Origin: Lentisphaerota bacterium
GTDB lineage: Bacteria > Verrucomicrobiota > Lentisphaeria > Victivallales > Victivallaceae
Length of the DNA stretch: 64,000 bases
Direction of reading: 5' to 3'
NCBI GenBank assembly: GCA_015061885.1
Contig: SUVS01000006.1
Span: 1 to 64,000 of the forward strand
The position numbers and the translations under genes were made by a program. Shown one piece after another: positions 1 to 64,000 of the stretch. The stretch's first letter is position 1. Every line of letters begins with the position of its first letter. The notes under the pieces are model-generated. The model was not told the DNA's origin, ran no database searches, and saw only the letters and a list, made by a program, of their open reading frames with translations.

Positions 1-241
1 ACCATATTTTCCATACCATATTGATATGACATATACGAATAGAGTTCCTGATATTGCGTGTAAATAATAAAAAATTTACGGAAGTCAAGCATGAGAAAAG
101 CCGGATTAAAATAAATGCCGGCAACGCGACTGTTTTCCGGGGCGTCTTTTATTTTTGCGGAATTTACAGACATTTCGTTTGAGGTGAAAGTCGTTCTCTG
201 TTTGGATTTTTATGCGTTCAGAGATGTTTTCCGAAGAAGTC

Positions 242-319
242 GAAGGTTCGAGTTCCTTTACAATCAGTGCAACCGACTTGAGCGTAAGAGATTGTTTCCG
301 AGGAATTTAACTTACCTCC
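242..319. repeat. Possible diverged copy of the GGAGGTRA-ended intergenic repeat
   Basis: The stretch begins GAAGGTT, contains GACTTGAG and ends GAGGAATTTAACTTACCTCC, in the same order as the better copies at 12150-12256, 30879-30953 and 33527-33628. It carries extra bases in the middle, so membership is tentative. Confidence 0.35.
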
Positions 320-336
320 ACCATTTACAATTTCTC

Positions 337-372
337 AAGAGTTCAGTCAAGTATGATTGAACTCTTTGTTTT
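337..372 (+). terminator. Rho-independent terminator (plus strand)
   Basis: Perfect 9-bp stem AAGAGTTCA (337-345) / TGAACTCTT (358-366) with a 12-nt loop, followed by TGTTTTTAT. It faces rightward, so it ends a plus-strand transcript that starts left of the window or within the first bases. Confidence 0.6.
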
Positions 373-473
373 TATAGTAATTTGTGGATGTAACATAATT
401 ATTTACACTATATAACCTGGTTGGTAAATTTGATATTCCTCTAAACTTGTATCGTTTTTTGAATGTATGTCTA

Positions 474-512
474 TATAAAAAAACTGCTGTATTGTTCTCT
501 TTTACAGCAGTT
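474..512 (-). terminator. Rho-independent terminator of the rhaB operon
   Basis: Perfect 10-bp stem AACTGCTGTA (482-491) / TACAGCAGTT (503-512) with an 11-nt loop. Read on the minus strand the stem is followed by a run of seven T. It lies 25 bp after the rhaB stop codon, which is where a terminator for the minus-strand rhamnose operon should be. Confidence 0.8.
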
Positions 513-537
513 CATTTATTTTTGTTGGAATCTTTGT

Positions 538-2019
538 TTACGGCAGAGCTTTGAACTTTTTCATTCCTTCGGTGAAGATTTTCTGCAGTTTTTCGTCTGT
601 CGGATAACTTACTACCGGGAAACTGTTGCGGACTGTTTCCCGGGCTTCCGCCCAATCTGCTATAAATCCTACCGTTACCGCCTGGGCTAAAATATTACCG
701 ATGGCGGTTGCTTCGATCGGCCCCGCTACCACCGGTTTGCCGATGGCGGATGCCGTTTCGCTCATTAAACGGCTGTCTTTGGTGCCGCCACCGATGATGT
801 TCAGCACAGCGTACTCTTTGCCGATGGCTTTTTCCAGCTCAAAAAGTTTATCTGCCATGCAAAGAGCCAGCGAATCATAAACTGCACGCAGTATTTCTGC
901 ATCGCTCATATTTTCCGCCTCCGCCTGACCGGTGGCTATGCAGTAATTTTTAATTCTTTCCGGCATCTTGTCCGGAGCTACAAAATCTGCGGCGTTGGGA
1001 TTTATGACAAATTTGCACGGTTCTGCCGACTCCGCCATTGCTTCCAGGGTATCAAAACTCGCATCCATACCACGGACTTTGAAATCACGCCGGCACTCCT
1101 GCAAGAGCCAGCAGCCCATTATGTTTGAGAGATACCGGATCTTGCCGTTCAAGCCGCCTTCGTTGGTAAAGGTCTGTTTATTTACATCGCAACAGGGTTC
1201 ATCAAGTTCGCACCCCAGCAATGCCCATGTACCGCAACTTACATACGCGGCATCTTCTCCAACAGCTACCGGCACCGCACCTACCGCACTTGCTGTATCA
1301 TGCGAACCGACTTTGACTATCGGAATTTGCGGTAAACCGTATTTTTCAGCCAATTCAGCTGACAGTTTACCACCCACCGTACAGGGCTGAACGATTTTGG
1401 GGAAAATATCACGCGGCAAACCGAGCATATCAATAAGTTCCCAATCCCATTCGCGTTTGGCGGGATCAAGCATATTCCCCGTAGATACATGGGTATATTC
1501 GGCGGTAAAATCGCCCCCCAGGGCAAAACCCAATGCATCCGGCATGGGCAGAAATGTGGCATTCTGCAGATCCTGCGGCTGTTCGGCCTTGTGAGCTGCA
1601 AGCTGATAAATCGTATTCAGCGACATAAACTGAATACCGGTACGCCGGTAAAGCTCATCTTTGCTGATGAGTTTTTGCACCATCGGCACCGCCCGGTCGC
1701 CGCGTTCATCGCGGTAATGATAGGGCAGACGCACCATCTCTTTGCTTGTCCGGTCAAACAACACATAGTCCACACCCCAGGTATCAATACCGATCGCCGC
1801 AATATCTTTGGTAATGGCGGCGGCTTTGCCCAGACCGGTTTTCAATTCTTCCGCCAGTGCCGGATAATCCCAGTAAAGAGAATTTTCCAATCTCTTATGA
1901 CCATTTTCAAAGCGATGAACTTCCTGAAGATCCAATTTGCCGTTTTCCAAACTGCCGAGGATAGCTCTGCCGCTGGAAGCTCCGAGATCGAACGCTAAAA
2001 AATACTTTTTATCAGCCAT
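538..2019 (-). CDS. rhaB: L-rhamnulokinase RhaB
   Basis: FGGY-family sugar kinase of 493 residues that phosphorylates L-rhamnulose to L-rhamnulose 1-phosphate in the cytoplasm. The amino-terminal phosphate-binding motif DLGASSGRA, the sugar-site motif GIDTWGVDY, the central SCGTWALLG and the late nucleotide motif GGGTKDSRLM are all present and typical of RhaB rather than of xylulo- or glycerol kinases. I choose the ATG at 2019 because GAGG lies five bases upstream; a TTG at 2031 in frame would add four residues without a better site. The gene follows the PHP-like gene by 8 bp and is the last gene of the operon. Rhamnose isomerase and aldolase genes are not in the window, so the rest of the pathway must be encoded elsewhere. 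Confidence 0.93.
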   Translation of the reverse strand: MADKKYFLAFDLGASSGRAILGSLENGKLDLQEVHRFENGHKRLENSLYWDYPALAEELKTGLGKAAAITKDIAAIGIDTWGVDYVLFDRTSKEMVRLPYHYRDERGDRAVPMVQKLISKDELYRRTGIQFMSLNTIYQLAAHKAEQPQDLQNATFLPMPDALGFALGGDFTAEYTHVSTGNMLDPAKREWDWELIDMLGLPRDIFPKIVQPCTVGGKLSAELAEKYGLPQIPIVKVGSHDTASAVGAVPVAVGEDAAYVSCGTWALLGCELDEPCCDVNKQTFTNEGGLNGKIRYLSNIMGCWLLQECRRDFKVRGMDASFDTLEAMAESAEPCKFVINPNAADFVAPDKMPERIKNYCIATGQAEAENMSDAEILRAVYDSLALCMADKLFELEKAIGKEYAVLNIIGGGTKDSRLMSETASAIGKPVVAGPIEATAIGNILAQAVTVGFIADWAEARETVRNSFPVVSYPTDEKLQKIFTEGMKKFKALP

Positions 2020-2027
2020 ACTGCACC

Positions 2028-3176
2028 TCAACAGAATTTATCGACACCACCAAGCAGCAGTGCAAGATGTTTTTTCAGTGCCGGATTTTCAAAATCATCG
2101 ACCAACAACTGACCGGGGGCATTCATTTCCGTACCCGCCAGCAACGGCAGATCAGCTTGGGCACATGCCGCAATAAAGCGGTCAAGTTCAGCTTGCAACG
2201 CCGCACTCTTTTCTGGCGTAGAGCCTTCGACATTACGGGCGGGAATCAGCGTTGCCGCCGCCGTACCGTACTGCTTATGCAGTTTTATAAGTTCGTCAAG
2301 AGCATTTTCCCCTGCCGACATACCGTTGAGCCATGCCAGAGTCGGCACTGCATTGCAACCGGTAATAAACTTATTCATATCGCTCAAAGTCGGGAACGAT
2401 TCAGGCGAGGGTTTCACATAGCCCACACCGCCGGATTTCATGGTCTTGGAACGGATGACGCCTTCGAGTTTGACCGGATTGGCGAGGAGTTTTTCTGCTT
2501 CGGCAAGCTCAATACCAAGTTTTTCGCTCCAGAACGCTGCCAATTCAGCTTTGTCGGTAAAAACTGCCGATGCCGCATCGCGGTAAGCACTGCAAACATG
2601 GCGTTCTGTCACATTTCCGAACGGAGTATATTTTTTGGCGACTTCGTCAAAGTCGATCACTGCCGGAGCCAGATAGCCGTTGACCAGTTCTACAACTTTG
2701 CGGGTACGAAAGTTGGCATTTTTGCGGAGCATTTCCGCAAAGGCTTTCTGTTCTGCGGGAACTTTGCCGGATTTGAAACCGCATCCCAGATGATAAGCTA
2801 TACCCGGTTCGCCGGGGGAGTTGATCTCCTTATCAGCAAGTTCTGGAATAAATACACGCGTTTCCATACCGCAACAGCCGCGGACATTCAGAAGTTCCAA
2901 TGCTTCGCTGAATTCATCAACCCCGTCAAGCACATCAAAATCCACCAGGCCGACGGCATAAAAGCCCATCTTCTTGGCCAGATAAACGATGAAACTGGGA
3001 CTGTAACCGTAGCCGTTGTAGGAAAAGAACGAATGGCAGTGCATATTGTGTATATCAGAAACTTCTGCCGCTTCGATCTCTTTGTTTTCAAATGCTGTTT
3101 TCGCTTCCAGCAGAGCCGCCTTGCGAATGGCGGGATCAAAATCGTTCAAACGCTGTTCGAGATTTTCAATATTCAT
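2028..3176 (-). CDS. PHP-domain-like protein of the rhamnose operon
   Basis: A 382-residue protein with a degenerate PHP (polymerase and histidinol phosphatase) signature. HCHSFFSYNGYGYSP near residue 46 matches the first PHP metal motif HxHS, GLVDFDVLDG matches the position of the usual TDH motif but has Asp in place of His, and GMETRVF matches the third motif's Glu. An amino-terminal helical segment of about 40 residues precedes the domain. The gene is transcribed with rhaB (8 bp apart), which suggests a role in deoxysugar metabolism such as a phosphatase or an aldolase-like step, but that is inference from context. The substitution in motif two means metal binding may differ from canonical PHP phosphoesterases. 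Start ATG at 3176 has AAAGGA upstream. Confidence 0.65.
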   Translation of the reverse strand: MNIENLEQRLNDFDPAIRKAALLEAKTAFENKEIEAAEVSDIHNMHCHSFFSYNGYGYSPSFIVYLAKKMGFYAVGLVDFDVLDGVDEFSEALELLNVRGCCGMETRVFIPELADKEINSPGEPGIAYHLGCGFKSGKVPAEQKAFAEMLRKNANFRTRKVVELVNGYLAPAVIDFDEVAKKYTPFGNVTERHVCSAYRDAASAVFTDKAELAAFWSEKLGIELAEAEKLLANPVKLEGVIRSKTMKSGGVGYVKPSPESFPTLSDMNKFITGCNAVPTLAWLNGMSAGENALDELIKLHKQYGTAAATLIPARNVEGSTPEKSAALQAELDRFIAACAQADLPLLAGTEMNAPGQLLVDDFENPALKKHLALLLGGVDKFC

Positions 3177-3216
3177 ACAATAAAATCCTTTCTGATATAA
3201 AATTTAATGCTTGAAT

Positions 3217-3245
3217 AATGTAGCTTTACTTTTGCACAAGGTCAA
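3217..3245 (-). promoter_or_regulatory. Sigma70-like promoter of the rhamnose operon
   Basis: On the minus strand TTGACC (3245-3240), a 17-bp spacer and TACATT (3222-3217) lie about 40 bp upstream of the PHP-like start codon. The pattern matches the other promoters in this window. Confidence 0.55.
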
Positions 3246-3264
3246 ATCTTTTATTTCTTTTTTA

Positions 3265-3304
3265 CACAAAAAAGCACCGGAAAATGTGTTTTTTCCGATG
3301 CTTT
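3265..3304 (-). terminator. Rho-independent terminator after feoB
   Basis: Stem AAAGCACCGGAAAA (3271-3284) pairs with TTTTCCGATGCTTT (3291-3304) with one mismatch and a 6-nt loop. On the minus strand the stem ends in a run of T, 35 bp after the feoB stop, so it terminates the feoB transcript. Confidence 0.8.
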
Positions 3305-3338
3305 CGGCAGTTTGATGCAATTTAACGGATCATTGCTG

Positions 3339-5486
3339 TCAGGAAATGAACTTTGTACCTATATTCAACAGTGTTCCGGCCTGATATACTATGAAGGTCA
3401 AGATATATGCCAGTGCAAATAATCCAACGGCTTCAAATACCGCCATTTTCCAGGAATTCAGCTCGCGTCTTATAATTGCCAGCGTTGCCAGACAGGGTAT
3501 GCTCAACAGGCAGAAAAGCATGATACAGAATCCCTGCAATGGAGTGTAGTTGCGGATCAGGTGTTTCCTCAACGGCTCGGATTCTTCATCGGCTTCGCCC
3601 TCGTGATACAAAACTCCAAGCTGGGCCACAAAGACCTCTTTGGCAGCCAATGCCCCGATCGACGCGGTAGCAAGTTTCCAATCAAACCCGATATAGCGGA
3701 AAAACGGTTCCAGCATTTTACCGACTCTGCCGGAAACGGTATATTCCATAAGTTCAGCCTGACGGTCAAACCCGATTTTCTGCAAAGCCGCCTCGCGTTC
3801 GCCGGCATCGGCGATCTTTTCCGCTGCGGCGGTCTTTGCCGCGTAATCGCTTGAAAAATCTTTTTTGACCGGAAATGTGTTGCAAATATAGAGTATTACT
3901 GTTGCCGCCAGAATCACTGTCCCGGCTTTCTGCACATACATCTTGCCGCGATCCCACATGTGCAACAGCAGACTTTTAAGCATAGGCATACGGTAAGGCG
4001 GCAATTCCATAAGATAAACTTCGCCAGAACCTTTAAACAGCGTTGAACGCATAAGTCTTGCGGCGATCAAAGCGATCACAACTCCGATTATGTAGATAAG
4101 CCACATCACAAAAGCGTGGTATTTTACCGCAAAAAATGCCGGTATTATCATGGCATAAATCGGCAATCTTGCACTGCAGCTCATCAGCGGCAGAACCATT
4201 ATGGTAACAGTTCTGTCCCGCTCTGATTCAATCGTCCGGGTCGCCATTATCGCCGGCACAGTACAGCCGAATCCAAGCACCAGCGGCACAAAGGATTTAC
4301 CCTGCAAACCGAACTTACGCATAACACCATCCATGACAAAAGCCGCCCGTGCCATGTAGCCGGAATCTTCCAGAATAGCGATCGCAAAAAAGAGAAATAA
4401 TATGTTCGGCAGAAAAACCAGCACGCCGCCGACACCGCCGATCAAACCATTTATGACAAAATCCCGCAGAAGTGTAAGTTTATCTTCTGCCCACACCTTA
4501 CCGGTAATATCTGCGATCCAGTTGAAAAAACTTTCAATCCATCCCATCATTGGTTCGGCACAGATAAAGGTAAAGTAAAAAGTCAGGTACATGATTATCA
4601 GAAAAACCGGCAATCCCAGATATTTATTGGTCATGACCGAATCTATCTTGTCGGAAATCTCCCGGCGGCGTTCATTGCTCATGGTTATTGAACCGGAACA
4701 GGCTCCCGCCAGCATGGCATAACGGCGGTCTGCCATAAATGTTTCGGCTTCGATAGCGTGTTTTTTCAGCAGATGATCTATCTCTTCATCCACGGCATTA
4801 TGAACACTCTTAAACTCGGGCAGACTCATTGCCGCGGTATCATGTTCCAGAAGTTTGATCGCAAAAAAACGGGCGGGAATATGCGAATATTTTTCAACAT
4901 TCAGTGCGTCTATCTTATCAGCCACAGCATTGATGGCATCGTCAATATCACTGCCGTAAGTAAGCATCGGAACGCCGTGATCTTCCAGGTGTTCCAGTGT
5001 TCCGGCGAGCTTGCTCAATAACGCTTTGACTCCGTCGTTACGGCATCCGACTGTCTGAACTATGGGGGAGCCGAAGTATTTTTCCAACTTGGGTATATTG
5101 TATTGCATACCTTTTTTTTCCGCATCGTCAGCCATATTGAAGACCAGCAGCATGGGTATATGCAATTCGGCAAGCTGGGTGGTCAGGTAAAGACTGCGGC
5201 GGGGAATAGTGGAATCAACCACATTCAAAATCAAATCAATCCCCGGCTTGGTAAGCTCCTTGAACACCACATCTTCTTCCGGCGAAGATGACGAAAGCGA
5301 ATAGACTCCCGGCAAGTCGATCAGCTCTATATCAACATCACCAAGTTTGAATCTGCCGCTTTTGCTTTCAACGGTAACTCCCGGATAGTTGCCGACATGC
5401 TGTCTGGCTCCGGTAAGAGCATTGAATATGGATGTTTTGCCGCAATTAGGATTACCGGCCAAAGCAATTCTGAACTGTTTTTTCAT
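3339..5486 (-). CDS. feoB: Ferrous iron transporter FeoB
   Basis: Inner-membrane Fe(II) permease of 715 residues with a cytoplasmic GTPase domain. The G1 motif GNPNCGKTS is at residues 11-19, G2 is NYPGVTVES, G3 is DLPGVYSL and G4 is NMAD, all in the first 130 residues. The G domain is followed by a helical GDI-like linker and two Gate-type membrane blocks, the first holding GCTVPAIMATRTIES, the second LGALAAKEVF-like sequence. Length is normal for FeoB. No feoA or feoC lies beside it; upstream is about 800 bp of repeat-rich DNA and downstream a strong terminator, so it is a single-gene transcript. Start ATG at 5486 has GGAG ten bases upstream. It serves anaerobic iron uptake, which fits a genome with many iron-sulfur proteins. 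Confidence 0.96.
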   Translation of the reverse strand: MKKQFRIALAGNPNCGKTSIFNALTGARQHVGNYPGVTVESKSGRFKLGDVDIELIDLPGVYSLSSSSPEEDVVFKELTKPGIDLILNVVDSTIPRRSLYLTTQLAELHIPMLLVFNMADDAEKKGMQYNIPKLEKYFGSPIVQTVGCRNDGVKALLSKLAGTLEHLEDHGVPMLTYGSDIDDAINAVADKIDALNVEKYSHIPARFFAIKLLEHDTAAMSLPEFKSVHNAVDEEIDHLLKKHAIEAETFMADRRYAMLAGACSGSITMSNERRREISDKIDSVMTNKYLGLPVFLIIMYLTFYFTFICAEPMMGWIESFFNWIADITGKVWAEDKLTLLRDFVINGLIGGVGGVLVFLPNILFLFFAIAILEDSGYMARAAFVMDGVMRKFGLQGKSFVPLVLGFGCTVPAIMATRTIESERDRTVTIMVLPLMSCSARLPIYAMIIPAFFAVKYHAFVMWLIYIIGVVIALIAARLMRSTLFKGSGEVYLMELPPYRMPMLKSLLLHMWDRGKMYVQKAGTVILAATVILYICNTFPVKKDFSSDYAAKTAAAEKIADAGEREAALQKIGFDRQAELMEYTVSGRVGKMLEPFFRYIGFDWKLATASIGALAAKEVFVAQLGVLYHEGEADEESEPLRKHLIRNYTPLQGFCIMLFCLLSIPCLATLAIIRRELNSWKMAVFEAVGLFALAYILTFIVYQAGTLLNIGTKFIS

Positions 5487-5531
5487 ATAATAAACTCCTC
5501 AATATACTCTGATTTTCTCACTCTGCATCTC

Positions 5532-5551
5532 AAGTTAGATAAAGCTAACTT
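5532..5551. promoter_or_regulatory. Palindrome upstream of feoB, candidate operator
   Basis: AAGTTAG (5532-5538) and CTAACTT (5545-5551) form a perfect inverted repeat with a 6-bp centre, 46 bp upstream of the feoB start. A TATATT hexamer lies between the palindrome and the gene. The half-sites resemble DtxR-family iron boxes (TTAG/CTAA), but the spacing is wider than that consensus and it is not a Fur box, so assignment to a regulator is open. Confidence 0.4.
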
Positions 5552-5903
5552 ACTAAATAAAAAAATATATCATGCCGCCCGCACTCCATAAAACAACCGG
5601 GACGGCAACCGGAAAAATCCGCACTAATTAATTTACAGCAGAATAAAAAAAAAGCAAGTTAGACGCGGCGAATTTTTCAGATTTTTTATTATCTCCAAGC
5701 CGTAACTGACAACAGAACCGGTATATAACGGAAATTAACGGATGATAACGGTGAATAACGGAATAAACGGAGGAGCGGGCAACCACTCCGACCCGGCAAG
5801 CCATACGCAGCGTATCGCCAGCCGACATCCCCGGCGGCAAGTTTTCTACTCCCAAAGTTTCTCAAACCTTCTCAAAAATTCCCACGCCGCCACGCACCCT
5901 ATT

Positions 5904-5955
5904 GCCCGCTCGCCACGGCGTAGTGTAACGAAGCCGGGCGTATGCGGCGAACATG
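5904..5955 (+). repeat. Dispersed repeat R1, copy 1
   Basis: Core GGCGTAGTGTAACGAAGC followed by CGGGCGTATGCGGCGAACATGG. The same core occurs inverted at 13901-13952 and in a diverged form at 58571-58622, each time between genes. Confidence 0.7.
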
Positions 5956-6020
5956 GCATACGGTATGGTGTTGTAAGGCGAACACCTGTCTGCCGTGCGA
6001 TAGATGTGAGAAAGCATGGA

Positions 6021-6075
6021 ATGGCGGGCAAAGCCCGCCACAGCCGGCAGCCGCTCTTAACCGGCAAGCAATACC
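6021..6075 (+). repeat. Dispersed repeat R2, copy 1
   Basis: Starts with the GCGGGC/GCCCGC hairpin, then CCACAGCCGGCAGCCGCT and ACCGGCAAGCAATAC. The reverse complement of 11891-11946 matches it over its whole length with scattered differences. Confidence 0.7.
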
Positions 6076-6283
6076 CGGTGTAAAAAACATTGCAAGCAAA
6101 CTGCTACCCAGGTCGTAACTGATAAAAACATGCCGCAGGGTTGCAGATGGATTGCAAATATGGCAAGTGCTGGAAATCTTCAGGCGGCTCCCCAGAGGGT
6201 AACCGCCTGAAATTTACAGTGCTTGTTCTTTTGCCAGCCGCTGCAAAACGCGGCTGGATTTTTATCAATTACGACCGTTATCG

Positions 6284-7972
6284 TTATTCCCAAAAACCTT
6301 CGCCGGTTTCGGCGTACTTACGCAAAATATCACGCTTGATTTTGCCGGAAAATGTTTTGGGCAAGCTGTGAACAAATTCGATTTCGCGGGGGTACTTGTA
6401 CGGAGCTGTAATGCGTTTGCAATGCTGCTGAAGCTCTTTTACGAGCGATTCAGTAGCTTCCCAGCCTTCATGCAATACAATGTATGCTTTGACCTTGGCT
6501 CCACGCATGGGGTCAGGGGCACCGACCACTGCAACTTCATGCACGGCATCGTGCTGCATCATAGCTTCTTCGACTTCCAGCGGGCCGATCCGGTAGCCGG
6601 AACTTTTGATGATATCGTCACTGCGGCCCATGTACCAATAGTAGCCGTTTTCATCACGCCGGGCTTTGTCGCCGGTGTAGTAGTAGTCGCCGATAAAGCA
6701 CTCTTCGTTATCTTTTTTGCCCATCAGATAACCGTTGAACAACCCCAGCGGGCGTTCCGGCCTGATTCTGACTGCCACTCTGCCGTCTTCACCGTCGGGG
6801 ACAATGTTGCCGTCGTCATCGTGCAGTTCGATCTGCCAGCCGGGTGAGGCTTTGCCCATAGAACCGGGACAGGCTTCAAAACCGGCATGATTGCTTATAA
6901 GGCAAACCGTTTCGGTCTGACCGTAGCCTTCGCGGATGGTTATGCCGGTACCCTCTTTCCAGAGCCGTATGGTTTCTGTATGAATAGCTTCACCGGCGGA
7001 AGTACACTGCCGCAAAGCACTCAAGTCAAACTTATGCAGATCGTTCAGCACCAGCATACGGTAAACCGTCGGCGGGGCACAGAAACTGGTGATCGCATAT
7101 TTTTCCAGCATCGGCAGCACTGAATCAGGATCGAATTTGCCGCGGATGTCAAAGATGAACACACACGCTCCGACGATCCACTGCCCGAAATAGTTGCCCC
7201 ACAGATTTTTTGCCCAGCCGGTATCCGATGCGGCGTAGTGCAGATCGTCGCTGTTGAGTCCGTGCCACAATTCGGCGGTGATCCGGTGAGCCAGCGGGTA
7301 ACTGCAGGGGTGCTGGACAAGTTTCGGATTCTTGCTGGTTCCGGAAGTAAAGATCAGCAGCAAGGGGTCAGTAGCTTTGGTCACCAGACTGCGGGCACGG
7401 GTTACAGACGAGGATGAAAGTTTGACCGGGTAAAGTATATCGGTCGGATAGTTGATCCAGCCGTCACGCACACCGTCAACGAGCAGTTTATCGCTTAAAC
7501 TGGGACATTCATCGCAAATGGCATCGACTTTATCAGCATTGGTCGTATCGGCAATGATCATCTTGAATTTGCCGAATTTGATCCGCTGTTTGAGGTCTCC
7601 GGGCGTCAGAAGAGTCGGTACATGCCCCTGTACTGCCCCCAGACGGATCAATGCCAGAGAAAACACCCACCATTCAGGCAGACGCGGCAGCATCATGATC
7701 ACCCGGTCACCTTTGGTGATACCGTGTTTAAGTAACAGATTTGCCGCCTGTATGGAGAGGCGTTTCATATCGTAAAAAGTAAATTTCTTTTCGTTGCCGT
7801 GCTGATCGACCCAGATCATTGCCAGTTTGTTGCGGTCGCGTTCTGCCCATACATCGACAATATCGGTAGCAAAGTTGAAATATTCAGGACACTCTATCTT
7901 GAAATTTTTAAGCCGTTCAGCAAAATCACGTTCGGGGGCTTCAATTACATATTTCTTGTTATTTACAGCCAT
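6284..7972 (-). CDS. AMP-forming acyl-CoA synthetase (medium-chain/acetyl-CoA synthetase-like)
   Basis: ANL-superfamily enzyme of 562 residues that activates a carboxylic acid with ATP and CoA through an acyl-adenylate. The P-loop-like motif LLIFTSGTSKNPKLVQH lies near residue 210, the adenylate motif EGYGQTE follows, and the hinge region YYTGDKARRDENGYYWYMGR and the carboxy-terminal KTFSGKIKR, whose lysine is the acylation-regulated catalytic residue, are intact. The overall layout is that of the short/medium-chain acyl-CoA synthetases common in gut anaerobes; the substrate cannot be fixed from sequence alone. Two ATGs compete; I choose 7972 because GAGG lies six bases upstream, rather than 7984. 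The gene is monocistronic and divergent from tatD. Confidence 0.85.
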   Translation of the reverse strand: MAVNNKKYVIEAPERDFAERLKNFKIECPEYFNFATDIVDVWAERDRNKLAMIWVDQHGNEKKFTFYDMKRLSIQAANLLLKHGITKGDRVIMMLPRLPEWWVFSLALIRLGAVQGHVPTLLTPGDLKQRIKFGKFKMIIADTTNADKVDAICDECPSLSDKLLVDGVRDGWINYPTDILYPVKLSSSSVTRARSLVTKATDPLLLIFTSGTSKNPKLVQHPCSYPLAHRITAELWHGLNSDDLHYAASDTGWAKNLWGNYFGQWIVGACVFIFDIRGKFDPDSVLPMLEKYAITSFCAPPTVYRMLVLNDLHKFDLSALRQCTSAGEAIHTETIRLWKEGTGITIREGYGQTETVCLISNHAGFEACPGSMGKASPGWQIELHDDDGNIVPDGEDGRVAVRIRPERPLGLFNGYLMGKKDNEECFIGDYYYTGDKARRDENGYYWYMGRSDDIIKSSGYRIGPLEVEEAMMQHDAVHEVAVVGAPDPMRGAKVKAYIVLHEGWEATESLVKELQQHCKRITAPYKYPREIEFVHSLPKTFSGKIKRDILRKYAETGEGFWE

Positions 7973-8154
7973 AAAAAACCTCATAGTTTTATATTTTGAA
8001 AAATACTTCTTCTATAATTTAGCATCCAACAGGCTGTTTTGCAACAAAAAACCACTTATTTCGCACAATAAAGTCTTTGTTAAATTGAAAAAATTTTTTT
8101 TTGAAGTAACTTATCGTAATTGACAAAAAGAGTTTTTTCCACAGGTTTATTTTT

Positions 8155-8934
8155 ATGGATTTGTTTGATACACATTTTCATCTGCCGGAAGAAGGCGATT
8201 CAGGTAATTACCTTGATGCGCTTTACAGCGATCACTCGTACCGGATGCTCGCTTTGGGCGGCAGTCTGCAAGGCAGTTTACGGGCATTGGAGTTTGCCCG
8301 GAAACACGATAATGTCTGGTGTGCATGCGGAGTGCATCCGCACGATGCCGGAGAATTTTCAGGAGACATTGCACCTTTCCGGGACATGCTTTCCGACAGC
8401 AAAGTCCGGGCGGTCGGCGAAATCGGTCTGGATTACTTTTACGATCTTTCGCCGCGGGATATTCAACGCCAAACATTTGAAAAATTTCTGGCGTTGGCCG
8501 CTGAACACCAAAAGCCTGTAAGCGTACATTGCCGCGATCAGGAAAACCGTTTTGATGCGTATAACGATTGTTACAGTATGCTCAAGGAGTTTGCCCGAAC
8601 CGGCAATAAGATAATATTGCACTGTTATGCCGGGAATTTGGATTTTCTGGAAAAATTCATTGAGCTTGATACATATTTCGGCGTTACCGGCATGGTAACA
8701 TTCCCGAAAAGTGACAATATCCGGGAAAATCTGCGGAACATTCCCCGGCACCGGTTGCTGTTTGAAACCGATGCACCGTATCTGGCACCGGTACCGTTCC
8801 GCGGCAAGCCCAATCATCCGGCACTGGTGGCTCATACCGTGATGTATGCAGCGGTTTTTCTGGATGTACCCATGGCACAACTGGCAAAAGAAACAACCGA
8901 AAATGCGTTGAGAGTTTTCGGTTTGGAGAATTGA
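8155..8934 (+). CDS. tatD: TatD-family metal-dependent hydrolase/DNase
   Basis: A 259-residue TIM-barrel hydrolase. The metal ligands are in the expected order: DTHFHL at residues 5-10, GVHPHDA, GEIGLDY, HCRD, LHCYAGN and FETDAPYLAP, followed by the family motif NHPA. TatD proteins act as 3'-5' exonucleases and D-aminoacyl-tRNA deacylase-like enzymes. It is the first gene of a five-gene plus-strand operon, and its stop is 4 bp ahead of nudC. The start ATG at 8155 follows a short AT-rich leader; a TTGAAA at 8085-8090 could be a -35 element, but the matching -10 is poor. Confidence 0.9.
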   Translation: MDLFDTHFHLPEEGDSGNYLDALYSDHSYRMLALGGSLQGSLRALEFARKHDNVWCACGVHPHDAGEFSGDIAPFRDMLSDSKVRAVGEIGLDYFYDLSPRDIQRQTFEKFLALAAEHQKPVSVHCRDQENRFDAYNDCYSMLKEFARTGNKIILHCYAGNLDFLEKFIELDTYFGVTGMVTFPKSDNIRENLRNIPRHRLLFETDAPYLAPVPFRGKPNHPALVAHTVMYAAVFLDVPMAQLAKETTENALRVFGLEN

Positions 8935-8938
8935 TATT

Positions 8939-9769
8939 ATGAGTTTTATACCGTTATACAAACTGCGTCGCAACATGCCTGATCCGGACGAAAAACTCCT
9001 GATAATCGACCGTAAAGGCAGAGTGTATCTGCAAAGCGATGCCAACGGTGATCTGACCATACCGCACGCCGGGGATTTTCCGGAATTGATGCAAACCGAA
9101 TTGCCGGAGCTGGGAGTTTTCCGCAATAAAAAATGTTACGGATTCCGCTGGGAGGTTGAGGATTTTCCCGGCGGGGATTTTCAGATAATTGATGTAAGAG
9201 AAGCTGTAAGCAAGGTGGATAACGCCACAAAAAGTCTGCTTTTGCGGGGAAAACCGATCCTGGAATGGCTTTCATTGCGTAAATTTTGCAGTGCTTGCGG
9301 AACGGAACTCTTTGACCATGAACATGAAGAAGCCCGTACTTGTCCAAATTGCGGAATGTTGTTTTTCCCCAAGATAAGCCCGGCAGTCATTGTAATGATA
9401 AAACGCGAAGACGGCAGAATACTTTTGGCATACAACCGCCATTTCCGCCACAAGTGTTACAGCTTGATCGCCGGCTTTGTGGAAGCCGGAGAAAGTGCCG
9501 AAGATGCCGTCCGTCGGGAAGTCCGCGAAGAGGTCGGTCTGGAAATCAAAAACATCCGTTATCTTTACAGTCAGAGCTGGCCGTTCCCGGATTCCCTGAT
9601 GCTGGGGTTTGTTGCCGACTACGCCGGGGGCGAAATAACCGTTGACGGCGAAGAAATAGCGGAAGCTGATTTTTACAGTATCGACGATTTGCCTGTACTG
9701 CCGGGGCATGGCAGCATTGCCCGCAGGATAATCGAAGAGTACATCAAAGATAATGTAAAAAATAATTGA
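8939..9769 (+). CDS. nudC: NADH pyrophosphatase NudC
   Basis: Nudix hydrolase of 276 residues that cleaves NAD(H) to NMN(H) and AMP and removes NAD caps from RNA in characterised homologues. A four-cysteine zinc ribbon (CSAC and CPNC) lies near residues 118-142, followed by the Nudix box GFVEAGESAEDAVRREVREE and then SQSWPFPDS, the NudC-specific motif (SQPWPFPxS in most homologues; here Ser replaces Pro). Size and domain order are normal. It lies between tatD and trxB with short gaps, so it is cotranscribed. Confidence 0.93.
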   Translation: MSFIPLYKLRRNMPDPDEKLLIIDRKGRVYLQSDANGDLTIPHAGDFPELMQTELPELGVFRNKKCYGFRWEVEDFPGGDFQIIDVREAVSKVDNATKSLLLRGKPILEWLSLRKFCSACGTELFDHEHEEARTCPNCGMLFFPKISPAVIVMIKREDGRILLAYNRHFRHKCYSLIAGFVEAGESAEDAVRREVREEVGLEIKNIRYLYSQSWPFPDSLMLGFVADYAGGEITVDGEEIAEADFYSIDDLPVLPGHGSIARRIIEEYIKDNVKNN

Positions 9770-9789
9770 TATTCAAGGAGTTCACTTTT

Positions 9790-10704
9790 ATGGAAAAAAT
9801 CGTCATTATCGGCAGCGGCCCGGCGGGTTATACCGCAGCAGTTTATGCCGCCAGAGCCAATCTCAAACCATTGATCATTTCCGGCAACACCATCGGCGGC
9901 TTGCTTACCCAAACCAGTGAAGTAGAAAATTTTCCCGGTTTTCCGGCTGGAATAAACGGCTATGAACTGACCATGAAAATGCAGGAACAAGCCGAAAAAT
10001 TCGGTGCCCGTCTTGAAATTGCCGTGGTGGAAAAACTGGAATTGAGTAATGGCGGAGTCCAGAAAATCACCCTTGACAACGGCAGTGTTATAGAAACTCA
10101 AGCCCTTATTATTGCCACCGGAGCCACTCCCCGCTGGTTGGGTTTGGAATCTGAAGAACGGCTCAAAAACTGCGGGGTTTCGGCGTGTGCCACCTGCGAC
10201 GGAGCTTTTTTTGAGGATATGAAAGTAGTGGTTGCCGGCGGCGGCGACTCGGCGATGGAGGAAGCACTTTTCCTGACCAAATTCGCCAGCGAAGTGATCG
10301 TAGTCCACCGCCGCAATGAGCTGCGGGCATCCAAAATCATGGCGGACCGGGCGATGGCAAACGAAAAGATCCGCTTTGTCTGGAACTCGCAAATCGTGGA
10401 GATACTCGGCGACAGCGAAGTAAGCGGTATAAAAGTCAGAAACAATGCCGATAACAGCGAAAGCGTTATTGAGTGTCAGGGCGTATTTGTTGCCCTCGGC
10501 CATGTTCCGGCAACCGGTTTGGTCAAAGATCAGATCGAGCTGGATGAAAGCGGCTTTATCAAATTGCAGGGCGGAACCAGTCTGACCAATCTTGCCGGGG
10601 TTTTTGCCGCCGGAGATTGTGCTGATCCGCGTTACCGGCAGGCAATCACCGCCGCCGGTGCCGGCTGCCGTGCCGCGATTGATGCCGAAAGATATTTGGG
10701 GTGA
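9790..10704 (+). CDS. trxB: Thioredoxin reductase
   Basis: FAD-dependent NAD(P)H:thioredoxin oxidoreductase of 304 residues. The FAD-binding GSGPAGYTAA is at the amino terminus, the redox-active pair is CATC, followed directly by DGAFF, and the NAD(P) site is GGGDSAMEEALF. The FAD carboxy-terminal motif GVFAAGDC is intact. I place the start at 9790 because AAGGAG lies nine bases upstream; an in-frame ATG at 9766 would overlap the nudC stop and add eight unconserved residues. The stop overlaps the region before the small zinc-ribbon gene. Thioredoxin itself is not in the window. Confidence 0.95.
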   Translation: MEKIVIIGSGPAGYTAAVYAARANLKPLIISGNTIGGLLTQTSEVENFPGFPAGINGYELTMKMQEQAEKFGARLEIAVVEKLELSNGGVQKITLDNGSVIETQALIIATGATPRWLGLESEERLKNCGVSACATCDGAFFEDMKVVVAGGGDSAMEEALFLTKFASEVIVVHRRNELRASKIMADRAMANEKIRFVWNSQIVEILGDSEVSGIKVRNNADNSESVIECQGVFVALGHVPATGLVKDQIELDESGFIKLQGGTSLTNLAGVFAAGDCADPRYRQAITAAGAGCRAAIDAERYLG

Positions 10705-10709
10705 ATTTT

Positions 10710-10916
10710 ATGAATAAAAAACCTTTGGAATTTGAAAATCCGGAAAATACCGGACGCCGTCTGCGTTGCCCGCGGTGCAAGGAGATACTCTATCCGGAAG
10801 ATCTGGAAACTTTCTGCCTCTGCCCGTATTGCGAAGCAAAAATCGAAAATGGCGAAGAATTGGAAGACTTTGTGATCGACCCGGTCATCCGGCAGTGGAT
10901 GGAGCGTTACAAGTAA
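10710..10916 (+). CDS. Small zinc-ribbon protein
   Basis: A 68-residue protein with two CxxC pairs (CPRC and CPYC) separated by about 16 residues, plus an extra Cys two residues before the second pair. This spacing suits a single zinc ribbon. The carboxy half is acidic and ends in a basic helix. No family is recognised. The ATG at 10710 follows GGGGTG; a GTG at 10701 overlapping the trxB stop is less likely. It sits between trxB and a radical SAM gene in the same operon, which suggests a redox or RNA-related accessory role, but nothing more can be said. Confidence 0.7.
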   Translation: MNKKPLEFENPENTGRRLRCPRCKEILYPEDLETFCLCPYCEAKIENGEELEDFVIDPVIRQWMERYK

Positions 10917-10922
10917 TTTTAT

Positions 10923-11825
10923 ATGAATAAACAGTGTAAAATATGCCCCCGTAAATGCAATGCAGTGCGAGGTTCTTTCACTGCCGGTAAAGTATTGCCG
11001 GGAGTTTGCCACGCCCCAATCCAGCCGATGGTGGCACGGGCTGGATTGCACCATTGGGAAGAACCGGTGATCAGCGGCAGTAAAGGCTCCGGAACGGTCT
11101 TTTTTTCGGGGTGCAACCTCAACTGTATATATTGCCAGAATTACAATATAAGCAGTGAACTAGAGGGCAAAGTAATTTCGGTTGAACGGCTGAAAACGAT
11201 TTATCAGGAGTTGATAAATCTCGGAGCCCACAATATCAATCTGGTAACACCCACGCATTACAGCGAGGCGATTCTTGAAAGCCTTGCCGAGCCTTTGAGC
11301 GTACCGGTAGTTTACAACACCAACAGTTATGACAGCGTTGATACCCTGAAACGCTTTGAAAATAAAATCCAGATCTATCTGGCAGATTACAAATATATTG
11401 ACAATGCTCTCGGCAGGCGTTACAGCAAAGTAACCGATTACGCCGAAACAGCGTGGGCGGCAATCATGGAGATGTACCGCCAGACCGGACCGTATGTTAT
11501 TGATGATAATAATATTATGCAGAAAGGCGTGATAATCCGCCATCTGATTCTGCCCGGTGCGGTGGATAATACGCTTAAAATCATTGAAAAAGTTGCAGAA
11601 ACTTTCTCCCCTGGCGAAGTAATGTTCAGTTTGATGCGGCAGTATCTGCCCTGCGGCGAAGTTTCGGAAAACTCATATCCTGAATTGAACCGTAAAGTAA
11701 CCGACGAAGAATATGAAATCATCGAAGATGCTCTCTTTGCTTCCGGCATCGAAGATGGTTTTGTGCAGGACGAAAGTTCCGCATCCGGAGAATTCATTCC
11801 CTGTTTTGACGGCAGTGGAGTGTAA
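10923..11825 (+). CDS. Radical SAM protein, PflA-like (COG1313)
   Basis: A 300-residue radical SAM enzyme. The cluster-binding motif CNLNCIYC (Cys64, Cys68, Cys71) follows a Cys-rich leader, CKICPRKC at residues 5-12, which may bind a second metal or cluster. The body resembles the uncharacterised PflA-like family that is annotated as pyruvate formate-lyase activating enzyme homologues. No glycyl-radical enzyme lies nearby, so a pyruvate formate-lyase activase role is not supported by context. It is the last gene of the tatD operon, starting 6 bp after the zinc-ribbon gene. Confidence 0.8.
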   Translation: MNKQCKICPRKCNAVRGSFTAGKVLPGVCHAPIQPMVARAGLHHWEEPVISGSKGSGTVFFSGCNLNCIYCQNYNISSELEGKVISVERLKTIYQELINLGAHNINLVTPTHYSEAILESLAEPLSVPVVYNTNSYDSVDTLKRFENKIQIYLADYKYIDNALGRRYSKVTDYAETAWAAIMEMYRQTGPYVIDDNNIMQKGVIIRHLILPGAVDNTLKIIEKVAETFSPGEVMFSLMRQYLPCGEVSENSYPELNRKVTDEEYEIIEDALFASGIEDGFVQDESSASGEFIPCFDGSGV

Positions 11826-12253
11826 CGGTAACTAACGGATGATAATGGTGGAATCCTGCCGACAAATGCGGTGTATGAAAATTACTTTGCATACTGCTTG
11901 CCGGGTAAAAGCGGCAACCGGCCGTGGCGGAGCTTGCTCCGCCTACCGTTTATTACCGTTACTTACCGTTCTCCATTGAGCAGCAGGCAGGTATCCGCCA
12001 TACAACAGCATACCCCTATGCCAAACGCTCCCCCCGCCGTGCGAAGGTTATACCGGAATGGCAAATAACTATTGCAGGGGATGGGACAACAGAGGGGAAA
12101 TGCAAAGCCATTCAAAACAAAGGCAACGTGGAGAACCACAGTACGGTGGGGCGGTAGGTTTTTGCGGCTACCTGTAAGGTAACAGCAAAAATCGCTCCAC
12201 CCGCCGTGCGAAGGTTATACCGTTGCCGACTTTTGAGGTATTTGCATTTCACC
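11826..12253. repeat. Repeat-rich intergenic region
   Basis: No supported gene. Segments shared with other intergenic regions include AACGG-phased sequence at 11823-11855 (compare 5726-5765), R2 in inverted orientation at 11891-11946, and the GGAGGTRA-ended repeat at 12150-12256, which reaches the stop codon of the next gene. Confidence 0.7.
11891..11946 (-). repeat. Dispersed repeat R2, copy 2 (inverted)
   Basis: Its reverse complement begins GGCGGAGCAAGCTCCGCC, then CACGGCCGGTTGCCGCT and ACCCGGCAAGCAGTA, colinear with 6021-6075. Confidence 0.7.
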
Positions 12254-12256
12254 TCA
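12150..12256. repeat. GGAGGTRA-ended intergenic repeat, copy C
   Basis: Contains GGTTTTTGCGGCTACCTG, then GCGAAGGTTATACCGTTGCC and GACTTTTGAGG, ending TTTCACCTCA. It is colinear with 33527-33628. Its last bases overlap the stop codon of the minus-strand secreted-protein gene. Confidence 0.65.
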
Positions 12257-12931
12257 CTTATCTACGCTGAAGTCGTAGAAGCGGTTTACGCCTTCGCAGG
12301 CTACTATGCCGGTGTAGAACTCTTTGGGCATAAGGTCATCAACAAAGCCGAATTCATGACCGCCACAGCTGACAGTCCAGACGGGACCGCGGCCGGTGAA
12401 TTGAATATTGACCTTCAACTGATATTTTGTGTTTGGTTTGAAATCACATTTGAGAAATCCGACTTTACGCCATACTTGCTTGCCGTCTTTGAACCAATGC
12501 CGCCAGACATTCAAGCCCTGATCGAACAGCACAACTTCGTAATGGGTGCGGAATTCCGGAAAACCTTTACTGCTGACTCCGGGCTTTTCGGCAATGACAA
12601 TGCTCGGAGCCATACGGTAATCAAAACTCATGGTGGATTGGATCGTTATATTTTTGCCGGTAACGGGAGTTTTCCAGATCATTGCGGCATAAGTTTCCGG
12701 AGCCCGTCTGCTCAACATATCCAGCTTGGTGGCATCTTTGGGGCAGACATTGACAATGTGGCACTTTTCCTGCCGGAAGGTGTTTACATTTTCCCAGCGG
12801 GAGCTTTTTACTTCGATAAAATCGTTTTTATTCCACTTGCCGGGTTCAAAATCACAGTTGAAAATGTTTTTTGCCCAAACAGAACTGCCAGCCAGCACTA
12901 CTGCGGCAATGATAAAAAATCTTGTATTCAT
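12254..12931 (-). CDS. Secreted protein with a jelly-roll-like domain, function unknown
   Basis: A 225-residue protein with a clear Sec signal peptide: basic start, hydrophobic core IIAAVVLAGSSVWA and a likely cut after the last Ala at residue 20. The mature part is rich in aromatic residues and beta-prone segments with paired Cys, and resembles concanavalin-like or sugar-binding domains found in secreted glycan-degrading proteins. I see no catalytic signature. It follows the deacetylase-like gene by 18 bp with AGGAG eight bases before the ATG, so the two share a transcript. It is a candidate T2SS client because the T2SS operon is directly upstream, but that is only proximity. Confidence 0.6.
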   Translation of the reverse strand: MNTRFFIIAAVVLAGSSVWAKNIFNCDFEPGKWNKNDFIEVKSSRWENVNTFRQEKCHIVNVCPKDATKLDMLSRRAPETYAAMIWKTPVTGKNITIQSTMSFDYRMAPSIVIAEKPGVSSKGFPEFRTHYEVVLFDQGLNVWRHWFKDGKQVWRKVGFLKCDFKPNTKYQLKVNIQFTGRGPVWTVSCGGHEFGFVDDLMPKEFYTGIVACEGVNRFYDFSVDK

Positions 12932-12949
12932 CTTTTTACTCCTGATTGC

Positions 12950-13762
12950 TTAATGGAAAAACTTGCTTTCACGCATTATAAATTTCAGCTCGTTAAAGTC
13001 ATAAGTATCGCTCCACCAGGTTGGGTGTTGCAAAAATATGACTACATCGCCGGGTTTTGCCGCACGCAGTCCGGCGGCAAATTCATCGCCACCGATAAAA
13101 CGGCTTTCGACCACATAGAAACAATGATCTTCGCTGTATTCTTTTTTCAGCCGATTGAAAAATGCGTAAAGCTCGCCGGATTCCGGCAGACCGCACTTTT
13201 TGATAAGTTCTTCATCATAATCACCATCGGCATTTTTGATCAACGCCGCCGAGTCGATGCCTGACTTGTAAACACCATGTCCGAAAGCAAACCGTACATC
13301 CGGGAAAAACTCCCGTACATACTGCATATTGGCTTTGAAACTTTCGATTGCTGCGGCCTGATCGCCGTTGCAAATCACCAGATCTTCGTGCTGATACTGT
13401 ATTTCGCCGCCCAGTTCGCGGATCTTGAAAAGCTCATCCCGCCAAGTCGGTTCGACCAGCGAGATCAACCGGATGTTGTAAGTGGAGTGAAAACCGAATT
13501 CGTGTTCCATTTCCGCCATACGCCGTGCCAGAAAATTGTCGCTGGGCCGCTCAATATCGTGCAGCCAGATCACGCGAACCTTGTCCGGCAGAACCAGTTC
13601 GCCTTTAAAATACAGCTCGTATGCTTCTGAAACATTGACTGCACTATAGCGGTCTTTGCTGATTTCCGCCAATATCTTGGCATATTCACCGGCGTTCAAA
13701 TCGTGTTTGATGTGCGAATAATGCTCAAACCCCAAATCCATCGGAATATATTTTTTACTCAT
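12950..13762 (-). CDS. Polysaccharide-deacetylase-like protein
   Basis: A 270-residue protein with a distant NodB/polysaccharide deacetylase look. WLHDIERPSD provides a HD-containing first motif, FGFHSTYN lies where the barrel strand after it is expected, FAFGHGV provides a His motif and LQHPTWW a late His-Pro motif. No signal peptide is present, so it may act on a cytoplasmic sugar or lipid intermediate. The frame stays open far upstream to 14107, but that part overlaps gspK and translates an R1 repeat; the ATG at 13762, with AAGGAGAG nine bases upstream and a promoter behind it, is the true start. The family assignment is moderate. Confidence 0.6.
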   Translation of the reverse strand: MSKKYIPMDLGFEHYSHIKHDLNAGEYAKILAEISKDRYSAVNVSEAYELYFKGELVLPDKVRVIWLHDIERPSDNFLARRMAEMEHEFGFHSTYNIRLISLVEPTWRDELFKIRELGGEIQYQHEDLVICNGDQAAAIESFKANMQYVREFFPDVRFAFGHGVYKSGIDSAALIKNADGDYDEELIKKCGLPESGELYAFFNRLKKEYSEDHCFYVVESRFIGGDEFAAGLRAAKPGDVVIFLQHPTWWSDTYDFNELKFIMRESKFFH

Positions 13763-13798
13763 AAGTACAGCTCTCCTTGCAAACTGGTTAATTGGAGT

Positions 13799-13826
13799 AA
13801 TATACACCAAGCGGACAAAAAAGCAA
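13799..13826 (-). promoter_or_regulatory. Promoter of the deacetylase-like/secreted-protein pair
   Basis: Minus strand TTGCTT (13826-13821), 16-bp spacer, TATATT (13804-13799), 37 bp before the start codon at 13762. Confidence 0.6.
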
Positions 13827-13900
13827 AGATTATACAAATATACACAAAAAAACAACCGCAGAGCCGGGTGAATATGTAAAAAACCGGCGGCATTGGTTTT

Positions 13901-13952
13901 GCCTTTGCCGCATAAGCCCGCCTTCGTTACACTACGGCGCGGCAAGCGGGCG
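13901..13952 (-). repeat. Dispersed repeat R1, copy 2 (inverted)
   Basis: The reverse complement contains GCCGTAGTGTAACGAAGG followed by CGGGCTTATGCGGC, closely matching 5904-5955. It can also fold through GCCCGC/GCGGGC and lies just after the gspK stop, so it may help end the T2SS transcript. Confidence 0.7.
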
Positions 13953-13971
13953 GGGGTGTGTTTGTTTTTGC

Positions 13972-15084
13972 TCAATATATCAGCCAGTCCAGAAAGGTTA
14001 TGGTTTTGCCTTCGCTTCCGGTTATTCCCGGGTTGTTGAAGGTGGCGTCCATTCTTACTGAACCGGCGTTGCCGCCGGCGGCGTTCTCTATTGTTACCCG
14101 GTAACAACCCGAATTGGTTATGGAAAAGTAATTCCGCAGATTCTGCAGCAGCAGCGGGTCGAATTCTTCGGAAAGTATAAACGACTCCTGCTTGTAGGAT
14201 TTGATCGTTTTCAATGTTTCCAGAGCATCTTCATTGCTTAAATTGGCATAGTTGGTCAGCAAGGCAAAGTTCGCCTGAAAAAGATCCGGTTTACTGCGGC
14301 GATTACTGCTTATGGTCAATGGATTTATCAAAGTCATTCTGCCGTTGCGGTCGAGCGGGAAAAATTTTATTCCGTCGGGTATGTAGTAGAGTTCTTCACG
14401 GAACTGCAATGTGTTATTCCGCGGCAGCGGACTGTTTTCTTCTGCTTCAGAATATTCTTCATTTTCCATACCGTCTTCGCCCACCAGATCGTTGCTATCC
14501 ACATAATCGGAAAAACGGGTGCGGAAAATCGTTGCCGCTTCGCTCAAATCCTCTTCATTGCTCTGTCGGACCCGGGTCAGATTATTCAATGCGGTATTGA
14601 TATTATTCGGCGTTATGGAGATTCCGCCGGCACCGTTTTCGATACGGTATTTTACCATCGTACCGTAATAGTCCAGCTCCCGCAAGCGGCCGTCAGGAAT
14701 AAAGCGTTCTTCCTCGTATTCGCTGTAATCAAAGTTCTCCAGCGAAGTGGTGCGGTATTCGTTGTTATCTGCCGCCAGCAGGAAGATTATCCGGTTCATG
14801 GCTCCTTCGGCAACATAGCGGCTGCGTAATGCGTCGGTATCGTTACGGATGCCGTAAGTTGAAAGCTGCGAATAAACTACCATGCTCATCACCAGCAAAC
14901 TCACCGAACTCAAAAGAGCCAGCACGGCAATCAATGCTACGCCGTCTTCGTTTTTCCCCAAACCTTTTATTGGCATTACTTTTTGAGTCATCTCAAAAAA
15001 TAATGCCTTTATGTTTGAAAAATATGCAGTTGCATTTTTGCTGACAGTGTTATTCTTCCAATTGGGGATTTGATATTTCTTCAT
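13972..15084 (-). CDS. gspK: Type II secretion minor pseudopilin GspK
   Basis: The largest minor pseudopilin, 370 residues, which caps the pseudopilus tip with GspI and GspJ. The hydrophobic segment after Gly, VALIAVLALLSSVSLLVMSM, starts near residue 49 and lacks the Glu at +5, as in other GspK proteins; it is followed by the usual AEGAMNR. The 48-residue leader before the cleavage site is long; the chosen ATG at 15084 overlaps the gspJ stop by 4 bp (ATGA), but initiation at an internal Met such as that before PIKGLGKNEDG is possible. The large soluble domain is acidic. Last gene of the T2SS operon. Confidence 0.85.
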   Translation of the reverse strand: MKKYQIPNWKNNTVSKNATAYFSNIKALFFEMTQKVMPIKGLGKNEDGVALIAVLALLSSVSLLVMSMVVYSQLSTYGIRNDTDALRSRYVAEGAMNRIIFLLAADNNEYRTTSLENFDYSEYEEERFIPDGRLRELDYYGTMVKYRIENGAGGISITPNNINTALNNLTRVRQSNEEDLSEAATIFRTRFSDYVDSNDLVGEDGMENEEYSEAEENSPLPRNNTLQFREELYYIPDGIKFFPLDRNGRMTLINPLTISSNRRSKPDLFQANFALLTNYANLSNEDALETLKTIKSYKQESFILSEEFDPLLLQNLRNYFSITNSGCYRVTIENAAGGNAGSVRMDATFNNPGITGSEGKTITFLDWLIY

Positions 15085-15719
15085 AATGCCAACCCCGTGA
15101 ATGCTGATAATCCTGCCGTCCGGCGGAGGTATGAAAGTTTTTCGCCGTTTTCAAACTCAACAGTAAAACCCACTGCCGCCGGTAAGCGGTCTTCGTATTC
15201 TTCATCATCCTGATCCCAGACTTCCAGCCATTCGATCTCGTCATCTTCATCGTAATCAGCGTAGGTAAAAGTCAAATTCGCCACATTTTCTGCCAGAATC
15301 ACGGTTTTTATATTGCTCTGTTCGTCAAGCTCCAGCCACGGCAACAGCGGAGTATCTTTGTAATCGCACGCCAGAGCGTTGTCGTCGTTGATATACAATC
15401 TTACAAAAATAAATGCCCCCCTGCCCTGACTGTCCGGCAGACGCATGGCAGTAAAATAGAGTTCATCTTCCATACCGTCAAAGACCAGATGTTCCTGATT
15501 ATCGTCGGTTTCGTCTTTCCAGAAAAACGGTATCATGTTGGTCATGAGTTCGGCAACTTTATCCAGCTTGCGGTTGCGTTCAAGCCGCTCTGAAAGCGTG
15601 GCAACTTTGTCATGGCTCCGCTGAAAACCCACCAGAGCCGCCGCCGATGCCGAACCGATAAGAGCCAATACTGCCATTGCGGCAATCAGCTCGACCAATG
15701 TAAAAGTATGCTTTTTCAT
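15081..15719 (-). CDS. gspJ: Type II secretion minor pseudopilin GspJ
   Basis: A 212-residue pseudopilin starting MKKHTFTLVELIAAMAVLA, with Glu at +5 of the mature form. The residue before the cleavage site is Thr rather than Gly. The soluble domain is acidic and has the length of GspJ. Start ATG at 15719 overlaps the gspI stop (ATGA); the frame extends nine codons upstream without a ribosome binding site. Its place between I and K, in the standard order, supports the assignment. Confidence 0.85.
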   Translation of the reverse strand: MKKHTFTLVELIAAMAVLALIGSASAAALVGFQRSHDKVATLSERLERNRKLDKVAELMTNMIPFFWKDETDDNQEHLVFDGMEDELYFTAMRLPDSQGRGAFIFVRLYINDDNALACDYKDTPLLPWLELDEQSNIKTVILAENVANLTFTYADYDEDDEIEWLEVWDQDDEEYEDRLPAAVGFTVEFENGEKLSYLRRTAGLSAFTGLAL

Positions 15720-16123
15720 TCGTCCATATCTCCGGATTTTTCCCAATCAATACGGTCGATTTTCAAAGTATCGACTATTTCGCGGCTGGAGGGGTTCACC
15801 AGGTCGATTATCAAGGTTCGCAACGGGGCCTGATTGGAAAGTTCGTTGAGTTCTTCGGGCAGATTTTCGGCATCTTCGTAACGCATTTCCACATCATATA
15901 TATTGCTTTCAAAAACTTCCGGCGGTATATCCGGCGGTTCTTCATCGGCAAATAAGAGATAATACTCCGCCGCCTGACTCAACAGATGCGTCCGCTCCCA
16001 GTTGGAATACGCTTTGTCTATGCGGTTGACCGCTGATTGCGACAGAGCAAAAAAAGCCGTAAGTGCCAATGCCATTATCGCCATTGCCACTATAACTTCC
16101 ACCAATGTAAAACGCTTTTTCAA
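15716..16123 (-). CDS. gspI: Type II secretion minor pseudopilin GspI
   Basis: A 135-residue pseudopilin starting MKKRFTLVEVIVAMAIMALA. The mature helix keeps Glu at +5, while Arg replaces the usual Gly before the cleavage site. Short length and gene order fit GspI, the nucleator of the pseudopilus tip. Both ends overlap neighbouring genes by 4 bp, indicating translational coupling. Confidence 0.86.
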   Translation of the reverse strand: MKKRFTLVEVIVAMAIMALALTAFFALSQSAVNRIDKAYSNWERTHLLSQAAEYYLLFADEEPPDIPPEVFESNIYDVEMRYEDAENLPEELNELSNQAPLRTLIIDLVNPSSREIVDTLKIDRIDWEKSGDMDE

Positions 16124-16770
16124 TATATGATCTGCCCCTGTTCAGGATCGGTTTTGACCACTTCCACCAGACCGGTGAAGTCGGATACGGTTATTGTACG
16201 CATATCGCTTTGCAGCTGAACTGTCAACGCATGAGTCAGCCGGGCGGAACCGTTGCGGGTGAACCGCCACATTTCCAGACTTTCTTCAGTCATTTCCACG
16301 CCTTGCATATCGGGCAATTCCACTGTAACACCGAGTTTGGGCGGAAACTTCCACTCCCGGATATTTTCAACATCTTCTGCCGGCAGCTGACTTCCTTCCG
16401 GAGCCATTTTGAGTTTCTGTTCAGCTTCCCAATCGGCATCTATGGCGTCAAGTACGACATAGGGCATGTTGCCATCTTCCACGGTGTCAAACGGGATCAC
16501 GGCTTCGCTTTCGCCCCACGATTCGACTTTTTCCGCCCGGAAGACATTTTCTTCGGGATAAAACACCACTTTGCGGACGATGCCATCTCGCATACAATCG
16601 GTGCGTACTTTGGCACAGAATACCTGAAAATCCCGCAAAGCACGCTCGAATTCCGGTATTTTACGCTCCCGGCCTATATAAACGCCCGAAACGGCAGTCA
16701 GCAATACAAGTATGGCTATGACTGCCGCCAGTTCCAGCAAAGTGAAATTTTTGCGTTGAACCTTACTCAA
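16120..16770 (-). CDS. gspH: Type II secretion minor pseudopilin GspH
   Basis: A 216-residue pseudopilin, NFTLLELAAVIAILVLLTAV at its amino terminus, Asn at -1 and Glu at +5. The soluble domain contains the FCAKVRTDCMRDG stretch typical of the GspH/FimT helix with a cysteine pair. It starts directly after gspG stops and overlaps gspI by 4 bp. Confidence 0.85.
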   Translation of the reverse strand: MSKVQRKNFTLLELAAVIAILVLLTAVSGVYIGRERKIPEFERALRDFQVFCAKVRTDCMRDGIVRKVVFYPEENVFRAEKVESWGESEAVIPFDTVEDGNMPYVVLDAIDADWEAEQKLKMAPEGSQLPAEDVENIREWKFPPKLGVTVELPDMQGVEMTEESLEMWRFTRNGSARLTHALTVQLQSDMRTITVSDFTGLVEVVKTDPEQGQIIY

Positions 16771-17214
16771 TTATTCCTCTTCTTTGGCAACCCAGTTGGT
16801 AATATCGGCATTTTCGCCCTCGCCGCCTTCGGCTCCATCAGCACCGTAGCTGTAAAGATCAAATTCGCCGTGTTCGCCGGGACAGACATAAACATAATCA
16901 TTGCCCCAGGGATCTTTGGGAACAGCCGGTTTGATGTAAGGGCCGTCCCACTTTTCCACATCGTTGGTATTTTCCACCAACACCTGCAAACCGTCGTCGG
17001 TTTCGGGGAATTTACCGGTATCGAGCTTGTAGTCGGTCAATGCCTGTTCCAGCAGTTTGATCTGGGTTTTGGCAGTGGTTATACGGGCACTGCGGATGTG
17101 CTTGAAGACCATCGGGGCGGCAAAACTGGTAAGCATGACCAGAATCACGATCACCACCATAAGTTCGGTCAATGTAAAGTTACTGCGGCGGATTTGTCTG
17201 TTTTTGTAGTTCAT
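16771..17214 (-). CDS. gspG: Type II secretion major pseudopilin GspG
   Basis: The main pseudopilus subunit, 147 residues. Leader RRSN precedes FTLTELMVVIVILVMLTSF; Glu +5 is present, but Asn replaces Gly at -1. The body carries the GspG hallmarks AKTQIKLLEQALTDYKLDTG and FPETDDGLQVLV, then the Pro-rich loop and DPWGNDYVYVCPG. The tail is Gly/Glu-rich (calcium-loop region DLYSYGADG). Located between gspF and gspH in the canonical order. Confidence 0.95.
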   Translation of the reverse strand: MNYKNRQIRRSNFTLTELMVVIVILVMLTSFAAPMVFKHIRSARITTAKTQIKLLEQALTDYKLDTGKFPETDDGLQVLVENTNDVEKWDGPYIKPAVPKDPWGNDYVYVCPGEHGEFDLYSYGADGAEGGEGENADITNWVAKEEE

Positions 17215-17250
17215 TTGTCTTTCTCCTGTTTTTATAAAGTAATTTTTATT

Positions 17251-18453
17251 TTATGCTTCAATACTGTTGAGTTCCATGATTGCCATAAAGATCGCCAGCA
17301 CCACGGTCATTACCACCAGTGCCAGCCCTACGATCACCAACGGTTCAAACATGCTCAAAAGCCGTTTGATCTGACGGCGGGTATCTTCTTCCACATGACT
17401 GGCGGCTTTCATGAGCATTGATCCGGATGTACCGGACTCCTCGCCCACCCGCAGACGGCTAGCAAGGCCTTTGGGCAGATAGGTGTTGTTTTCGATCGCC
17501 GCAGAGAGTTTCAGACCGCTTTTGAGTTTATTTTCCAAATCGTTGAAACTGTCGCGGATAAGCGGGTTCTGAATAACTTTGACCGCGATCCGCACCGTTT
17601 TGATTATATCCACATGATTGCTGACAAGGATCGCCAGCGTGCGGACAAATTTGCCCATTTCCACGGCGGTATGCAATGAGCCGAATAATGGCAGACTCAA
17701 CAGAACCTTCGCTTTGATTTCCGCAAGTTTCTCTTTGCCGAGTATGTGCGGCAAGGCTATGCTGCCGGCAATTATCACGGCAAGCAATCCGATCCCGCCA
17801 TAGACTATGACATTACTCATACTCATCAGAAACATCATGGAACCGGGCAACTCCCGCCCCATATTTTCAAACTGCGTTACAAAACGCGGCACAAATACTG
17901 CAAACATCAAAATTGTTACCAGTATTGCCACAGCCAGCACCACTATCGGATATATGGAACTGGTTACGATAAAATCTTTCAGCTCGCGGCTTTCTGCCAT
18001 AAAACGCCGCAGTTCCTCCAGCACCTCCGGCAATCTGCCGGTTTCTTCGCCGGTTTCGATCAAATTGGCATAGTAGCCGGGAAAAATCGCTCCGTAACTG
18101 CGGATAAGCTCCGAAAATTTTCTGCCCTCGTGCAATCCCTGCCGCAGAGTCTGGATAAACTCGTGCTGTTCGGGATTGGAAGCTCCTTCGGCAATGATCC
18201 CCAATGCCCTTTCCAGCGGAATAGCTGAATTGAGCAATGCCGAAAGCTGTTCGGTCATATCCAACACATCCACTTTACTGCGGCGGAGAAACCCCCTTTC
18301 GCTCTGTGCCGGATCTACTTCGCGGATAAATTTTACCGGCTGAAGATTCATCCGCCGCAGCTTCTGTTCTGCTTCCCGCAGATTTTCCGCCTCGACGGTT
18401 ACTTCTTTTGCCGCTTCACCCGGAGCGATCGCTTTGTATAAATATAATGCCAT
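17251..18453 (-). CDS. gspF: Type II secretion inner-membrane platform protein GspF
   Basis: Polytopic inner-membrane protein of 400 residues that forms the platform above the GspE ATPase. An amino-terminal YKAIAPGE beta segment is followed by two repeated GspF domains (LSALLNSAIPLERAL and FVRTLAILVSNHVDIIKTV) and three hydrophobic stretches around residues 170, 220 and 375. RLRVGEESG is the conserved loop of the second domain. It lies 8 bp after gspE. Confidence 0.95.
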   Translation of the reverse strand: MALYLYKAIAPGEAAKEVTVEAENLREAEQKLRRMNLQPVKFIREVDPAQSERGFLRRSKVDVLDMTEQLSALLNSAIPLERALGIIAEGASNPEQHEFIQTLRQGLHEGRKFSELIRSYGAIFPGYYANLIETGEETGRLPEVLEELRRFMAESRELKDFIVTSSIYPIVVLAVAILVTILMFAVFVPRFVTQFENMGRELPGSMMFLMSMSNVIVYGGIGLLAVIIAGSIALPHILGKEKLAEIKAKVLLSLPLFGSLHTAVEMGKFVRTLAILVSNHVDIIKTVRIAVKVIQNPLIRDSFNDLENKLKSGLKLSAAIENNTYLPKGLASRLRVGEESGTSGSMLMKAASHVEEDTRRQIKRLLSMFEPLVIVGLALVVMTVVLAIFMAIMELNSIEA

Positions 18454-18461
18454 AAAAAGTT

Positions 18462-20105
18462 TTAACCTTCAGCCGTACTCCGCAGCAATTCTTCGGCGGT
18501 GGTTATTCCGGCAGCAACCTTTTCTCTGCCGTCTTCCAAAAGCGTTTTCATGCCGTTTTTAACTGCGATTTTTTCCAATACCGAACTGGGCTGATTATGA
18601 CTTATAGCTTCACGCAATTCATCATTCACCCGCAAAAATTCGTAAATACCGGTTCTGCCGCGGAAGCCGGTTCCGTTGCAATTGCGGCAGCGGCCGTTTT
18701 CGTCTTTGCCCGTGCCGTTGCAGACGGTACAAACTTTCCGCACCAAACGCTGACTCATAACACCGAACAACGCTGACGCTACCAGAAAACCTTCCACATT
18801 CATATCTATCAGACGCGTTACCGCACCCACCGCATCATTGGTATGCAGTGTACTCAACACCAAATGCCCGGTCAATGCCGCATTGATGGCAATATCGGCA
18901 GTTTCCCGGTCGCGGATCTCGCCGACCAGAATCACATCCGGGTCCTGACGCACAATGGAACGCAAGCCGGAAGCAAAGTCCACGCCGATCTGACTGTTGA
19001 CCTGCATCTGGCACAAGCCGGGCATCTGATACTCCACGGGGTCTTCCACGGTAATAATTTTGCGTTTATTGTCGTTGAGCTGATTTATCACGCTGTAAAG
19101 CGTGGTGGTTTTACCGGAACCGGTCGGGCCTACCACCAGAATCATGCCGTGCGGTATCTGAATAAGCTCGTTAAAATCATTGAGCATGTTCTGCGACATA
19201 CCCAACGCCCGCAAATCGTATGCCACTGACGCTTTGTTGAGCAAACGCAATACAATACTTTCGCCGGTCAGAATGGGTATGGTGCTTACACGCATATCCA
19301 GTTCGATCCGCCCCAGCTGGAAAGTTGTTCTGCCATCCTGCGGCAGACGGCTTTCGGCGATATTCAAGCCGGAAATAAGTTTTATACGCGATGCTATAGC
19401 CGGAAAATCCCGGATCGGAGCCGACAATATTTCAGTAAGCACCCCGTCCACCCGGCAACGCACCACCACCCGGTCTTCGCCGGGTTCCACATGTATATCG
19501 CTGGCAGAAAGTTCCACTGCCCGCGAAAATATATCGTTGACCAGCCGCACAATACGGGCCTCGCCCGCCATGGAACGCAACGCATCTTCGCTGTCGGCGG
19601 CACTCTGAATATCTTCTTCGGCATCTTTATAAACGCTGTTGACCAGCCGTTCCAGCAAGGTGCGTCTTATCAGGAGAAATTCCATAGAGCGTTTGAGCTG
19701 GCGGTTGACAATGTAAATATTGCGTTCAAGTTTGTACGGGTCGGAAGTGTAGATCTTCATGACCTCATCATCCCATTCGGCGGGGATCATGGAGTTTTCG
19801 CTCAAATAATCTGCGGAAATCCCCGGATAACGCTCCGGCGTATTTAAAATATCTTCTTCCGGCACCGGCAAGCCGAAGGATTCGGCATATATTTTCAACA
19901 GTTCCGGCTCGGTACAGATACCTTTTTCCACCATCGCCTGATCGGCGGCACTGTGTTCAAAGTTATGTTCTGCCAGCAGAGAACCGTACTCGGCAAAAGT
20001 TTCCTGCAACCGCTTTTTCAGATTTTCCAAAGCCTTTGCCGCCGTTGCCGAAACCTTGCAGAAATCAGCCTGAACAGGTGTTTCATTGACTGAAGATTGA
20101 CTCAT
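18462..20105 (-). CDS. gspE: Type II secretion ATPase GspE
   Basis: Cytoplasmic hexameric ATPase of 547 residues that powers pseudopilus extension. Walker A is GPTGSGKTTTLYS, the Asp box is TVEDPVEY, the Walker B segment is ILVGEIRDRETAD and the His box is GHLVLSTLHTNDA. SASDIHVEPGEDRVVVRCRVDG is split here as the N2 domain start. The zinc finger is short and reads CTVCNGTG then CRNCNGTG, two DnaJ-type CxxCxGxG units, before the conserved RGRTGIYEFL. The amino-terminal MshEN-like domain binds the GspL cytoplasmic part. It ends 8 bp before gspF. Confidence 0.95.
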   Translation of the reverse strand: MSQSSVNETPVQADFCKVSATAAKALENLKKRLQETFAEYGSLLAEHNFEHSAADQAMVEKGICTEPELLKIYAESFGLPVPEEDILNTPERYPGISADYLSENSMIPAEWDDEVMKIYTSDPYKLERNIYIVNRQLKRSMEFLLIRRTLLERLVNSVYKDAEEDIQSAADSEDALRSMAGEARIVRLVNDIFSRAVELSASDIHVEPGEDRVVVRCRVDGVLTEILSAPIRDFPAIASRIKLISGLNIAESRLPQDGRTTFQLGRIELDMRVSTIPILTGESIVLRLLNKASVAYDLRALGMSQNMLNDFNELIQIPHGMILVVGPTGSGKTTTLYSVINQLNDNKRKIITVEDPVEYQMPGLCQMQVNSQIGVDFASGLRSIVRQDPDVILVGEIRDRETADIAINAALTGHLVLSTLHTNDAVGAVTRLIDMNVEGFLVASALFGVMSQRLVRKVCTVCNGTGKDENGRCRNCNGTGFRGRTGIYEFLRVNDELREAISHNQPSSVLEKIAVKNGMKTLLEDGREKVAAGITTAEELLRSTAEG

Positions 20106-20109
20106 TGAC

Positions 20110-22644
20110 TTATTTATCCTTCTTTACTTCCACCGGGGCGGCTTGCTTTTTTTCGGCTTCGGCTGCGGCTTTCCGGGCAGCGGCTTTGGCTTCAGCTTTT
20201 ATTCTTTCGGCTTCGGCCTTCCGCTTTTTTTCAGCCTCTTTTTTGGCTTTTTCGGCTTCTTTTTTGAGTTTTTCGGCTTCAGCCTTCCGCTTTTTTTCTT
20301 CTTTTTCCTTCCTGATGCGTTCTTCACGCTCAAGGTCGATCTTGTGAGCTTCAGATATTTCGCCTTCAAATTTGCTCAACGCCTTGACTGCCTGATTGTA
20401 ACGCTTGATCATATCTTCGACCTTGCCTTTTTCATCGACGATATAACCGGTTACCAGCACCAGCATTTCGGTTCGGGTCTTGGCCTGATTGGTATGGCCG
20501 AGCAGACGGCCGAGGAAAGGTATGTCGGAAATGATCGGGATACTGTTGAGATCGTCGGTATTCTTTTCCTGGATCATACCGCCCATGATCATGGTTTTAC
20601 CGTTGCCGATAGTCATGGAAGTTTCGATTTCACGCATCTGGATGACCGGCGTATCTTTAGCCGTGGAAATGGTGTTGGTAACCGGTTCAGATACTTCCTG
20701 TTTGATTTCCAGCGAAATAAGATCACTGCTGGTAACTTGCGGCGTCATGGTCATGATGATACCGGTTTCGCGGTAGTTGTAAGTATTTGTTACCTGTCCG
20801 GAAACTGATTCGGAACTGCTGACCGAACCGGTGATAAGCGGCACATCGTTACCGATCTGTATTTTTGCTTCAGTATTACTGGTCACCAACAACTGCGGAC
20901 TGGAAATGATCTTGATCTTGTTGCGGGTGGCAAGAGCCTTGATATGAGCAAACTTGTCATCCGGATTGTGGGGACTGGCAATGTAAAAATTGCCGCCGGT
21001 GCTGTTTTCCGGACGCACACCCGGAGTTATACCGTCATAATTGGTTCCCGCCGAGGTCATTACTGTGCCGCCGGTACCTTTGTAATTGAATTCCATACCG
21101 AATTCATTGCCGTCGTTGAGCGATACTTCCACGATCAGCACCTGCAAAAGCACCTGTGCCGGAACCGAGTCCAGACGGGTGAGCAATGCTTTCATCACCC
21201 GGTAAACCCGGGGAGTGGTGCGGATCACCAGACGGTTGTAAATGCCGTCGGCAAAAATTCTTACCGGCGTGGTAAATACATTACTGCGTACTGTAGTAGT
21301 GGTGTTCAAGTCATTATTGGTACCGGCACGGCTGAACGCGGCACTGCCGGTATTGCCGGTATTGGCAACTTTGGTGGTTTGCGTGGTAAGCTGCTGGGTG
21401 CGGGAATTACCGCTTGAGGTATCCACGGTCAGCGACGCTCCTTGCGTAGTAAAAATTACCGACAATGCCTGTGCCAGCTGTTGAGCTTTACTGTTGGCTA
21501 CTTTATAGACATATACGCGTTCTTCTTCATCGCTGTCGGTGCTGTCCAGAGTCAGAACCCATTCTTTTACCATATCCACCACTTCCTGCGTGGCGGCAGA
21601 TGTTACCAGCAACTGCAGGCGGTCGATACCGGTAAGATATACCGATCCGGGAGTTTCGCCGCGGGTGGTCGCCGTTGCCGCCGTAAAGCCCAGCACCGGC
21701 AACACCTGTGCAAGGTCAGCGGCGATCTTGGAGGGTTGCACATTCACACACGGTATCACCGCCCGGGGCCAGTTGCGACGGCCGGGGTTGTCGATGATTT
21801 CCAATATACTCTGCAATTTGGGGATATTGTCGCTGGAGTCGCAGATCACAACCATTGCCGGACGGCTGCCTTCAGCAATAGTACCGCCGGTCATCAGAAA
21901 CGGACGAAGTTGGGTCAATGCTTCGCGGGCGGTGATGTTTTTGAGCATGTGAAAAACTATTTCGCTGTTGCCCACACCCTTGTTGGCAACCCGCAAATTC
22001 CCCTGTTTGGGAGTTTGAGCGGCAGAAACTATCCGCAAAAGCTGACCGTCTTTGTATGCCGCGGCATTGGCAAGCTGAAGCATCCGGTCAAAGGTTTCCC
22101 ACAATTCGCGGCGGGTCAGCGTGGAGTTTACATTGAGTGTAACAGTGGTTCTCAAATCGCTGCCGGCAACAAAGTTGAATTCCAGCACATCAGCAAACGC
22201 CGAAAGCACATCCAGTATGGGAGCGGAAGCAAAACTCATTGACACTTCGACCCTATCATCGGCATCAAAGAGAATAAAATCTTCGTAAAAACGGCTGTTT
22301 CTGGCTCCGGGTTTGCCTTTGTGATCGGCATCGGCATTTTTTTCTGCCGGAGTTTTATCGTACTTGCCTTCATACGGAGATTGGGAAAGTTTTTCAGCTT
22401 TCTTTTTCAATCCGTCATAGTTTCTGCCGGAAGTATCCACATCCACATTTTCAGGCAATTTTTTGTCAGGTTCCTTATACCGCTCGCTGTTGTTGCGTTT
22501 GACAAAATCAAATTTCTCATCCGGGTCGTCAGTTTTTTCTTTACCGAAATCCGGCAGAGCTTCGCAGGAAGTTATAAAGGGCAACACCGCGGCGGCTAAA
22601 AGCAGCCTTACAGCATGATATGGCTTTTTCAATGTACTGTTCAT
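20110..22644 (-). CDS. gspD: Type II secretion secretin GspD (lipoprotein form)
   Basis: Outer-membrane channel of 844 residues. The signal sequence ends in a lipobox ITSC, so the secretin appears lipidated and may not need a separate pilotin. N0 and three N-domains occupy roughly residues 120-420, including the conserved VFHMLKNITAREAL and VYVYKVANSKAQQLAQAL; a Ser/Thr/Asn-rich loop follows in N3. The secretin core has VPLITGSV and the late TPVIQMREIETSMTIGNG-like gate region, then GMIQEK and IPFLGRLLG. A charged Lys/Glu/Ala helix of about 80 residues closes the protein. Start ATG at 22644 has AAAGGA upstream; the frame continues 13 codons further without support. Confidence 0.93.
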   Translation of the reverse strand: MNSTLKKPYHAVRLLLAAAVLPFITSCEALPDFGKEKTDDPDEKFDFVKRNNSERYKEPDKKLPENVDVDTSGRNYDGLKKKAEKLSQSPYEGKYDKTPAEKNADADHKGKPGARNSRFYEDFILFDADDRVEVSMSFASAPILDVLSAFADVLEFNFVAGSDLRTTVTLNVNSTLTRRELWETFDRMLQLANAAAYKDGQLLRIVSAAQTPKQGNLRVANKGVGNSEIVFHMLKNITAREALTQLRPFLMTGGTIAEGSRPAMVVICDSSDNIPKLQSILEIIDNPGRRNWPRAVIPCVNVQPSKIAADLAQVLPVLGFTAATATTRGETPGSVYLTGIDRLQLLVTSAATQEVVDMVKEWVLTLDSTDSDEEERVYVYKVANSKAQQLAQALSVIFTTQGASLTVDTSSGNSRTQQLTTQTTKVANTGNTGSAAFSRAGTNNDLNTTTTVRSNVFTTPVRIFADGIYNRLVIRTTPRVYRVMKALLTRLDSVPAQVLLQVLIVEVSLNDGNEFGMEFNYKGTGGTVMTSAGTNYDGITPGVRPENSTGGNFYIASPHNPDDKFAHIKALATRNKIKIISSPQLLVTSNTEAKIQIGNDVPLITGSVSSSESVSGQVTNTYNYRETGIIMTMTPQVTSSDLISLEIKQEVSEPVTNTISTAKDTPVIQMREIETSMTIGNGKTMIMGGMIQEKNTDDLNSIPIISDIPFLGRLLGHTNQAKTRTEMLVLVTGYIVDEKGKVEDMIKRYNQAVKALSKFEGEISEAHKIDLEREERIRKEKEEKKRKAEAEKLKKEAEKAKKEAEKKRKAEAERIKAEAKAAARKAAAEAEKKQAAPVEVKKDK

Positions 22645-22691
22645 TCTTTTTCCTTTGATTTTATATAAAAAATTCAATATCATTCACAAAT

Positions 22692-23357
22692 TCAACGCCC
22701 GCGGCGGTTGGTCGAACCGCGCGAACTGTTTCCGCCGGAACGGTTGTTATTCTGCATCATACGCATCATATTCATCTGCTGACGCTGCTGCATACCGATA
22801 GACTGCTGCATGAGATTGAGCATCTGCTGCATGGGATTGGTGTTGGGGCGGGTTGTTCTGCGTACAGTGTTGCCTTCCGAAGACAACGCCATATCCAGCA
22901 CCATGCGGCTTGAGCCACGCATCAACACTGCCTGATTGCCGCTTATTGAGCTTAAAGTATAGCCATTGGGCAATTCATCGCCCACCCGGAAAAACTGCTT
23001 TATCGGCATATTGCCCCGGCGGACTCCGCCTTTGGACATGATGATCGCCCCTTGAGTATTGTTTACCCGGTAGATACCTACCAGAGAATATGTGGCAACA
23101 CCTCTGCCGCCGGCGGCCCCGCCGGTGCGTTGGGTATCGAATACATTTTTCCGGACAATGGTTGCCACGGCTTCTTCGCTGGCAGGAACTTTAAATTTTG
23201 CCGGAGCCGGAGCGGCAGTTGCGGAAACCGTTTTGCTGCGGTTTTTCTTTTTACCGACTTCCAATTTAACTTCATTACCGCCCATAACAGCACCCCACAG
23301 CGAAAGTGCCAGCAGAAAAGCCAATACAACATTACCGGCAATCAACAGCTTTTTCAT
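22692..23357 (-). CDS. gspC: Type II secretion GspC-like protein
   Basis: A 221-residue bitopic inner-membrane protein. One membrane helix near residues 5-25 is followed by a linker and a homology-region domain: IVRKNVFDTQR, then YSLVGIYRVNNTQGAIIM, RVGDELPNGYTLSSI and RMVLDM, the layout of GspC/PilP domains that bind the secretin N0. The carboxy tail is a Met/Gln/Asn-rich stretch ending in Ser/Gly/Arg, with no PDZ domain. It starts 4 bp inside the gspM stop and lies 47 bp ahead of gspD. Confidence 0.8.
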   Translation of the reverse strand: MKKLLIAGNVVLAFLLALSLWGAVMGGNEVKLEVGKKKNRSKTVSATAAPAPAKFKVPASEEAVATIVRKNVFDTQRTGGAAGGRGVATYSLVGIYRVNNTQGAIIMSKGGVRRGNMPIKQFFRVGDELPNGYTLSSISGNQAVLMRGSSRMVLDMALSSEGNTVRRTTRPNTNPMQQMLNLMQQSIGMQQRQQMNMMRMMQNNNRSGGNSSRGSTNRRGR

Positions 23358-24010
23358 TTTACAACCGCCTTTCCCTGTTCCGGATCGGGACTCTTTTTCC
23401 GCTCACTTACCGTTTCGGGCCGTTCATCGGAACCACAGCGGAGCGTACCGCTGAAATTTACCCCCGGCATTCCGAACATATTTGCCATGCGGATTTCAAA
23501 CCTCCGCCAGTAAAGTGCCGGTTTAAGTTTATCCACCGCCAGCAGAAACTTCGTAAGTGTATCAAGATCAGTCATCACCGAAACATCCAGTTCCAGCAAC
23601 GCCAGATCTTTGTTGAAAGTTGTCTTGCGGACGGTGCTTATATTGTTCAACCGCAGTTCCATATCTTTGGCGGTCTTTTCGATCATGGCACGCAATTCGA
23701 CTTCCGGCACACCGTTTACGGATTTTTTCCAGGCGTCAATAAACTTGCTGTCGGCTACCGTGCGTACCGCATCCAGATCAGCAAGTTCCGCTTTCAAACG
23801 CTCCTGATCCTGCTGAAGTTTTTTCAACTCCCGTTCCAAAGTATTTTTACTGCCTCTTCCGGGGAAAAAACTGCCCAGATCGCCGCCGAATTGTACGAGC
23901 AGAAACAGTACACTTGCGATCAATCCGGCAATGCAGAATATCCGCTGACCTTTGCGGGATTTCCAGAAAGCCTTGCTCAACATATTTTTATTATCTGCCG
24001 GAGTCGTCAT
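23354..24010 (-). CDS. gspM: Type II secretion GspM/PilO-like protein
   Basis: A 218-residue bitopic protein: cytoplasmic amino terminus, one membrane helix near residues 25-42, a coiled coil (LERELKKLQQDQERLKAEL) and a ferredoxin-like periplasmic domain ending in a basic tail. This is the architecture of GspM and PilO, which pair with GspL. It overlaps both neighbours by 4 bp. Sequence identity within this family is always low, so the call rests on architecture and position. Confidence 0.75.
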   Translation of the reverse strand: MTTPADNKNMLSKAFWKSRKGQRIFCIAGLIASVLFLLVQFGGDLGSFFPGRGSKNTLERELKKLQQDQERLKAELADLDAVRTVADSKFIDAWKKSVNGVPEVELRAMIEKTAKDMELRLNNISTVRKTTFNKDLALLELDVSVMTDLDTLTKFLLAVDKLKPALYWRRFEIRMANMFGMPGVNFSGTLRCGSDERPETVSERKKSPDPEQGKAVVK

Positions 24011-25287
24011 TTTTTAGTCTTTGCCTTTTTGCTTTTGGATTTTTTAACCGGCAATACGGATGGTTCAATAATCGAGAGTTTAACATTGGCACTGGTAAAA
24101 TTGTTGGCAGGATTGGTACGCTGCGAAGCACTCAAAACCTTGAATCCGGGCAGACGGTTGAAAAATGATACCAGATCAATTTCCGTAGATACTGTCTGCA
24201 AATTCATATCTATCGAGCCTTCGTTCCAGCGGAAATTGCTGACCAGCACATCATCGGGCAGTTTTTCCGATAAATACCCCAGATACCCCAGACACTCCCG
24301 GCTGCCCATTTTCAGCTCGGCAGTCCGTTGGACTTCTTTGAGCTGTTTTTCACCGGCTTTGACTTTTTTCCGCAGATCCTGTACTTTACTGCGGAGGTTG
24401 TTCACTTGAGCGGTCAAACGGTTGTGTTCCCGGATACTTGTCATAAAATCTCCTGCGTAGCGGAAAATATTGACCGCCAGTAATAACACCACCAGCAGAG
24501 CCATCACCCGCAACTGGGTGCGGAATCTTGCCGGACGCAGGAAATTGGGCAGTACAATAACTCCGGCAAGTACCGAATTACGCACAAAAAGCGATTTACC
24601 GGCATAAAGTGCCGCCATTAAAGCTGTACGGTATTCGCCGGGGCAATCGCAGGGGCACTCGCCGGAACAATGCCTGGAGAGTATGCCGTCAAGTTCTTTA
24701 TTACATTCAAGGTCGCCAGCGATCTGCCATGAACCGTTTTTCCAACAGAAATTTTCTTCCATAAACGGCATTTTCACTGCCGCTTCCGCCGGCAGCTCCT
24801 CCGGCAGAGTCAGCAGCGGATTTATCATAACATCGGGTTTGTTACGCAAAGGTGCGATCTGATTGCACATTTTATGCAGACTGCTTTCGGGAAATACTGC
24901 ACAACGCACCTTTATCATGCCGCTTTCATCAACACCGGATACCGGCACGAACTGCAATCGGAAGTCTTCCGGCACGCTCAAAAGCTGACGCGGAACTTCA
25001 AACCGCAAGGCTTCACGCATAGTATCTGTGGAAGATTGCGGCAGAATGGTTTCAAAAACTTCGCTCTGTTCCGGAGCCATTGCCAGCACCAGATAGACCG
25101 AACTGTTGACAGCAAGTTCTTTAAGCACCGCATCGGCCGCCCGCTGCCACAAAGAGTGTTCGCTTGAAGCGTATTTTACCACTTCATAACCGCCGCGGTT
25201 TTTCTGCCGCAGCCGTACCCCGCAGATACGCTGTGATTTTTCGTCGTAAGCCAATGCGGCTATTTCCGGAGATCCCAGAAGACTCAT
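24007..25287 (-). CDS. gspL: Type II secretion GspL-like protein (PilM-PilN layout)
   Basis: A 426-residue inner-membrane protein. The first 230 residues form an actin-like cytoplasmic domain (ETILPQSSTDTMREALRFEV is the PilM-like signature), followed by a membrane helix near residue 265 (LRVMALLVVLLLAVNIF), a coiled coil with KVQDLRKKVKAGEKQLKEV and a PilN-like periplasmic fold. It bridges GspE to GspM and GspC. A cysteine cluster CSGECPCDC lies in the cytoplasmic part just before the membrane. GGAGG is seven bases upstream of the ATG, and the gene starts 4 bp after the repeat-protein gene. Confidence 0.8.
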   Translation of the reverse strand: MSLLGSPEIAALAYDEKSQRICGVRLRQKNRGGYEVVKYASSEHSLWQRAADAVLKELAVNSSVYLVLAMAPEQSEVFETILPQSSTDTMREALRFEVPRQLLSVPEDFRLQFVPVSGVDESGMIKVRCAVFPESSLHKMCNQIAPLRNKPDVMINPLLTLPEELPAEAAVKMPFMEENFCWKNGSWQIAGDLECNKELDGILSRHCSGECPCDCPGEYRTALMAALYAGKSLFVRNSVLAGVIVLPNFLRPARFRTQLRVMALLVVLLLAVNIFRYAGDFMTSIREHNRLTAQVNNLRSKVQDLRKKVKAGEKQLKEVQRTAELKMGSRECLGYLGYLSEKLPDDVLVSNFRWNEGSIDMNLQTVSTEIDLVSFFNRLPGFKVLSASQRTNPANNFTSANVKLSIIEPSVLPVKKSKSKKAKTKK

Positions 25288-25291
25288 CTTA

Positions 25292-26053
25292 TTACCTCCG
25301 GTTGCCCCACGGCCGCATCATACCGCCACCGCCAAACGGAAAGTTGCCGCGGTTCATCATTCCATTACGGAAATTCTGCTGCTGTTGCGGCGGAATATAC
25401 TCATAATTCAACACCCTCTGCCCGCCGGGAATACGCAAATCAGAATCAGCAAAGAGTTTACGCAATTCTGCACGGGCTCCATCCGGATCGGTCTGCTGTA
25501 ATTTTTCAACAGCCTCCATTTTTTCCGGATAGCGGCGTTTGAGTTCTCTTATTACAAAAGCATTGGCACGGCGGTGGCGGTCGCGTAAAAACTTTTCATC
25601 GGCACCGGCATTTTCGCCAAACGCTTTTTTCATAAGCTGCTGTAATTTTTCTTTGGCTTTTTCCGGATCGGATTTTTTCAATTTTTCGTATTCGGCAAAA
25701 TCTTCCGGATATTTGGCTTTCAGAGCTTTAAGCTGTTCTTCGGAAGGTTCTGGTGCCGGGGGGGCAAAGCCCCGGCGGGGTGGCATCATGCCGTTTTCAC
25801 TCATAGCTTTACGCATCATATTCCGCATCATAATGCGGGCTTTTTCGGGGTCGCTCTCCCGTAATTTTTCGATTTCGGCATACTCTTCAGGGTATTTATT
25901 TTTCATCTGTTCCATAAAACCGCCGCCGCGGCGTCCCATCATGCGGAAGCCTCTGCTTCTGGAGCGTTCCGAACCGCCTTTACTGTCGGAATCTTCGGCA
26001 GTACTTACCGCCACAGCACACACAGTCAACATTACAATCGCCCAATATCGCAT
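25292..26053 (-). CDS. Exported triple-repeat protein at the head of the T2SS operon
   Basis: Unrecognised 253-residue protein with a signal peptide (hydrophobic core IVMLTVCAVAVSTA, likely cut near residue 19). Three copies of a charged helical unit of about 38 residues follow: KYPEEYAEIEKLRESDPEKA, KYPEDFAEYEKLKKSDPEKA and RYPEKMEAVEKLQQTDPDGA, each continuing into a Leu/Met-rich basic helix. Gly/Met/Pro/Arg-rich linkers join them and form both ends. It is the first gene of the twelve-gene T2SS operon, 4 bp before gspL, so it is likely expressed at the same level. It may be a periplasmic scaffold or pilotin-like accessory; this is inference. Confidence 0.75.
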   Translation of the reverse strand: MRYWAIVMLTVCAVAVSTAEDSDSKGGSERSRSRGFRMMGRRGGGFMEQMKNKYPEEYAEIEKLRESDPEKARIMMRNMMRKAMSENGMMPPRRGFAPPAPEPSEEQLKALKAKYPEDFAEYEKLKKSDPEKAKEKLQQLMKKAFGENAGADEKFLRDRHRRANAFVIRELKRRYPEKMEAVEKLQQTDPDGARAELRKLFADSDLRIPGGQRVLNYEYIPPQQQQNFRNGMMNRGNFPFGGGGMMRPWGNRR

Positions 26054-26065
26054 AAAAAATCTCCA

Positions 26066-26094
26066 TTGACAAAAAAATCCATGACATTTATATT
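26066..26094 (+). promoter_or_regulatory. Promoter upstream of the LD-carboxypeptidase gene
   Basis: TTGACA (26066-26071), 17-bp spacer, TATATT (26089-26094) on the plus strand. One of the best matches to the sigma70 consensus in the window. Confidence 0.65.
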
Positions 26095-26099
26095 TTCTT

Positions 26100-26127
26100 A
26101 ATGTATGCCAGACTTGATTTATTGCAA
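26100..26127 (-). promoter_or_regulatory. Candidate promoter of the T2SS operon
   Basis: On the minus strand TTGCAA (26127-26122), 16-bp spacer, TACATT (26105-26100), 47 bp before the start of the first operon gene. It is divergent from and overlaps the transcribed region of the ldcA promoter. Confidence 0.5.
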
Positions 26128-26178
26128 ATAAAAGTTATATTTTTATATAAAAAGATTTATTTTTTTGTATATCAGGCC

Positions 26179-27099
26179 ATGAACAAGCTGTTAAAAACAA
26201 TTTTTCCGGAAAAAATCCGTTGCATTGCCGTTACCGCACCGGCGGGTCTGCCTGACCATTTGCGGCTTGACCGGGCGATTGAAGAACTTTCAGAAGTGCT
26301 GACCGTAAAAAATTACACAGCACAGCCAACAGCAAACACTCCGCCTTATCTTGCCGCCGATTCTTCTGAACGGCTGAAGTGTTTCAATGCGGCGGTCAAC
26401 GATCCGGATGTGGAACTTATTCTGGCTGTCCGCGGCGGATTCGGTTCGGTGCATATCCTCCCCGGCATTGATTACGATACCTTACGCCGCCGCAATCTGC
26501 CGGTGATGGGTTACAGCGATATAACAGCTGTACATTGCGCCATGCTGGCAAAAAACGCCGGAGTGCCCATTTCGGGCTGCAATCTCCTGCAATTAAATGA
26601 AGCCGCTGAAGATGATTTAAGTATTGCCAGCCACCGGCTTGCTTTACAGCAAAATGCGAATCAAAGTACACTGCCAACTCCCGTTTTGCAGGCAGTCAAC
26701 ACTCAAGCCATTGCAACTCAAAGAGTTGCTTATCCGGCTTATGCGGCAAATCTTACGGTGCTTGCTTCGCTCTGCGGTACTGGATTCATGCCGGATTTCA
26801 GCAACCGGATACTGATAATCGAAGATGTCAATGAACCGCTTTACAAAATCGACCGAATGCTGGAACAACTGCGTTTATCCGGCGTGCTGAAGAATATTCC
26901 GGCTCTGGTATTCGGAAAATTCACCGATCCGGAAAATTCAGCGGAAGCGTTGGATAAACTCTTTGAGCGTTTTGCCGCCACGCTGGGCTCGCCCTGCTAC
27001 AAAAATTTCGCTTTCGGACACCAATTCCCCATGTGTGCGGTGAATTCTTCGCACACACTGCATATAGCAAACGATCAAAAACCGTTTTTTACTCCGTAG
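26179..27099 (+). CDS. ldcA: Muramoyltetrapeptide LD-carboxypeptidase (peptidase S66)
   Basis: A 306-residue cytoplasmic serine peptidase that removes the terminal D-Ala from recycled murein tetrapeptides. The Ser-Glu-His triad is visible: Ser in MGYSDITAVH, Glu in LIIEDVNEPLYKIDRML and His in FAFGHQFPM; RGGFGS is the conserved oxyanion region. I start at ATG 26179, where the S66 domain begins; an in-frame ATG at 26101 would add a hydrophobic, lysine-rich stretch that overlaps the promoter spacing. The 3' end overlaps the convergent MFS gene by 11 bp. Confidence 0.88.
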   Translation: MNKLLKTIFPEKIRCIAVTAPAGLPDHLRLDRAIEELSEVLTVKNYTAQPTANTPPYLAADSSERLKCFNAAVNDPDVELILAVRGGFGSVHILPGIDYDTLRRRNLPVMGYSDITAVHCAMLAKNAGVPISGCNLLQLNEAAEDDLSIASHRLALQQNANQSTLPTPVLQAVNTQAIATQRVAYPAYAANLTVLASLCGTGFMPDFSNRILIIEDVNEPLYKIDRMLEQLRLSGVLKNIPALVFGKFTDPENSAEALDKLFERFAATLGSPCYKNFAFGHQFPMCAVNSSHTLHIANDQKPFFTP

Positions 27100-28327
27100 A
27101 ATTATTGTTATCGGCTTTAAGACACTGCATATTTTTTCTGCCCTTGCACACATAGTAGTCAAAGGCGATCAAACCGGCCAGGATCAGATAGCACACCGGT
27201 ATTGCCAGAAATGCCATCCGCAATCCCCATAAGTCACCGGCTTTGCCCATTATAACGCTCAACGCTCCGCAACCGGGCACTCCGGCACACGAAAGCAATA
27301 TGTAAAGTGTGGTACTGTCCAAATGGCTCAACCGGTCAACACTGTAACTCTGCACGCTCGGCCAGAACGGGGCACTTGCCAACCCCACAAAAAAGAGCAG
27401 GATCATTACTGATGTTATACTGCCGACCACCGTAAAAAAACAGGTCAACACCGTTCCGCAAACAGCAAATATCATAATCAGACGGGGCAGATTTTTCTGG
27501 CTTACCAGCAAGCCGCTGCCGGTTCGGCCGATCATCATACCTGCCGAAAATACCGCCGTAGCCAAACCGCCGATCCACGGCGAAGCGTTAAAATCCAGCC
27601 GCAAAAGCGATGCACACCAGAAGGTTGCCCCGAATTCACCGCCGCCAGCAACAAACATGGCCGCAAAAAACAGCCAGAACTGACGGCATCTGATAATATC
27701 CCACGCCTTTTTCAGCGAACCGGCGGCATCAAATCTGCCCTTGCCTTCCAAACGCTCAATGCGTTTTCTGCCGGGAGAAAATAACATTATGCACGGTATC
27801 AATGTGCCGACAGCCACCAATAAACAAAGTATCCGCCACGATACATTGCAGTTCAAAAGCCACCCCAAGAGCGGAATACAACCGAAGATCCCCACCGACC
27901 AGAACCCGTGCGAAAAGTTCATATAACGCCCCGGCTCATCGTCTTTATGCAATTCGCCGATAAACGGCGTTGCCAACCCTTCGACCAGACCTTCGCCGAT
28001 ACCGGCAATTATCAGCACCACCAGCAGCATCCAATACCATTGACTCAACGCCGCCAGCGTTATACCGCCTGCCATAAACAATGCCGCTATTGCCAATGAT
28101 TTACGCAAACCGAAACGGCAGGCAAGCATACTGCATACCAGCATGGCCCCGACCATAGTGGCACTGCGTCCGGCCTGCAATATGCCGCCGGCAGACATAC
28201 CGCCTTTATCCAGATCAAAATTCAAATCCCGTGCCACTTCCACCAGCACTACCGGTATGATCAATGAGCAAACCGCGTATGCCATAAACAGCAGAAACGC
28301 CGCATAATCAAATTTACCGAATTTCAT
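27089..28327 (-). CDS. Major facilitator superfamily transporter
   Basis: A 412-residue inner-membrane protein with about 12 hydrophobic segments in two halves. It resembles the sugar/fucose-permease-like branch of MFS, with GEGLVEGLATPFIGELH in the first half and a Gly-rich IMIGRTGSGLLVS in the second. The substrate is not identifiable. The start overlaps the hemW-like stop by 1 bp (TAATG), so it is the last gene of the pyrC-hemW-MFS operon. An upstream frame extension of 32 codons lies inside hemW and is not used. Confidence 0.82.
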   Translation of the reverse strand: MKFGKFDYAAFLLFMAYAVCSLIIPVVLVEVARDLNFDLDKGGMSAGGILQAGRSATMVGAMLVCSMLACRFGLRKSLAIAALFMAGGITLAALSQWYWMLLVVLIIAGIGEGLVEGLATPFIGELHKDDEPGRYMNFSHGFWSVGIFGCIPLLGWLLNCNVSWRILCLLVAVGTLIPCIMLFSPGRKRIERLEGKGRFDAAGSLKKAWDIIRCRQFWLFFAAMFVAGGGEFGATFWCASLLRLDFNASPWIGGLATAVFSAGMMIGRTGSGLLVSQKNLPRLIMIFAVCGTVLTCFFTVVGSITSVMILLFFVGLASAPFWPSVQSYSVDRLSHLDSTTLYILLSCAGVPGCGALSVIMGKAGDLWGLRMAFLAIPVCYLILAGLIAFDYYVCKGRKNMQCLKADNNNSTE

Positions 28328-29454
28328 TATTCCATCTCCCAACTCAATATTTCCATTGCCGCATCGTCCCAAAACAGCAAGCCATTGCCGGAGAGTGCGA
28401 TATGTTCTTTTTCCACCCTCCACTGTCCGGGGGCGGCAGATGCGGTTTCCATGCTTTTTCCGTACAATTTATCCCATGTACCGGGATAAAGTTTTTCCCA
28501 TTGGTTTTTCTGCCAACCGGCGGCAGTCCGCAGATTTACGGCAAAAATTTCCAGCATACGCTCCGGCGGAGTTATGCAGTCAAACTCCGGAGCTTCTCCG
28601 GCAACAAATGCTTTTATATCTTCGCGGAAATTATACCGGTCTATGCCGTTGAAACCGGCGGCGGCGGCACCTACACCCAAAAGCGTTTCGCCCCGCCAGA
28701 CATTTACATTGTGCTGACAGCTGCCGTTTGCGGCGGCATAGTTGGATATTTCGTAACGGTTTATACCGTATTTTGCCAGATATTCGCCAATAAAAAGCCA
28801 GTGGTCTGCACCACTTGCATCATCTGCCACCGGCGAAGTCAGCCCCAAACGGCTGTTTTCTTCGGCGGTCAGCGAGTAGCAGGACAAATGATCCACCCCA
28901 AGTTCAACGGCACACCGCAAATCATTTTCAACCACCTTATCCGGCACACCTTCCACGCCGTAGATCAGGTCGATATTAAAATGTTCAGCCCGCCGTTTTT
29001 CCAATATTTTCAAAGCCTTCTGCAAATGTTCACTGCTGCATTTACGCATCAGTTTGGCCCGGACATTTTCATCAAAACTCTGCACTCCAAGACTTAATCT
29101 GGTTGCATAAGTATTGAGTACAGAAAGTTTATCACAGGTCAGCAATTCCGGATTCAGTTCGCAGCTTATCTCGCAATTATCTGTCAGCGGTACAATATCA
29201 ACGATAGTTTCAAACAGTTCCGCCATCTCTCCGGCAGTCAGAAAATTCGGTGTTCCGCCGCCGATATAAACGGTGGATAATTTTCCGGCAAAATCCTGTT
29301 CCTGCAGAAAGTGCTTTACTGCGGCAAGATACATTTTTCGTTCAGACAAACTGCTTTGAGTTTCCGAATAAAATGCACAGTAACCGCATTTCCCGGCACA
29401 ATACGGTATATGTATATACAGATTGTGCCAGGATTTTTCAGAGGCAATCTTCAT
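28327..29454 (-). CDS. hemW: Coproporphyrinogen III oxidase-like radical SAM protein (HemW type)
   Basis: A 375-residue radical SAM enzyme. The motif YIHIPYCAGKCGYCAFYS near residue 15 holds the CxxxCxxC cluster site, followed by VYIGGGTPNFL and LGVQSFDENV, and later HNVNVWRGETLLGVGAAA. This is the HemN/HemW arrangement; the short amino terminus and absence of the HemN trip-wire extension favour HemW, a heme chaperone. ATG at 29454 gives a natural start 4 bp after the pyrC stop; a longer frame to 29598 lies within pyrC. Confidence 0.86.
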   Translation of the reverse strand: MKIASEKSWHNLYIHIPYCAGKCGYCAFYSETQSSLSERKMYLAAVKHFLQEQDFAGKLSTVYIGGGTPNFLTAGEMAELFETIVDIVPLTDNCEISCELNPELLTCDKLSVLNTYATRLSLGVQSFDENVRAKLMRKCSSEHLQKALKILEKRRAEHFNIDLIYGVEGVPDKVVENDLRCAVELGVDHLSCYSLTAEENSRLGLTSPVADDASGADHWLFIGEYLAKYGINRYEISNYAAANGSCQHNVNVWRGETLLGVGAAAAGFNGIDRYNFREDIKAFVAGEAPEFDCITPPERMLEIFAVNLRTAAGWQKNQWEKLYPGTWDKLYGKSMETASAAPGQWRVEKEHIALSGNGLLFWDDAAMEILSWEME

Positions 29455-29458
29455 ACAT

Positions 29459-30730
29459 TCAGAATTCGCGGAAAACCCACACGCCGTCAACCATAGTGCC
29501 GACGGCCTTGCCCTTGCATTTTCTGCCGTCAAAAGGTGTATTGCGGCTCTGCGAACGGAATGTGTTTTTATCGACAGTAAATTCCAATTCCGTATCAATA
29601 ACAGTTATATCCGCCACATTGCCGTTGGCAAGTGAGTAATCTTTCATCAACAGCACATCTGCCGGGCCGGTGGTGAACTTTGCCACCCACTGCGGCAGAG
29701 TCAAAACTCCGGTATGCACCAGCTCTGTAAGAGTTACCGGGATCGCCGTTTCCAAACCGATGATTCCGAAAGGTGCGTAGTCAAATTCCACCGTTTTACT
29801 CGTAGCCGTATGCGGAGCGTGGTCAGTGGCAATTACCGTAATAGTATCATCGGCAAGACCTTCCAGCAACGCCTGACGGTCGGATTCCGAACGCAGCGGC
29901 GGATTCATCTTGTAATTTGTATCAAAAGACTTGATACATTCGTCGGTCAGAGCCACATGGTGCGGAGTAGCTTCTGCTGTAACTTTGATATTGCGTTTGC
30001 GGGCTTCACGCACCATCCGCACACTTTCGGCGGTACTCAAATGCTGTAAATGCACATGCCAGTCGATCGCTCTTGCCAGCATAATATCGCGGGCAACTAT
30101 CAATTCTTCAGCCAGAGCCGACATGCCTTTGAACCCCAGCAGAACCGACCACTGACCTTCGTGCATAACACCGCCGGCAGCCATATCCTTTTCTTCGCAA
30201 TGATCCATGATCGGCAGATTGAAGCTCTTGGCATATTCCATAACATGCCGCATCAGGGCACTGTTCTGAATACATTTGCCGTCATCGGTCAGAGCCACCA
30301 CCCCGGCACTCTTCAAACCTCCGATGGGAGCCATCTCCTCGCCCGCCAGATTCTTGGTCATACACCCCGAAGCCAGAACCCGCACCACGCCTTTGCTGTT
30401 GGCAATACTGCGTAAATATTCGATCGCTCCGGGCGTATCTGCCGCCGGAGAAGTATTGGGCATTGCCACAACCGAAGTAAAACCGCCTGCCGCCGCAGCA
30501 GCAGTACCGCTGGCAATCGTTTCTGCCGCAGTGTTGCCCGGTTGACGCAAATGCACATGCAAATCAATAAAGCCTGGAGCGGCAACTTTACCGGTAAGAT
30601 CAATCACTTCGGGATTTTTCAATGCTGCCGGATCGCACATCTGATTACCTGCGATCCCTAAATCACACACCTGATCTATCTTGCGTGCCGGGTCGATCAG
30701 ACGGACATTCTTCAACAGATACTCTTTCAT
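29459..30730 (-). CDS. pyrC: Dihydroorotase
   Basis: Class I dihydroorotase of 423 residues, third step of pyrimidine synthesis: carbamoyl aspartate to dihydroorotate. The zinc motif DLHVHLRQPG lies near residue 57, the lysine or acidic ligand region is VVALTDDGKC, further ligands are MDHCEE and HLQHLS, and the late motif is TVIATDHAPHT. Full length. First gene of a three-gene operon; other pyr genes are not in the window. Confidence 0.94.
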   Translation of the reverse strand: MKEYLLKNVRLIDPARKIDQVCDLGIAGNQMCDPAALKNPEVIDLTGKVAAPGFIDLHVHLRQPGNTAAETIASGTAAAAAGGFTSVVAMPNTSPAADTPGAIEYLRSIANSKGVVRVLASGCMTKNLAGEEMAPIGGLKSAGVVALTDDGKCIQNSALMRHVMEYAKSFNLPIMDHCEEKDMAAGGVMHEGQWSVLLGFKGMSALAEELIVARDIMLARAIDWHVHLQHLSTAESVRMVREARKRNIKVTAEATPHHVALTDECIKSFDTNYKMNPPLRSESDRQALLEGLADDTITVIATDHAPHTATSKTVEFDYAPFGIIGLETAIPVTLTELVHTGVLTLPQWVAKFTTGPADVLLMKDYSLANGNVADITVIDTELEFTVDKNTFRSQSRNTPFDGRKCKGKAVGTMVDGVWVFREF

Positions 30731-30945
30731 AAAAACTGTAAATCCTGTTTGTTAAAAAATTTTTTATTATTGAGGAGATTTCAAAAATCACTCAAATCCG
30801 GATATACCCCATACTCCGTAAGCTGTTTCCGCGGCTGCCCGTTTTATCCTGCCGCAAATTCATGCAGCAAAAAAAGCAACCGCCGGTAACGCTCCTTTTT
30901 CCGGATAAAGGTTGTTCCTTTAACGGATTTTGAGCTGTTTTGAAT
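30731..30945. repeat. Intergenic region between pyrC and a glycosyltransferase
   Basis: No gene. It holds the upstream region of pyrC and, at 30879-30953, a copy of the GGAGGTRA-ended repeat. Confidence 0.6.
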
Positions 30946-30953
30946 TTACCTCC
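30879..30953. repeat. GGAGGTRA-ended intergenic repeat, copy A
   Basis: Contains CAACCGCCGGTAACGCTCC, then AAAGGTTGTTCCTTTAACGG and ATTTTGAGCTGTTTTGAATT, ending TTACCTCC. Its last bases include the stop codon of the minus-strand glycosyltransferase gene. Confidence 0.65.
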
Positions 30954-32178
30954 TGTTATTTTTCAATGTTATGATCTCTTCGTAAACTGCTGTCAACTCT
31001 TTGAGCCGTTCACTCCAACTGTATTTCTTGGCCTCGGCTCTCGCTGTTGACCGCATTTTTTCCAAAGCAGAACGGTTCCGCTCGTTCAAAAGTTCTTCAC
31101 AGCAGCTGACCCATTCCTGAAAATCACGCACCGGAACCAGTCTGCCGTTTACTTTGTCAGTAATGATCTCGCCGCCGGAACCTGCCGGCGACGCCACTAC
31201 CGGCACCCCTGCCGCCCAGGCTTCCAGCACCGCCGAAGCCGAAACCTCGTACCGGGCAGGCAAAAGCACCAGCGATGCCGCCTGATATGCCGCCCGGAAC
31301 CGTTCATCCCCCGGCGGCAAACCGGGTATAACTTTGACCAGCGATGAAAGTTTATGCTCATTTATATAATGCTCGAATTTTCTGAAATAATCCTGACTTG
31401 CCACCCATCCGAGTACCAGCAGTTTACATTTTCTGCCGCGTTGATTAAGCAGAGATACTATTTCCAGAAGCATCTTCTGATTTTTATCCTCGGCAATCTG
31501 TCCTACGGTCAACAGCAGCATGGTATCCGCCGGTAACTGATATTCCCTTCTGAAATCCACCTTGGAGGGTTTGGCAAAATACTCCCAATCCACCCCCTGC
31601 TGCCAATGCATCAGTTGACGGTCGCCCAATTCCCCCGCCAAAGCCCGGCGTAACCGGTGATCGGTACAGAATATGCGGTCAATCTTTTTCAACGCTCCGG
31701 CATATTCACTGCATAACCGGTTGAACAGATGTGATATTTCAACATGACGGCTGTTGGTGGCAGCCGCATTAAAAACCTTGAATTCCTCACTGCGGCAAGT
31801 TACTGCACATGGTATGTTATTTGCGGAAGCAAATTCAGCAACTTCCTCACAAATTCTGCCCGGAGTCATCACATGGATCAGGTCAAAACGGTTTTTCTGC
31901 AAAAAAAGCTGTAATCCCGGCAGACGGCCATTATCGGAGGAACAACTGACCGCCGGTTTTTTCCGCAGGAACCTCCAGCGGGGCAAATCCGGAGTAAAGC
32001 GGCGGATGGACACATCTTTGACCACTTCCAATGCCGCTTCATCCCTGCCCCGGGCGGCGGCGATCACACACTGAACTCCGCCGGCAGCGGTCAGCAAACG
32101 GGCAATACTCCACGCCTGATCGGTAAGAGCATCCCATTTATGGCGGTCAAAACGGGCCAATACCAGCAATATCTTCAT
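30946..32178 (-). CDS. Glycosyltransferase family 4
   Basis: A 410-residue GT-B enzyme. The carboxy-terminal Rossmann half has VGQIAEDKNQKMLLEIV, PGLPPGDERFRAAYQAASL and the donor-sugar motif ARYEVSASAVLEAWAAGVPVVAS split around the EX7E pattern, as in retaining GT4 enzymes. It acts on the cytoplasmic face in exopolysaccharide or lipopolysaccharide synthesis. The acceptor is unknown. A promoter lies 46 bp upstream, and the gene is divergent from the DD-carboxypeptidase. Its stop codon lies inside an intergenic repeat. Confidence 0.85.
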   Translation of the reverse strand: MKILLVLARFDRHKWDALTDQAWSIARLLTAAGGVQCVIAAARGRDEAALEVVKDVSIRRFTPDLPRWRFLRKKPAVSCSSDNGRLPGLQLFLQKNRFDLIHVMTPGRICEEVAEFASANNIPCAVTCRSEEFKVFNAAATNSRHVEISHLFNRLCSEYAGALKKIDRIFCTDHRLRRALAGELGDRQLMHWQQGVDWEYFAKPSKVDFRREYQLPADTMLLLTVGQIAEDKNQKMLLEIVSLLNQRGRKCKLLVLGWVASQDYFRKFEHYINEHKLSSLVKVIPGLPPGDERFRAAYQAASLVLLPARYEVSASAVLEAWAAGVPVVASPAGSGGEIITDKVNGRLVPVRDFQEWVSCCEELLNERNRSALEKMRSTARAEAKKYSWSERLKELTAVYEEIITLKNNRR

Positions 32179-32223
32179 AAAAACTCTTTTTCAAGACATA
32201 CCATTTACACAAAACTCTGCATA

Positions 32224-32252
32224 AATATAACCCGTTGCCATGATAAATACAA
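32224..32252 (-). promoter_or_regulatory. Promoter of the GT4 gene
   Basis: Minus strand TTGTAT (32252-32247), 17-bp spacer, TATATT (32229-32224). Confidence 0.55.
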
Positions 32253-32282
32253 ACAAAAAACGGTAATTTTTCGCTTGCAAAA

Positions 32283-32311
32283 GTGCAAATATGCTTCTTT
32301 TGTGTTATATT
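32283..32311 (+). promoter_or_regulatory. Candidate promoter of the DD-carboxypeptidase gene
   Basis: TATATT (32306-32311) in the context GTGTTATATTACAC, with GTGCAA (32283-32288) 17 bp upstream. The -10 is good, the -35 is weak. Confidence 0.45.
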
Positions 32312-32357
32312 ACACAGTTGTGTGCAAGAAAAAAGCTCAAAATGCGGAATCTTTGTT

Positions 32358-33398
32358 ATGAGAGAAAAAATAATCGCCCTGATCGCCTGCCTGATAATCT
32401 TTACGGTCGTTCTGGTCATCGGAGTAACCACCGTTGTCCGGAGCAATGCCCGTCCTGAAAGTACTCCACAGAAGCCATTAAAACAACCGGTCGCTGTTCC
32501 GGCTCCGGCTGAAAATCCCCCGGCTCCGGCGGTGGTGAAAACTCCGGTAAAAAAATACCGTTTCAAGCGTTCAGACCGTTTTATCAACCGCCAGGCGTTT
32601 GATTTTGCAACAGCCGCAAGATTGCCGAAAGCTCTTGCCAAATACCGTTACACTGCCGGTATTTTAGTGGATCTGGACAGCCGTAAAGTTCTCTGGCATC
32701 AAAACAGCCAAAAGCCGGTTCCCATCGCTTCGCTGACCAAGTTGCTGACGATTTACACCGCATTTGAAGAAATGGAAAAACACGAAGATATAAACCTGAA
32801 AACCCGGGTAACTGTATCATTGGAATGTGCCGCCGCAGACAAAGTAAAAATGAACCTCAAACCCGGCGAAAAAATCCCGCTCAACGAACTTTTTATTTAC
32901 TCAATGCTGCGGAGTGCCAACGATGCGGCACATCTGATAGCCGAATATTTCGGCAACGGCGAAAGTGATGTTTTCGTCAAAAAAATGAACGATTGTGCCC
33001 AGCTTATCGGTATGACCGGCAGTCAATTTTTCAACGCCAACGGCTTGCCTATCTACGGTCAGAAGCCGGAAGATACCAAAATGAACATTGCCAGTTGTCA
33101 GGATATGGTAAAACTCATCGACAACCTTTACGATTACCCGAAAATCCTGCAATACACCTCTTTGCGGGAAATCAACACTCCCTACGGTGTCATCCGCAAC
33201 GGCAACCGTCTGCTGGGCAGTATCCGGGGTATGGAAGGGTTGAAAACCGGCTACACCAATGCCGCCGGCAACTGTCTGGCATTCAGCTGCCGCCAGAACG
33301 GCAGACGCCTGGCAGGGGTGGTGACCGGGTTTGCCAAACGCCGGAACTGCTTTGATTTTACCGCAAAACTTCTGGACTGGGGCTTCCGGCGTAAATAA
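32358..33398 (+). CDS. D-alanyl-D-alanine carboxypeptidase (S11 family)
   Basis: A 346-residue penicillin-binding protein of the PBP5 type. An amino-terminal membrane anchor (LIACLIIFTVVLVIGVTTVV) is followed by a Pro-rich linker and the peptidase domain: SLTK is the nucleophile motif, SAN the second motif and KTGYT the third. It trims pentapeptide stems of murein in the periplasm. The beta-rich carboxy-terminal domain of PBP5 is absent, as in the shorter S11 enzymes. I start at ATG 32358 because the membrane helix begins directly there. Confidence 0.9.
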   Translation: MREKIIALIACLIIFTVVLVIGVTTVVRSNARPESTPQKPLKQPVAVPAPAENPPAPAVVKTPVKKYRFKRSDRFINRQAFDFATAARLPKALAKYRYTAGILVDLDSRKVLWHQNSQKPVPIASLTKLLTIYTAFEEMEKHEDINLKTRVTVSLECAAADKVKMNLKPGEKIPLNELFIYSMLRSANDAAHLIAEYFGNGESDVFVKKMNDCAQLIGMTGSQFFNANGLPIYGQKPEDTKMNIASCQDMVKLIDNLYDYPKILQYTSLREINTPYGVIRNGNRLLGSIRGMEGLKTGYTNAAGNCLAFSCRQNGRRLAGVVTGFAKRRNCFDFTAKLLDWGFRRK

Positions 33399-33718
33399 AT
33401 AAAAGCCGTAGAAAACTGTACAGTGCAACTTGCAATAAGTATTTTCAGTGATATATTAATGGTCAGAGATGATTTCAAAAGTCATTCAAAATAAAGACAA
33501 AGAGCAAAATCACAGTCTGGTAAAAGGTAGTTTTTGCGGCTGCTTGAAAAGTAACCGCCCAAATAGCTTCTTTTGCAAGGCGAAGGTTGTGCCTTTGACG
33601 ACTTTTGAGGAGTTTTAAAATTACCTCATTAAGCTAAATACATACCGAAAGCCGCGATGAAATCTGTTTTTTAGGCTGTCGGCATGATAATTTATAAAAT
33701 ATTGATTTTTATTGGTTT
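33399..33718. repeat. Intergenic region before the GT2 gene
   Basis: About 320 bp without a gene; it holds copy B of the GGAGGTRA-ended repeat (33527-33628). No clear promoter or terminator is visible. Confidence 0.55.
33527..33628. repeat. GGAGGTRA-ended intergenic repeat, copy B
   Basis: Contains GTAGTTTTTGCGGCTGCTTG, GTAACCGCCC, then GCGAAGGTTGTGCCTTTGAC and GACTTTTGAGGAGTTTTAAA, ending TTACCTCA. This is the clearest copy, not interrupted by a gene. Confidence 0.7.
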
Positions 33719-35107
33719 ATGTTGCGTTTATTCAGGCATCCGCGTTTGCGGGATATTATACTTTGGGGGGTATTGGCGGTTTATCTGGCAATCCTTGCCG
33801 TGCTTGCCGCAAAAGACCCGGAGTTGTTGGTATTTTACCGCAACTCCCTGCATCCGGAATTATCGCTGACTGCGGTGCTGGTAATGGGTATAACTTATCT
33901 CTACTTGCTCGCAACTGGCATATTGTGCTGTTTTTACCGTCCGGTAAAGCCGGAGATCGACGACGAAAAACTCCCCTCATGCACCGTGATCGTGCCGGCC
34001 TACAATGAAGGCTCTTATGTGGAGCGAACCATAAAAAGTCTGCTTTACAGCGATTACCCCACCGATAAACTGGAAATCATTGCAGTAAATGACGGTTCAC
34101 AAGATAACACCTGGGACTATATATGCCGCGGGGCAAATCTCGCCCCAAAACAGGTAACAACTATAAATCTGCCGGAAAATAAAGGCAAAAAACATGCCAT
34201 TTATGTTGCAACCAAAGCGGCACGCGGCACGATCATTGTTACAGTGGACAGTGATTCATCGGTCAAATCCAATACCATCCGTTCGCTGGTATCGTCCTTC
34301 GCCGATCCGCAAATCGGAGCTGTTGCCGGAGCTATCAGAGTAAAATATCCGGAGCAGAGTTTTATAACCTCGCTTCTGGATGTACTGCTGGTTTTCGGCT
34401 GTGAATTTCTGCGGGCGGCACAGAGTGTTACAACATTGGTACTCTGCACGCCGGGAGCTTTGAGTGCCTACCGTAAAAGTGCCCTGCTGCCTGTTCTTGA
34501 CGAATGGCTCAATCAGACTTTTATGAACCGCCCTGCCCTGATCGGCGAAGACCGGGCACTGGCTACATTGATATTGCGGAGTAATTATAAAATCGTGCAT
34601 CAGAGTAACGCCACGGCAACCACCTGTGTACCGCGTACAGTCCCCGGAGCGTGCAAGATGCTGGTGCGGTGGACTCGCGGCGACATCCGGGAAAATCTGG
34701 TGATGACCAAATTTGCGTTCAAAAACTTCCCCCCCCGCAATGTCCGCGGGTGGGTGCTGGTCGCCTATTGGGTGGCTTTGACCCAAAATCTGATATTGCC
34801 GTTTTTGTTTGTTCCGGCATTTTTCTATATGCTTTTCTTCGGAGCAAAAGATCCGGTGATCTTTCTTGCCGCCAATGCGTTGCTTTCGCTTACCTGGGCG
34901 TCGATCCCGGCAATTATTTATGCCAGAAACACCAGCTTGCGAAAGGCGGTATGGGCATTGGTTTATGGGGCGTTATGCCCGATGCTGCTGGCAATGATCT
35001 ACATGTACAGTTTCCTGACTTTGCGGGATTCCCGCTGGATGACCCGCGAACTGAAAAACAAATCCGGCAAACCGGCGATCAATCTGGATACACCGCTGGG
35101 CAGTTAA
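33719..35107 (+). CDS. Membrane glycosyltransferase family 2 (processive type)
   Basis: A 462-residue GT-A enzyme of the hyaluronan synthase/PgaC/NodC group. Two amino-terminal membrane helices precede the catalytic domain: VIVPAYNEGSYVERTI, the nucleotide Asp in AVNDGSQDNTW, the metal motif TVDSDSS, the catalytic GEDRAL and RWTRGD where processive enzymes have QxxRW. Four or so carboxy-terminal helices form a secretion channel. It probably makes and exports a beta-linked polysaccharide or adds one sugar to a lipid carrier. No other exopolysaccharide genes lie beside it. Confidence 0.87.
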   Translation: MLRLFRHPRLRDIILWGVLAVYLAILAVLAAKDPELLVFYRNSLHPELSLTAVLVMGITYLYLLATGILCCFYRPVKPEIDDEKLPSCTVIVPAYNEGSYVERTIKSLLYSDYPTDKLEIIAVNDGSQDNTWDYICRGANLAPKQVTTINLPENKGKKHAIYVATKAARGTIIVTVDSDSSVKSNTIRSLVSSFADPQIGAVAGAIRVKYPEQSFITSLLDVLLVFGCEFLRAAQSVTTLVLCTPGALSAYRKSALLPVLDEWLNQTFMNRPALIGEDRALATLILRSNYKIVHQSNATATTCVPRTVPGACKMLVRWTRGDIRENLVMTKFAFKNFPPRNVRGWVLVAYWVALTQNLILPFLFVPAFFYMLFFGAKDPVIFLAANALLSLTWASIPAIIYARNTSLRKAVWALVYGALCPMLLAMIYMYSFLTLRDSRWMTRELKNKSGKPAINLDTPLGS

Positions 35108-35164
35108 AACACATCAAATACTTGCTATTCAAATTGTTATACTGTTGACAATTGACAAAATCGA

Positions 35165-35224
35165 CCTCCTTTGACACGCCTTTTTTCAAGGCAAACAACT
35201 CAAAACATCCATGTCAAAAGGAGG
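35165..35224 (+). promoter_or_regulatory. Leader stem that can sequester the ribosome binding site
   Basis: CCTCCTTTGACA (35165-35176) is complementary to TGTCAAAAGGAGG (35212-35224) with a single bulged base, enclosing a smaller hairpin GCCTT/AAGGC (35178-35192). The downstream arm contains the strong Shine-Dalgarno AAGGAGG seven bases before the ATG of the collagen-like gene, so folding would block translation. Confidence 0.55.
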
Positions 35225-35231
35225 ATAAAGA

Positions 35232-36017
35232 ATGTTTTTTATTGACCTTGCCAACGGTAAGACAAACTGTTGCGGAGTCGAACCGTCCCCGCAACTGATA
35301 CACTTTACCGGCAAACAGAAAGAGGAGTTTGAATTTTCTTTTTTGCTTGACTCCGAACCATACACACTGCCGGAAAACAGCGAAATCGTCATCCTCGGCG
35401 ATGTTGCCGAACATTACAATTCACCCATGTTCACAGCATACGGTACTATTTCACCCGACCGGCAGACAGTGTGCTTCCTGATAAACACCTTTACCGCCGA
35501 ATATATCCAGCGGGTAAAAGCAAGTGCCACGCCATGTTTTGCCGATATATGTTTGCGGCAGTTACCCGATGGCGAATATAAACGCCTGATACGCATCAAC
35601 GCCATTGCCGATTTGAAACTTGATATAAACGCTCTTCCGCCGGAACCTTTGAACAAATACTATACCAGCAAAGAAATCGACGCATTGCTGAAGGCTCTAA
35701 AACTGGATTTGAAGGTTTCCGAAGTAAAAGCGATCATGCTCGAACACCATGAAGAGCCGTACGCCGATCTCACCATTGTCAACGAAGACGATCAGTATAA
35801 GCTCAATTTCACCATTGCCATTCCTGCCGGGAAACAGGGCGAACCGGGTATGCCCGGGGAAAAAGGCGAACCGGGGGAACAGGGCATTCCCGGCGAACCA
35901 GGCGAACCGGGTATTGACGGCATGACCCCGCAAAGAGGGATAGATTACTGGACAGATGCCGATATTGAAGAAATCAGAGAATATGTAAACAGTGCTGTAT
36001 TGAATGGAGAATGGTAA
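35232..36017 (+). CDS. Phage-tail/collagen-like protein
   Basis: A 261-residue protein without a signal peptide. The first 130 residues resemble the BppU-type amino-terminal beta domain of phage baseplate receptor-binding proteins (immunoglobulin-like strands, acidic). A short helical segment precedes ten collagen Gly-X-Y triplets at about residues 201-230 (GEPGMPGEKGEPGEQGIPG is part), then the tail-fibre motif GIDYWTDADIEEI. Such collagen stretches trimerise fibres. No other phage gene is nearby. It overlaps a structured leader and is cotranscribed with the next gene, 1 bp away. It may be a domesticated or orphan receptor-binding unit; the family call is from pattern recognition only. Confidence 0.65.
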   Translation: MFFIDLANGKTNCCGVEPSPQLIHFTGKQKEEFEFSFLLDSEPYTLPENSEIVILGDVAEHYNSPMFTAYGTISPDRQTVCFLINTFTAEYIQRVKASATPCFADICLRQLPDGEYKRLIRINAIADLKLDINALPPEPLNKYYTSKEIDALLKALKLDLKVSEVKAIMLEHHEEPYADLTIVNEDDQYKLNFTIAIPAGKQGEPGMPGEKGEPGEQGIPGEPGEPGIDGMTPQRGIDYWTDADIEEIREYVNSAVLNGEW

Positions 36018-36018
36018 A

Positions 36019-37956
36019 ATGAGTTTGAAAACTGTTTTGACAGAATTAAGTCAGGCAATCCAGAGTCAAGCCTCTGTTTCCGGACCGCTGACCTTGCGTC
36101 AAATGACTGCGGCGGTAAAAAACATTGCAAGCAGCAGTTCTGCTCTCAAGTTTTACCGCTGTGCAGAATATTCTCCCGGCAGTCAGACCATCAATGTAGA
36201 GTCAGGGTTGGCAACCCTTGCCGACGGCAGCAAGATCTCATTGACAGGTGAATATCAATACAGTAACACTTACTGTTGGTACTGTCCGGCAACAACTGCC
36301 AGCGGTGAATATCTTTCAGCGGAAGTAACATTAACTGCAATTATGATGAGTTCGTCCAACGGAACATACTGCTATTTGGAATTTATACAGCCCGAAGATA
36401 TAAATCAAAACATTGCAAAATCACAAACGGTATCCGACCTTAAAGAAATCGCCTATACAGAAGATGCAGTTTTTACTGCCGGAGAAGATGTAACGCTTGA
36501 GCAAGATATTGTTTTAAGCGGAGATACCTCCAGCTTTTGCGATGTATTTTCCGGTTATGAAATCATACCGGACAGTGGAATAACCTGGAAAGAAAGCACT
36601 GTTCTGACCAAAGGACTTATTCCGAAGGGGTATATTCCGACAGCCGGAAAAATATATTCTTACAACACTTACTTTGCTGTAAACAGCATCTATCCTGCCA
36701 CACCGGAAAATATCATAAAATTCTACGAATGTTCAAGTGTTGATCCGGGCACAGAAGAAGAATTGCGTTACCCCCACCTGATTAGTTTAAGCGGTTGGTC
36801 GGAAGCTCAAACAACTTCCGCCAATGATGGTTACGGTATATATTACCCGGAAGATTTGAGCGTTGATCAGACATTGCGGGTTTATTCCAGAAAAGACGGA
36901 GCTTTTCAGCTCAAAATAAAAAACATCAATGGTTCTGCCGGACAGATCGCCGTTTGCGATGCTTCTGACAATATAATAGCAGCCACACCTTTTATGGAAT
37001 TGAGTGATATTTGGAATACCTGGAAAGAAGAAAGTTATTGCCAACTCTACTATCCGGAAGAAGCGGAAACAGCGTGGGAGGATGGAGCAATGCCGAAATT
37101 TTTCGGCAACATCGTCGAATGGGGCAATGGCAATATGTTCAACATAACCAATGCCGGCAGTTCCGAAGTAAACGGTTTTTATGTGCGGGGCAGCGGCTGT
37201 AATGAGTTCTTTTCTGCCGGATGTTATGAAAGTTGGATCAACGATAATGGCGCAGCGGCAATTTACTGGGTCTCCGACTGGAATATGGACGAAGACGGAA
37301 ACGAAATCTTCACATTGCTGCTGAAAAGCTCCAACAGTCTTTATGAACTGCTTGTTACTGACGACTGGGTTTGGAATACAGACATAACTTCCGCAAGCCG
37401 GTTCGCCGGTTATACCTGGAATGTAATCGGCGGAACTGCTCCTGTACCGGTGCTTTCTGATGCTGAACCGGAAAAAACAACTTCTTCCGCCAAGCCGACA
37501 TGGTCAGGGTATGAAATGATAAAATATCTGCCGGGATACGCCTGGGAAGTAACCAATGCCCCCATTGAGGATTGCAACGGTATCTACACAGTATATAAAT
37601 TCAATTCCGACAAAAAATATATCGTTTACAGCAATGGTAAAAACTACCTGTACACTGCATATTCGACTCACGGTTATTTATGGGCGATCTACGATACACC
37701 CACGACCTCATTGGGATCGCAAAGATTTTACCACAGCGAACTATTCGATTTTGACCAATACCTGACTCCGGCAGAAGTTGAGTGGTATATGGATAAATCA
37801 GGTAATTTTATAAGCGTAACAACCGCTCCCGACGGCTGGATAAAGAGCAGCATACTTAAAGAAAATATGCCCATAGATTTTATCACCCCGCAGGTCGGAG
37901 AGATATATTCGGAAGATACTTCCATAAAAATCGGAGAAATGTACAGAACAAACTGA
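36019..37956 (+). CDS. Large beta-rich protein paired with the collagen-like gene
   Basis: Unrecognised 645-residue protein, rich in Tyr, Ser, Thr, Asn and Trp, with acidic character and no signal peptide or membrane segment. It contains two related modules with the pattern TNA, 6-7 residues, NGxY: one near residue 375 (NITNAGSSEVNGFY) and one near residue 509 (VTNAPIEDCNGIY). Similar NG-Y modules occur in phage tail fibres and surface adhesins. The first 30 residues are helical (LTELSQAIQSQASVSG) and could dock onto the upstream fibre. It is likely the receptor-binding or adhesive part of a two-gene fibre. ATG 36019 is preceded by GGAG; ATG 36004 is possible. Confidence 0.6.
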   Translation: MSLKTVLTELSQAIQSQASVSGPLTLRQMTAAVKNIASSSSALKFYRCAEYSPGSQTINVESGLATLADGSKISLTGEYQYSNTYCWYCPATTASGEYLSAEVTLTAIMMSSSNGTYCYLEFIQPEDINQNIAKSQTVSDLKEIAYTEDAVFTAGEDVTLEQDIVLSGDTSSFCDVFSGYEIIPDSGITWKESTVLTKGLIPKGYIPTAGKIYSYNTYFAVNSIYPATPENIIKFYECSSVDPGTEEELRYPHLISLSGWSEAQTTSANDGYGIYYPEDLSVDQTLRVYSRKDGAFQLKIKNINGSAGQIAVCDASDNIIAATPFMELSDIWNTWKEESYCQLYYPEEAETAWEDGAMPKFFGNIVEWGNGNMFNITNAGSSEVNGFYVRGSGCNEFFSAGCYESWINDNGAAAIYWVSDWNMDEDGNEIFTLLLKSSNSLYELLVTDDWVWNTDITSASRFAGYTWNVIGGTAPVPVLSDAEPEKTTSSAKPTWSGYEMIKYLPGYAWEVTNAPIEDCNGIYTVYKFNSDKKYIVYSNGKNYLYTAYSTHGYLWAIYDTPTTSLGSQRFYHSELFDFDQYLTPAEVEWYMDKSGNFISVTTAPDGWIKSSILKENMPIDFITPQVGEIYSEDTSIKIGEMYRTN

Positions 37957-38047
37957 TATTTCCAAAGAAAAAAAAGCAAAAAAATAATCTTTGTGGAACT
38001 TTATTCTGCAAAAAGCATCTAAAACAACGGAGATCCCCCATCCCCTG

Positions 38048-38100
38048 CCGATCCGGAGCAAGCACTCTTCAACGCTCTCCGGGTCGGTTCTTTTTTTCTT
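38048..38100 (+). terminator. Rho-independent terminator after the fibre-like pair
   Basis: Stem CCGATCCGGAG (38048-38058) / CTCCGGGTCGG (38077-38087) with one G-T pair, followed by TTCTTTTTTTCTTTT. It ends the transcript of the two fibre-like genes. Confidence 0.85.
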
Positions 38101-38117
38101 TTAAGTACTGCAAAACA

Positions 38118-38145
38118 TTGCATAAAAATATAGTTGTGCTATATT
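38118..38145 (+). promoter_or_regulatory. Promoter of xseB
   Basis: TTGCAT (38118-38123), 16-bp spacer, TATATT (38140-38145). Identical hexamers and spacing occur before the hyp-ech locus. Confidence 0.6.
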
Positions 38146-38171
38146 ACCGGAATAACGGGAGTAAATTTATT

Positions 38172-38498
38172 ATGGCAGAAAAAGAACGGAAAATAGAAGA
38201 TATACTCGAAGAACTTGACGCTATTGTCAGCGAAGTTGAAAACGATGTCATGCCGCTGGAAAAAATGGTTGACCGGATAACTCACGCTTCCAAACTTATC
38301 CAGCAATGCCGTAAAAAACTTAACGCGATGAACGCCAAAGTCGAATTGATGTTCAAAGATGATGGCGGTCAGGGCGAATTTACCGATTTTGATCCAGCCA
38401 GCGAACGCTCGCAAGCCGCCGGAGCGGTTGAAAAAAATCCACGCAAAAAAAATCCTGCCGCTACTGATGATGACCGGCAGGATGTATTACCATTCTGA
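38172..38498 (+). CDS. xseB: Exodeoxyribonuclease VII small subunit
   Basis: A 108-residue protein whose first 65 residues match XseB: EDILEELDAIVSEVENDVMPL, then LIQQCRKKLNAMNAKVE. The two helices bind the XseA carboxy-terminal coiled coil to form the nuclease. A 40-residue acidic then basic tail (ending DVLPF) is longer than in most homologues. xseA is not adjacent. Start ATG 38172 follows GGGAG. It is the only gene on its transcript. Confidence 0.85.
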   Translation: MAEKERKIEDILEELDAIVSEVENDVMPLEKMVDRITHASKLIQQCRKKLNAMNAKVELMFKDDGGQGEFTDFDPASERSQAAGAVEKNPRKKNPAATDDDRQDVLPF

Positions 38499-38505
38499 AA
38501 ACGGC

Positions 38506-39165
38506 TCAACAACTTTTGTTAAGCATCTTGCAAAGCTGTCCGGGGTAAGTATCTGCATCAATATCGGCTGATCCCTTACCTGTCATATAAACGCCGTAAG
38601 TAATACTGTCGCCCAGACATACAACAGTTTTTGCCTCCGGATAGTTTGTTTTTACAGCCTTATAAACATTTTCCGCAATAACTTTACAGCCCTCTCCGGT
38701 CATGTGCATACCGTCGCGGCGATTGCTGTTGGCAGGATTCATCACCAGCGAAGAAGCAGTTTCATCCACCGGATCAATAAATCTGAAAATATCGACCAGC
38801 GGTATATCTCTCCGGTCGGCAGTTTGCCTGATCGTATCATTAAGCATCTCCAGCCGGTCATCCAGACTTACGGGGTGATTGATGGTTTCCGGAAAATTTT
38901 CGATCAGCAGATTTTTCAGAAAACGCGGAGCGGTCAGCAGTATTGCCCGGGCATTGATATTATTTATGCGGTCAAGCAGAGCATTGAGATTTTTCTCATA
39001 GGTCGTCAAATCCAGTATATGCCCCGGATAAAACATATCGTTGGAACCAACCAGCAGCACCACCACATCCGGTTGATGCTGTGCCGCATCGCGGTTGAAT
39101 CTTTTCAAAAGTTCCAGCGTTGTATCGCCGGGAAAACCGGCGTTATAAACCTTATACTCTGCCAC
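38506..39165 (-). CDS. SGNH hydrolase with circularly permuted motif order
   Basis: A 219-residue protein with all four SGNH blocks, but block I, the nucleophile, is at the end. Order: block II NAGFPGDTT (residues 8-16), block III GSND (40-43), block V DGMH (151-154), then block I CLGDSITYG (183-191) followed by TYPGQLCKMLNKS, which in normal family members leads straight into block II. The protein thus starts and ends at the loop between blocks I and II. GTG start at 39165, with AGGAG six bases upstream, is chosen; the ATG at 39213 lies inside the upstream gene. It follows the phosphohexomutase gene by 19 bp. No signal peptide. Likely an esterase or acyl hydrolase on sugar esters. Confidence 0.8.
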   Translation of the reverse strand: MAEYKVYNAGFPGDTTLELLKRFNRDAAQHQPDVVVLLVGSNDMFYPGHILDLTTYEKNLNALLDRINNINARAILLTAPRFLKNLLIENFPETINHPVSLDDRLEMLNDTIRQTADRRDIPLVDIFRFIDPVDETASSLVMNPANSNRRDGMHMTGEGCKVIAENVYKAVKTNYPEAKTVVCLGDSITYGVYMTGKGSADIDADTYPGQLCKMLNKSC

Positions 39166-39184
39166 TTGACCGCTCCTGTATGAT

Positions 39185-40504
39185 TTATTTACGGATGATC
39201 GCCAGAAGCTCATCGCGTTTTTCGGTCATGAGCTTTTCATCTTTGGCTTCCACGATCAAACGCAGCAACGGTTCGGTATTGCTGCAGCGGACATTGAAAT
39301 GCCAGTCAGGGTATTCCACGGAAAAACCATCCAGTTCAAACGCTTCGCCATCGGTATATTGGGCTTTGATTTCAGCAAGCACTTTAGCGGCATCGGCAAC
39401 CCGGCTGTTGATTTCGCCGGAAGAGCTGTAACGCAACAGCGGTTTGACCAGTTCTGAAACTTTTTTACCGGATTTGACGATCAGATTGGCAAGTTTTATC
39501 AAAGCCAGTCCCTGCGATTCAGCCGTAAAGTTTTCTTTGAAGTAGTAGTGTCCGGAAAGCTCCCCGGCAAATACCGCCCCGGTTTCCCGCATCTGCTGTT
39601 TGATAAAAGCGTGTCCGACGCGGGACATGATGGCGGTGCCGCCATTTTCTTCGATGCACTCTTTAACCGCACGGCTGCTCCGCAAATCGTACAGAACAGT
39701 TGCGGGGCCATCGGCGAGAATATCCTGGGCGATCAAAGCGGTGAACAGATCCATGGGGATGATTTCGCCATTGTTGTCAATAAAGCCGCAACGGTCGGCA
39801 TCGCCGTCAAACGCCGCCCCGAAATCGGCACCGACAGCCTTAACTTTGGCACGGATGTCATCCAGTGTGGCAAGGTGCAGGGGGTTGGCTTCGTGATTGG
39901 GGAAAGTGCCGTCCAATTCTTTATACATCGGAATGATCTCAAACATATCTTCGATTCCGGCAATTTCGTAAGAGCCCATGGCGTTGGCATAATCCACCAC
40001 AACCTTGAGTTTTTTATCGCCGAACTTGGCAAACTTACGCAAGAATGCACCGTATTCGGCGGATATATCATATTTTTCGATCACACCGGGTTCGGTTGCC
40101 GGGGTGAAATCATTTGCCATGACCAGTTTTTCTATATCCATAATGCCGGTGGCTCCGGAAATAGGTACGGCATTGGCCTTGCAGAGTTTGAAGCCGTTCC
40201 ACTCGCCGGGATTGTGCGAAGCGGTGATCATAATAGATCCATCGGCTTTCAGAGTGCCATTGGCAAAGTAGCTCATAGGAGTTGAGCAAAGTCCCAGATC
40301 AATGACTTTACAACCCATTTTCACCAGACCGGCAGCAAGACCGTCGAACATATCCTGCGAATGAGGACGCATATCCCGCCCGACGACCACCGTTTTAGCT
40401 CCGGTAAAGACCGCATAAGCCATACCGATTTTTTCCGCCATTGCCGCATTCAGATCGACCGGGACAATCCCCCGGATGTCATAAGCCTTGAAAATTCCAC
40501 TCAT
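39185..40504 (-). CDS. Phosphomannomutase/phosphoglucomutase
   Basis: A 439-residue alpha-D-phosphohexomutase of the ManB/AlgC group that interconverts hexose 1- and 6-phosphates. The phosphoserine motif TASHNPGEWNGFK has Ser96, the metal loop is DGDADRCGF, the sugar-specificity loop is GELSGHYYF and the phosphate-binding motif at the end is RCSNTEPLLR. AGGAGG lies nine bases before the ATG. It supplies GDP-mannose or UDP-glucose precursors for cell-surface glycans and is cotranscribed with the permuted SGNH hydrolase. Confidence 0.93.
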   Translation of the reverse strand: MSGIFKAYDIRGIVPVDLNAAMAEKIGMAYAVFTGAKTVVVGRDMRPHSQDMFDGLAAGLVKMGCKVIDLGLCSTPMSYFANGTLKADGSIMITASHNPGEWNGFKLCKANAVPISGATGIMDIEKLVMANDFTPATEPGVIEKYDISAEYGAFLRKFAKFGDKKLKVVVDYANAMGSYEIAGIEDMFEIIPMYKELDGTFPNHEANPLHLATLDDIRAKVKAVGADFGAAFDGDADRCGFIDNNGEIIPMDLFTALIAQDILADGPATVLYDLRSSRAVKECIEENGGTAIMSRVGHAFIKQQMRETGAVFAGELSGHYYFKENFTAESQGLALIKLANLIVKSGKKVSELVKPLLRYSSSGEINSRVADAAKVLAEIKAQYTDGEAFELDGFSVEYPDWHFNVRCSNTEPLLRLIVEAKDEKLMTEKRDELLAIIRK

Positions 40505-40556
40505 AAAAGAACCTCCTATGTTGATTGCTTTGTTATACAGACAGTTGTTTCTCCGT

Positions 40557-40585
40557 AATGTAACACATGATTACTGATTTTTCAA
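40557..40585 (-). promoter_or_regulatory. Promoter of the phosphohexomutase operon
   Basis: Minus strand TTGAAA (40585-40580), 17-bp spacer, TACATT (40562-40557). Confidence 0.55.
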
Positions 40586-40595
40586 GTTTTTAAGT

Positions 40596-40624
40596 TTGCA
40601 AAGAGCGGTTTAATGCTTTATATT
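40596..40624 (+). promoter_or_regulatory. Promoter of the acetyltransferase-uvrB pair
   Basis: TTGCAA (40596-40601), 17-bp spacer, TATATT (40619-40624). It is back to back with the phosphohexomutase promoter, their -35 boxes only 10 bp apart. Confidence 0.55.
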
Positions 40625-40666
40625 ACCGGCAAAACAGAAAGATAATTCAAAATGGAGATACAAAAA

Positions 40667-41155
40667 ATGATACGCTTGTGCCAAGCCGGAGACCTCGATA
40701 CCATCTGCCGCATCGCCAAAGATGCATGGGAAAAAATTTTTGACCATCTGGAAGATGCCTACGGTAAAGAGCTTTACAATATCGTAAACCCCGACTGCCG
40801 CAACAGCAAAACTCCGTGGCTGCACAAATTTTTTGCCGAACACCCGGACTGGATATATGTGGCAGAACGCAACAATAAGGTAGTGGGATTTATCTGTATA
40901 ATAATGAATTTCAACAGTAAAGTTGCACAAATTTCCAACAACGCAGTTGATCCGTTTTGCGGCGAAAAAGGCGTTGGGCAGGAGATGTATCAGGCTGTTT
41001 TTGAACGCTTCAAAGCCGAAGGTATGCAAGCGGCAATGGTAACTACCGGGCTGGATGACGCCCACGCTCCTGCCCGCAGAGCTTACGAACGGGCCGGCTT
41101 CAAACGCAAAGCCGAACAGGTATGCTATATAATGGATTTGGAAAAAGGCGAATAA
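40667..41155 (+). CDS. GNAT-family N-acetyltransferase
   Basis: A 162-residue acetyl-CoA-dependent acetyltransferase. The typical motif A region is SNNAVDPFCGEKGVGQEMYQ, split here by family convention, with the pyrophosphate loop GEKGVG, and the motif B end is AYERAGFKRKAEQVCYIM. The amino half begins with the RLCQAGDLDTICRIA pattern of the family. Substrate unknown. ATG 40667 has GGAG eight bases upstream; ATG 40652 is the alternative. Followed by uvrB after 4 bp. Confidence 0.85.
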   Translation: MIRLCQAGDLDTICRIAKDAWEKIFDHLEDAYGKELYNIVNPDCRNSKTPWLHKFFAEHPDWIYVAERNNKVVGFICIIMNFNSKVAQISNNAVDPFCGEKGVGQEMYQAVFERFKAEGMQAAMVTTGLDDAHAPARRAYERAGFKRKAEQVCYIMDLEKGE

Positions 41156-41159
41156 CTCC

Positions 41160-43208
41160 TTGAGTCTGTTTCAGTTAAAATCAGAATACAAACCCTCCGG
41201 CGATCAGCCGCAGGCGATCGACGCACTGGTAAAAAACTTTGCCGCCGGAGCCAAAGAACAAACTTTGCTTGGTGTAACCGGTTCGGGCAAGACGTTTACG
41301 CTTGCCAATGTTATAGCCAAACTGGATGCTCCGGTGCTGGTTTTAAGCCACAACAAAACCCTGGCGGCACAGCTTTACAGCGAATTCAAAGCATTTTTCC
41401 CTAATAATGCCGTAGAGTATTTTATCAGTTATTACGACTATTATCTGCCGGAATCCTACATTCCGGCAACTGATACATACATTGCCAAAGATGCCTCGAT
41501 CAACGAAAATATCGAAAAACTCCGGCTTGCCAGTACCGCCAATCTGCTGGAACGGCGTGATACGATCGTTATAGCAAGTGTATCGTGCATTTACGGTTTG
41601 GGTTCGCCGGAAGATTACGCCAATATGTGTGTAACGATATCTGCCGGCGAAGAGGTCGATCGCGACGATTTTTTACGCCGGCTCATTGATATACAATACG
41701 AACGCAACGATACCGCCCCCGCCGCCGGTCAGTTCCGGGTCAAAGGCGACACCATCGAAGTATTTGAACCGCAACGCGATGATTTTATACGCATCTCGTT
41801 CTGGGGCGATGAGATCGAAGCCATCTCGCGGCACGATATGGTTTCCGGGCATGTCAAAACCCGTCCGGCAGCTATAACATTTTACCCCTGCAAACACTTT
41901 GTACTGCCCGCCAAACGCATCGAAGAAGCCTGCGAAACGATTCTTAAAGAAATGCATGAACAGGTCAACTTTTTTGAAAAACAGGGTTTGCTCGTGGAAG
42001 CCCAGCGGATTTACCAGCGGGTCACCAGCGATATGGAAATGCTCAAAGAATTCGGTTATGCTTCGGGCATTGAAAATTATTCGCGGCATCTTGCCAAACG
42101 CTCCCCCGGCAGCCGCCCGCCCTGCCTGCTGGACTTTTTCCCGGACGATTACCTGACGATCATAGATGAATCGCATGTGACCATACCGCAGATCAACGCC
42201 ATGTTCAAAGCCGACCGCAACCGCAAGCAGACTCTTATAGACCACGGATTCCGGCTGCCAAGTGCATTGGACAACCGTCCGCTTAAATTTGAAGAATTTG
42301 AAGCTCTTACCAAACGCATGATCTATGTATCTGCCACCCCCGGCAATTACGAACTTGAACGAACCGGCAAACCTGTGGAGCAGATCATCCGTCCGACCGG
42401 GTTGCTCGACCCGGAAATCGAGATCCGCCCGCTGGAAGGTCAGGTCGATGATGTTGCCGCCGAAATCCGGAACTGTGCAAAACGCAAAGAACGCGTACTG
42501 GTAACTACCATGACCAAGAAAAGTGCCGAGCGTTTGTCTGATTACCTCAATGAGCTGGAGTTGAGAGTAAGCTATTTACATTCGGAAATGGATGCTCTGG
42601 AACGGGTAAAAGTTTTAAGCAAACTCTCTGAAGGCGAATTTGACTGCCTGATCGGGATAAATCTTTTGCGTGAGGGTATTGACCTGCCTTCGGTAACACT
42701 GGTGGCAATTCTCGATGCCGATAAAGAAGGTTTTCTGCGAAGTGCCAGATCGCTTATTCAGGTGGCAGGTCGTGCCGCCCGCAACGCCAGAGGCCGGGTC
42801 ATTCTTTACGGCGAAAAGATAACCCCCGCCATGCAGGAATTATTGGATGTAACAGAAAACCACCGAAAAAAGCAAATAGCTTATAATCAAGCACATAACA
42901 TAGTACCCAAAACAATTGAAAAATCCCGCCGCGAAACCATCAGCGATGTGGTAAAATCCAACAGCGACCGCCATGCCGCCAGCGAAGCCGCCGCCAGTGT
43001 TTTCGGCAGTAATTCCGGCGGCGGCAACGGACGCATTGAAGTAAAGAATTTAAGCGAAAAAGAACTTTCGCAACTGGTCTATGACCTGGAAGTGGAGATG
43101 CTTGCCGCCGCCGAAAGTCTGGAATTTGAACGGGCGGCAAAATTGCGGGATAAACTCAACACTCTGACCGACAACCGCTTCGTACAAAATTTCAAAAACA
43201 AACGGTGA
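41160..43208 (+). CDS. uvrB: Excinuclease ABC subunit B
   Basis: DNA-damage recognition helicase-like protein of nucleotide excision repair, 682 residues. Walker A is GVTGSGKTFTLANV, the DNA-inserting beta-hairpin contains YYDYYLPESYIP, motif II is DESHVT, motif VI region is QVAGRAARN, and the carboxy-terminal UVR domain is LEFERAAKLRDKLNTL. The start is a TTG at 41160; the conserved SLFQLKSEYKPSGDQPQAI begins right after it, so no better start exists. Cotranscribed with the acetyltransferase gene. Confidence 0.97.
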   Translation: MSLFQLKSEYKPSGDQPQAIDALVKNFAAGAKEQTLLGVTGSGKTFTLANVIAKLDAPVLVLSHNKTLAAQLYSEFKAFFPNNAVEYFISYYDYYLPESYIPATDTYIAKDASINENIEKLRLASTANLLERRDTIVIASVSCIYGLGSPEDYANMCVTISAGEEVDRDDFLRRLIDIQYERNDTAPAAGQFRVKGDTIEVFEPQRDDFIRISFWGDEIEAISRHDMVSGHVKTRPAAITFYPCKHFVLPAKRIEEACETILKEMHEQVNFFEKQGLLVEAQRIYQRVTSDMEMLKEFGYASGIENYSRHLAKRSPGSRPPCLLDFFPDDYLTIIDESHVTIPQINAMFKADRNRKQTLIDHGFRLPSALDNRPLKFEEFEALTKRMIYVSATPGNYELERTGKPVEQIIRPTGLLDPEIEIRPLEGQVDDVAAEIRNCAKRKERVLVTTMTKKSAERLSDYLNELELRVSYLHSEMDALERVKVLSKLSEGEFDCLIGINLLREGIDLPSVTLVAILDADKEGFLRSARSLIQVAGRAARNARGRVILYGEKITPAMQELLDVTENHRKKQIAYNQAHNIVPKTIEKSRRETISDVVKSNSDRHAASEAAASVFGSNSGGGNGRIEVKNLSEKELSQLVYDLEVEMLAAAESLEFERAAKLRDKLNTLTDNRFVQNFKNKR

Positions 43209-43237
43209 TTCCGGCAAAAAAAACAGTGCCGCTTGAA

Positions 43238-43265
43238 TTGCATTTTTCAGGTTTTGGTGTATATT
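43238..43265 (+). promoter_or_regulatory. Promoter of the hyp-ech locus
   Basis: TTGCAT (43238-43243), 16-bp spacer, TATATT (43260-43265), 42 bp before hypC. No other promoter is visible until after echF, so it may drive all eleven genes. Confidence 0.6.
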
Positions 43266-43307
43266 AAGTCAGTTTATATTATATTAAATAAATACTGGTG
43301 TTTTATT

Positions 43308-43550
43308 ATGTGTATAGCCTGGCCCATGTGCCTTACTGAAATATTGCCTGACAAATTTGCCATGGCGGATCTCGATGGGGTATCCCGCAGAATAAGTCTG
43401 CGTCTGCTGCCCGATGCCAAGGTGGGTGATTATGTTCTGGTTCATGCCGGCTATGCCATTGAGATAGTCGATCCGGTAAAGCTCGCTGAACAGCTCAAGA
43501 TTTTTGAAGAGCTGAAAAACGAACTTGCCGATAACGGCAAACAGGCTTGA
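43308..43550 (+). CDS. hypC: Hydrogenase maturation factor HypC
   Basis: An 80-residue chaperone that carries the Fe(CN)2CO unit with HypD to the hydrogenase large subunit. It starts MCIAWPMCLTEI, where Cys2 is the essential residue after removal of Met, and continues with GDYVLVHAGYAIEIVD, the conserved OB-fold strand. The Trp-Pro in the first motif is less usual than the common Ile-Pro. The frame is open 25 codons upstream, but Cys2 defines the start. Two bases separate it from hypD. Confidence 0.92.
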   Translation: MCIAWPMCLTEILPDKFAMADLDGVSRRISLRLLPDAKVGDYVLVHAGYAIEIVDPVKLAEQLKIFEELKNELADNGKQA

Positions 43551-43552
43551 TT

Positions 43553-44605
43553 ATGGATTTGCGAAGTGCAGATTTCTGGCGTGGAGCTTTGGCAAAAGCC
43601 GCCGCGTCATGTAATATTCCGGCAATACGGATAATGGAAGTGTGCGGCACGCATACTCATGCGATTGCCAAAAATAATCTCCGGGAACTGCTCCCGGAGA
43701 GCGTAAAACTTATTTCCGGACCCGGTTGCCCTATTTGCGTATCTGGTGTATTGTTTATTGAAAAGATCCGCACTCTGCTCCGCAAAGGTGTAACCGTTGC
43801 CATGTTCGGCGACCTTCTGCGGATCCCCGGAAATGACGGAACGCTGATGGGCGAAAAAAATCTGCAACTCGTCTATTCGCCGGAAGATGCACTTGCTTTT
43901 GCAATAAAAAACCCCGATAAAGAGGTGGTCTTTGCCGCAGTGGGTTTTGCCCCGACCTTGAGTGCGGCGGCGGCTCTCATGCAAGGATGCTGCGAAGCAA
44001 AAGTAAAAAACTTTTCCATCCTTTCCGACTTCAAAGAGATCACTCCGGTACTGACAGCACTCACTCAAAGCCGCCAGCTTTCCGGTTTATTACTGCCGGG
44101 GCATGTGGCAAGTGTAGTGGGGTGCAATTACTTCAAAAATCTGCATGTACCAGCAGTAGTGGCAGGTTTTGAGCCGGAAAATATTCTTCACAGCATAAAA
44201 CTTATTCTTGAAGCTGTTACCGTCAGCAACAATGATTTTCTCTGCAACAATTACCCGGAAGCTGTGCGGGATAACGGCAATACTTTTGCGTTAAAGCTCA
44301 TTGATGAATACTTTGAACCAACCGTCAGCACATGGCGTGGTTTGGGCGATATTGATTTTTCCGGTTGGAAGCTCAAGGCGGATCATGCCGGATTTGATGC
44401 GGAAAAACGCTTTGATCTTTCGCAGGTATCCGGCAGAGAAAATCCCGCCTGCCGGTGCGGCGAAGTGCTTACAGGAGCGATCGAACCGCAGGAGTGTCCG
44501 CTCTTCGGTAAGGTTTGTACGCCGGAAAAACCTGCCGGAGCGTGTATGTCAAGCAGTGAAGGAGCGTGTGCGGCAATGTTTCAATATCAGGGAGGCAGAT
44601 TATGA
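43553..44605 (+). CDS. hypD: Hydrogenase maturation factor HypD
   Basis: A 350-residue [4Fe-4S] scaffold protein for assembly of the Fe(CN)2CO cofactor. MEVCGTHTH carries the active Cys, GPGCPICV the second motif, GFAPTLSA the third, and the carboxy-terminal Cys cluster CRCGEVLTG, ECPLFGKVC and GACMSSSEGAC binds the cluster. Full length. It overlaps hypE by 4 bp. Confidence 0.95.
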   Translation: MDLRSADFWRGALAKAAASCNIPAIRIMEVCGTHTHAIAKNNLRELLPESVKLISGPGCPICVSGVLFIEKIRTLLRKGVTVAMFGDLLRIPGNDGTLMGEKNLQLVYSPEDALAFAIKNPDKEVVFAAVGFAPTLSAAAALMQGCCEAKVKNFSILSDFKEITPVLTALTQSRQLSGLLLPGHVASVVGCNYFKNLHVPAVVAGFEPENILHSIKLILEAVTVSNNDFLCNNYPEAVRDNGNTFALKLIDEYFEPTVSTWRGLGDIDFSGWKLKADHAGFDAEKRFDLSQVSGRENPACRCGEVLTGAIEPQECPLFGKVCTPEKPAGACMSSSEGACAAMFQYQGGRL

Positions 44606-45594
44606 GTGAGATCATAACTCTTGCCCACGGCGGCGGCGGAAAATTGCAGAACGACCTTATCCGCAACGAAATAGCCAAACGCTTTGCCAATGATATTTTA
44701 GCCGGATTGCCGGATGGAGCCGCCACGCCGGAAGGTTTGGTGATTTCCAGCGACAGTTTTGTTGTAACACCGAGATTTTTCCCCGGCGGCAATATCGGCA
44801 AACTGGCAGTTGCCGGTACGGTGAACGATATACTTATGGCGGGCGGTATCCCCAAATACCTTACTTGCAGTCTGATAATCGAAGAAGGTCTGGCAATCGG
44901 AGAACTGCGGCAAATCCTTGACAGCATGCAGCAGGAAGCCGCCGGAGCCGGTGTTATGATCGTTACCGGCGATACCAAAGTAGTGCCGCAAGGCAGTGGC
45001 GACGGTATTTACATAAATACCGCCGGAGTCGGATTCAAACGCTCCGGAATGATGCTCGACCGCAACCGCTTTACTCCCGGCGATAAAATAATCGTCAGCG
45101 GCAATATCGGCGAACATGGTTTGTGCATCATGGCAAACCGTTACAATCTTGATTGCGGCAAGCTCGAAAGCGATTGCAAAGTCCTGACTCCGGCAGTGGA
45201 AGCCGTATTCAATGCCGCCGGAGAGGAATTGAAATTCATGCGGGATGCCACCCGCGGCGGCGTGCTGGGTATAGTCGATGAAATTTTTGAAAGTACCCCA
45301 TGCGGAGCGGTTATTCAGGAAGATGCTCTGCCCGTAAGCAAAGAAGTCAATGCCATAGCCAAACTGCTGGGCATTGAGCCGGGATTTGCCGCCTGCGAAG
45401 GCTGTTTTGTTGCAGTTGCCGGCAGCGGTGCGGCAGATGCTTGCGTAAAAGCATTGCAGAACATCCCCGGTTGCGGCAATGCTGCGGTCATCGGTACGGT
45501 ATCTGCAAGCGGAGCAGTAGTACTGCAGAACCAGTGGGGTGCGGCAAGAAAGCTCACTGTACCGGCGGGCGATCAACTGCCGAGAATATGTTGA
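44602..45594 (+). CDS. hypE: Hydrogenase maturation factor HypE
   Basis: A 330-residue AIR-synthase-like enzyme that dehydrates a thiocarbamoyl group on its own terminal Cys to thiocyanate, giving the CN ligands. The amino-terminal AHGGGGKLQNDLI is the nucleotide motif, DATRGGVLG is conserved, and the protein ends in PRIC, the required terminal Cys. ATG at 44602 overlaps the hypD stop (ATGA). Confidence 0.95.
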   Translation: MSEIITLAHGGGGKLQNDLIRNEIAKRFANDILAGLPDGAATPEGLVISSDSFVVTPRFFPGGNIGKLAVAGTVNDILMAGGIPKYLTCSLIIEEGLAIGELRQILDSMQQEAAGAGVMIVTGDTKVVPQGSGDGIYINTAGVGFKRSGMMLDRNRFTPGDKIIVSGNIGEHGLCIMANRYNLDCGKLESDCKVLTPAVEAVFNAAGEELKFMRDATRGGVLGIVDEIFESTPCGAVIQEDALPVSKEVNAIAKLLGIEPGFAACEGCFVAVAGSGAADACVKALQNIPGCGNAAVIGTVSASGAVVLQNQWGAARKLTVPAGDQLPRIC

Positions 45595-45602
45595 GGTAAA
45601 AT

Positions 45603-45956
45603 ATGCACGAGTTATCCATAGCAACTGCACTGGCAGAAAGTTTGATAGCGTACAGCAAAGAACACAAAGTAAAAATAAGCTGTGCCTATGTCAAAGCCGG
45701 AATACTTTCGGGCATAGACCCGGAAGCGTTGCAGTTTGCGTGGGAACCGGCGTTGGCAAATTTTCCGGCAAGCGGTTTGAAAAATTGCCGGTTGGAAATA
45801 AAAACAGCATTGCTGAAACACCGCTGTAAAAACTGCGGCGGAGAGTTTGAATTCAGCGATTGGCAGATAAAATGCCCGGATTGCGGACTTGAAACTCTGC
45901 ACCGGGAAAGCGGAAACGAATTTTTATTGGAAAGTATTGAGGTGGAAAATGTGTAA
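45603..45956 (+). CDS. hypA: Hydrogenase nickel insertion protein HypA
   Basis: A 117-residue nickel and zinc protein. MHELSIATAL holds the amino-terminal His2-Glu3 nickel site, and two CxxC pairs (CKNC, CPDC) form the zinc site. GAGG lies before the ATG. Its last eight bases overlap the start of hypB. Confidence 0.95.
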   Translation: MHELSIATALAESLIAYSKEHKVKISCAYVKAGILSGIDPEALQFAWEPALANFPASGLKNCRLEIKTALLKHRCKNCGGEFEFSDWQIKCPDCGLETLHRESGNEFLLESIEVENV

Positions 45957-46770
45957 AGATTGCGGTTGTTCGGGGCATCACCACGAACACAGTCATCATC
46001 ACGATCATGACCACAGTCATGACCATCATCATCACGACCATACGCATGGTCATGGCGAACACACACATACGCGTCCTGACGGGACAACTTACACGCATAC
46101 ACACAGCGAAGCCGAAAAACGCGAAATAGCCATCGGCAGTGCCATACTTTCGGCAAACGACCGGGTCGCCGCGGAAAACCGCGGCTGGTTCCGCGGCAGA
46201 AAGCTGACGGCGTTCAATCTGATCTCGTCGCCGGGTTCCGGTAAGACCACGCTGTTGTGCAAAACATTGGAAAAACTTGCCTCTGAAGGCATAAAAGCGG
46301 CAGTAATTGTAGGCGATCAGTATGGCGATATTGATGCAAAGCGTATGCAGTCAACCGGTTGTGCAGTTACGCAGATAGAAACGCACTCCAGCTGCCACCT
46401 CGATGCCGCCAGAGTGCAGAGTGTTTTGGATAGTGCCGTACCCGAAGGTACAGAAATATTGTTTATAGAAAATGTCGGTAATCTCGTCTGTCCGGTGGCT
46501 TTTGACTTGGGCGAACACGCCAAGATCGCGTTGCTTTCCACCCCCGAAGGCGAAGAAAAACCGTTGAAATATCCGGCGTTGTTTGCGGCCGCAGAATTGG
46601 TATTGATAACCAAATGCGACCTGGAAGCGGCGTTGGACTGGAATCACAGCATGTGCATAAAAAATATCAACCAGGTCAATCCCAATGTGCAGACAATGTG
46701 CATTTCGACCAAAACAGAGGAAGGGTTCAACAACTGGATAGACTTTTTGAAACAACATATAAACAAGTAA
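45949..46770 (+). CDS. hypB: Hydrogenase nickel incorporation GTPase HypB
   Basis: A 273-residue SIMIBI GTPase that delivers nickel to the large subunit. It starts MCKDCGC, the high-affinity nickel motif, and continues with about 25 His residues within residues 10-50, a nickel storage tract. The P-loop is SSPGSGKTTLL, followed by VGDQYGDIDAKRM and the metal-binding THSSCHLDA; KCDLEA ends the G4 region. Start chosen at MCKDCGC because of GAGGTGG upstream. Full length. Confidence 0.95.
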   Translation: MCKDCGCSGHHHEHSHHHDHDHSHDHHHHDHTHGHGEHTHTRPDGTTYTHTHSEAEKREIAIGSAILSANDRVAAENRGWFRGRKLTAFNLISSPGSGKTTLLCKTLEKLASEGIKAAVIVGDQYGDIDAKRMQSTGCAVTQIETHSSCHLDAARVQSVLDSAVPEGTEILFIENVGNLVCPVAFDLGEHAKIALLSTPEGEEKPLKYPALFAAAELVLITKCDLEAALDWNHSMCIKNINQVNPNVQTMCISTKTEEGFNNWIDFLKQHINK

Positions 46771-46786
46771 TTTATATAAATAAACC

Positions 46787-46816
46787 GGAATAATTTTTCA
46801 GAAAAAAAGTTATTCC
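46787..46816 (+). other. Stem-loop between hypB and echA
   Basis: GGAATAA (46787-46793) pairs with TTATTCC (46810-46816), extended inside by T/A pairing. No T run follows, so it is not a standard terminator; it may set a processing or attenuation point between the maturation and structural genes. Confidence 0.45.
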
Positions 46817-46836
46817 ACCAACCAAAGGACAACATT

Positions 46837-48861
46837 ATGAATTGGATCTCATGGGTGCTTCCGGTGCTGATCGCTCTGCCGCTTATCGGTGGTGTGCTTG
46901 CCGGAATAATTACCAGTGATCGGGTACGCTACACGCTGGTTACCGTGCTTGCGGTATTGATCGCCGCCGGCGGTATCGGAGTGGTGTACCTCTCAACTTT
47001 GTGCGACAGCGGAGTATGGACAATGCAAGTAGCTCCGTGGATGGCCTACGCCGGTTTCGGTTTGGAAGTGGCGATAATCGCGGTCATTCTGATTGTGGCA
47101 CTCAAAATCAAAAATGTCTGGATCGCACTTTTTGCAGTGCTTCAGCTTGCCGGAGTTATCGGCGGGTTGTTTGTTCCGGGCGAACATCATGCTTTTGAAC
47201 TGTTCAAGATCGACAATCTTGCCCGTATCATGCTGCTGGTAAGCTGCTGCGTGGGTGCGGCGATCCTGATTTTCTCGATCGGGTACATGGAAAATCACAA
47301 ACACCACGCTCCGGAAGGAGCCGGTACACTGGCAAGATTTTACTTTGTATTTTTGAGTTTCCTGGGGTTGATGATCGGTTTGGTGGTTTCCAGCCAGCTT
47401 TCGTTCTTCAGCTTTTTCTGGGAAGGCACTACGCTGTGCAGTTACGCATTGATCGGTCAGGATGGCGGCGAAGCCAGAAGCAAAAACGCTGTGCGTGCAT
47501 TGCTTATCAACAGCTTCGGCGGTGTACTGCTGGTGCTGGGCGTGCTGGTCTTGAAGCTCCAGACCGGCGGCGAAACTTTCAATGAACTTTTCAGCAAAAC
47601 CGATGTTACGATCATCGCGGCAGTTCTGCTGGCGATCGCGGCATTTACCAAATCAGCACTGTTCCCGTTCCAGAGCTGGCTGCTGGGTGCAATGGTCGCT
47701 CCTACTCCGGTGTCGGCAATGCTTCACGCCGCAACCATGGTCAAAGCGGGGGTTTATCTGGTGATGCGTTTGACCCCCTACTATCAGGCAGATACCCGTG
47801 TTACGATGGTTATTGCTTTTGCCGGTGCCACGACCTTCCTCGGCGGGGCATTGCTTGCCTGTACGCAGAGTAACGGTAAGCGGGTGCTGGCATATTCAAC
47901 TATTTCCAACCTCGGTCTGGTGGTTGCCTGTGCCGGAATCAACTCGCCGCTGGCTTATGCCGCCGGGTTGGCGATCATCAGCTTCCACGCTATCAGCAAA
48001 GGTCTTCTGTTCCTGTGCGTAGGCAGAATCGAACAGCAGATCGGATCGCGCGATATTGAAGATATGGACGGACTCATGTTCAAGATGCCGTTCACTTCGA
48101 TCATGATCCTTATCGGCATGATGTCCATGCTTCTGCCGCCGTTCGGTATGCTCTTGAGCAAATGGCTGGCAATCGAAGCGACCATGCGTTCACCGTTCCT
48201 GCTGGTATTTATGGTACTGGGGAGTGCATTGACCGTGTATTTCTGGGCCAAGTGGATCGGGAGAATCCAGCACACCGGTTATCACCCGGTATTGCCGAAA
48301 GAAGAAATTCCCCGCACCATGAAAATCGCCTTGAGTCTGTTGGCGTTGATGGTGCTGGCGACCGGTGTTACGACCATGCTTATTCTGCAGAAGGTATTCG
48401 TACCGATGGCAGTGGGTGTATTCGGCAAGCCCGGATTGTTGAGTCAGGCGGCACTCTTCCCGGCACTTATCATCTTCGGAGCAGTTGCCATTGCCGGTAT
48501 CATCCATTACTTTATCTGCTGGCACGGCTTCAAACGCGAATGGGTGCGTAAACCGTTCCTGTGCGGCGAAAATGTTTCCAGCGAAGAAGTCGAAGCCGAC
48601 AGCGAAGTGCGTTCTTACGACTTCCACAGCGTTGGCGGCAAGATCGAACACTCGCATGTTACCAACTACTATTTCCTCGGAGTTATCAACGAAAAACTTG
48701 TTACCGGTGTTTTGAACTGGGCGGCATGGTTGATCATACTGGTGCTTATCGGCAACACTGTAAGCTACACTTGCAGCAAAAACCAGCCGTTGGTGGATAC
48801 CAAACCGGCAGTCAAAGCTGTCAACAATGCTGTTGATGCGGTGAAAAAGGAGGTAAAGTAA
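46837..48861 (+). CDS. echA: Ech hydrogenase subunit A (proton/sodium-translocating, NuoL-like)
   Basis: Integral membrane subunit of 674 residues with around 16 membrane helices, homologous to complex I antiporter subunits. The conserved LSFFSFFWEGTTLCSYALIG, the lysine-bearing helix AAFTKSALFPFQSWL and the HAATMVKAGVYLVMR stretch are all present. It couples ferredoxin-driven H2 formation to ion pumping. AAGGA lies eight bases before the ATG. The last residue codon directly precedes echB. Confidence 0.93.
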   Translation: MNWISWVLPVLIALPLIGGVLAGIITSDRVRYTLVTVLAVLIAAGGIGVVYLSTLCDSGVWTMQVAPWMAYAGFGLEVAIIAVILIVALKIKNVWIALFAVLQLAGVIGGLFVPGEHHAFELFKIDNLARIMLLVSCCVGAAILIFSIGYMENHKHHAPEGAGTLARFYFVFLSFLGLMIGLVVSSQLSFFSFFWEGTTLCSYALIGQDGGEARSKNAVRALLINSFGGVLLVLGVLVLKLQTGGETFNELFSKTDVTIIAAVLLAIAAFTKSALFPFQSWLLGAMVAPTPVSAMLHAATMVKAGVYLVMRLTPYYQADTRVTMVIAFAGATTFLGGALLACTQSNGKRVLAYSTISNLGLVVACAGINSPLAYAAGLAIISFHAISKGLLFLCVGRIEQQIGSRDIEDMDGLMFKMPFTSIMILIGMMSMLLPPFGMLLSKWLAIEATMRSPFLLVFMVLGSALTVYFWAKWIGRIQHTGYHPVLPKEEIPRTMKIALSLLALMVLATGVTTMLILQKVFVPMAVGVFGKPGLLSQAALFPALIIFGAVAIAGIIHYFICWHGFKREWVRKPFLCGENVSSEEVEADSEVRSYDFHSVGGKIEHSHVTNYYFLGVINEKLVTGVLNWAAWLIILVLIGNTVSYTCSKNQPLVDTKPAVKAVNNAVDAVKKEVK

Positions 48862-49734
48862 ATGGAATCATTGCAGAAAATAATCAGCAACCCCTGGGTC
48901 TATGCTGCATTGGTTGTCGTGCTTACGCCTTTTGCCGGAGCATTGCTGACCAGCATTGACCGTAAACTTACAGCCCGTATGCAGGGCAGAATCGGGCCTT
49001 CGTGGTTCCAGCCGCTGTACGATGTGGCAAAACTTTTCAGCAAAAAACCGATGGCATTGCACCGTCCGCAGTTGATCTATGCAACATTGCATCTGGTGTT
49101 TATGGTTGTGGCGGTAGTGCTGCTGGCACTGGGTTGCGACCTTTTGATGGTGCTGTTTGTCCAGGCCTTCAGCATGATCTGTCTGGTGCTGGGCGGTATG
49201 AGTGTACGCTCGCCTTACAGCTGGATCGGCAGTCAGAGAAAAATCATCCAGATGCTTGGTGTTGAGCCGGTATTTCTGGTGATGATCCTGGCATTGTATC
49301 TGCGTAACGGCAGTTTTCTGGGCAGTGCCCTTTTCAGCAAAGCTGAACCGCTGCTGCTTTCCATGCCGCTGATGTTCCTGGCATTTTTGTGTGCGATCGC
49401 CATTGAAATGGAAAAGTCGCCCTTCGACCTTGCCAGTTCGCACCATGCCCATCAGGAAGTGGTTAAAGGTGTAACGCTGGAATACTCCGGACCGTTCCTC
49501 GGTTTGATCGAAATTGCACATTTCTATGAATTTGCGTTTTTCTTCGGTCTGATGATGGCGTTCTGGCACACCAATATTATCATCGGTTTGATCGTGGCAT
49601 TTGCCGGATTGGTCTTTATGTCGGTGCTGGATAACAGTTTTGCCCGACTTACACCGAACTGGATGTTACGCTTTATGTGGACAGTACCGCTTTCCATGGC
49701 ATTGGCAAACCTTATCTGGTTATGGGTGAAATAA
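48862..49734 (+). CDS. echB: Ech hydrogenase subunit B (NuoH-like membrane anchor)
   Basis: A 290-residue membrane protein with about eight helices, homologous to NuoH/HycD. MQGRIGPSWFQPLYDVAKLF is the family signature near residue 40, and EMEKSPFDLASSHHAHQE marks the loop facing the hydrophilic arm. The start follows the echA stop without a gap, with GGAGG ten bases upstream. Its stop overlaps echC by 1 bp. Confidence 0.93.
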   Translation: MESLQKIISNPWVYAALVVVLTPFAGALLTSIDRKLTARMQGRIGPSWFQPLYDVAKLFSKKPMALHRPQLIYATLHLVFMVVAVVLLALGCDLLMVLFVQAFSMICLVLGGMSVRSPYSWIGSQRKIIQMLGVEPVFLVMILALYLRNGSFLGSALFSKAEPLLLSMPLMFLAFLCAIAIEMEKSPFDLASSHHAHQEVVKGVTLEYSGPFLGLIEIAHFYEFAFFFGLMMAFWHTNIIIGLIVAFAGLVFMSVLDNSFARLTPNWMLRFMWTVPLSMALANLIWLWVK

Positions 49735-50321
49735 TGAGTAAAGCAATTAAAAAATCTCCGTGGGTGGTGCATTTCAACTGCAACAGCTGCAACGGCTGTG
49801 ATATTGAATTTCTGGCTTGCCTTACCCCGACTTATGACGTGGAACGCTTTGGTGTGCTGCATGTGGGTAACCCCAAACACGCCGACGTTCTGGTAGTGAC
49901 CGGTTCGGTCAACAACCGCAACAAACATGTGCTGAAAAATGTGTACGATCAGATGCCCGAACCCAAAGTGGTCGTGGCAATGGGAGCCTGCCCGGCAACC
50001 GGCGGTATCTTTGCGGATTGCTACAATGTTATCGGCGGCGTGAACAAAGTCATTCCGGTGGATGTGCATGTGCCGGGCTGTCCGCCCAAACCGGAAGCTA
50101 TGATGGATGGTATCATCGAAGCTGTCGGTATTCTGGAAAAGAAACGCAACGGCGAAGCGGTTGAGCCGCCGGTACTGCCGGTCAAGACCGTCAAAGGTCC
50201 GGAAGCCCCGCCGATGACGCCCGAAATGGCAGCCAAGATCGCCGCCGCCAAAGCTGCCGCAGCAGCTAAAGCCGCAGCCAAAGCCGCCGAAGAAACCACA
50301 ACCGAAGCCAAGGCAGAATAA
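49734..50321 (+). CDS. echC: Ech hydrogenase subunit C (small subunit, NuoB-like)
   Basis: A 195-residue [4Fe-4S] small subunit. The four proximal-cluster Cys are in CNSCNGCDIE, GACPATGG and VPGCPPKPEA. The last 45 residues, an Ala/Lys/Pro tail rich in AAK repeats, are absent from typical EchC and may form a long flexible or helical arm. It starts inside the echB stop (TAATG). Confidence 0.93.
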   Translation: MSKAIKKSPWVVHFNCNSCNGCDIEFLACLTPTYDVERFGVLHVGNPKHADVLVVTGSVNNRNKHVLKNVYDQMPEPKVVVAMGACPATGGIFADCYNVIGGVNKVIPVDVHVPGCPPKPEAMMDGIIEAVGILEKKRNGEAVEPPVLPVKTVKGPEAPPMTPEMAAKIAAAKAAAAAKAAAKAAEETTTEAKAE

Positions 50322-50324
50322 ATT

Positions 50325-50735
50325 ATGATGACAGTAAACGAAGTGCTGACACTTGAAAATCAGCAGGAAAAAATCGGTGCTTTGCTGTTGCACGGCTACC
50401 GGTTTGTAACGATGACCGTCGTGGATAAAGGTGAAGAATTTGATATTTTCTATCACTTTGACCTTGATTACGACATGGTAAACTATCAGTTGGTATTGAA
50501 AAAAGGCGATGTACTGCCGAGTATTTCCAACATCTGTTTTGCCGCAGTGATCGTGGAAAACGAGATCCAGGATCTTTTCGGCATCACCGTAAGCGATCTG
50601 GCGATCAACTACGAAAAACACTTTTTGCTCGCTCCTGATGCACCGGCAGAACCGTTCTGCCGCGTTCCCGGCGTTGGTGTAACGGCAGTAAAGACCGCTG
50701 CTCCGGCAGCCGCAGAAAACGGAGGTGACAAATGA
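50325..50735 (+). CDS. echD: Ech hydrogenase subunit D (NuoC-like)
   Basis: A 136-residue hydrophilic subunit, homologous to the 30 kDa subunit of complex I. FAAVIVENEIQDLFGI near residue 70 corresponds to the NuoC signature. The carboxy end has an Ala/Pro-rich tail. Its stop overlaps echE by 4 bp. Confidence 0.88.
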   Translation: MMTVNEVLTLENQQEKIGALLLHGYRFVTMTVVDKGEEFDIFYHFDLDYDMVNYQLVLKKGDVLPSISNICFAAVIVENEIQDLFGITVSDLAINYEKHFLLAPDAPAEPFCRVPGVGVTAVKTAAPAAAENGGDK

Positions 50736-51805
50736 GTATGCTTGTACCTTTTGGGCCGCAGCATCCGGTATTGCCGGAGCCGTTGCAGTTGCGTTTGGAA
50801 CTGGATGACGAAAAAGTTATTTCCGCCATTCCGGTGGTGGGTTATGTCCACCGCGGGTTGGAAAAACTTGCCGAACAGAAAGATTTTATTCAGGATACCT
50901 ACCTGATCGAACGCGTCTGCGGTATCTGTTCTTTCCAGCACAGCATGGCTTACAGCATGGGTGTGGAAGAAATCATGAATATCGAAGTACCCGAACGGGC
51001 AAACTACCTGCGTGTAGTCTGGGCAGAATTGCACCGTATGCACAGCCATTTGCTGGCATTGGGTCTGCTGGCAGATGCTTTCGGCTTTGAAAATCTTTTC
51101 TACACCATCTGGAAAGTGCGTGAAGAAATCATGGACGCCATGGAAGCCACCGCCGGAGCCCGCGTTATGCTGGGTACTTGCTGTATCGGTGGTGTCCGCA
51201 AAGACATCAACGCCGAACAGGCTAAATTTGTGTTGGAAAAACTTGCCAATTTTGAAAAAGATTTCAAGCGTCCGGCAGAAGTTATCCTCGGCGATTACAG
51301 CGTAAAAGAACGCCTCTGCGGCGTTGGTATCATCGACGGCAAAAAGGCTTATGAACTCGGTACCGTGGGTCCCGCTCTGCGCGGCAGCGGTATGGCCAAA
51401 GACCATCGTATGACCGGTTATGCGGCATACGGCAAACTGGGTTTTGAACCGATCGTGGAAAACGATTGCGACTGCTACGCCCGAACCAAAGTGCGTGTGC
51501 GTGAACTTTACCAGTCCTGTGAATTGGTTAAGGCCGCCCTCGCCGCGATGCCTGAAGGCGAAATCAAGACTCCGTTCAAGGGCAATCCCCTGGGCGAAGC
51601 CGCTGTCCGCGTGGAACAGCCCCGCGGTGAAGTGCTTTATTATCTTCGCGGTAACGGCACGGATAAACTCGACCGCTTGAGAATCCGTACCCCAACCTTT
51701 GCAAACATTGCACCCTTGCTGACCATGCTGGTCGGCTGCGGACTGCCGGATGTGGCAGTGATCATTCTTTCGATTGACCCGTGTATAAGCTGTACGGAGC
51801 GGTAA
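50732..51805 (+). CDS. echE: Ech hydrogenase subunit E (catalytic large subunit, NuoD-like)
   Basis: A 357-residue [NiFe] subunit. The nickel-binding pairs are RVCGIC (Cys63, Cys66) and DPCISC (Cys351, Cys354). The protein ends three residues later with TER, so there is no carboxy-terminal peptide to be removed, as in some group 4 hydrogenases (CooH, Ech). Arg replaces the usual His at the end of the motif. GGAGG lies upstream of the ATG. The gene defines the cluster as a hydrogenase rather than a respiratory complex I. Confidence 0.95.
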   Translation: MSMLVPFGPQHPVLPEPLQLRLELDDEKVISAIPVVGYVHRGLEKLAEQKDFIQDTYLIERVCGICSFQHSMAYSMGVEEIMNIEVPERANYLRVVWAELHRMHSHLLALGLLADAFGFENLFYTIWKVREEIMDAMEATAGARVMLGTCCIGGVRKDINAEQAKFVLEKLANFEKDFKRPAEVILGDYSVKERLCGVGIIDGKKAYELGTVGPALRGSGMAKDHRMTGYAAYGKLGFEPIVENDCDCYARTKVRVRELYQSCELVKAALAAMPEGEIKTPFKGNPLGEAAVRVEQPRGEVLYYLRGNGTDKLDRLRIRTPTFANIAPLLTMLVGCGLPDVAVIILSIDPCISCTER

Positions 51806-51806
51806 A

Positions 51807-52136
51807 ATGCGTTTATTTTCAATATTCAAAGATATTCTCGGCAACCTGGTCAAAGGTCCGGTAACCCGTAACTATCCGGCAGAAGTGCGTGATCCCTTCC
51901 CCGGCGAACGCGGCAAACTTGTCATTGACGAAAAGGCGTGTATCTTCTGCGGAATGTGTGCTAAAAAGTGTCCTGCCAATGCGTTGACAGTTACGCGTCA
52001 GCCCAAAGAGTGGAAGTTTGAGCGTTTCCGCTGTATTATTTGCGGAGCGTGCGTGGAAGCCTGCCCCAAGAAATGCTTGAGCATGGTTCCCCGCCTGGCA
52101 GAAGAAGCCAAAGCCGAAGAAAAAGCATCTGAATAA
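51807..52136 (+). CDS. echF: Ech hydrogenase subunit F (two-cluster ferredoxin-like)
   Basis: A 109-residue electron-transfer subunit that takes electrons from ferredoxin. Two [4Fe-4S] motifs are present: CIFCGMCAKKCP and CIICGACVEACP. The tail is Glu/Ala/Lys rich. Last gene of the locus, followed by a strong terminator. Confidence 0.94.
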   Translation: MRLFSIFKDILGNLVKGPVTRNYPAEVRDPFPGERGKLVIDEKACIFCGMCAKKCPANALTVTRQPKEWKFERFRCIICGACVEACPKKCLSMVPRLAEEAKAEEKASE

Positions 52137-52164
52137 GAGTAAAATCTTTTTCAAAAACTTTTAC

Positions 52165-52207
52165 CGGCTGTTGCAAAACCCACGAGTTTTGCAACAGCCG
52201 TTTTTTT
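52165..52207 (+). terminator. Rho-independent terminator of the hyp-ech locus
   Basis: Perfect stem CGGCTGTTGCAAAAC / GTTTTGCAACAGCCG with a short CCAC loop, followed by TTTTTTTA, 25 bp after the echF stop. Confidence 0.9.
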
Positions 52208-52223
52208 ATATTGCTTTAGCGTA

Positions 52224-52258
52224 AATCAAAACCACCGGCTCAGCCGGTGGTTTTGATT
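52224..52258. repeat. Perfect 35-bp palindrome
   Basis: AATCAAAACCACCGGCT (52224-52240), one C, and its exact reverse complement (52242-52258). T-rich sequence follows at 52267-52273, so it could be a second terminator or a protein-binding palindrome. Confidence 0.75.
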
Positions 52259-52297
52259 GGTGGCAATTTTTTTGTCTGGCACCGCCACGCAAATTCC

Positions 52298-52325
52298 TTG
52301 ACTTTTTTTTACTGCGTGTTATATT
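52298..52325 (+). promoter_or_regulatory. Promoter of the DUF2339/DUF3999 pair
   Basis: TTGACT (52298-52303), 16-bp spacer, TATATT (52320-52325), 43 bp before the start codon. Confidence 0.6.
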
Positions 52326-52367
52326 ACGCTATACAGTGTAAAAACACGATAGGCGAAAGGTTTTACT

Positions 52368-54869
52368 ATGGAAGTGTTGATGTCTGTAGCTTTCTTTGCT
52401 GTATTTATTTTTCTGATCATTTTTCCCATTTTATGTTTCTGCAAATTGCGTTCTGTTGATAGCAAACTCTCCGAAATAGAGTACCGCATAAATCTTTTGC
52501 GGATAAAAAATGCGGAAGACTCCACAACGGATACTGCGGCAAAAGCAACCACAAGTACCCCATCGCCGGAGAAAACACCTCCGCCAGAAGAAAAAACTGT
52601 TACGGAAAAACCGGATACACCTTTCTGCAAGCCGTTGCCCCAAGCAGTTCCCTCCCCGCTTGCATCCGCTGAAAAGTCCCCGGCTCCGGCAGAAACCGCA
52701 GCCGTAAAGGAAGAAAAACCGTTATTTACCAAAACTTACTCGGCTCCCGCCAAAACTTATTCAGCAAAATGGGAAGAAAAAAGCGACAAAATCAATGCCA
52801 GACTTTCGGAATTTGAGGAGCGTTCTGCGGCTGTTTTCAGCAAAATTTGGAGCTGGATCTGCGTGGGCGAAGAATTCCGCAGCAAAGATGTTGCCAAAGA
52901 ATATGCCATTGCAACCACCTGGCTGATCCGGCTGGGGGTGATAATACTGCTTTGCGGTATCGGATTTTTCCTCAAATATTCCATCGACCGCAACTGGACA
53001 CCTCCGGTGGTGCGGGTCACGCTCATGCTTGCTGCCGGTCTGGCAATGGCTGTAACCGGTTCGTGGAAAAGTCAGGGCAAATACCGTCCGCTGGCGATCG
53101 CTCTTGCCGGAGCGGGGTTTGCAACCATGTATTTAAGCGTTATGACGGCATACAAACTTTACGGACTGATTCCGCCGCTGATCGCTTTCGGCTTTATGAT
53201 CGCCATTACCGTAGGAGCAATGGCAAGTGCATTGGGAACCAACGCGTTGCTGACGGCAATACTCGGATGTACCGGCGGCTATCTTACACCGGTATTCATC
53301 AGTACCGGTTCACAGAATATCACTGCTTTGTTTATTTATATGACAATCTTGGGAGCCGGAACATTGCTGACCGCCCATTACCGCAACTGGGTGCTGCTCA
53401 ACGGTACGAGTTTCATCTTTTACGCAGTGATCGGCGGAACGGCTGTCGGCAAATACCTCAATGCAGATAACGCCCTGCCGGTGATCGGTCTGCTGGCATT
53501 GAACTTTACGATTTTTGCTATTCAGAACTATACAGCTTCGACCAAACGGGATATGACCTTTGCAGAAGTTCTGCTCTTCTGCGGCAATATCGTCTTTTAC
53601 CTTGCCGCCGCCCTGCCGGGGGCTTTCAAATTTTTCAAAGAGTGGCAGCTTCCGGCACTGCTGACCATTTTTGTGGCATTGCTGGCAACGGTTCAAATCA
53701 TTTACATGATAAAAAAAGAGCAATTCAAAACCGCAAAAGTTCTGATGGTATTTCTGCAAATCGAGCTTTGTTTTTCGCTGGCACTTACCGTACCGCTCCT
53801 GTTGGGGTCGCAATGGGTCATTGCGGCGTGGAGTATTCTGGCATTTCTGCTGGTGGATGCCGCATGTAAAGTCAAAAGCAAGACTCTGCTGACTTTTGCG
53901 GTGCTCACTTACATAGCCGCCGCCTGGTTTGAAACCTACGATCCGCAGGTATTCAACGATGATGTACAAAACTTTCTGCCGCAACTTTTGAGCGTACTCT
54001 TTACCGCCGGAGTATATATTGCGTCGCTGGCGGCATCGGCGGTAAAATTGCTGAAAAATACTCAAAACTTTGCCTACGCCGATTCTCCGACGGAAAAAGT
54101 GGTCAGCGGACTGGCTCAAATATTCATTGCCATAGCATGTATAATCTTTTTCTACTGCTCAAGTTATGAGTTTTATCTGGCCATGCACTACAAATTCTCC
54201 TCGTTCCAATATGGCATACTTGTTACTTACTGGAGCGTACTGGTTGCCATAACAAGTTATCTGATAAACAAATATAAACTTGCCAAACTTACTTTCATAC
54301 CGTTGCTGCTGTTGATAATTGCCGGTGGAGTTATGGTAATAAACGGACGGTATTGTTTTGATATAAATTTCTGGAAAGGTTTAGCTTATACGCTTGCAAC
54401 AGCAGGTGTTTATACAACTGCTGTTATGTTCGCGGCACAGGAGTTTGCCAGAATCAGTAAAGCAGAACATTTTCCGGAAAATATCCGCAGAAATGCCAAA
54501 CTCATCTCGCTGGTGTTATACACGCTTTCGGGCATAGTTTTCTTTATCTACAGCAGCCGGGTGTGGTATGAATTTCTGGTGTGTTACCTGAAAACTTTCC
54601 GCAACGGCGGGCTTTCGGTTTACTGGAGTGCGTTGGCATTCATCGTGCTGGCGTGGGGTTTGCGTAAACAGTTCAAAGTTTTGCGTATGACCGCTATTGC
54701 CCTGTTCTGTGTGGTAGTCCTGAAAATATTCTTCATTGATCTGGCCAATCTTGAACAGATATGGCGGATCGTGGCATTTGCAGTCATCGGCGTGGTAATG
54801 CTCGTCGGTGCGGCAGTTTACATACGCTGTAAAGATATGTTCATAGAAAAAAAGGATAAAGACGAATGA
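52368..54869 (+). CDS. DUF2339 multi-pass membrane protein
   Basis: An 833-residue protein. One amino-terminal helix and a 100-residue Pro/Lys/Glu-rich linker precede about 20 membrane helices. The stretch AMAVTGSWKSQGKYRPLAIA followed by GAGFATMYLSV, and ALGTNALLTAILGCTGGYLTP split further on, match the DUF2339 core. Function is unknown in the family; homologues are usually next to DUF3999 proteins, as here. The stop overlaps the DUF3999 gene by 4 bp. Confidence 0.85.
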   Translation: MEVLMSVAFFAVFIFLIIFPILCFCKLRSVDSKLSEIEYRINLLRIKNAEDSTTDTAAKATTSTPSPEKTPPPEEKTVTEKPDTPFCKPLPQAVPSPLASAEKSPAPAETAAVKEEKPLFTKTYSAPAKTYSAKWEEKSDKINARLSEFEERSAAVFSKIWSWICVGEEFRSKDVAKEYAIATTWLIRLGVIILLCGIGFFLKYSIDRNWTPPVVRVTLMLAAGLAMAVTGSWKSQGKYRPLAIALAGAGFATMYLSVMTAYKLYGLIPPLIAFGFMIAITVGAMASALGTNALLTAILGCTGGYLTPVFISTGSQNITALFIYMTILGAGTLLTAHYRNWVLLNGTSFIFYAVIGGTAVGKYLNADNALPVIGLLALNFTIFAIQNYTASTKRDMTFAEVLLFCGNIVFYLAAALPGAFKFFKEWQLPALLTIFVALLATVQIIYMIKKEQFKTAKVLMVFLQIELCFSLALTVPLLLGSQWVIAAWSILAFLLVDAACKVKSKTLLTFAVLTYIAAAWFETYDPQVFNDDVQNFLPQLLSVLFTAGVYIASLAASAVKLLKNTQNFAYADSPTEKVVSGLAQIFIAIACIIFFYCSSYEFYLAMHYKFSSFQYGILVTYWSVLVAITSYLINKYKLAKLTFIPLLLLIIAGGVMVINGRYCFDINFWKGLAYTLATAGVYTTAVMFAAQEFARISKAEHFPENIRRNAKLISLVLYTLSGIVFFIYSSRVWYEFLVCYLKTFRNGGLSVYWSALAFIVLAWGLRKQFKVLRMTAIALFCVVVLKIFFIDLANLEQIWRIVAFAVIGVVMLVGAAVYIRCKDMFIEKKDKDE

Positions 54870-56245
54870 TCTGCAAATACATTTCTCTGATGGCTTTTGC
54901 CATATTTACAGCAACTCTTTCCGGCGGGGAAATCGCACCGGAACGCTATACAAAAGTAAAAAAAGTCAGTTTGCAGCAGCTCTACAGCATGACCAAAAAC
55001 GCCGGTTGCATCACCACAACCTTTCCGCCGGACGGCAAATTGCCGGTGATCGTGCTGGATGAAGATATTTACCGCAACTTGAATTACGGTAATACCAATA
55101 TCGCCATTGCCGACAGCAACAACCGGTTAGTGCCTTTTGTGCAAACCCGACTGTACCAGTGGGACAAAACAACTCAATATACGCCCCTCACCGGCAAGAT
55201 AACCGCTTTCAGCATAAACCCGGAACGCAACGAAGCTGTTATAGATTACCGGATAGCAGACTCTGTTGCAGAAATCGGCAAACTTTCGCTGCATCCATAC
55301 GGCAGAAAAAAGTTCGACAAAACTGTTACGCTGGAGTTTGACGATCAGAAAAAAGTTGAAAATCTGAAATTTTTCAACCATCAGCAAGTGGTGGATTTTG
55401 CCCGCCACACCTTTGAGTTTGCACCGGTAAAAACCCGTAACATCCGTATAAAAATAGCACCGTTTGCCGAAAAACGCCCCGGACAAAGTTCACTTGTCCG
55501 TCAGGGCAGTAAAGAAAATTTTTCGGAAACTCAAATCTTTACCGATGAATTGAGCTTGAACCAGATAACCTTCTATCGGGCGGATGTAAAGATTTATCCG
55601 GCAAGAGAATTGACTGCCGAAAAAGATTTCAAATATACAGAGAAAAGCACCGAACCAACCCGGAGCCGTATTGAATTTGATTTGGGTAAATATCCGGTTA
55701 AATGGTTAATGATCGGCAGTTCCACCCCCAACTACCACCGGCAATACACGCTTGAATTCAAGATAAATATAAAAGATACCGGCAAAGAAGGTGTTTTACG
55801 CCGTTTTTCCGGAACGCTCAAACCGGGAACCCTGTTGGTATTGGACGATATAAGAGCTGATAAAGCCATCCTGACAATAGAAAATAACGCCGATGCCCCA
55901 CTGACTGATCTGACCTTCCGATGGCTGGTTCCGCAGGAAGCGTTGCTGCTCGATCCGACTGCCGACTTGAAAGATTTTCTCCAGCTATATTACGGCGGCG
56001 AAGTGGATAAACTGCCGGAATTTGATTTCAAACACTACGCAGGCAAGTACAATGGTACCGAGTATTACAAAATGGATTTATATCCGGAGGAAAATAATCC
56101 GGCATACAAAAAAGCCAACTACGCATTGAGCGATTTTTTGAAAAAACTCCTGCCGTACATAATCGCCGTGATCGCAGCTGCAATAGCATTTACCAGTTTT
56201 AAAATGCTCAAAAAAGTAAAACCGGAAAACAACAGCGACTGGTAA
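54866..56245 (+). CDS. DUF3999-type exported protein
   Basis: A 459-residue protein with a signal peptide (YISLMAFAIFTATLSGG) and a carboxy-terminal membrane helix near residues 430-450 (PYIIAVIAAAIAFTSF), so most of it lies in the periplasm. The body is beta-rich with no catalytic motif that I recognise. Position directly after a DUF2339 gene with an ATGA overlap identifies it as the DUF3999 partner; the two probably form a membrane complex of unknown role, perhaps in envelope maintenance. Confidence 0.75.
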   Translation: MICKYISLMAFAIFTATLSGGEIAPERYTKVKKVSLQQLYSMTKNAGCITTTFPPDGKLPVIVLDEDIYRNLNYGNTNIAIADSNNRLVPFVQTRLYQWDKTTQYTPLTGKITAFSINPERNEAVIDYRIADSVAEIGKLSLHPYGRKKFDKTVTLEFDDQKKVENLKFFNHQQVVDFARHTFEFAPVKTRNIRIKIAPFAEKRPGQSSLVRQGSKENFSETQIFTDELSLNQITFYRADVKIYPARELTAEKDFKYTEKSTEPTRSRIEFDLGKYPVKWLMIGSSTPNYHRQYTLEFKINIKDTGKEGVLRRFSGTLKPGTLLVLDDIRADKAILTIENNADAPLTDLTFRWLVPQEALLLDPTADLKDFLQLYYGGEVDKLPEFDFKHYAGKYNGTEYYKMDLYPEENNPAYKKANYALSDFLKKLLPYIIAVIAAAIAFTSFKMLKKVKPENNSDW

Positions 56246-56292
56246 AAAAAGTCATGCCGTTGACGACTTTCTGCGGAGCAAAAATCACCTTA
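56243..56292. repeat. GGAGGTRA-ended intergenic repeat, short copy D
   Basis: GTCATGCCGTTGACGACTTT, then GGAGCAAAAATCACCTTA. It matches the right end of copies B and C. The terminal box includes the stop codon of the minus-strand gene. Confidence 0.5.
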
Positions 56293-57300
56293 TACCGACA
56301 AAAATATCTTTGATCCAGAATTCGCCATGCCCGCTGGAAGTAAAGCTGACAGTTGAACTTTCAACCCCCGGTGTCAGGCAGGGATGAATCAGTGTAACAG
56401 TCTGCCACTCACCGGTAAGTTTTACCGATTCGCCATGATAATAATCCCAGCTTAATGCAGGGCGTTTCCACCACAAACCGGGCGTGATGCTCCCGGTGCC
56501 TTTGGCTTTGAAGGTAAGTTTTACAAAGTGATACTGCGGGTCAACCGTAAACGGCTTCATTTCGATAAAAGGATAAATATAGTTTTCCGGCTTCCTGACT
56601 ATATGCAGAACCTTTTTGCCGTTCAGATTCACGATTTCCGCCTTGACATCTGACCATTTTTTGGCATTTGCCCCATCGCCTTTGTGTATTTTATCAAAAC
56701 TGCCCAACGGATAATTGGAAAAATCGTATTCACTGGCTGAATTGACTTTTTTAACTCTGTCTGAAGCCTTTTTCATCGTGCCGATCCGATGCACCGACAA
56801 ATCTTCGATCAAAAATTCCGTGGCATGTCCCTTTTTGCCGGCATTTATCAGCGACAATACCGGAACCAGCTGCTCACAATCGGGATTGACCGCAAACACC
56901 TTACGGTATTCAACCGGGCCATTTACATTAAGAAAAGAAACGGTGTTCAACAAGATATTTTTTTGAAAATACTGCCATTTTTATATTCAGCACCATTGAT
57001 GAACAATCGGGTCTTCTCCCGCCCGACATAACGCATCCGCAGTTCATAAATACCGTCGGGATCAAGAGTTATGCCTTTAAGAACTGCAAACGCCGCAGTT
57101 TTTTCCGATGGATTTTTCACCAGCCAGCCGGATTCAGCCGGAACGATCATTTTTGAATAGGGCATAAATGTACTGCCGGGAAAATGTTCAGACTGCACTT
57201 CCAGACCGGGAGATGCCAGCAGATCAGTTTTTCCGGTGTTGGTTGAACAGCCGCAAATACACGAAAAAAGAGGAACAATCACGAAAAATAAATTTTTCAT
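56285..57300 (-). pseudogene. Lipoprotein gene interrupted by a frameshift in an A7 run
   Basis: Two adjacent frames, 56947-57300 (117 codons) and 56285-56953, look like one gene. The first has a signal peptide ending in an ICGC lipobox and stops just after a run of seven A (minus strand). Adding one A in that run joins the frames as SIFKKNILLNTVSF, giving about 338 residues. The second half has no credible own start; the open frame begins at a TTG without a ribosome binding site. The combined product is beta-rich, with a carbohydrate-binding-like carboxy domain (GSITPGLWWKRPALSWDYYH). It may be a real frameshift, transcriptional slippage or a sequencing error. Confidence 0.65.
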
Positions 57301-57340
57301 AAAAACACCATTTTTTCAGTTTTTCAGCATACGTCAAAGA

Positions 57341-58477
57341 CTATTTAACAATATACTTTTTTATACAGGCATTTTCCGGCAGCCGTATATAATTTTTATG
57401 CTCCGGCACGATCCCGGCGGAATCTTTGCCGGTGGTTATGACCGAACCGCCGCGGTTCATAAAATCAGTAAGCCGTTGAGCGGCAAGGTATTTCCTGACC
57501 GTATCCTTATTGCATTCCGGAATAACCAATACATCCAAATGGAGGAGAATCCCCTGATTCAATTCTGCACTCATAACATAATCCAGATCAATATCCGGAT
57601 CGCGTTCCAGTTTGAGCATAGTTTCAACGGGTTCTCTGCCTTTCATGCCGATCGTAAGAATACCGACCCGCACCGGACGGTAATTCTTTTTGGGAAATAC
57701 GGGAGTCATTTTCACCCCGCTTACAGCGTAAAAACACGCCAGCATCATATCATGAGTGCTTTCCCAATATTCGGGGTGGAAACTGGTGGCAATGACTCTG
57801 CCTTTGCCGTATGTGCCGTAAATCCATGCCGTACTGCCGATAAATTTGCCTTCCTGCTCTTTGCTGCGGCTGACTGAACTTTTGTAAGTACCAAGCTCAA
57901 TACCTTTGCCTTCGCTTTTGCTGTTTTCAAGTTTATAAGCCACCGGTCCGCCGGAATACCGCACTACCCGGACTCCGGGTTTCAAATCCAGAATTTTTGC
58001 CGCTTCCGGAGTGATTTCCACACTGACGCAAGCCGTATTGCCGCCCGCATTAAGATGACGGTCAAACGGCAACAGCTTCATGCGGCACTCCAACACATTG
58101 AACATCCCCGCACAGGTTCCGACATAACCGCCGCCGTTACGCAGAAACTCACGGACTTTATCCCAATGAGCCTTGCCGATGGCGTTACACTGTTTCCGGG
58201 AGCCGCCGCCGGGCATCACCAAAACATCGACCTCTTTGAGTTTACCGGCACGAATATCGCTTGCCAAAAGCAGGACCAATTCAGTCTGCGGCGAATGAGC
58301 GATCAGACTTGCCAGATGCAATACGCCGTTGCCGCTGGCACCGGAATCAACAAAAAGCCCGATTTTAACTTTCTTTTCCGCCGCACCGGCAGCAGCAGTC
58401 TGATTTACCGAAGAACAACCAGCACCGATAAAGACAGCAACAACCGATGCAACCAACAAAAAAATAAAATTTCTCAC
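57341..58477 (-). CDS. Lipoprotein with two BPL_N/class I amidotransferase-like domains
   Basis: A 378-residue exported protein. The signal sequence is FIFLLVASVVAVFIGAGCSS, probably a lipoprotein although the -3 residue is Gly. The first domain carries LVMPGGGSRKQ and the nucleophile elbow GGGYVGTCAG, as in the biotin-protein ligase amino-terminal-like (BPL_N)/ThuA-like group, with HPEYW as a possible His-Glu pair. The second domain repeats the fold (VRVGILTIGMK, LDVLVIPECN, GGSVITTGK) but has lost the Cys. I choose GTG at 58477, where the signal peptide starts, 18 codons after the first ATG. A consensus promoter lies upstream. Confidence 0.7.
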   Translation of the reverse strand: MRNFIFLLVASVVAVFIGAGCSSVNQTAAAGAAEKKVKIGLFVDSGASGNGVLHLASLIAHSPQTELVLLLASDIRAGKLKEVDVLVMPGGGSRKQCNAIGKAHWDKVREFLRNGGGYVGTCAGMFNVLECRMKLLPFDRHLNAGGNTACVSVEITPEAAKILDLKPGVRVVRYSGGPVAYKLENSKSEGKGIELGTYKSSVSRSKEQEGKFIGSTAWIYGTYGKGRVIATSFHPEYWESTHDMMLACFYAVSGVKMTPVFPKKNYRPVRVGILTIGMKGREPVETMLKLERDPDIDLDYVMSAELNQGILLHLDVLVIPECNKDTVRKYLAAQRLTDFMNRGGSVITTGKDSAGIVPEHKNYIRLPENACIKKYIVK

Positions 58478-58521
58478 AGTACAAACTTTCCATAAAAAAA
58501 ATTCTGAATAAAACTTATATA

Positions 58522-58550
58522 AATATACCACACAAGTTGTGATTTGTCAA
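58522..58550 (-). promoter_or_regulatory. Promoter of the BPL_N lipoprotein gene
   Basis: Minus strand TTGACA (58550-58545), 17-bp spacer, TATATT (58527-58522), 45 bp before the GTG start. Confidence 0.7.
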
Positions 58551-58570
58551 AAAAGCCAAACTACAGTTAA

Positions 58571-58622
58571 CATGTTCGCCGCCTACGCCCACCTAAGCTC
58601 AAGGTTCCGGCGTGACAAGCGA
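58571..58622 (-). repeat. Dispersed repeat R1, diverged copy 3
   Basis: The reverse complement runs GCTTGTCACGCCGGAACC, then GGGCGTAGGCGGCGAACATG, aligned with 5904-5955 but with a changed centre. Confidence 0.45.
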
Positions 58623-58802
58623 CCGATAGAATAAACAGCGGCAATACGAAACGCAGTTTTCCGGGCGTTCCATCAGATATGTTGCGAATTTCGTAATATA
58701 CTGATTCATCTTCCGGAGGAACAAAAAAAGCAAGTTTATTTTGGTACCCGGGAGAGGAATGATTGTCCAATCCTCTTCAAGCTCAAAAAATGCTTGTTTC
58801 AT
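58599..58802 (-). CDS. Small ORF crossing the duplicated tRNA end
   Basis: A 67-codon frame starting at ATG 58802 with AAGGA directly before it and a TATAAT-like box further upstream. It reads through the duplicated tRNA 3' end, so its first 17 residues come from the inserted side and the rest from the chromosome. No family is recognised and the carboxy part overlaps an R1-like repeat. Likely a remnant or chance frame. Confidence 0.25.
   Translation of the reverse strand: MKQAFFELEEDWTIIPLPGTKINLLFLFLRKMNQYITKFATYLMERPENCVSYCRCLFYRSLVTPEP
58741..58763. repeat. Duplicated 3' end of tRNA-Arg (att-like site)
   Basis: TTGGTACCCGGGAGAGGAAT is identical to the 3' end of the tRNA at 59054-59073 and lies in the same orientation 313 bp away. 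This is the usual footprint of site-specific integration at a tRNA gene. Confidence 0.75.
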
Positions 58803-59054
58803 TCCTTCCCCCCTCAAACTTGGCACATTATAGCACTTAATCAACTCAAATGCGACTTTTCAAAAACGGGCCATTTATGGGGAATATTCCATCATAATGG
58901 GGAAGAAATGGGGAAACTTTTGAATGCCAATCAGCCAATCTCCAAACGGGAATCAAACCATCAACCCTACTGATTTGAAGACATTAAAATATAGCATAAA
59001 ACAGCAAAATTTCAACTCAAAACGGGGAATAAAAGCAAATTTTAAGCTTAAAAT
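58803..59054. mobile_element. Remnant between tRNA-Arg and its duplicated end
   Basis: About 250 bp with no integrase or other recognisable gene. It contains several GGGGAA motifs (AATGGGGAAGAAATGGGGAA among them) and lies between direct repeats of the tRNA end. I interpret it as the residue of an integrated element or the outer end of one that was lost. Confidence 0.45.
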
Positions 59055-59130
<76 letters not shown>

Positions 59131-59188
59131 ATCATTCCACTTACTATAACACCAAAAATAAAAAAATCAATCTCAAGCGTTTTTTTTC

Positions 59189-59233
59189 CACGAAAAAGGG
59201 GCAATATCACAGTTCCTGCCCCCCTGCCCCTTT
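59189..59233 (-). terminator. Likely terminator of the sugar operon
   Basis: Stem AAAGGGGCA (59195-59203) / TGCCCCTTT (59225-59233) with a 21-nt loop; on the minus strand it ends in TTTTT. It lies about 80 bp after the isomerase-like stop. Confidence 0.55.
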
Positions 59234-59312
59234 GGGCAACAGAAAAAATACGCTTAAAAACTTATTTTTTTCTCTGCAACCAGTTATATTGCATTCTTTT
59301 GAAGAGGAGATT

Positions 59313-60653
59313 TCAACATTCTGTAAATTTGAAATTCAGCAGATGTGCCCAGTCGCGGATCATTGATATATTTGCGTTGTAACAGCATGTCAGGTGGTGA
59401 GTGCCTCCGGCTTTGCTGTAATTTTCCAGAAAATCAGCTATATTGCTTTTATCCGGAGTAAACCATCCGCAGTTGCTGGTTTTCGGGTATTCAGATGGGA
59501 CTCCGTAAGTTACTTCCGCGGCTATCAATGTGAATTTGCCGTCAGCACCCGGTGCCAGATTTACCAGCACGGCTTTTCCGGCCTTGAAACACCCGGTAGC
59601 GATCACCGGATTACCGGTATCGCTGAAACTGTACGGCATTTCGTGCAGATATGGCTTATTTGCACATATTGCCGGATTTATTTCGCCCATATGACTGGTG
59701 AATATACGGTTGTTTTTCCAGTCCGGGCAGAACATTTCAGTAAACGATGTTTCCGGAAAGACTTTTGCCAGCACTCCGGTCACTGCCGCCGTAAGTACAT
59801 CGCCCTCCCCGGCATAACCGATTCCGCGGGCCATGGCTTTGGAACACTCCAGAAAAGGTACAGTTTTCCAGTTTTCCGACCGGTTGATACCAGGAAATGC
59901 AATCGTAAAGGCATCGAGCTTTTCGTTTTCAACCCATTTGCGGATCTTCAAAGAAGTTTTCAGGGTAATAGCCAGCACATCTTCATTCAACGCGTTATCC
60001 CATTCAAAATGCTCCCGATCCAATGCCATTTCGGAATTTATTTCTTCTGCGGGAACTTCTCCGCAAGCGGTATATTCGGCTATTTGCATATTAAATGTGC
60101 CTTCCGGAACCCGGAAATCGCCCATGCCGTCAAAATCGCCACCGACTTTGCCGACTTTGCTGTGATAAAGTTTCCACGCCATAAATGCACTTTTGAGCTG
60201 ATCTGCCGCCCGGTCAAGTACATCGGAGTATTGCCAATGCCCCGCCGAAATCAGAAACGGCTTTTTGTGCCGCAGCAGCAGATTGCAGAAATCCTGCACA
60301 CCATGTATTCCGTGATTGTTCATGATCCCGCTTGGAGCAGAAAATTCGTGATCCATAGTCGTATCAATAACAACTATGGGCAAATCAGTTCCTGCCAGAG
60401 CGTCGATGGATTCCAGCGAGGGTGAATATGCCAAATGCAAGGTGGCAATGGCATGACAGCCGGAGCTTTCAAAAAGTTTTACCGCTTCGGCAAATTCTTT
60501 CTTCACACAGCAGGCGGGACTTTGAACAACTTCAAACCCGCGTTTGCTCAACTCTCCGGCAATCGTATCGGCAAACGGGCGGAGCGTTGTGCCGGTAGCC
60601 GGGGCGACTTGGTCGTATAAAGCCAGATAAAAAGGTAAAAGACCGATTTTCAT
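59313..60653 (-). CDS. Arabinose/fucose isomerase-like protein
   Basis: A 446-residue protein related to the L-arabinose and L-fucose isomerase fold (COG2160). The first domain contains SGCHAIATLHLAYSPS and LPIVVIDTT, and the later part includes GYAGEGDVLTAAVTG, SHMGEINP and CNANISMI-like sequence, with candidate metal ligands Glu and His in EGD, HMGE and THHLTC. It likely interconverts an aldose and a ketose in the cytoplasm. It is the last gene of the operon and overlaps the amidohydrolase stop by 4 bp. The exact sugar is unknown. Confidence 0.7.
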   Translation of the reverse strand: MKIGLLPFYLALYDQVAPATGTTLRPFADTIAGELSKRGFEVVQSPACCVKKEFAEAVKLFESSGCHAIATLHLAYSPSLESIDALAGTDLPIVVIDTTMDHEFSAPSGIMNNHGIHGVQDFCNLLLRHKKPFLISAGHWQYSDVLDRAADQLKSAFMAWKLYHSKVGKVGGDFDGMGDFRVPEGTFNMQIAEYTACGEVPAEEINSEMALDREHFEWDNALNEDVLAITLKTSLKIRKWVENEKLDAFTIAFPGINRSENWKTVPFLECSKAMARGIGYAGEGDVLTAAVTGVLAKVFPETSFTEMFCPDWKNNRIFTSHMGEINPAICANKPYLHEMPYSFSDTGNPVIATGCFKAGKAVLVNLAPGADGKFTLIAAEVTYGVPSEYPKTSNCGWFTPDKSNIADFLENYSKAGGTHHLTCCYNANISMIRDWAHLLNFKFTEC

Positions 60654-61648
60654 GATTGTTTTATTCCTGTAAAAAGTTTATATGCATTGTCAAACAGCAG
60701 TTGCCGGCGGCTGGTTTTATCAGTTGCCGCGATCACAGCACGGAGCTGTTCGTAGAAAAAAGTGGTAAAATTCACAATATTTTCCGTATCAAGTATGGCA
60801 CTGCCGATTTTATAATTTTCGCCCATCAAATAGGCGTACTGATTGTTTACTTCCACAGATTTGCCCCGCAGAAACGCGATCGGAGCATCGGAGCCGAACA
60901 TGATCCGTTCAGATGGGAAGTGGTCGCAGGCGTATTTTATTATATCGCTATTGTTTATCATGGCTGTATCAAAATACGCATTGGGATATTGGGCAAGTTC
61001 TTCAATATTGCTTTGTTGGATATTCCGCATAAAATAAGCTCTGCCGATATGGGCAAAAATAAACTTTATATTATTGTATTTTCCGCAAAGTTCCGCCATC
61101 TGCCGCTGATTGAGTAAATCAGCGAATCTGCCGCTGCGGGGAATGTGCAAGGTTACTGCCAGAGATTTTTCATTGATATAGTCAAGTTGTTCAGTTGTAA
61201 GCATATTGCTTATTTCAACATCATTGGCTTTTTTGTTGTAAAAATGTGCGGCGTAATCCAGATAAGGTTTTACCCCGATGGCGTTGCTTTGTTCCACGCG
61301 TCTGGCCACATCTTCAACACTATCCGCCGGCGAGATCAGCACCATGGAAAACTCGTTTTTATGATTTACCGGCGGCACCCAGTCGTGATTGCTTTGCAGA
61401 TCAGGTACGCCGAAACAGTTCAGATAAACCTCATGCCCCGGCAATAATTCCGCCATCAACTCATGCCACAAAGCCAGATTAAATTCGCCGCCGAAACGCT
61501 TGTAACAGGATTGTTCCGGAAATTCAAATCCCGCCGGAAAAGCATCTTTCTGAAAAATATGCACATGCGAATCAAATATCTTTTCCGGCAGAAATTCAGC
61601 AAATTCCTCCTGATATATTTTTCGGTCCAAATCATTTATCAATTTCAT
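60650..61648 (-). CDS. Amidohydrolase family 2 protein
   Basis: A 332-residue TIM-barrel hydrolase. FDSHVHIF near residue 25 is the first metal motif, TLHIPRSG and FIFAHIGRAY follow, and MFGSDAPIAF contains the catalytic Asp. Members include sugar lactonases, decarboxylases and uronate-related enzymes. In this operon a lactonase or a hydrolase on a sugar derivative is plausible. Overlaps both neighbours by 4 bp. Confidence 0.8.
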   Translation of the reverse strand: MKLINDLDRKIYQEEFAEFLPEKIFDSHVHIFQKDAFPAGFEFPEQSCYKRFGGEFNLALWHELMAELLPGHEVYLNCFGVPDLQSNHDWVPPVNHKNEFSMVLISPADSVEDVARRVEQSNAIGVKPYLDYAAHFYNKKANDVEISNMLTTEQLDYINEKSLAVTLHIPRSGRFADLLNQRQMAELCGKYNNIKFIFAHIGRAYFMRNIQQSNIEELAQYPNAYFDTAMINNSDIIKYACDHFPSERIMFGSDAPIAFLRGKSVEVNNQYAYLMGENYKIGSAILDTENIVNFTTFFYEQLRAVIAATDKTSRRQLLFDNAYKLFTGIKQS

Positions 61649-62829
61649 TTAACCATTCCTCCGGCGATCATTGCCGCTCCGACCGCTCCGGTGTAACTGG
61701 CGTATGGAGAGGCTTCCACGCTTACATTCAGATATTTTTCCAGATAATACTGCCACGCCCTGCCCTCCGACGGGCCACCGCTGATAACGATCTTGTGCAT
61801 ATTTTTGTGCGAATCAAATTTTTCCTTGAACCGCATGATGATCGAGTACATCATCTTCCATGCCGGAGAGCCTTCGGTAAGTGCTTCTGTATTGAACAAA
61901 TTGTAACGCTCCGGCGTTTTGCCGTAACGATTGCAGACAAATTCTTCGACTTCCAGACCAACTTGTGCCAGCGAAAACATCGCCCCCCAGCAACCGCCGT
62001 TATCACTCTGGAATATATCGCACAACTCATCATGCGGTATCTCTTTGCGGTCAGCAGCCGGATAAAACCCCACCCAGCTGGTTCCGCAGCTCAAAAGCAT
62101 GGTTCCCGGTTCGGTTACTTTCACAGCACGGGCGGCGGCAGGATGGTCAAAACTCCCGGCAACGATGGCGGTTTTACCGGTAAGATTCCCCCCGGTATAT
62201 TCATCACGCAAATACCCGCATACCGAACCGGTAGGCACGATCTCCGGCAGTTGCGAAAGCTGTAAGTTATAGTATTTTATATATTCAGCATAACAATTTG
62301 CCGCCTGATCCCACAGATAAAACGGTGCGGCATTGGATTTATCAAGCTGATGATTTCCGCAAAGTTTCCAGACAGCAAAGTCGTTGTTCATAGCTACTTG
62401 TGCCGTGGACAAAAGTTCCGGCGAAACGCGTTTGAAATATTCCAGATGCATCAATGGAAACATGGACAGCGGCATCCAACCGGTCGTTTCCCGTACCTGC
62501 CACGCTTCCGGCGGCATAAAGTCAGGCAGACGGTTATCCAGCCAACTGATGATCGGCGTGAGCACTTCGCCATCTTTATTGCACAAAAGCGTGTTGCCGG
62601 ATGCCGCGGCAAAGGCTATGCCGCCAATCGTATCATCTGCGGCGGCGGCAAGCTGCCGGAGCATTTCAAGAAGCAGTTGAAAATACTTTTCTGCATCCAG
62701 TTCGGTACGGTTTTCAGCCGGATGCAGAAGCTCTACCGGTCTGCTGATTTTTTTGATAACACCTTTTTCCGGCGAAAAGCAGACGCCTTTGATCGCACTG
62801 GTGCCTGAATCCAAACCTATGGAGAGCAT
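61645..62829 (-). CDS. FGGY-family carbohydrate kinase
   Basis: A 394-residue sugar kinase, shorter than RhaB or XylB. The amino-terminal phosphate motif is LDSGTSAIKGVCF, the substrate loop IISWLDNRLPD, the centre LLSCGTSWVGFY, and the late nucleotide motif ISGGPSEGRAWQ. It would phosphorylate the ketose made by the isomerase-like protein. The start lies 3 bp after the aminotransferase stop. Confidence 0.85.
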   Translation of the reverse strand: MLSIGLDSGTSAIKGVCFSPEKGVIKKISRPVELLHPAENRTELDAEKYFQLLLEMLRQLAAAADDTIGGIAFAAASGNTLLCNKDGEVLTPIISWLDNRLPDFMPPEAWQVRETTGWMPLSMFPLMHLEYFKRVSPELLSTAQVAMNNDFAVWKLCGNHQLDKSNAAPFYLWDQAANCYAEYIKYYNLQLSQLPEIVPTGSVCGYLRDEYTGGNLTGKTAIVAGSFDHPAAARAVKVTEPGTMLLSCGTSWVGFYPAADRKEIPHDELCDIFQSDNGGCWGAMFSLAQVGLEVEEFVCNRYGKTPERYNLFNTEALTEGSPAWKMMYSIIMRFKEKFDSHKNMHKIVISGGPSEGRAWQYYLEKYLNVSVEASPYASYTGAVGAAMIAGGMVK

Positions 62830-62832
62830 TTT

Positions 62833-64000
62833 TTATTGTTCATCCTCAAGTTCGCGTAAAACTTTCCGCATGGATTGATATGCAAACTCCAGCAGTTTTT
62901 CCGATGCTATCAGCGGGAACTTGGTCAATGCCGCCGGCGGACAATTTGCCTTATAGACCTGGGCACTTATGTCAATACTGCAACTGTTGTTTATTCTTCT
63001 GCAGAATTCTGCGGTCTGTTCCGCATCGGAAAAGAAGAGCGTACCCAGCAAGCCGTCACCTTCGGTTTTTTTGATCTGTCCGGGAAATTCACCGGCAAGA
63101 GCGTACAGTTTTTCCTGCCAAAATCTGCCGATGACCCGGATATGCTCTGCATTGTGTTCGGCAAAGCGTATGGTTATAAGGTTTGCCAGACTTGCCAGTT
63201 CTTCCTGACCATTGGTGACCAATGCTCCAAACTGGTTGAGGTTATCCATTGCCGCAGTCGTAAGCATACGCGATGCCGGATACATCCCGCCGGGGAAACC
63301 TTTGCCCACAGAAACAAAATCCGGATGGCACTTGTATTCTTTGAAAAGGAATAATTCCGGCGACCACATACAGCTTTGTATTTCATCCACAAAAACGGGT
63401 ATATCATTTTCGTCGCACAGTTTATGACAGAACTCCACATAATCGTTCTCGAGTCTTATGCCGCCATAGTTCATCAAGACCAGCTCGTGTATAAAACCGG
63501 CGATGCGGGTGTTGCCCTGATTGTATTGCTTGACAGTTTCGGCAAAAGAGTCTTTGTCGTTGATTCTGACCGCCACGGTTTTGATGCCGCCGGAACTTTC
63601 CAGAATGTTATAAAGTTCGTGCCACATGCCGCGAAGCATCTGCATGATGACCGTGGTGCCGTGGTAGTTGGCTTCTTTGCCATCCTGAAAATCCGCCATC
63701 ACCAGAAATACCGGCGTTTTGCCGCTGTATTTGGGTGCCGGAAAATGCGGCTGCAAACGGTAAAAGCGTGCCAGCATCATCTTCAACGCCGCTTCGCATG
63801 CCAGACTGCCGGTTTCCAGATTTATCACCCGGTTGAGTACATGCTTTTCTGTACTCTGCAACACTTTATCGACTGCCGCTTCATCGCCCGGAGCAATACC
63901 GTTGGCAATACGCACCAGTTCCCGCTCCAAAAGGCGGGTGATGTGACCGCGGGTGTTGTTGTGAGTTATATTGGTTATACCCACTTGCATAGCCAGCTGC
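62833..64000 (-). CDS. Class III pyridoxal-phosphate aminotransferase (partial)
   Basis: At least 385 residues; the frame is open to the window edge and the amino-terminal segment of the family is missing, so the true start lies beyond 64000. The PLP-ring motif VFVDEIQSC is followed by the lysine motif SVGKGFPGG. TNGQEELASLANL matches the other subunit's loop. Related enzymes include acetylornithine, GABA and amino-sugar aminotransferases. First visible gene of the operon, it suggests that the catabolised compound carries or gains an amino group. Confidence 0.8.
   Translation of the reverse strand, partial: QLAMQVGITNITHNNTRGHITRLLERELVRIANGIAPGDEAAVDKVLQSTEKHVLNRVINLETGSLACEAALKMMLARFYRLQPHFPAPKYSGKTPVFLVMADFQDGKEANYHGTTVIMQMLRGMWHELYNILESSGGIKTVAVRINDKDSFAETVKQYNQGNTRIAGFIHELVLMNYGGIRLENDYVEFCHKLCDENDIPVFVDEIQSCMWSPELFLFKEYKCHPDFVSVGKGFPGGMYPASRMLTTAAMDNLNQFGALVTNGQEELASLANLITIRFAEHNAEHIRVIGRFWQEKLYALAGEFPGQIKKTEGDGLLGTLFFSDAEQTAEFCRRINNSCSIDISAQVYKANCPPAALTKFPLIASEKLLEFAYQSMRKVLRELEDEQ

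Follow-up and report, generated by a model that had tools for sequence, protein, structure and literature searches.

The gene at 38506..39165 on the minus strand of the window, the whole 64,000-nucleotide stretch of Lentisphaerota DNA analyzed here, most probably encodes a real, folded serine esterase of the SGNH superfamily whose polypeptide chain has been circularly permuted, an explanation to which we assign a probability of roughly 0.88. On this explanation, the new termini would fall within the loop that connects the first helix to the second strand of the domain, a short linker behind the last helix would join the old ends, and the first strand and helix, bearing the nucleophile elbow, would approach from the C terminus and pack where they normally do. 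The nucleophile Ser187, with His154 and Asp151, and an oxyanion hole formed by Gly13 and Asn42 would then constitute a standard SGNH active site. The clade of permuted proteins would probably have had a single origin, most simply a tandem duplication in frame that was followed by trimming of both ends.

Each of the SGNH sequence blocks is present once in the 219-residue protein, in the order II-III-V-I (G-N-H-S). Block II (NAGFPGDTT, residues 8-16; 39118..39144) contains the probable oxyanion-hole Gly13, which is invariant in 31 of 31 sequences, and block III (GSND, residues 40-43; 39037..39048) the probable oxyanion-hole Asn42. These are followed by block V (DGMH, residues 151-154; 38704..38715), with Asp151 and His154 catalytic by homology, and only then by block I (GDSITYG, residues 185-191; 38593..38613), whose Ser187 is by homology the nucleophile; all of these blocks are on the minus strand, and Ser187, Asp151, His154, and Asn42 are each found in 30 of the 31 sequences. 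The protein therefore has the blocks I, II, III, and V, with their Ser, Gly, Asn, and His/Asp, by which the superfamily is recognized; it departs from the usual sequential S-G-N-H order, which marks it as a variant rather than excluding it. A sequence-only reading of this DNA had described just this arrangement, with all the blocks present and GDSITYG at residues 185-191 of 219 instead of near the start, and the translation agrees. The same reading held that the segment after GDSITYG, which includes TYPGQLCKMLNKS at residues 206-218, is the one that normally precedes block II.

Comparison with ordinary domains bears this out. In a profile of 32 SGNH domains, all of ordinary order and taken from related genomes and from viral contigs, residues 2-173 correspond to positions 41-200 (81 bits) and residues 178-217 to positions 2-36 (15.5 bits), nearly every profile position being covered once, in swapped order and with no overlap. 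Scored alone, the C-terminal 43 residues reached 21.0 bits, compared with 4.7 bits for the best of 2000 shuffles. Because the two matches together cover almost the whole domain once, the tail (residues 177-219; 38509..38637, minus strand) would correspond to the strand and helix with which an ordinary SGNH domain begins, absent here from the front, and would not be a second, broken domain. The Pfam family PF13472 (Lipase_GDSL_2) recognizes the protein with 85.6 bits against a curated cut-off of 32.9, its best stretch comprising only profile positions 34-177; the match begins at position 32 here, as opposed to 1-3 for ordinary SGNH genes of the same genome. When a profile of the V-I junction was compared with the PDB sequences, one half aligned with the N terminus and the other with the C terminus of individual ordinary chains (for example, 4tx1 and 9otv), and no solved chain spanned the junction; a profile of the transposed region matched residues 11-51 of 4tx1. 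Both the split profile coverage and the split of the junction among PDB chains thus argue against an artifact of start choice and against a second truncated domain.

The structure prediction that had been proposed as a check on the permutation yielded one compact fold. The AlphaFold2 model, made with six sequences of which three are from viral contigs, has a pLDDT of 91.8 and a pTM of 0.90; it supersedes an earlier model from three sequences (pLDDT 75.5), in which residues 189-204 were below a pLDDT of 50. In the six-sequence model, the GDS segment forms a strand at residues 180-185 and then a short helix that starts from Ser187, and the last helix extends over residues 207-217. DSSP assigns residues 180-185 to a strand, which is therefore hydrogen-bonded to another strand. 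In the model, this strand, the elbow, and the 207-217 helix appear to be the elements with which the ordinary domain begins (its opening strand, nucleophile elbow, and helix), now C-terminal. Residues 1-177 superpose on residues 37-191 of 1yzf (Z 17.3, 1.8 A over 152 residues) with a sequential aligner, a comparison that leaves the transposed piece outside. The alpha/beta/alpha SGNH fold is accordingly recognizable over residues 1-177, with the transposed piece a strand plus helix in the model. Structure searches of the PDB and of BFVD gave best TM-scores, by query length, of 0.62 and 0.60, respectively, among the best 50 matches listed in each, values that fit partial matches only; no full-length counterpart with this order appeared among those listed.

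The gene has a GTG start at 39165 and a TGA stop, and its reality is attested by its translation, its orthologs, and purifying selection. The stop of the upstream gene (39185..40504, minus strand), which from its sequence we take to be phosphohexomutase-like, lies 19 nt before the GTG; a ribosome-binding-site-like AGGAG (39173..39177, minus strand) is situated 7 nt upstream of the start, just as had been noted from the sequence. The two genes are possibly cotranscribed. Their order is common to all four members of the genus that carry the permuted gene: the orthologs in G001 and G002 (74% and 63% identity) and a third in G003 share both the block order and the place behind the phosphohexomutase. 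In seven of seven other genomes of the family that were examined, the mutase homolog has no SGNH gene behind it. Elsewhere in the window, on the plus strand, is an overlapping gene pair (35232-36017 and 36004-37956); the product of the former contains GxxGxx repeats of the collagen type and matches phage tail-fiber families weakly, mostly over these repeats, and that of the latter has no PHROG match.

The permuted order is not confined to this genus. We surveyed 388 genomes of the host phylum, counting a match as junction-spanning at E below 1e-15; such matches occur in 43 of the 137 genomes of the host order, in three genomes elsewhere in the class, and in six that belong to other classes. 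Open frames were also scored twice, once against the permuted profile and once against that profile rotated to the ordinary order. Some 70 of them, many not used in building the profile, favor the permuted version by 28-79 bits, and the difference between the two scores separates permuted from ordinary frames. The homologs with the same block order that the earlier reading had suggested looking for thus exist in number. Several relatives appear, by eye, to have a signal peptide, none being evident in the window protein, and some are fused to carbohydrate-binding or glycosidase-like regions (for example, CBM_4_9 and DUF6259 in L048). Among the ordinary domains, a tandem arrangement was seen in L025:401-2181 (+), where two adjacent overlapping frames (299 and 301 aa) encode SGNH domains. 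In the full tree, built from rotated domains, the permuted members cluster together, with two ordinary-labeled rows falling inside the cluster, and three changes are needed. Of these rows, C_L076 is a permuted gene truncated by a premature stop codon and C_L109 is a viral protein on a long branch; in a tree without them and the other long branches, a branch with an SH-aLRT of 91 sets the permuted domains apart. The trees are compatible with one origin of the clade, which is probable without being strongly supported. In L076 (G114:C66), the in-frame TAG is at about base 632, in the stretch from block V to block I; the corresponding codon of a close relative is for Trp, and the TAG is either a nonsense mutation or a sequencing error. 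An in-frame stop flagged in G155 proved to be the ordinary stop of that gene.

These observations bear directly on the other ways in which the unusual block order might be explained. That it results from the choice of start, a frameshift, or an assembly error has a negligible probability: the only longer reading, from an ATG at 39213, adds 16 residues with no block I among them, and the same order recurs in the four genus members and in the approximately 70 open frames, which come from many independent assemblies. The sequence-only reading, which had denied that start choice was responsible, was right on this point. It had also named in advance, as one of two findings that would overturn the permutation, evidence that the carboxy end belongs to a second, truncated domain; the first domain would then be devoid of block I. 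Proteins with two full in-frame SGNH domains do exist in the phylum (L083 and L091), and this lends the idea some substance; nonetheless, it is very improbable, as the tail supplies exactly the model positions that the front lacks, dozens of homologs share the same domain end after the first helix, and the AlphaFold2 model folds as one unit. We consider somewhat less improbable, although still distinctly unlikely, a permuted SGNH fold that has lost catalysis and serves as a ligand binder or is a decaying copy. Such losses are seen among the relatives. L022 is the single exception among the 31 sequences and has lost all four catalytic residues, so it is apparently a non-catalytic paralog; block I is altered in L095 and L090, and GNS replaces GDS in the L001 ortholog. 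(The L022 locus, L022:1387-3642 on the plus strand, is the L053 gene of G033, a large protein whose permuted domain has the replacements GLYD, NGMN, and GDN.) The joint loss of the four residues in L022 argues, in turn, that they work together in the other sequences. Against the non-catalytic alternative, the window protein keeps all of its catalytic residues, and the gene is under purifying selection: by NG86, the dN/dS of the whole gene is 0.14-0.30 and that of the transposed part, wherever a value could be obtained, about 0.1-0.2; both are rough, since dS is near saturation.

We return to a permuted and presumably active enzyme, predicted from its motifs to be a Ser-dependent esterase. It may be a cytoplasmic O-acetylesterase whose substrate is a sugar, a suggestion made because a phosphohexomutase adjoins the gene and some paralogs are fused to the carbohydrate-binding or glycosidase-like regions mentioned above; the substrate is a guess from these neighbors.

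How the permutation arose is less securely established. The proposal of the sequence-only reading, tandem duplication followed by trimming, is plausible because in-frame tandem SGNH proteins exist in the same phylum. L083 (406 aa; L083:1121-2338, minus strand) and L091 (505 aa; L091:1233-2747, plus strand) each comprise two complete in-frame SGNH domains, and in L083 the first copy's last helix is followed almost at once by the opening strand of the second copy, a short-linker V-I junction like the one kept in the permuted form. Both domains of each protein are nevertheless complete and in the ordinary order, and neither protein is close kin of the permuted clade on the tree; they hence indicate that the duplication step happens and represent a possible route, not the actual precursor. 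A true permutation could instead have been produced by moving the block I segment, either by gene fission and fusion or as a transposed piece. In keeping with this, the tree of rotated domains contains no true intermediate near the permuted clade, and no remnant of a second SGNH copy was found in the sequence flanking the gene. On the other hand, the cut falls in a loop and almost nothing has been lost or doubled, as duplication and trimming predicts, and the phylum has tandem repeats with a very short linker from last helix to first strand (L083). A segment move thus seems to us unlikely, if much less so than the explanations dismissed above, and duplication with trimming the simpler history.

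The permuted domain is also present on three viral contigs (L103, L104, and L105), the remaining SGNH matches on viral contigs being of ordinary order. In L104 and L105 the domain makes up the C-terminal portion of a larger protein; L103 encodes it in a gene of its own, located behind that of a 588-residue protein bearing a fibronectin type III domain. Endolysin genes adjoin L103 and L104, L103 also adjoins a DNA polymerase exonuclease gene, and a tail-fiber-like neighbor is beside L104. The neighbors of L105 have no PHROG match, and its assignment to a phage rests on the source collection. From their place and architecture, the proteins of L104 and L105 possibly have a role in the tail. The window protein, used alone, found no match on the viral contigs; the V-I junction found none among plasmids and deposited phages, where whole relatives were matched only partially.

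The protein offers a second natural cut point for a well-studied hydrolase fold, with the catalytic motifs all intact. Ordinary, tandem, and permuted forms coexist in one phylum, which would allow a clean test of the effect of permutation on an enzyme. Furthermore, since the best Pfam match omits block I, standard family searches may report such proteins as domains without a catalytic serine. We put forward, as a rather doubtful speculation, that a separate natural G-N-H-S permutation, with one origin, spread within one phylum and into phage tail proteins, and that its new termini alter the attachment to carbohydrate-binding or tail modules in such a manner that substrates poorly reached by ordinary SGNH enzymes become accessible.

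Known relatives resemble this protein only in part. The ordinary SGNH/GDSL hydrolases 1yzf, 4iyj, 4tx1, and 7ddy (PF13472, PF00657) have the same domain, motifs, and predicted fold over residues 1-177, but in all of them block I is on the N-terminal side, whereas here it is C-terminal. Phage tail-fiber SGNH deacetylases are also reported, for example that of Pectobacterium phage Possum (PMC9569702), and L104 and L105 may be like such enzymes in bearing an SGNH domain on a phage tail protein. Circularly permuted SGNH-like proteins have already been described, and permuted members are admitted to the superfamily (PMC9487903): AlgX, AlgJ, PatB1, and WssI are O-acetyltransferases with the order H-S-G-N (PMC9487903, PMC4148444, PMC10302187). 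They share with the window protein an SGNH-type core, a permuted order, and, on our explanation, a spatially conserved Ser-His-Asp triad. Their chain, however, is cut before block V, that of the window protein between blocks I and II, so its order is not the H-S-G-N of the AlgX/AlgJ (PF16822) or DHHW type, and PF16822 matches just 1 of 31 permuted members, weakly. Their motifs are also altered (DXH and GTSYS, with a block III Tyr in AlgX and AlgJ), whereas the window protein retains canonical GDS, GxND, and DxxH motifs, with DGMH in place of the DXH and GSND in place of the block with Tyr. In the literature on permuted SGNH/GDSL proteins that we searched, from which subscription papers were mostly absent, we found the H-S-G-N kind alone and none of the G-N-H-S kind. 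Permuted SGNH enzymes as such are thus already known; judged by its motifs and their order, the G-N-H-S protein would be a new variant among them, in which an esterase is expected where the earlier examples are acetyltransferases.
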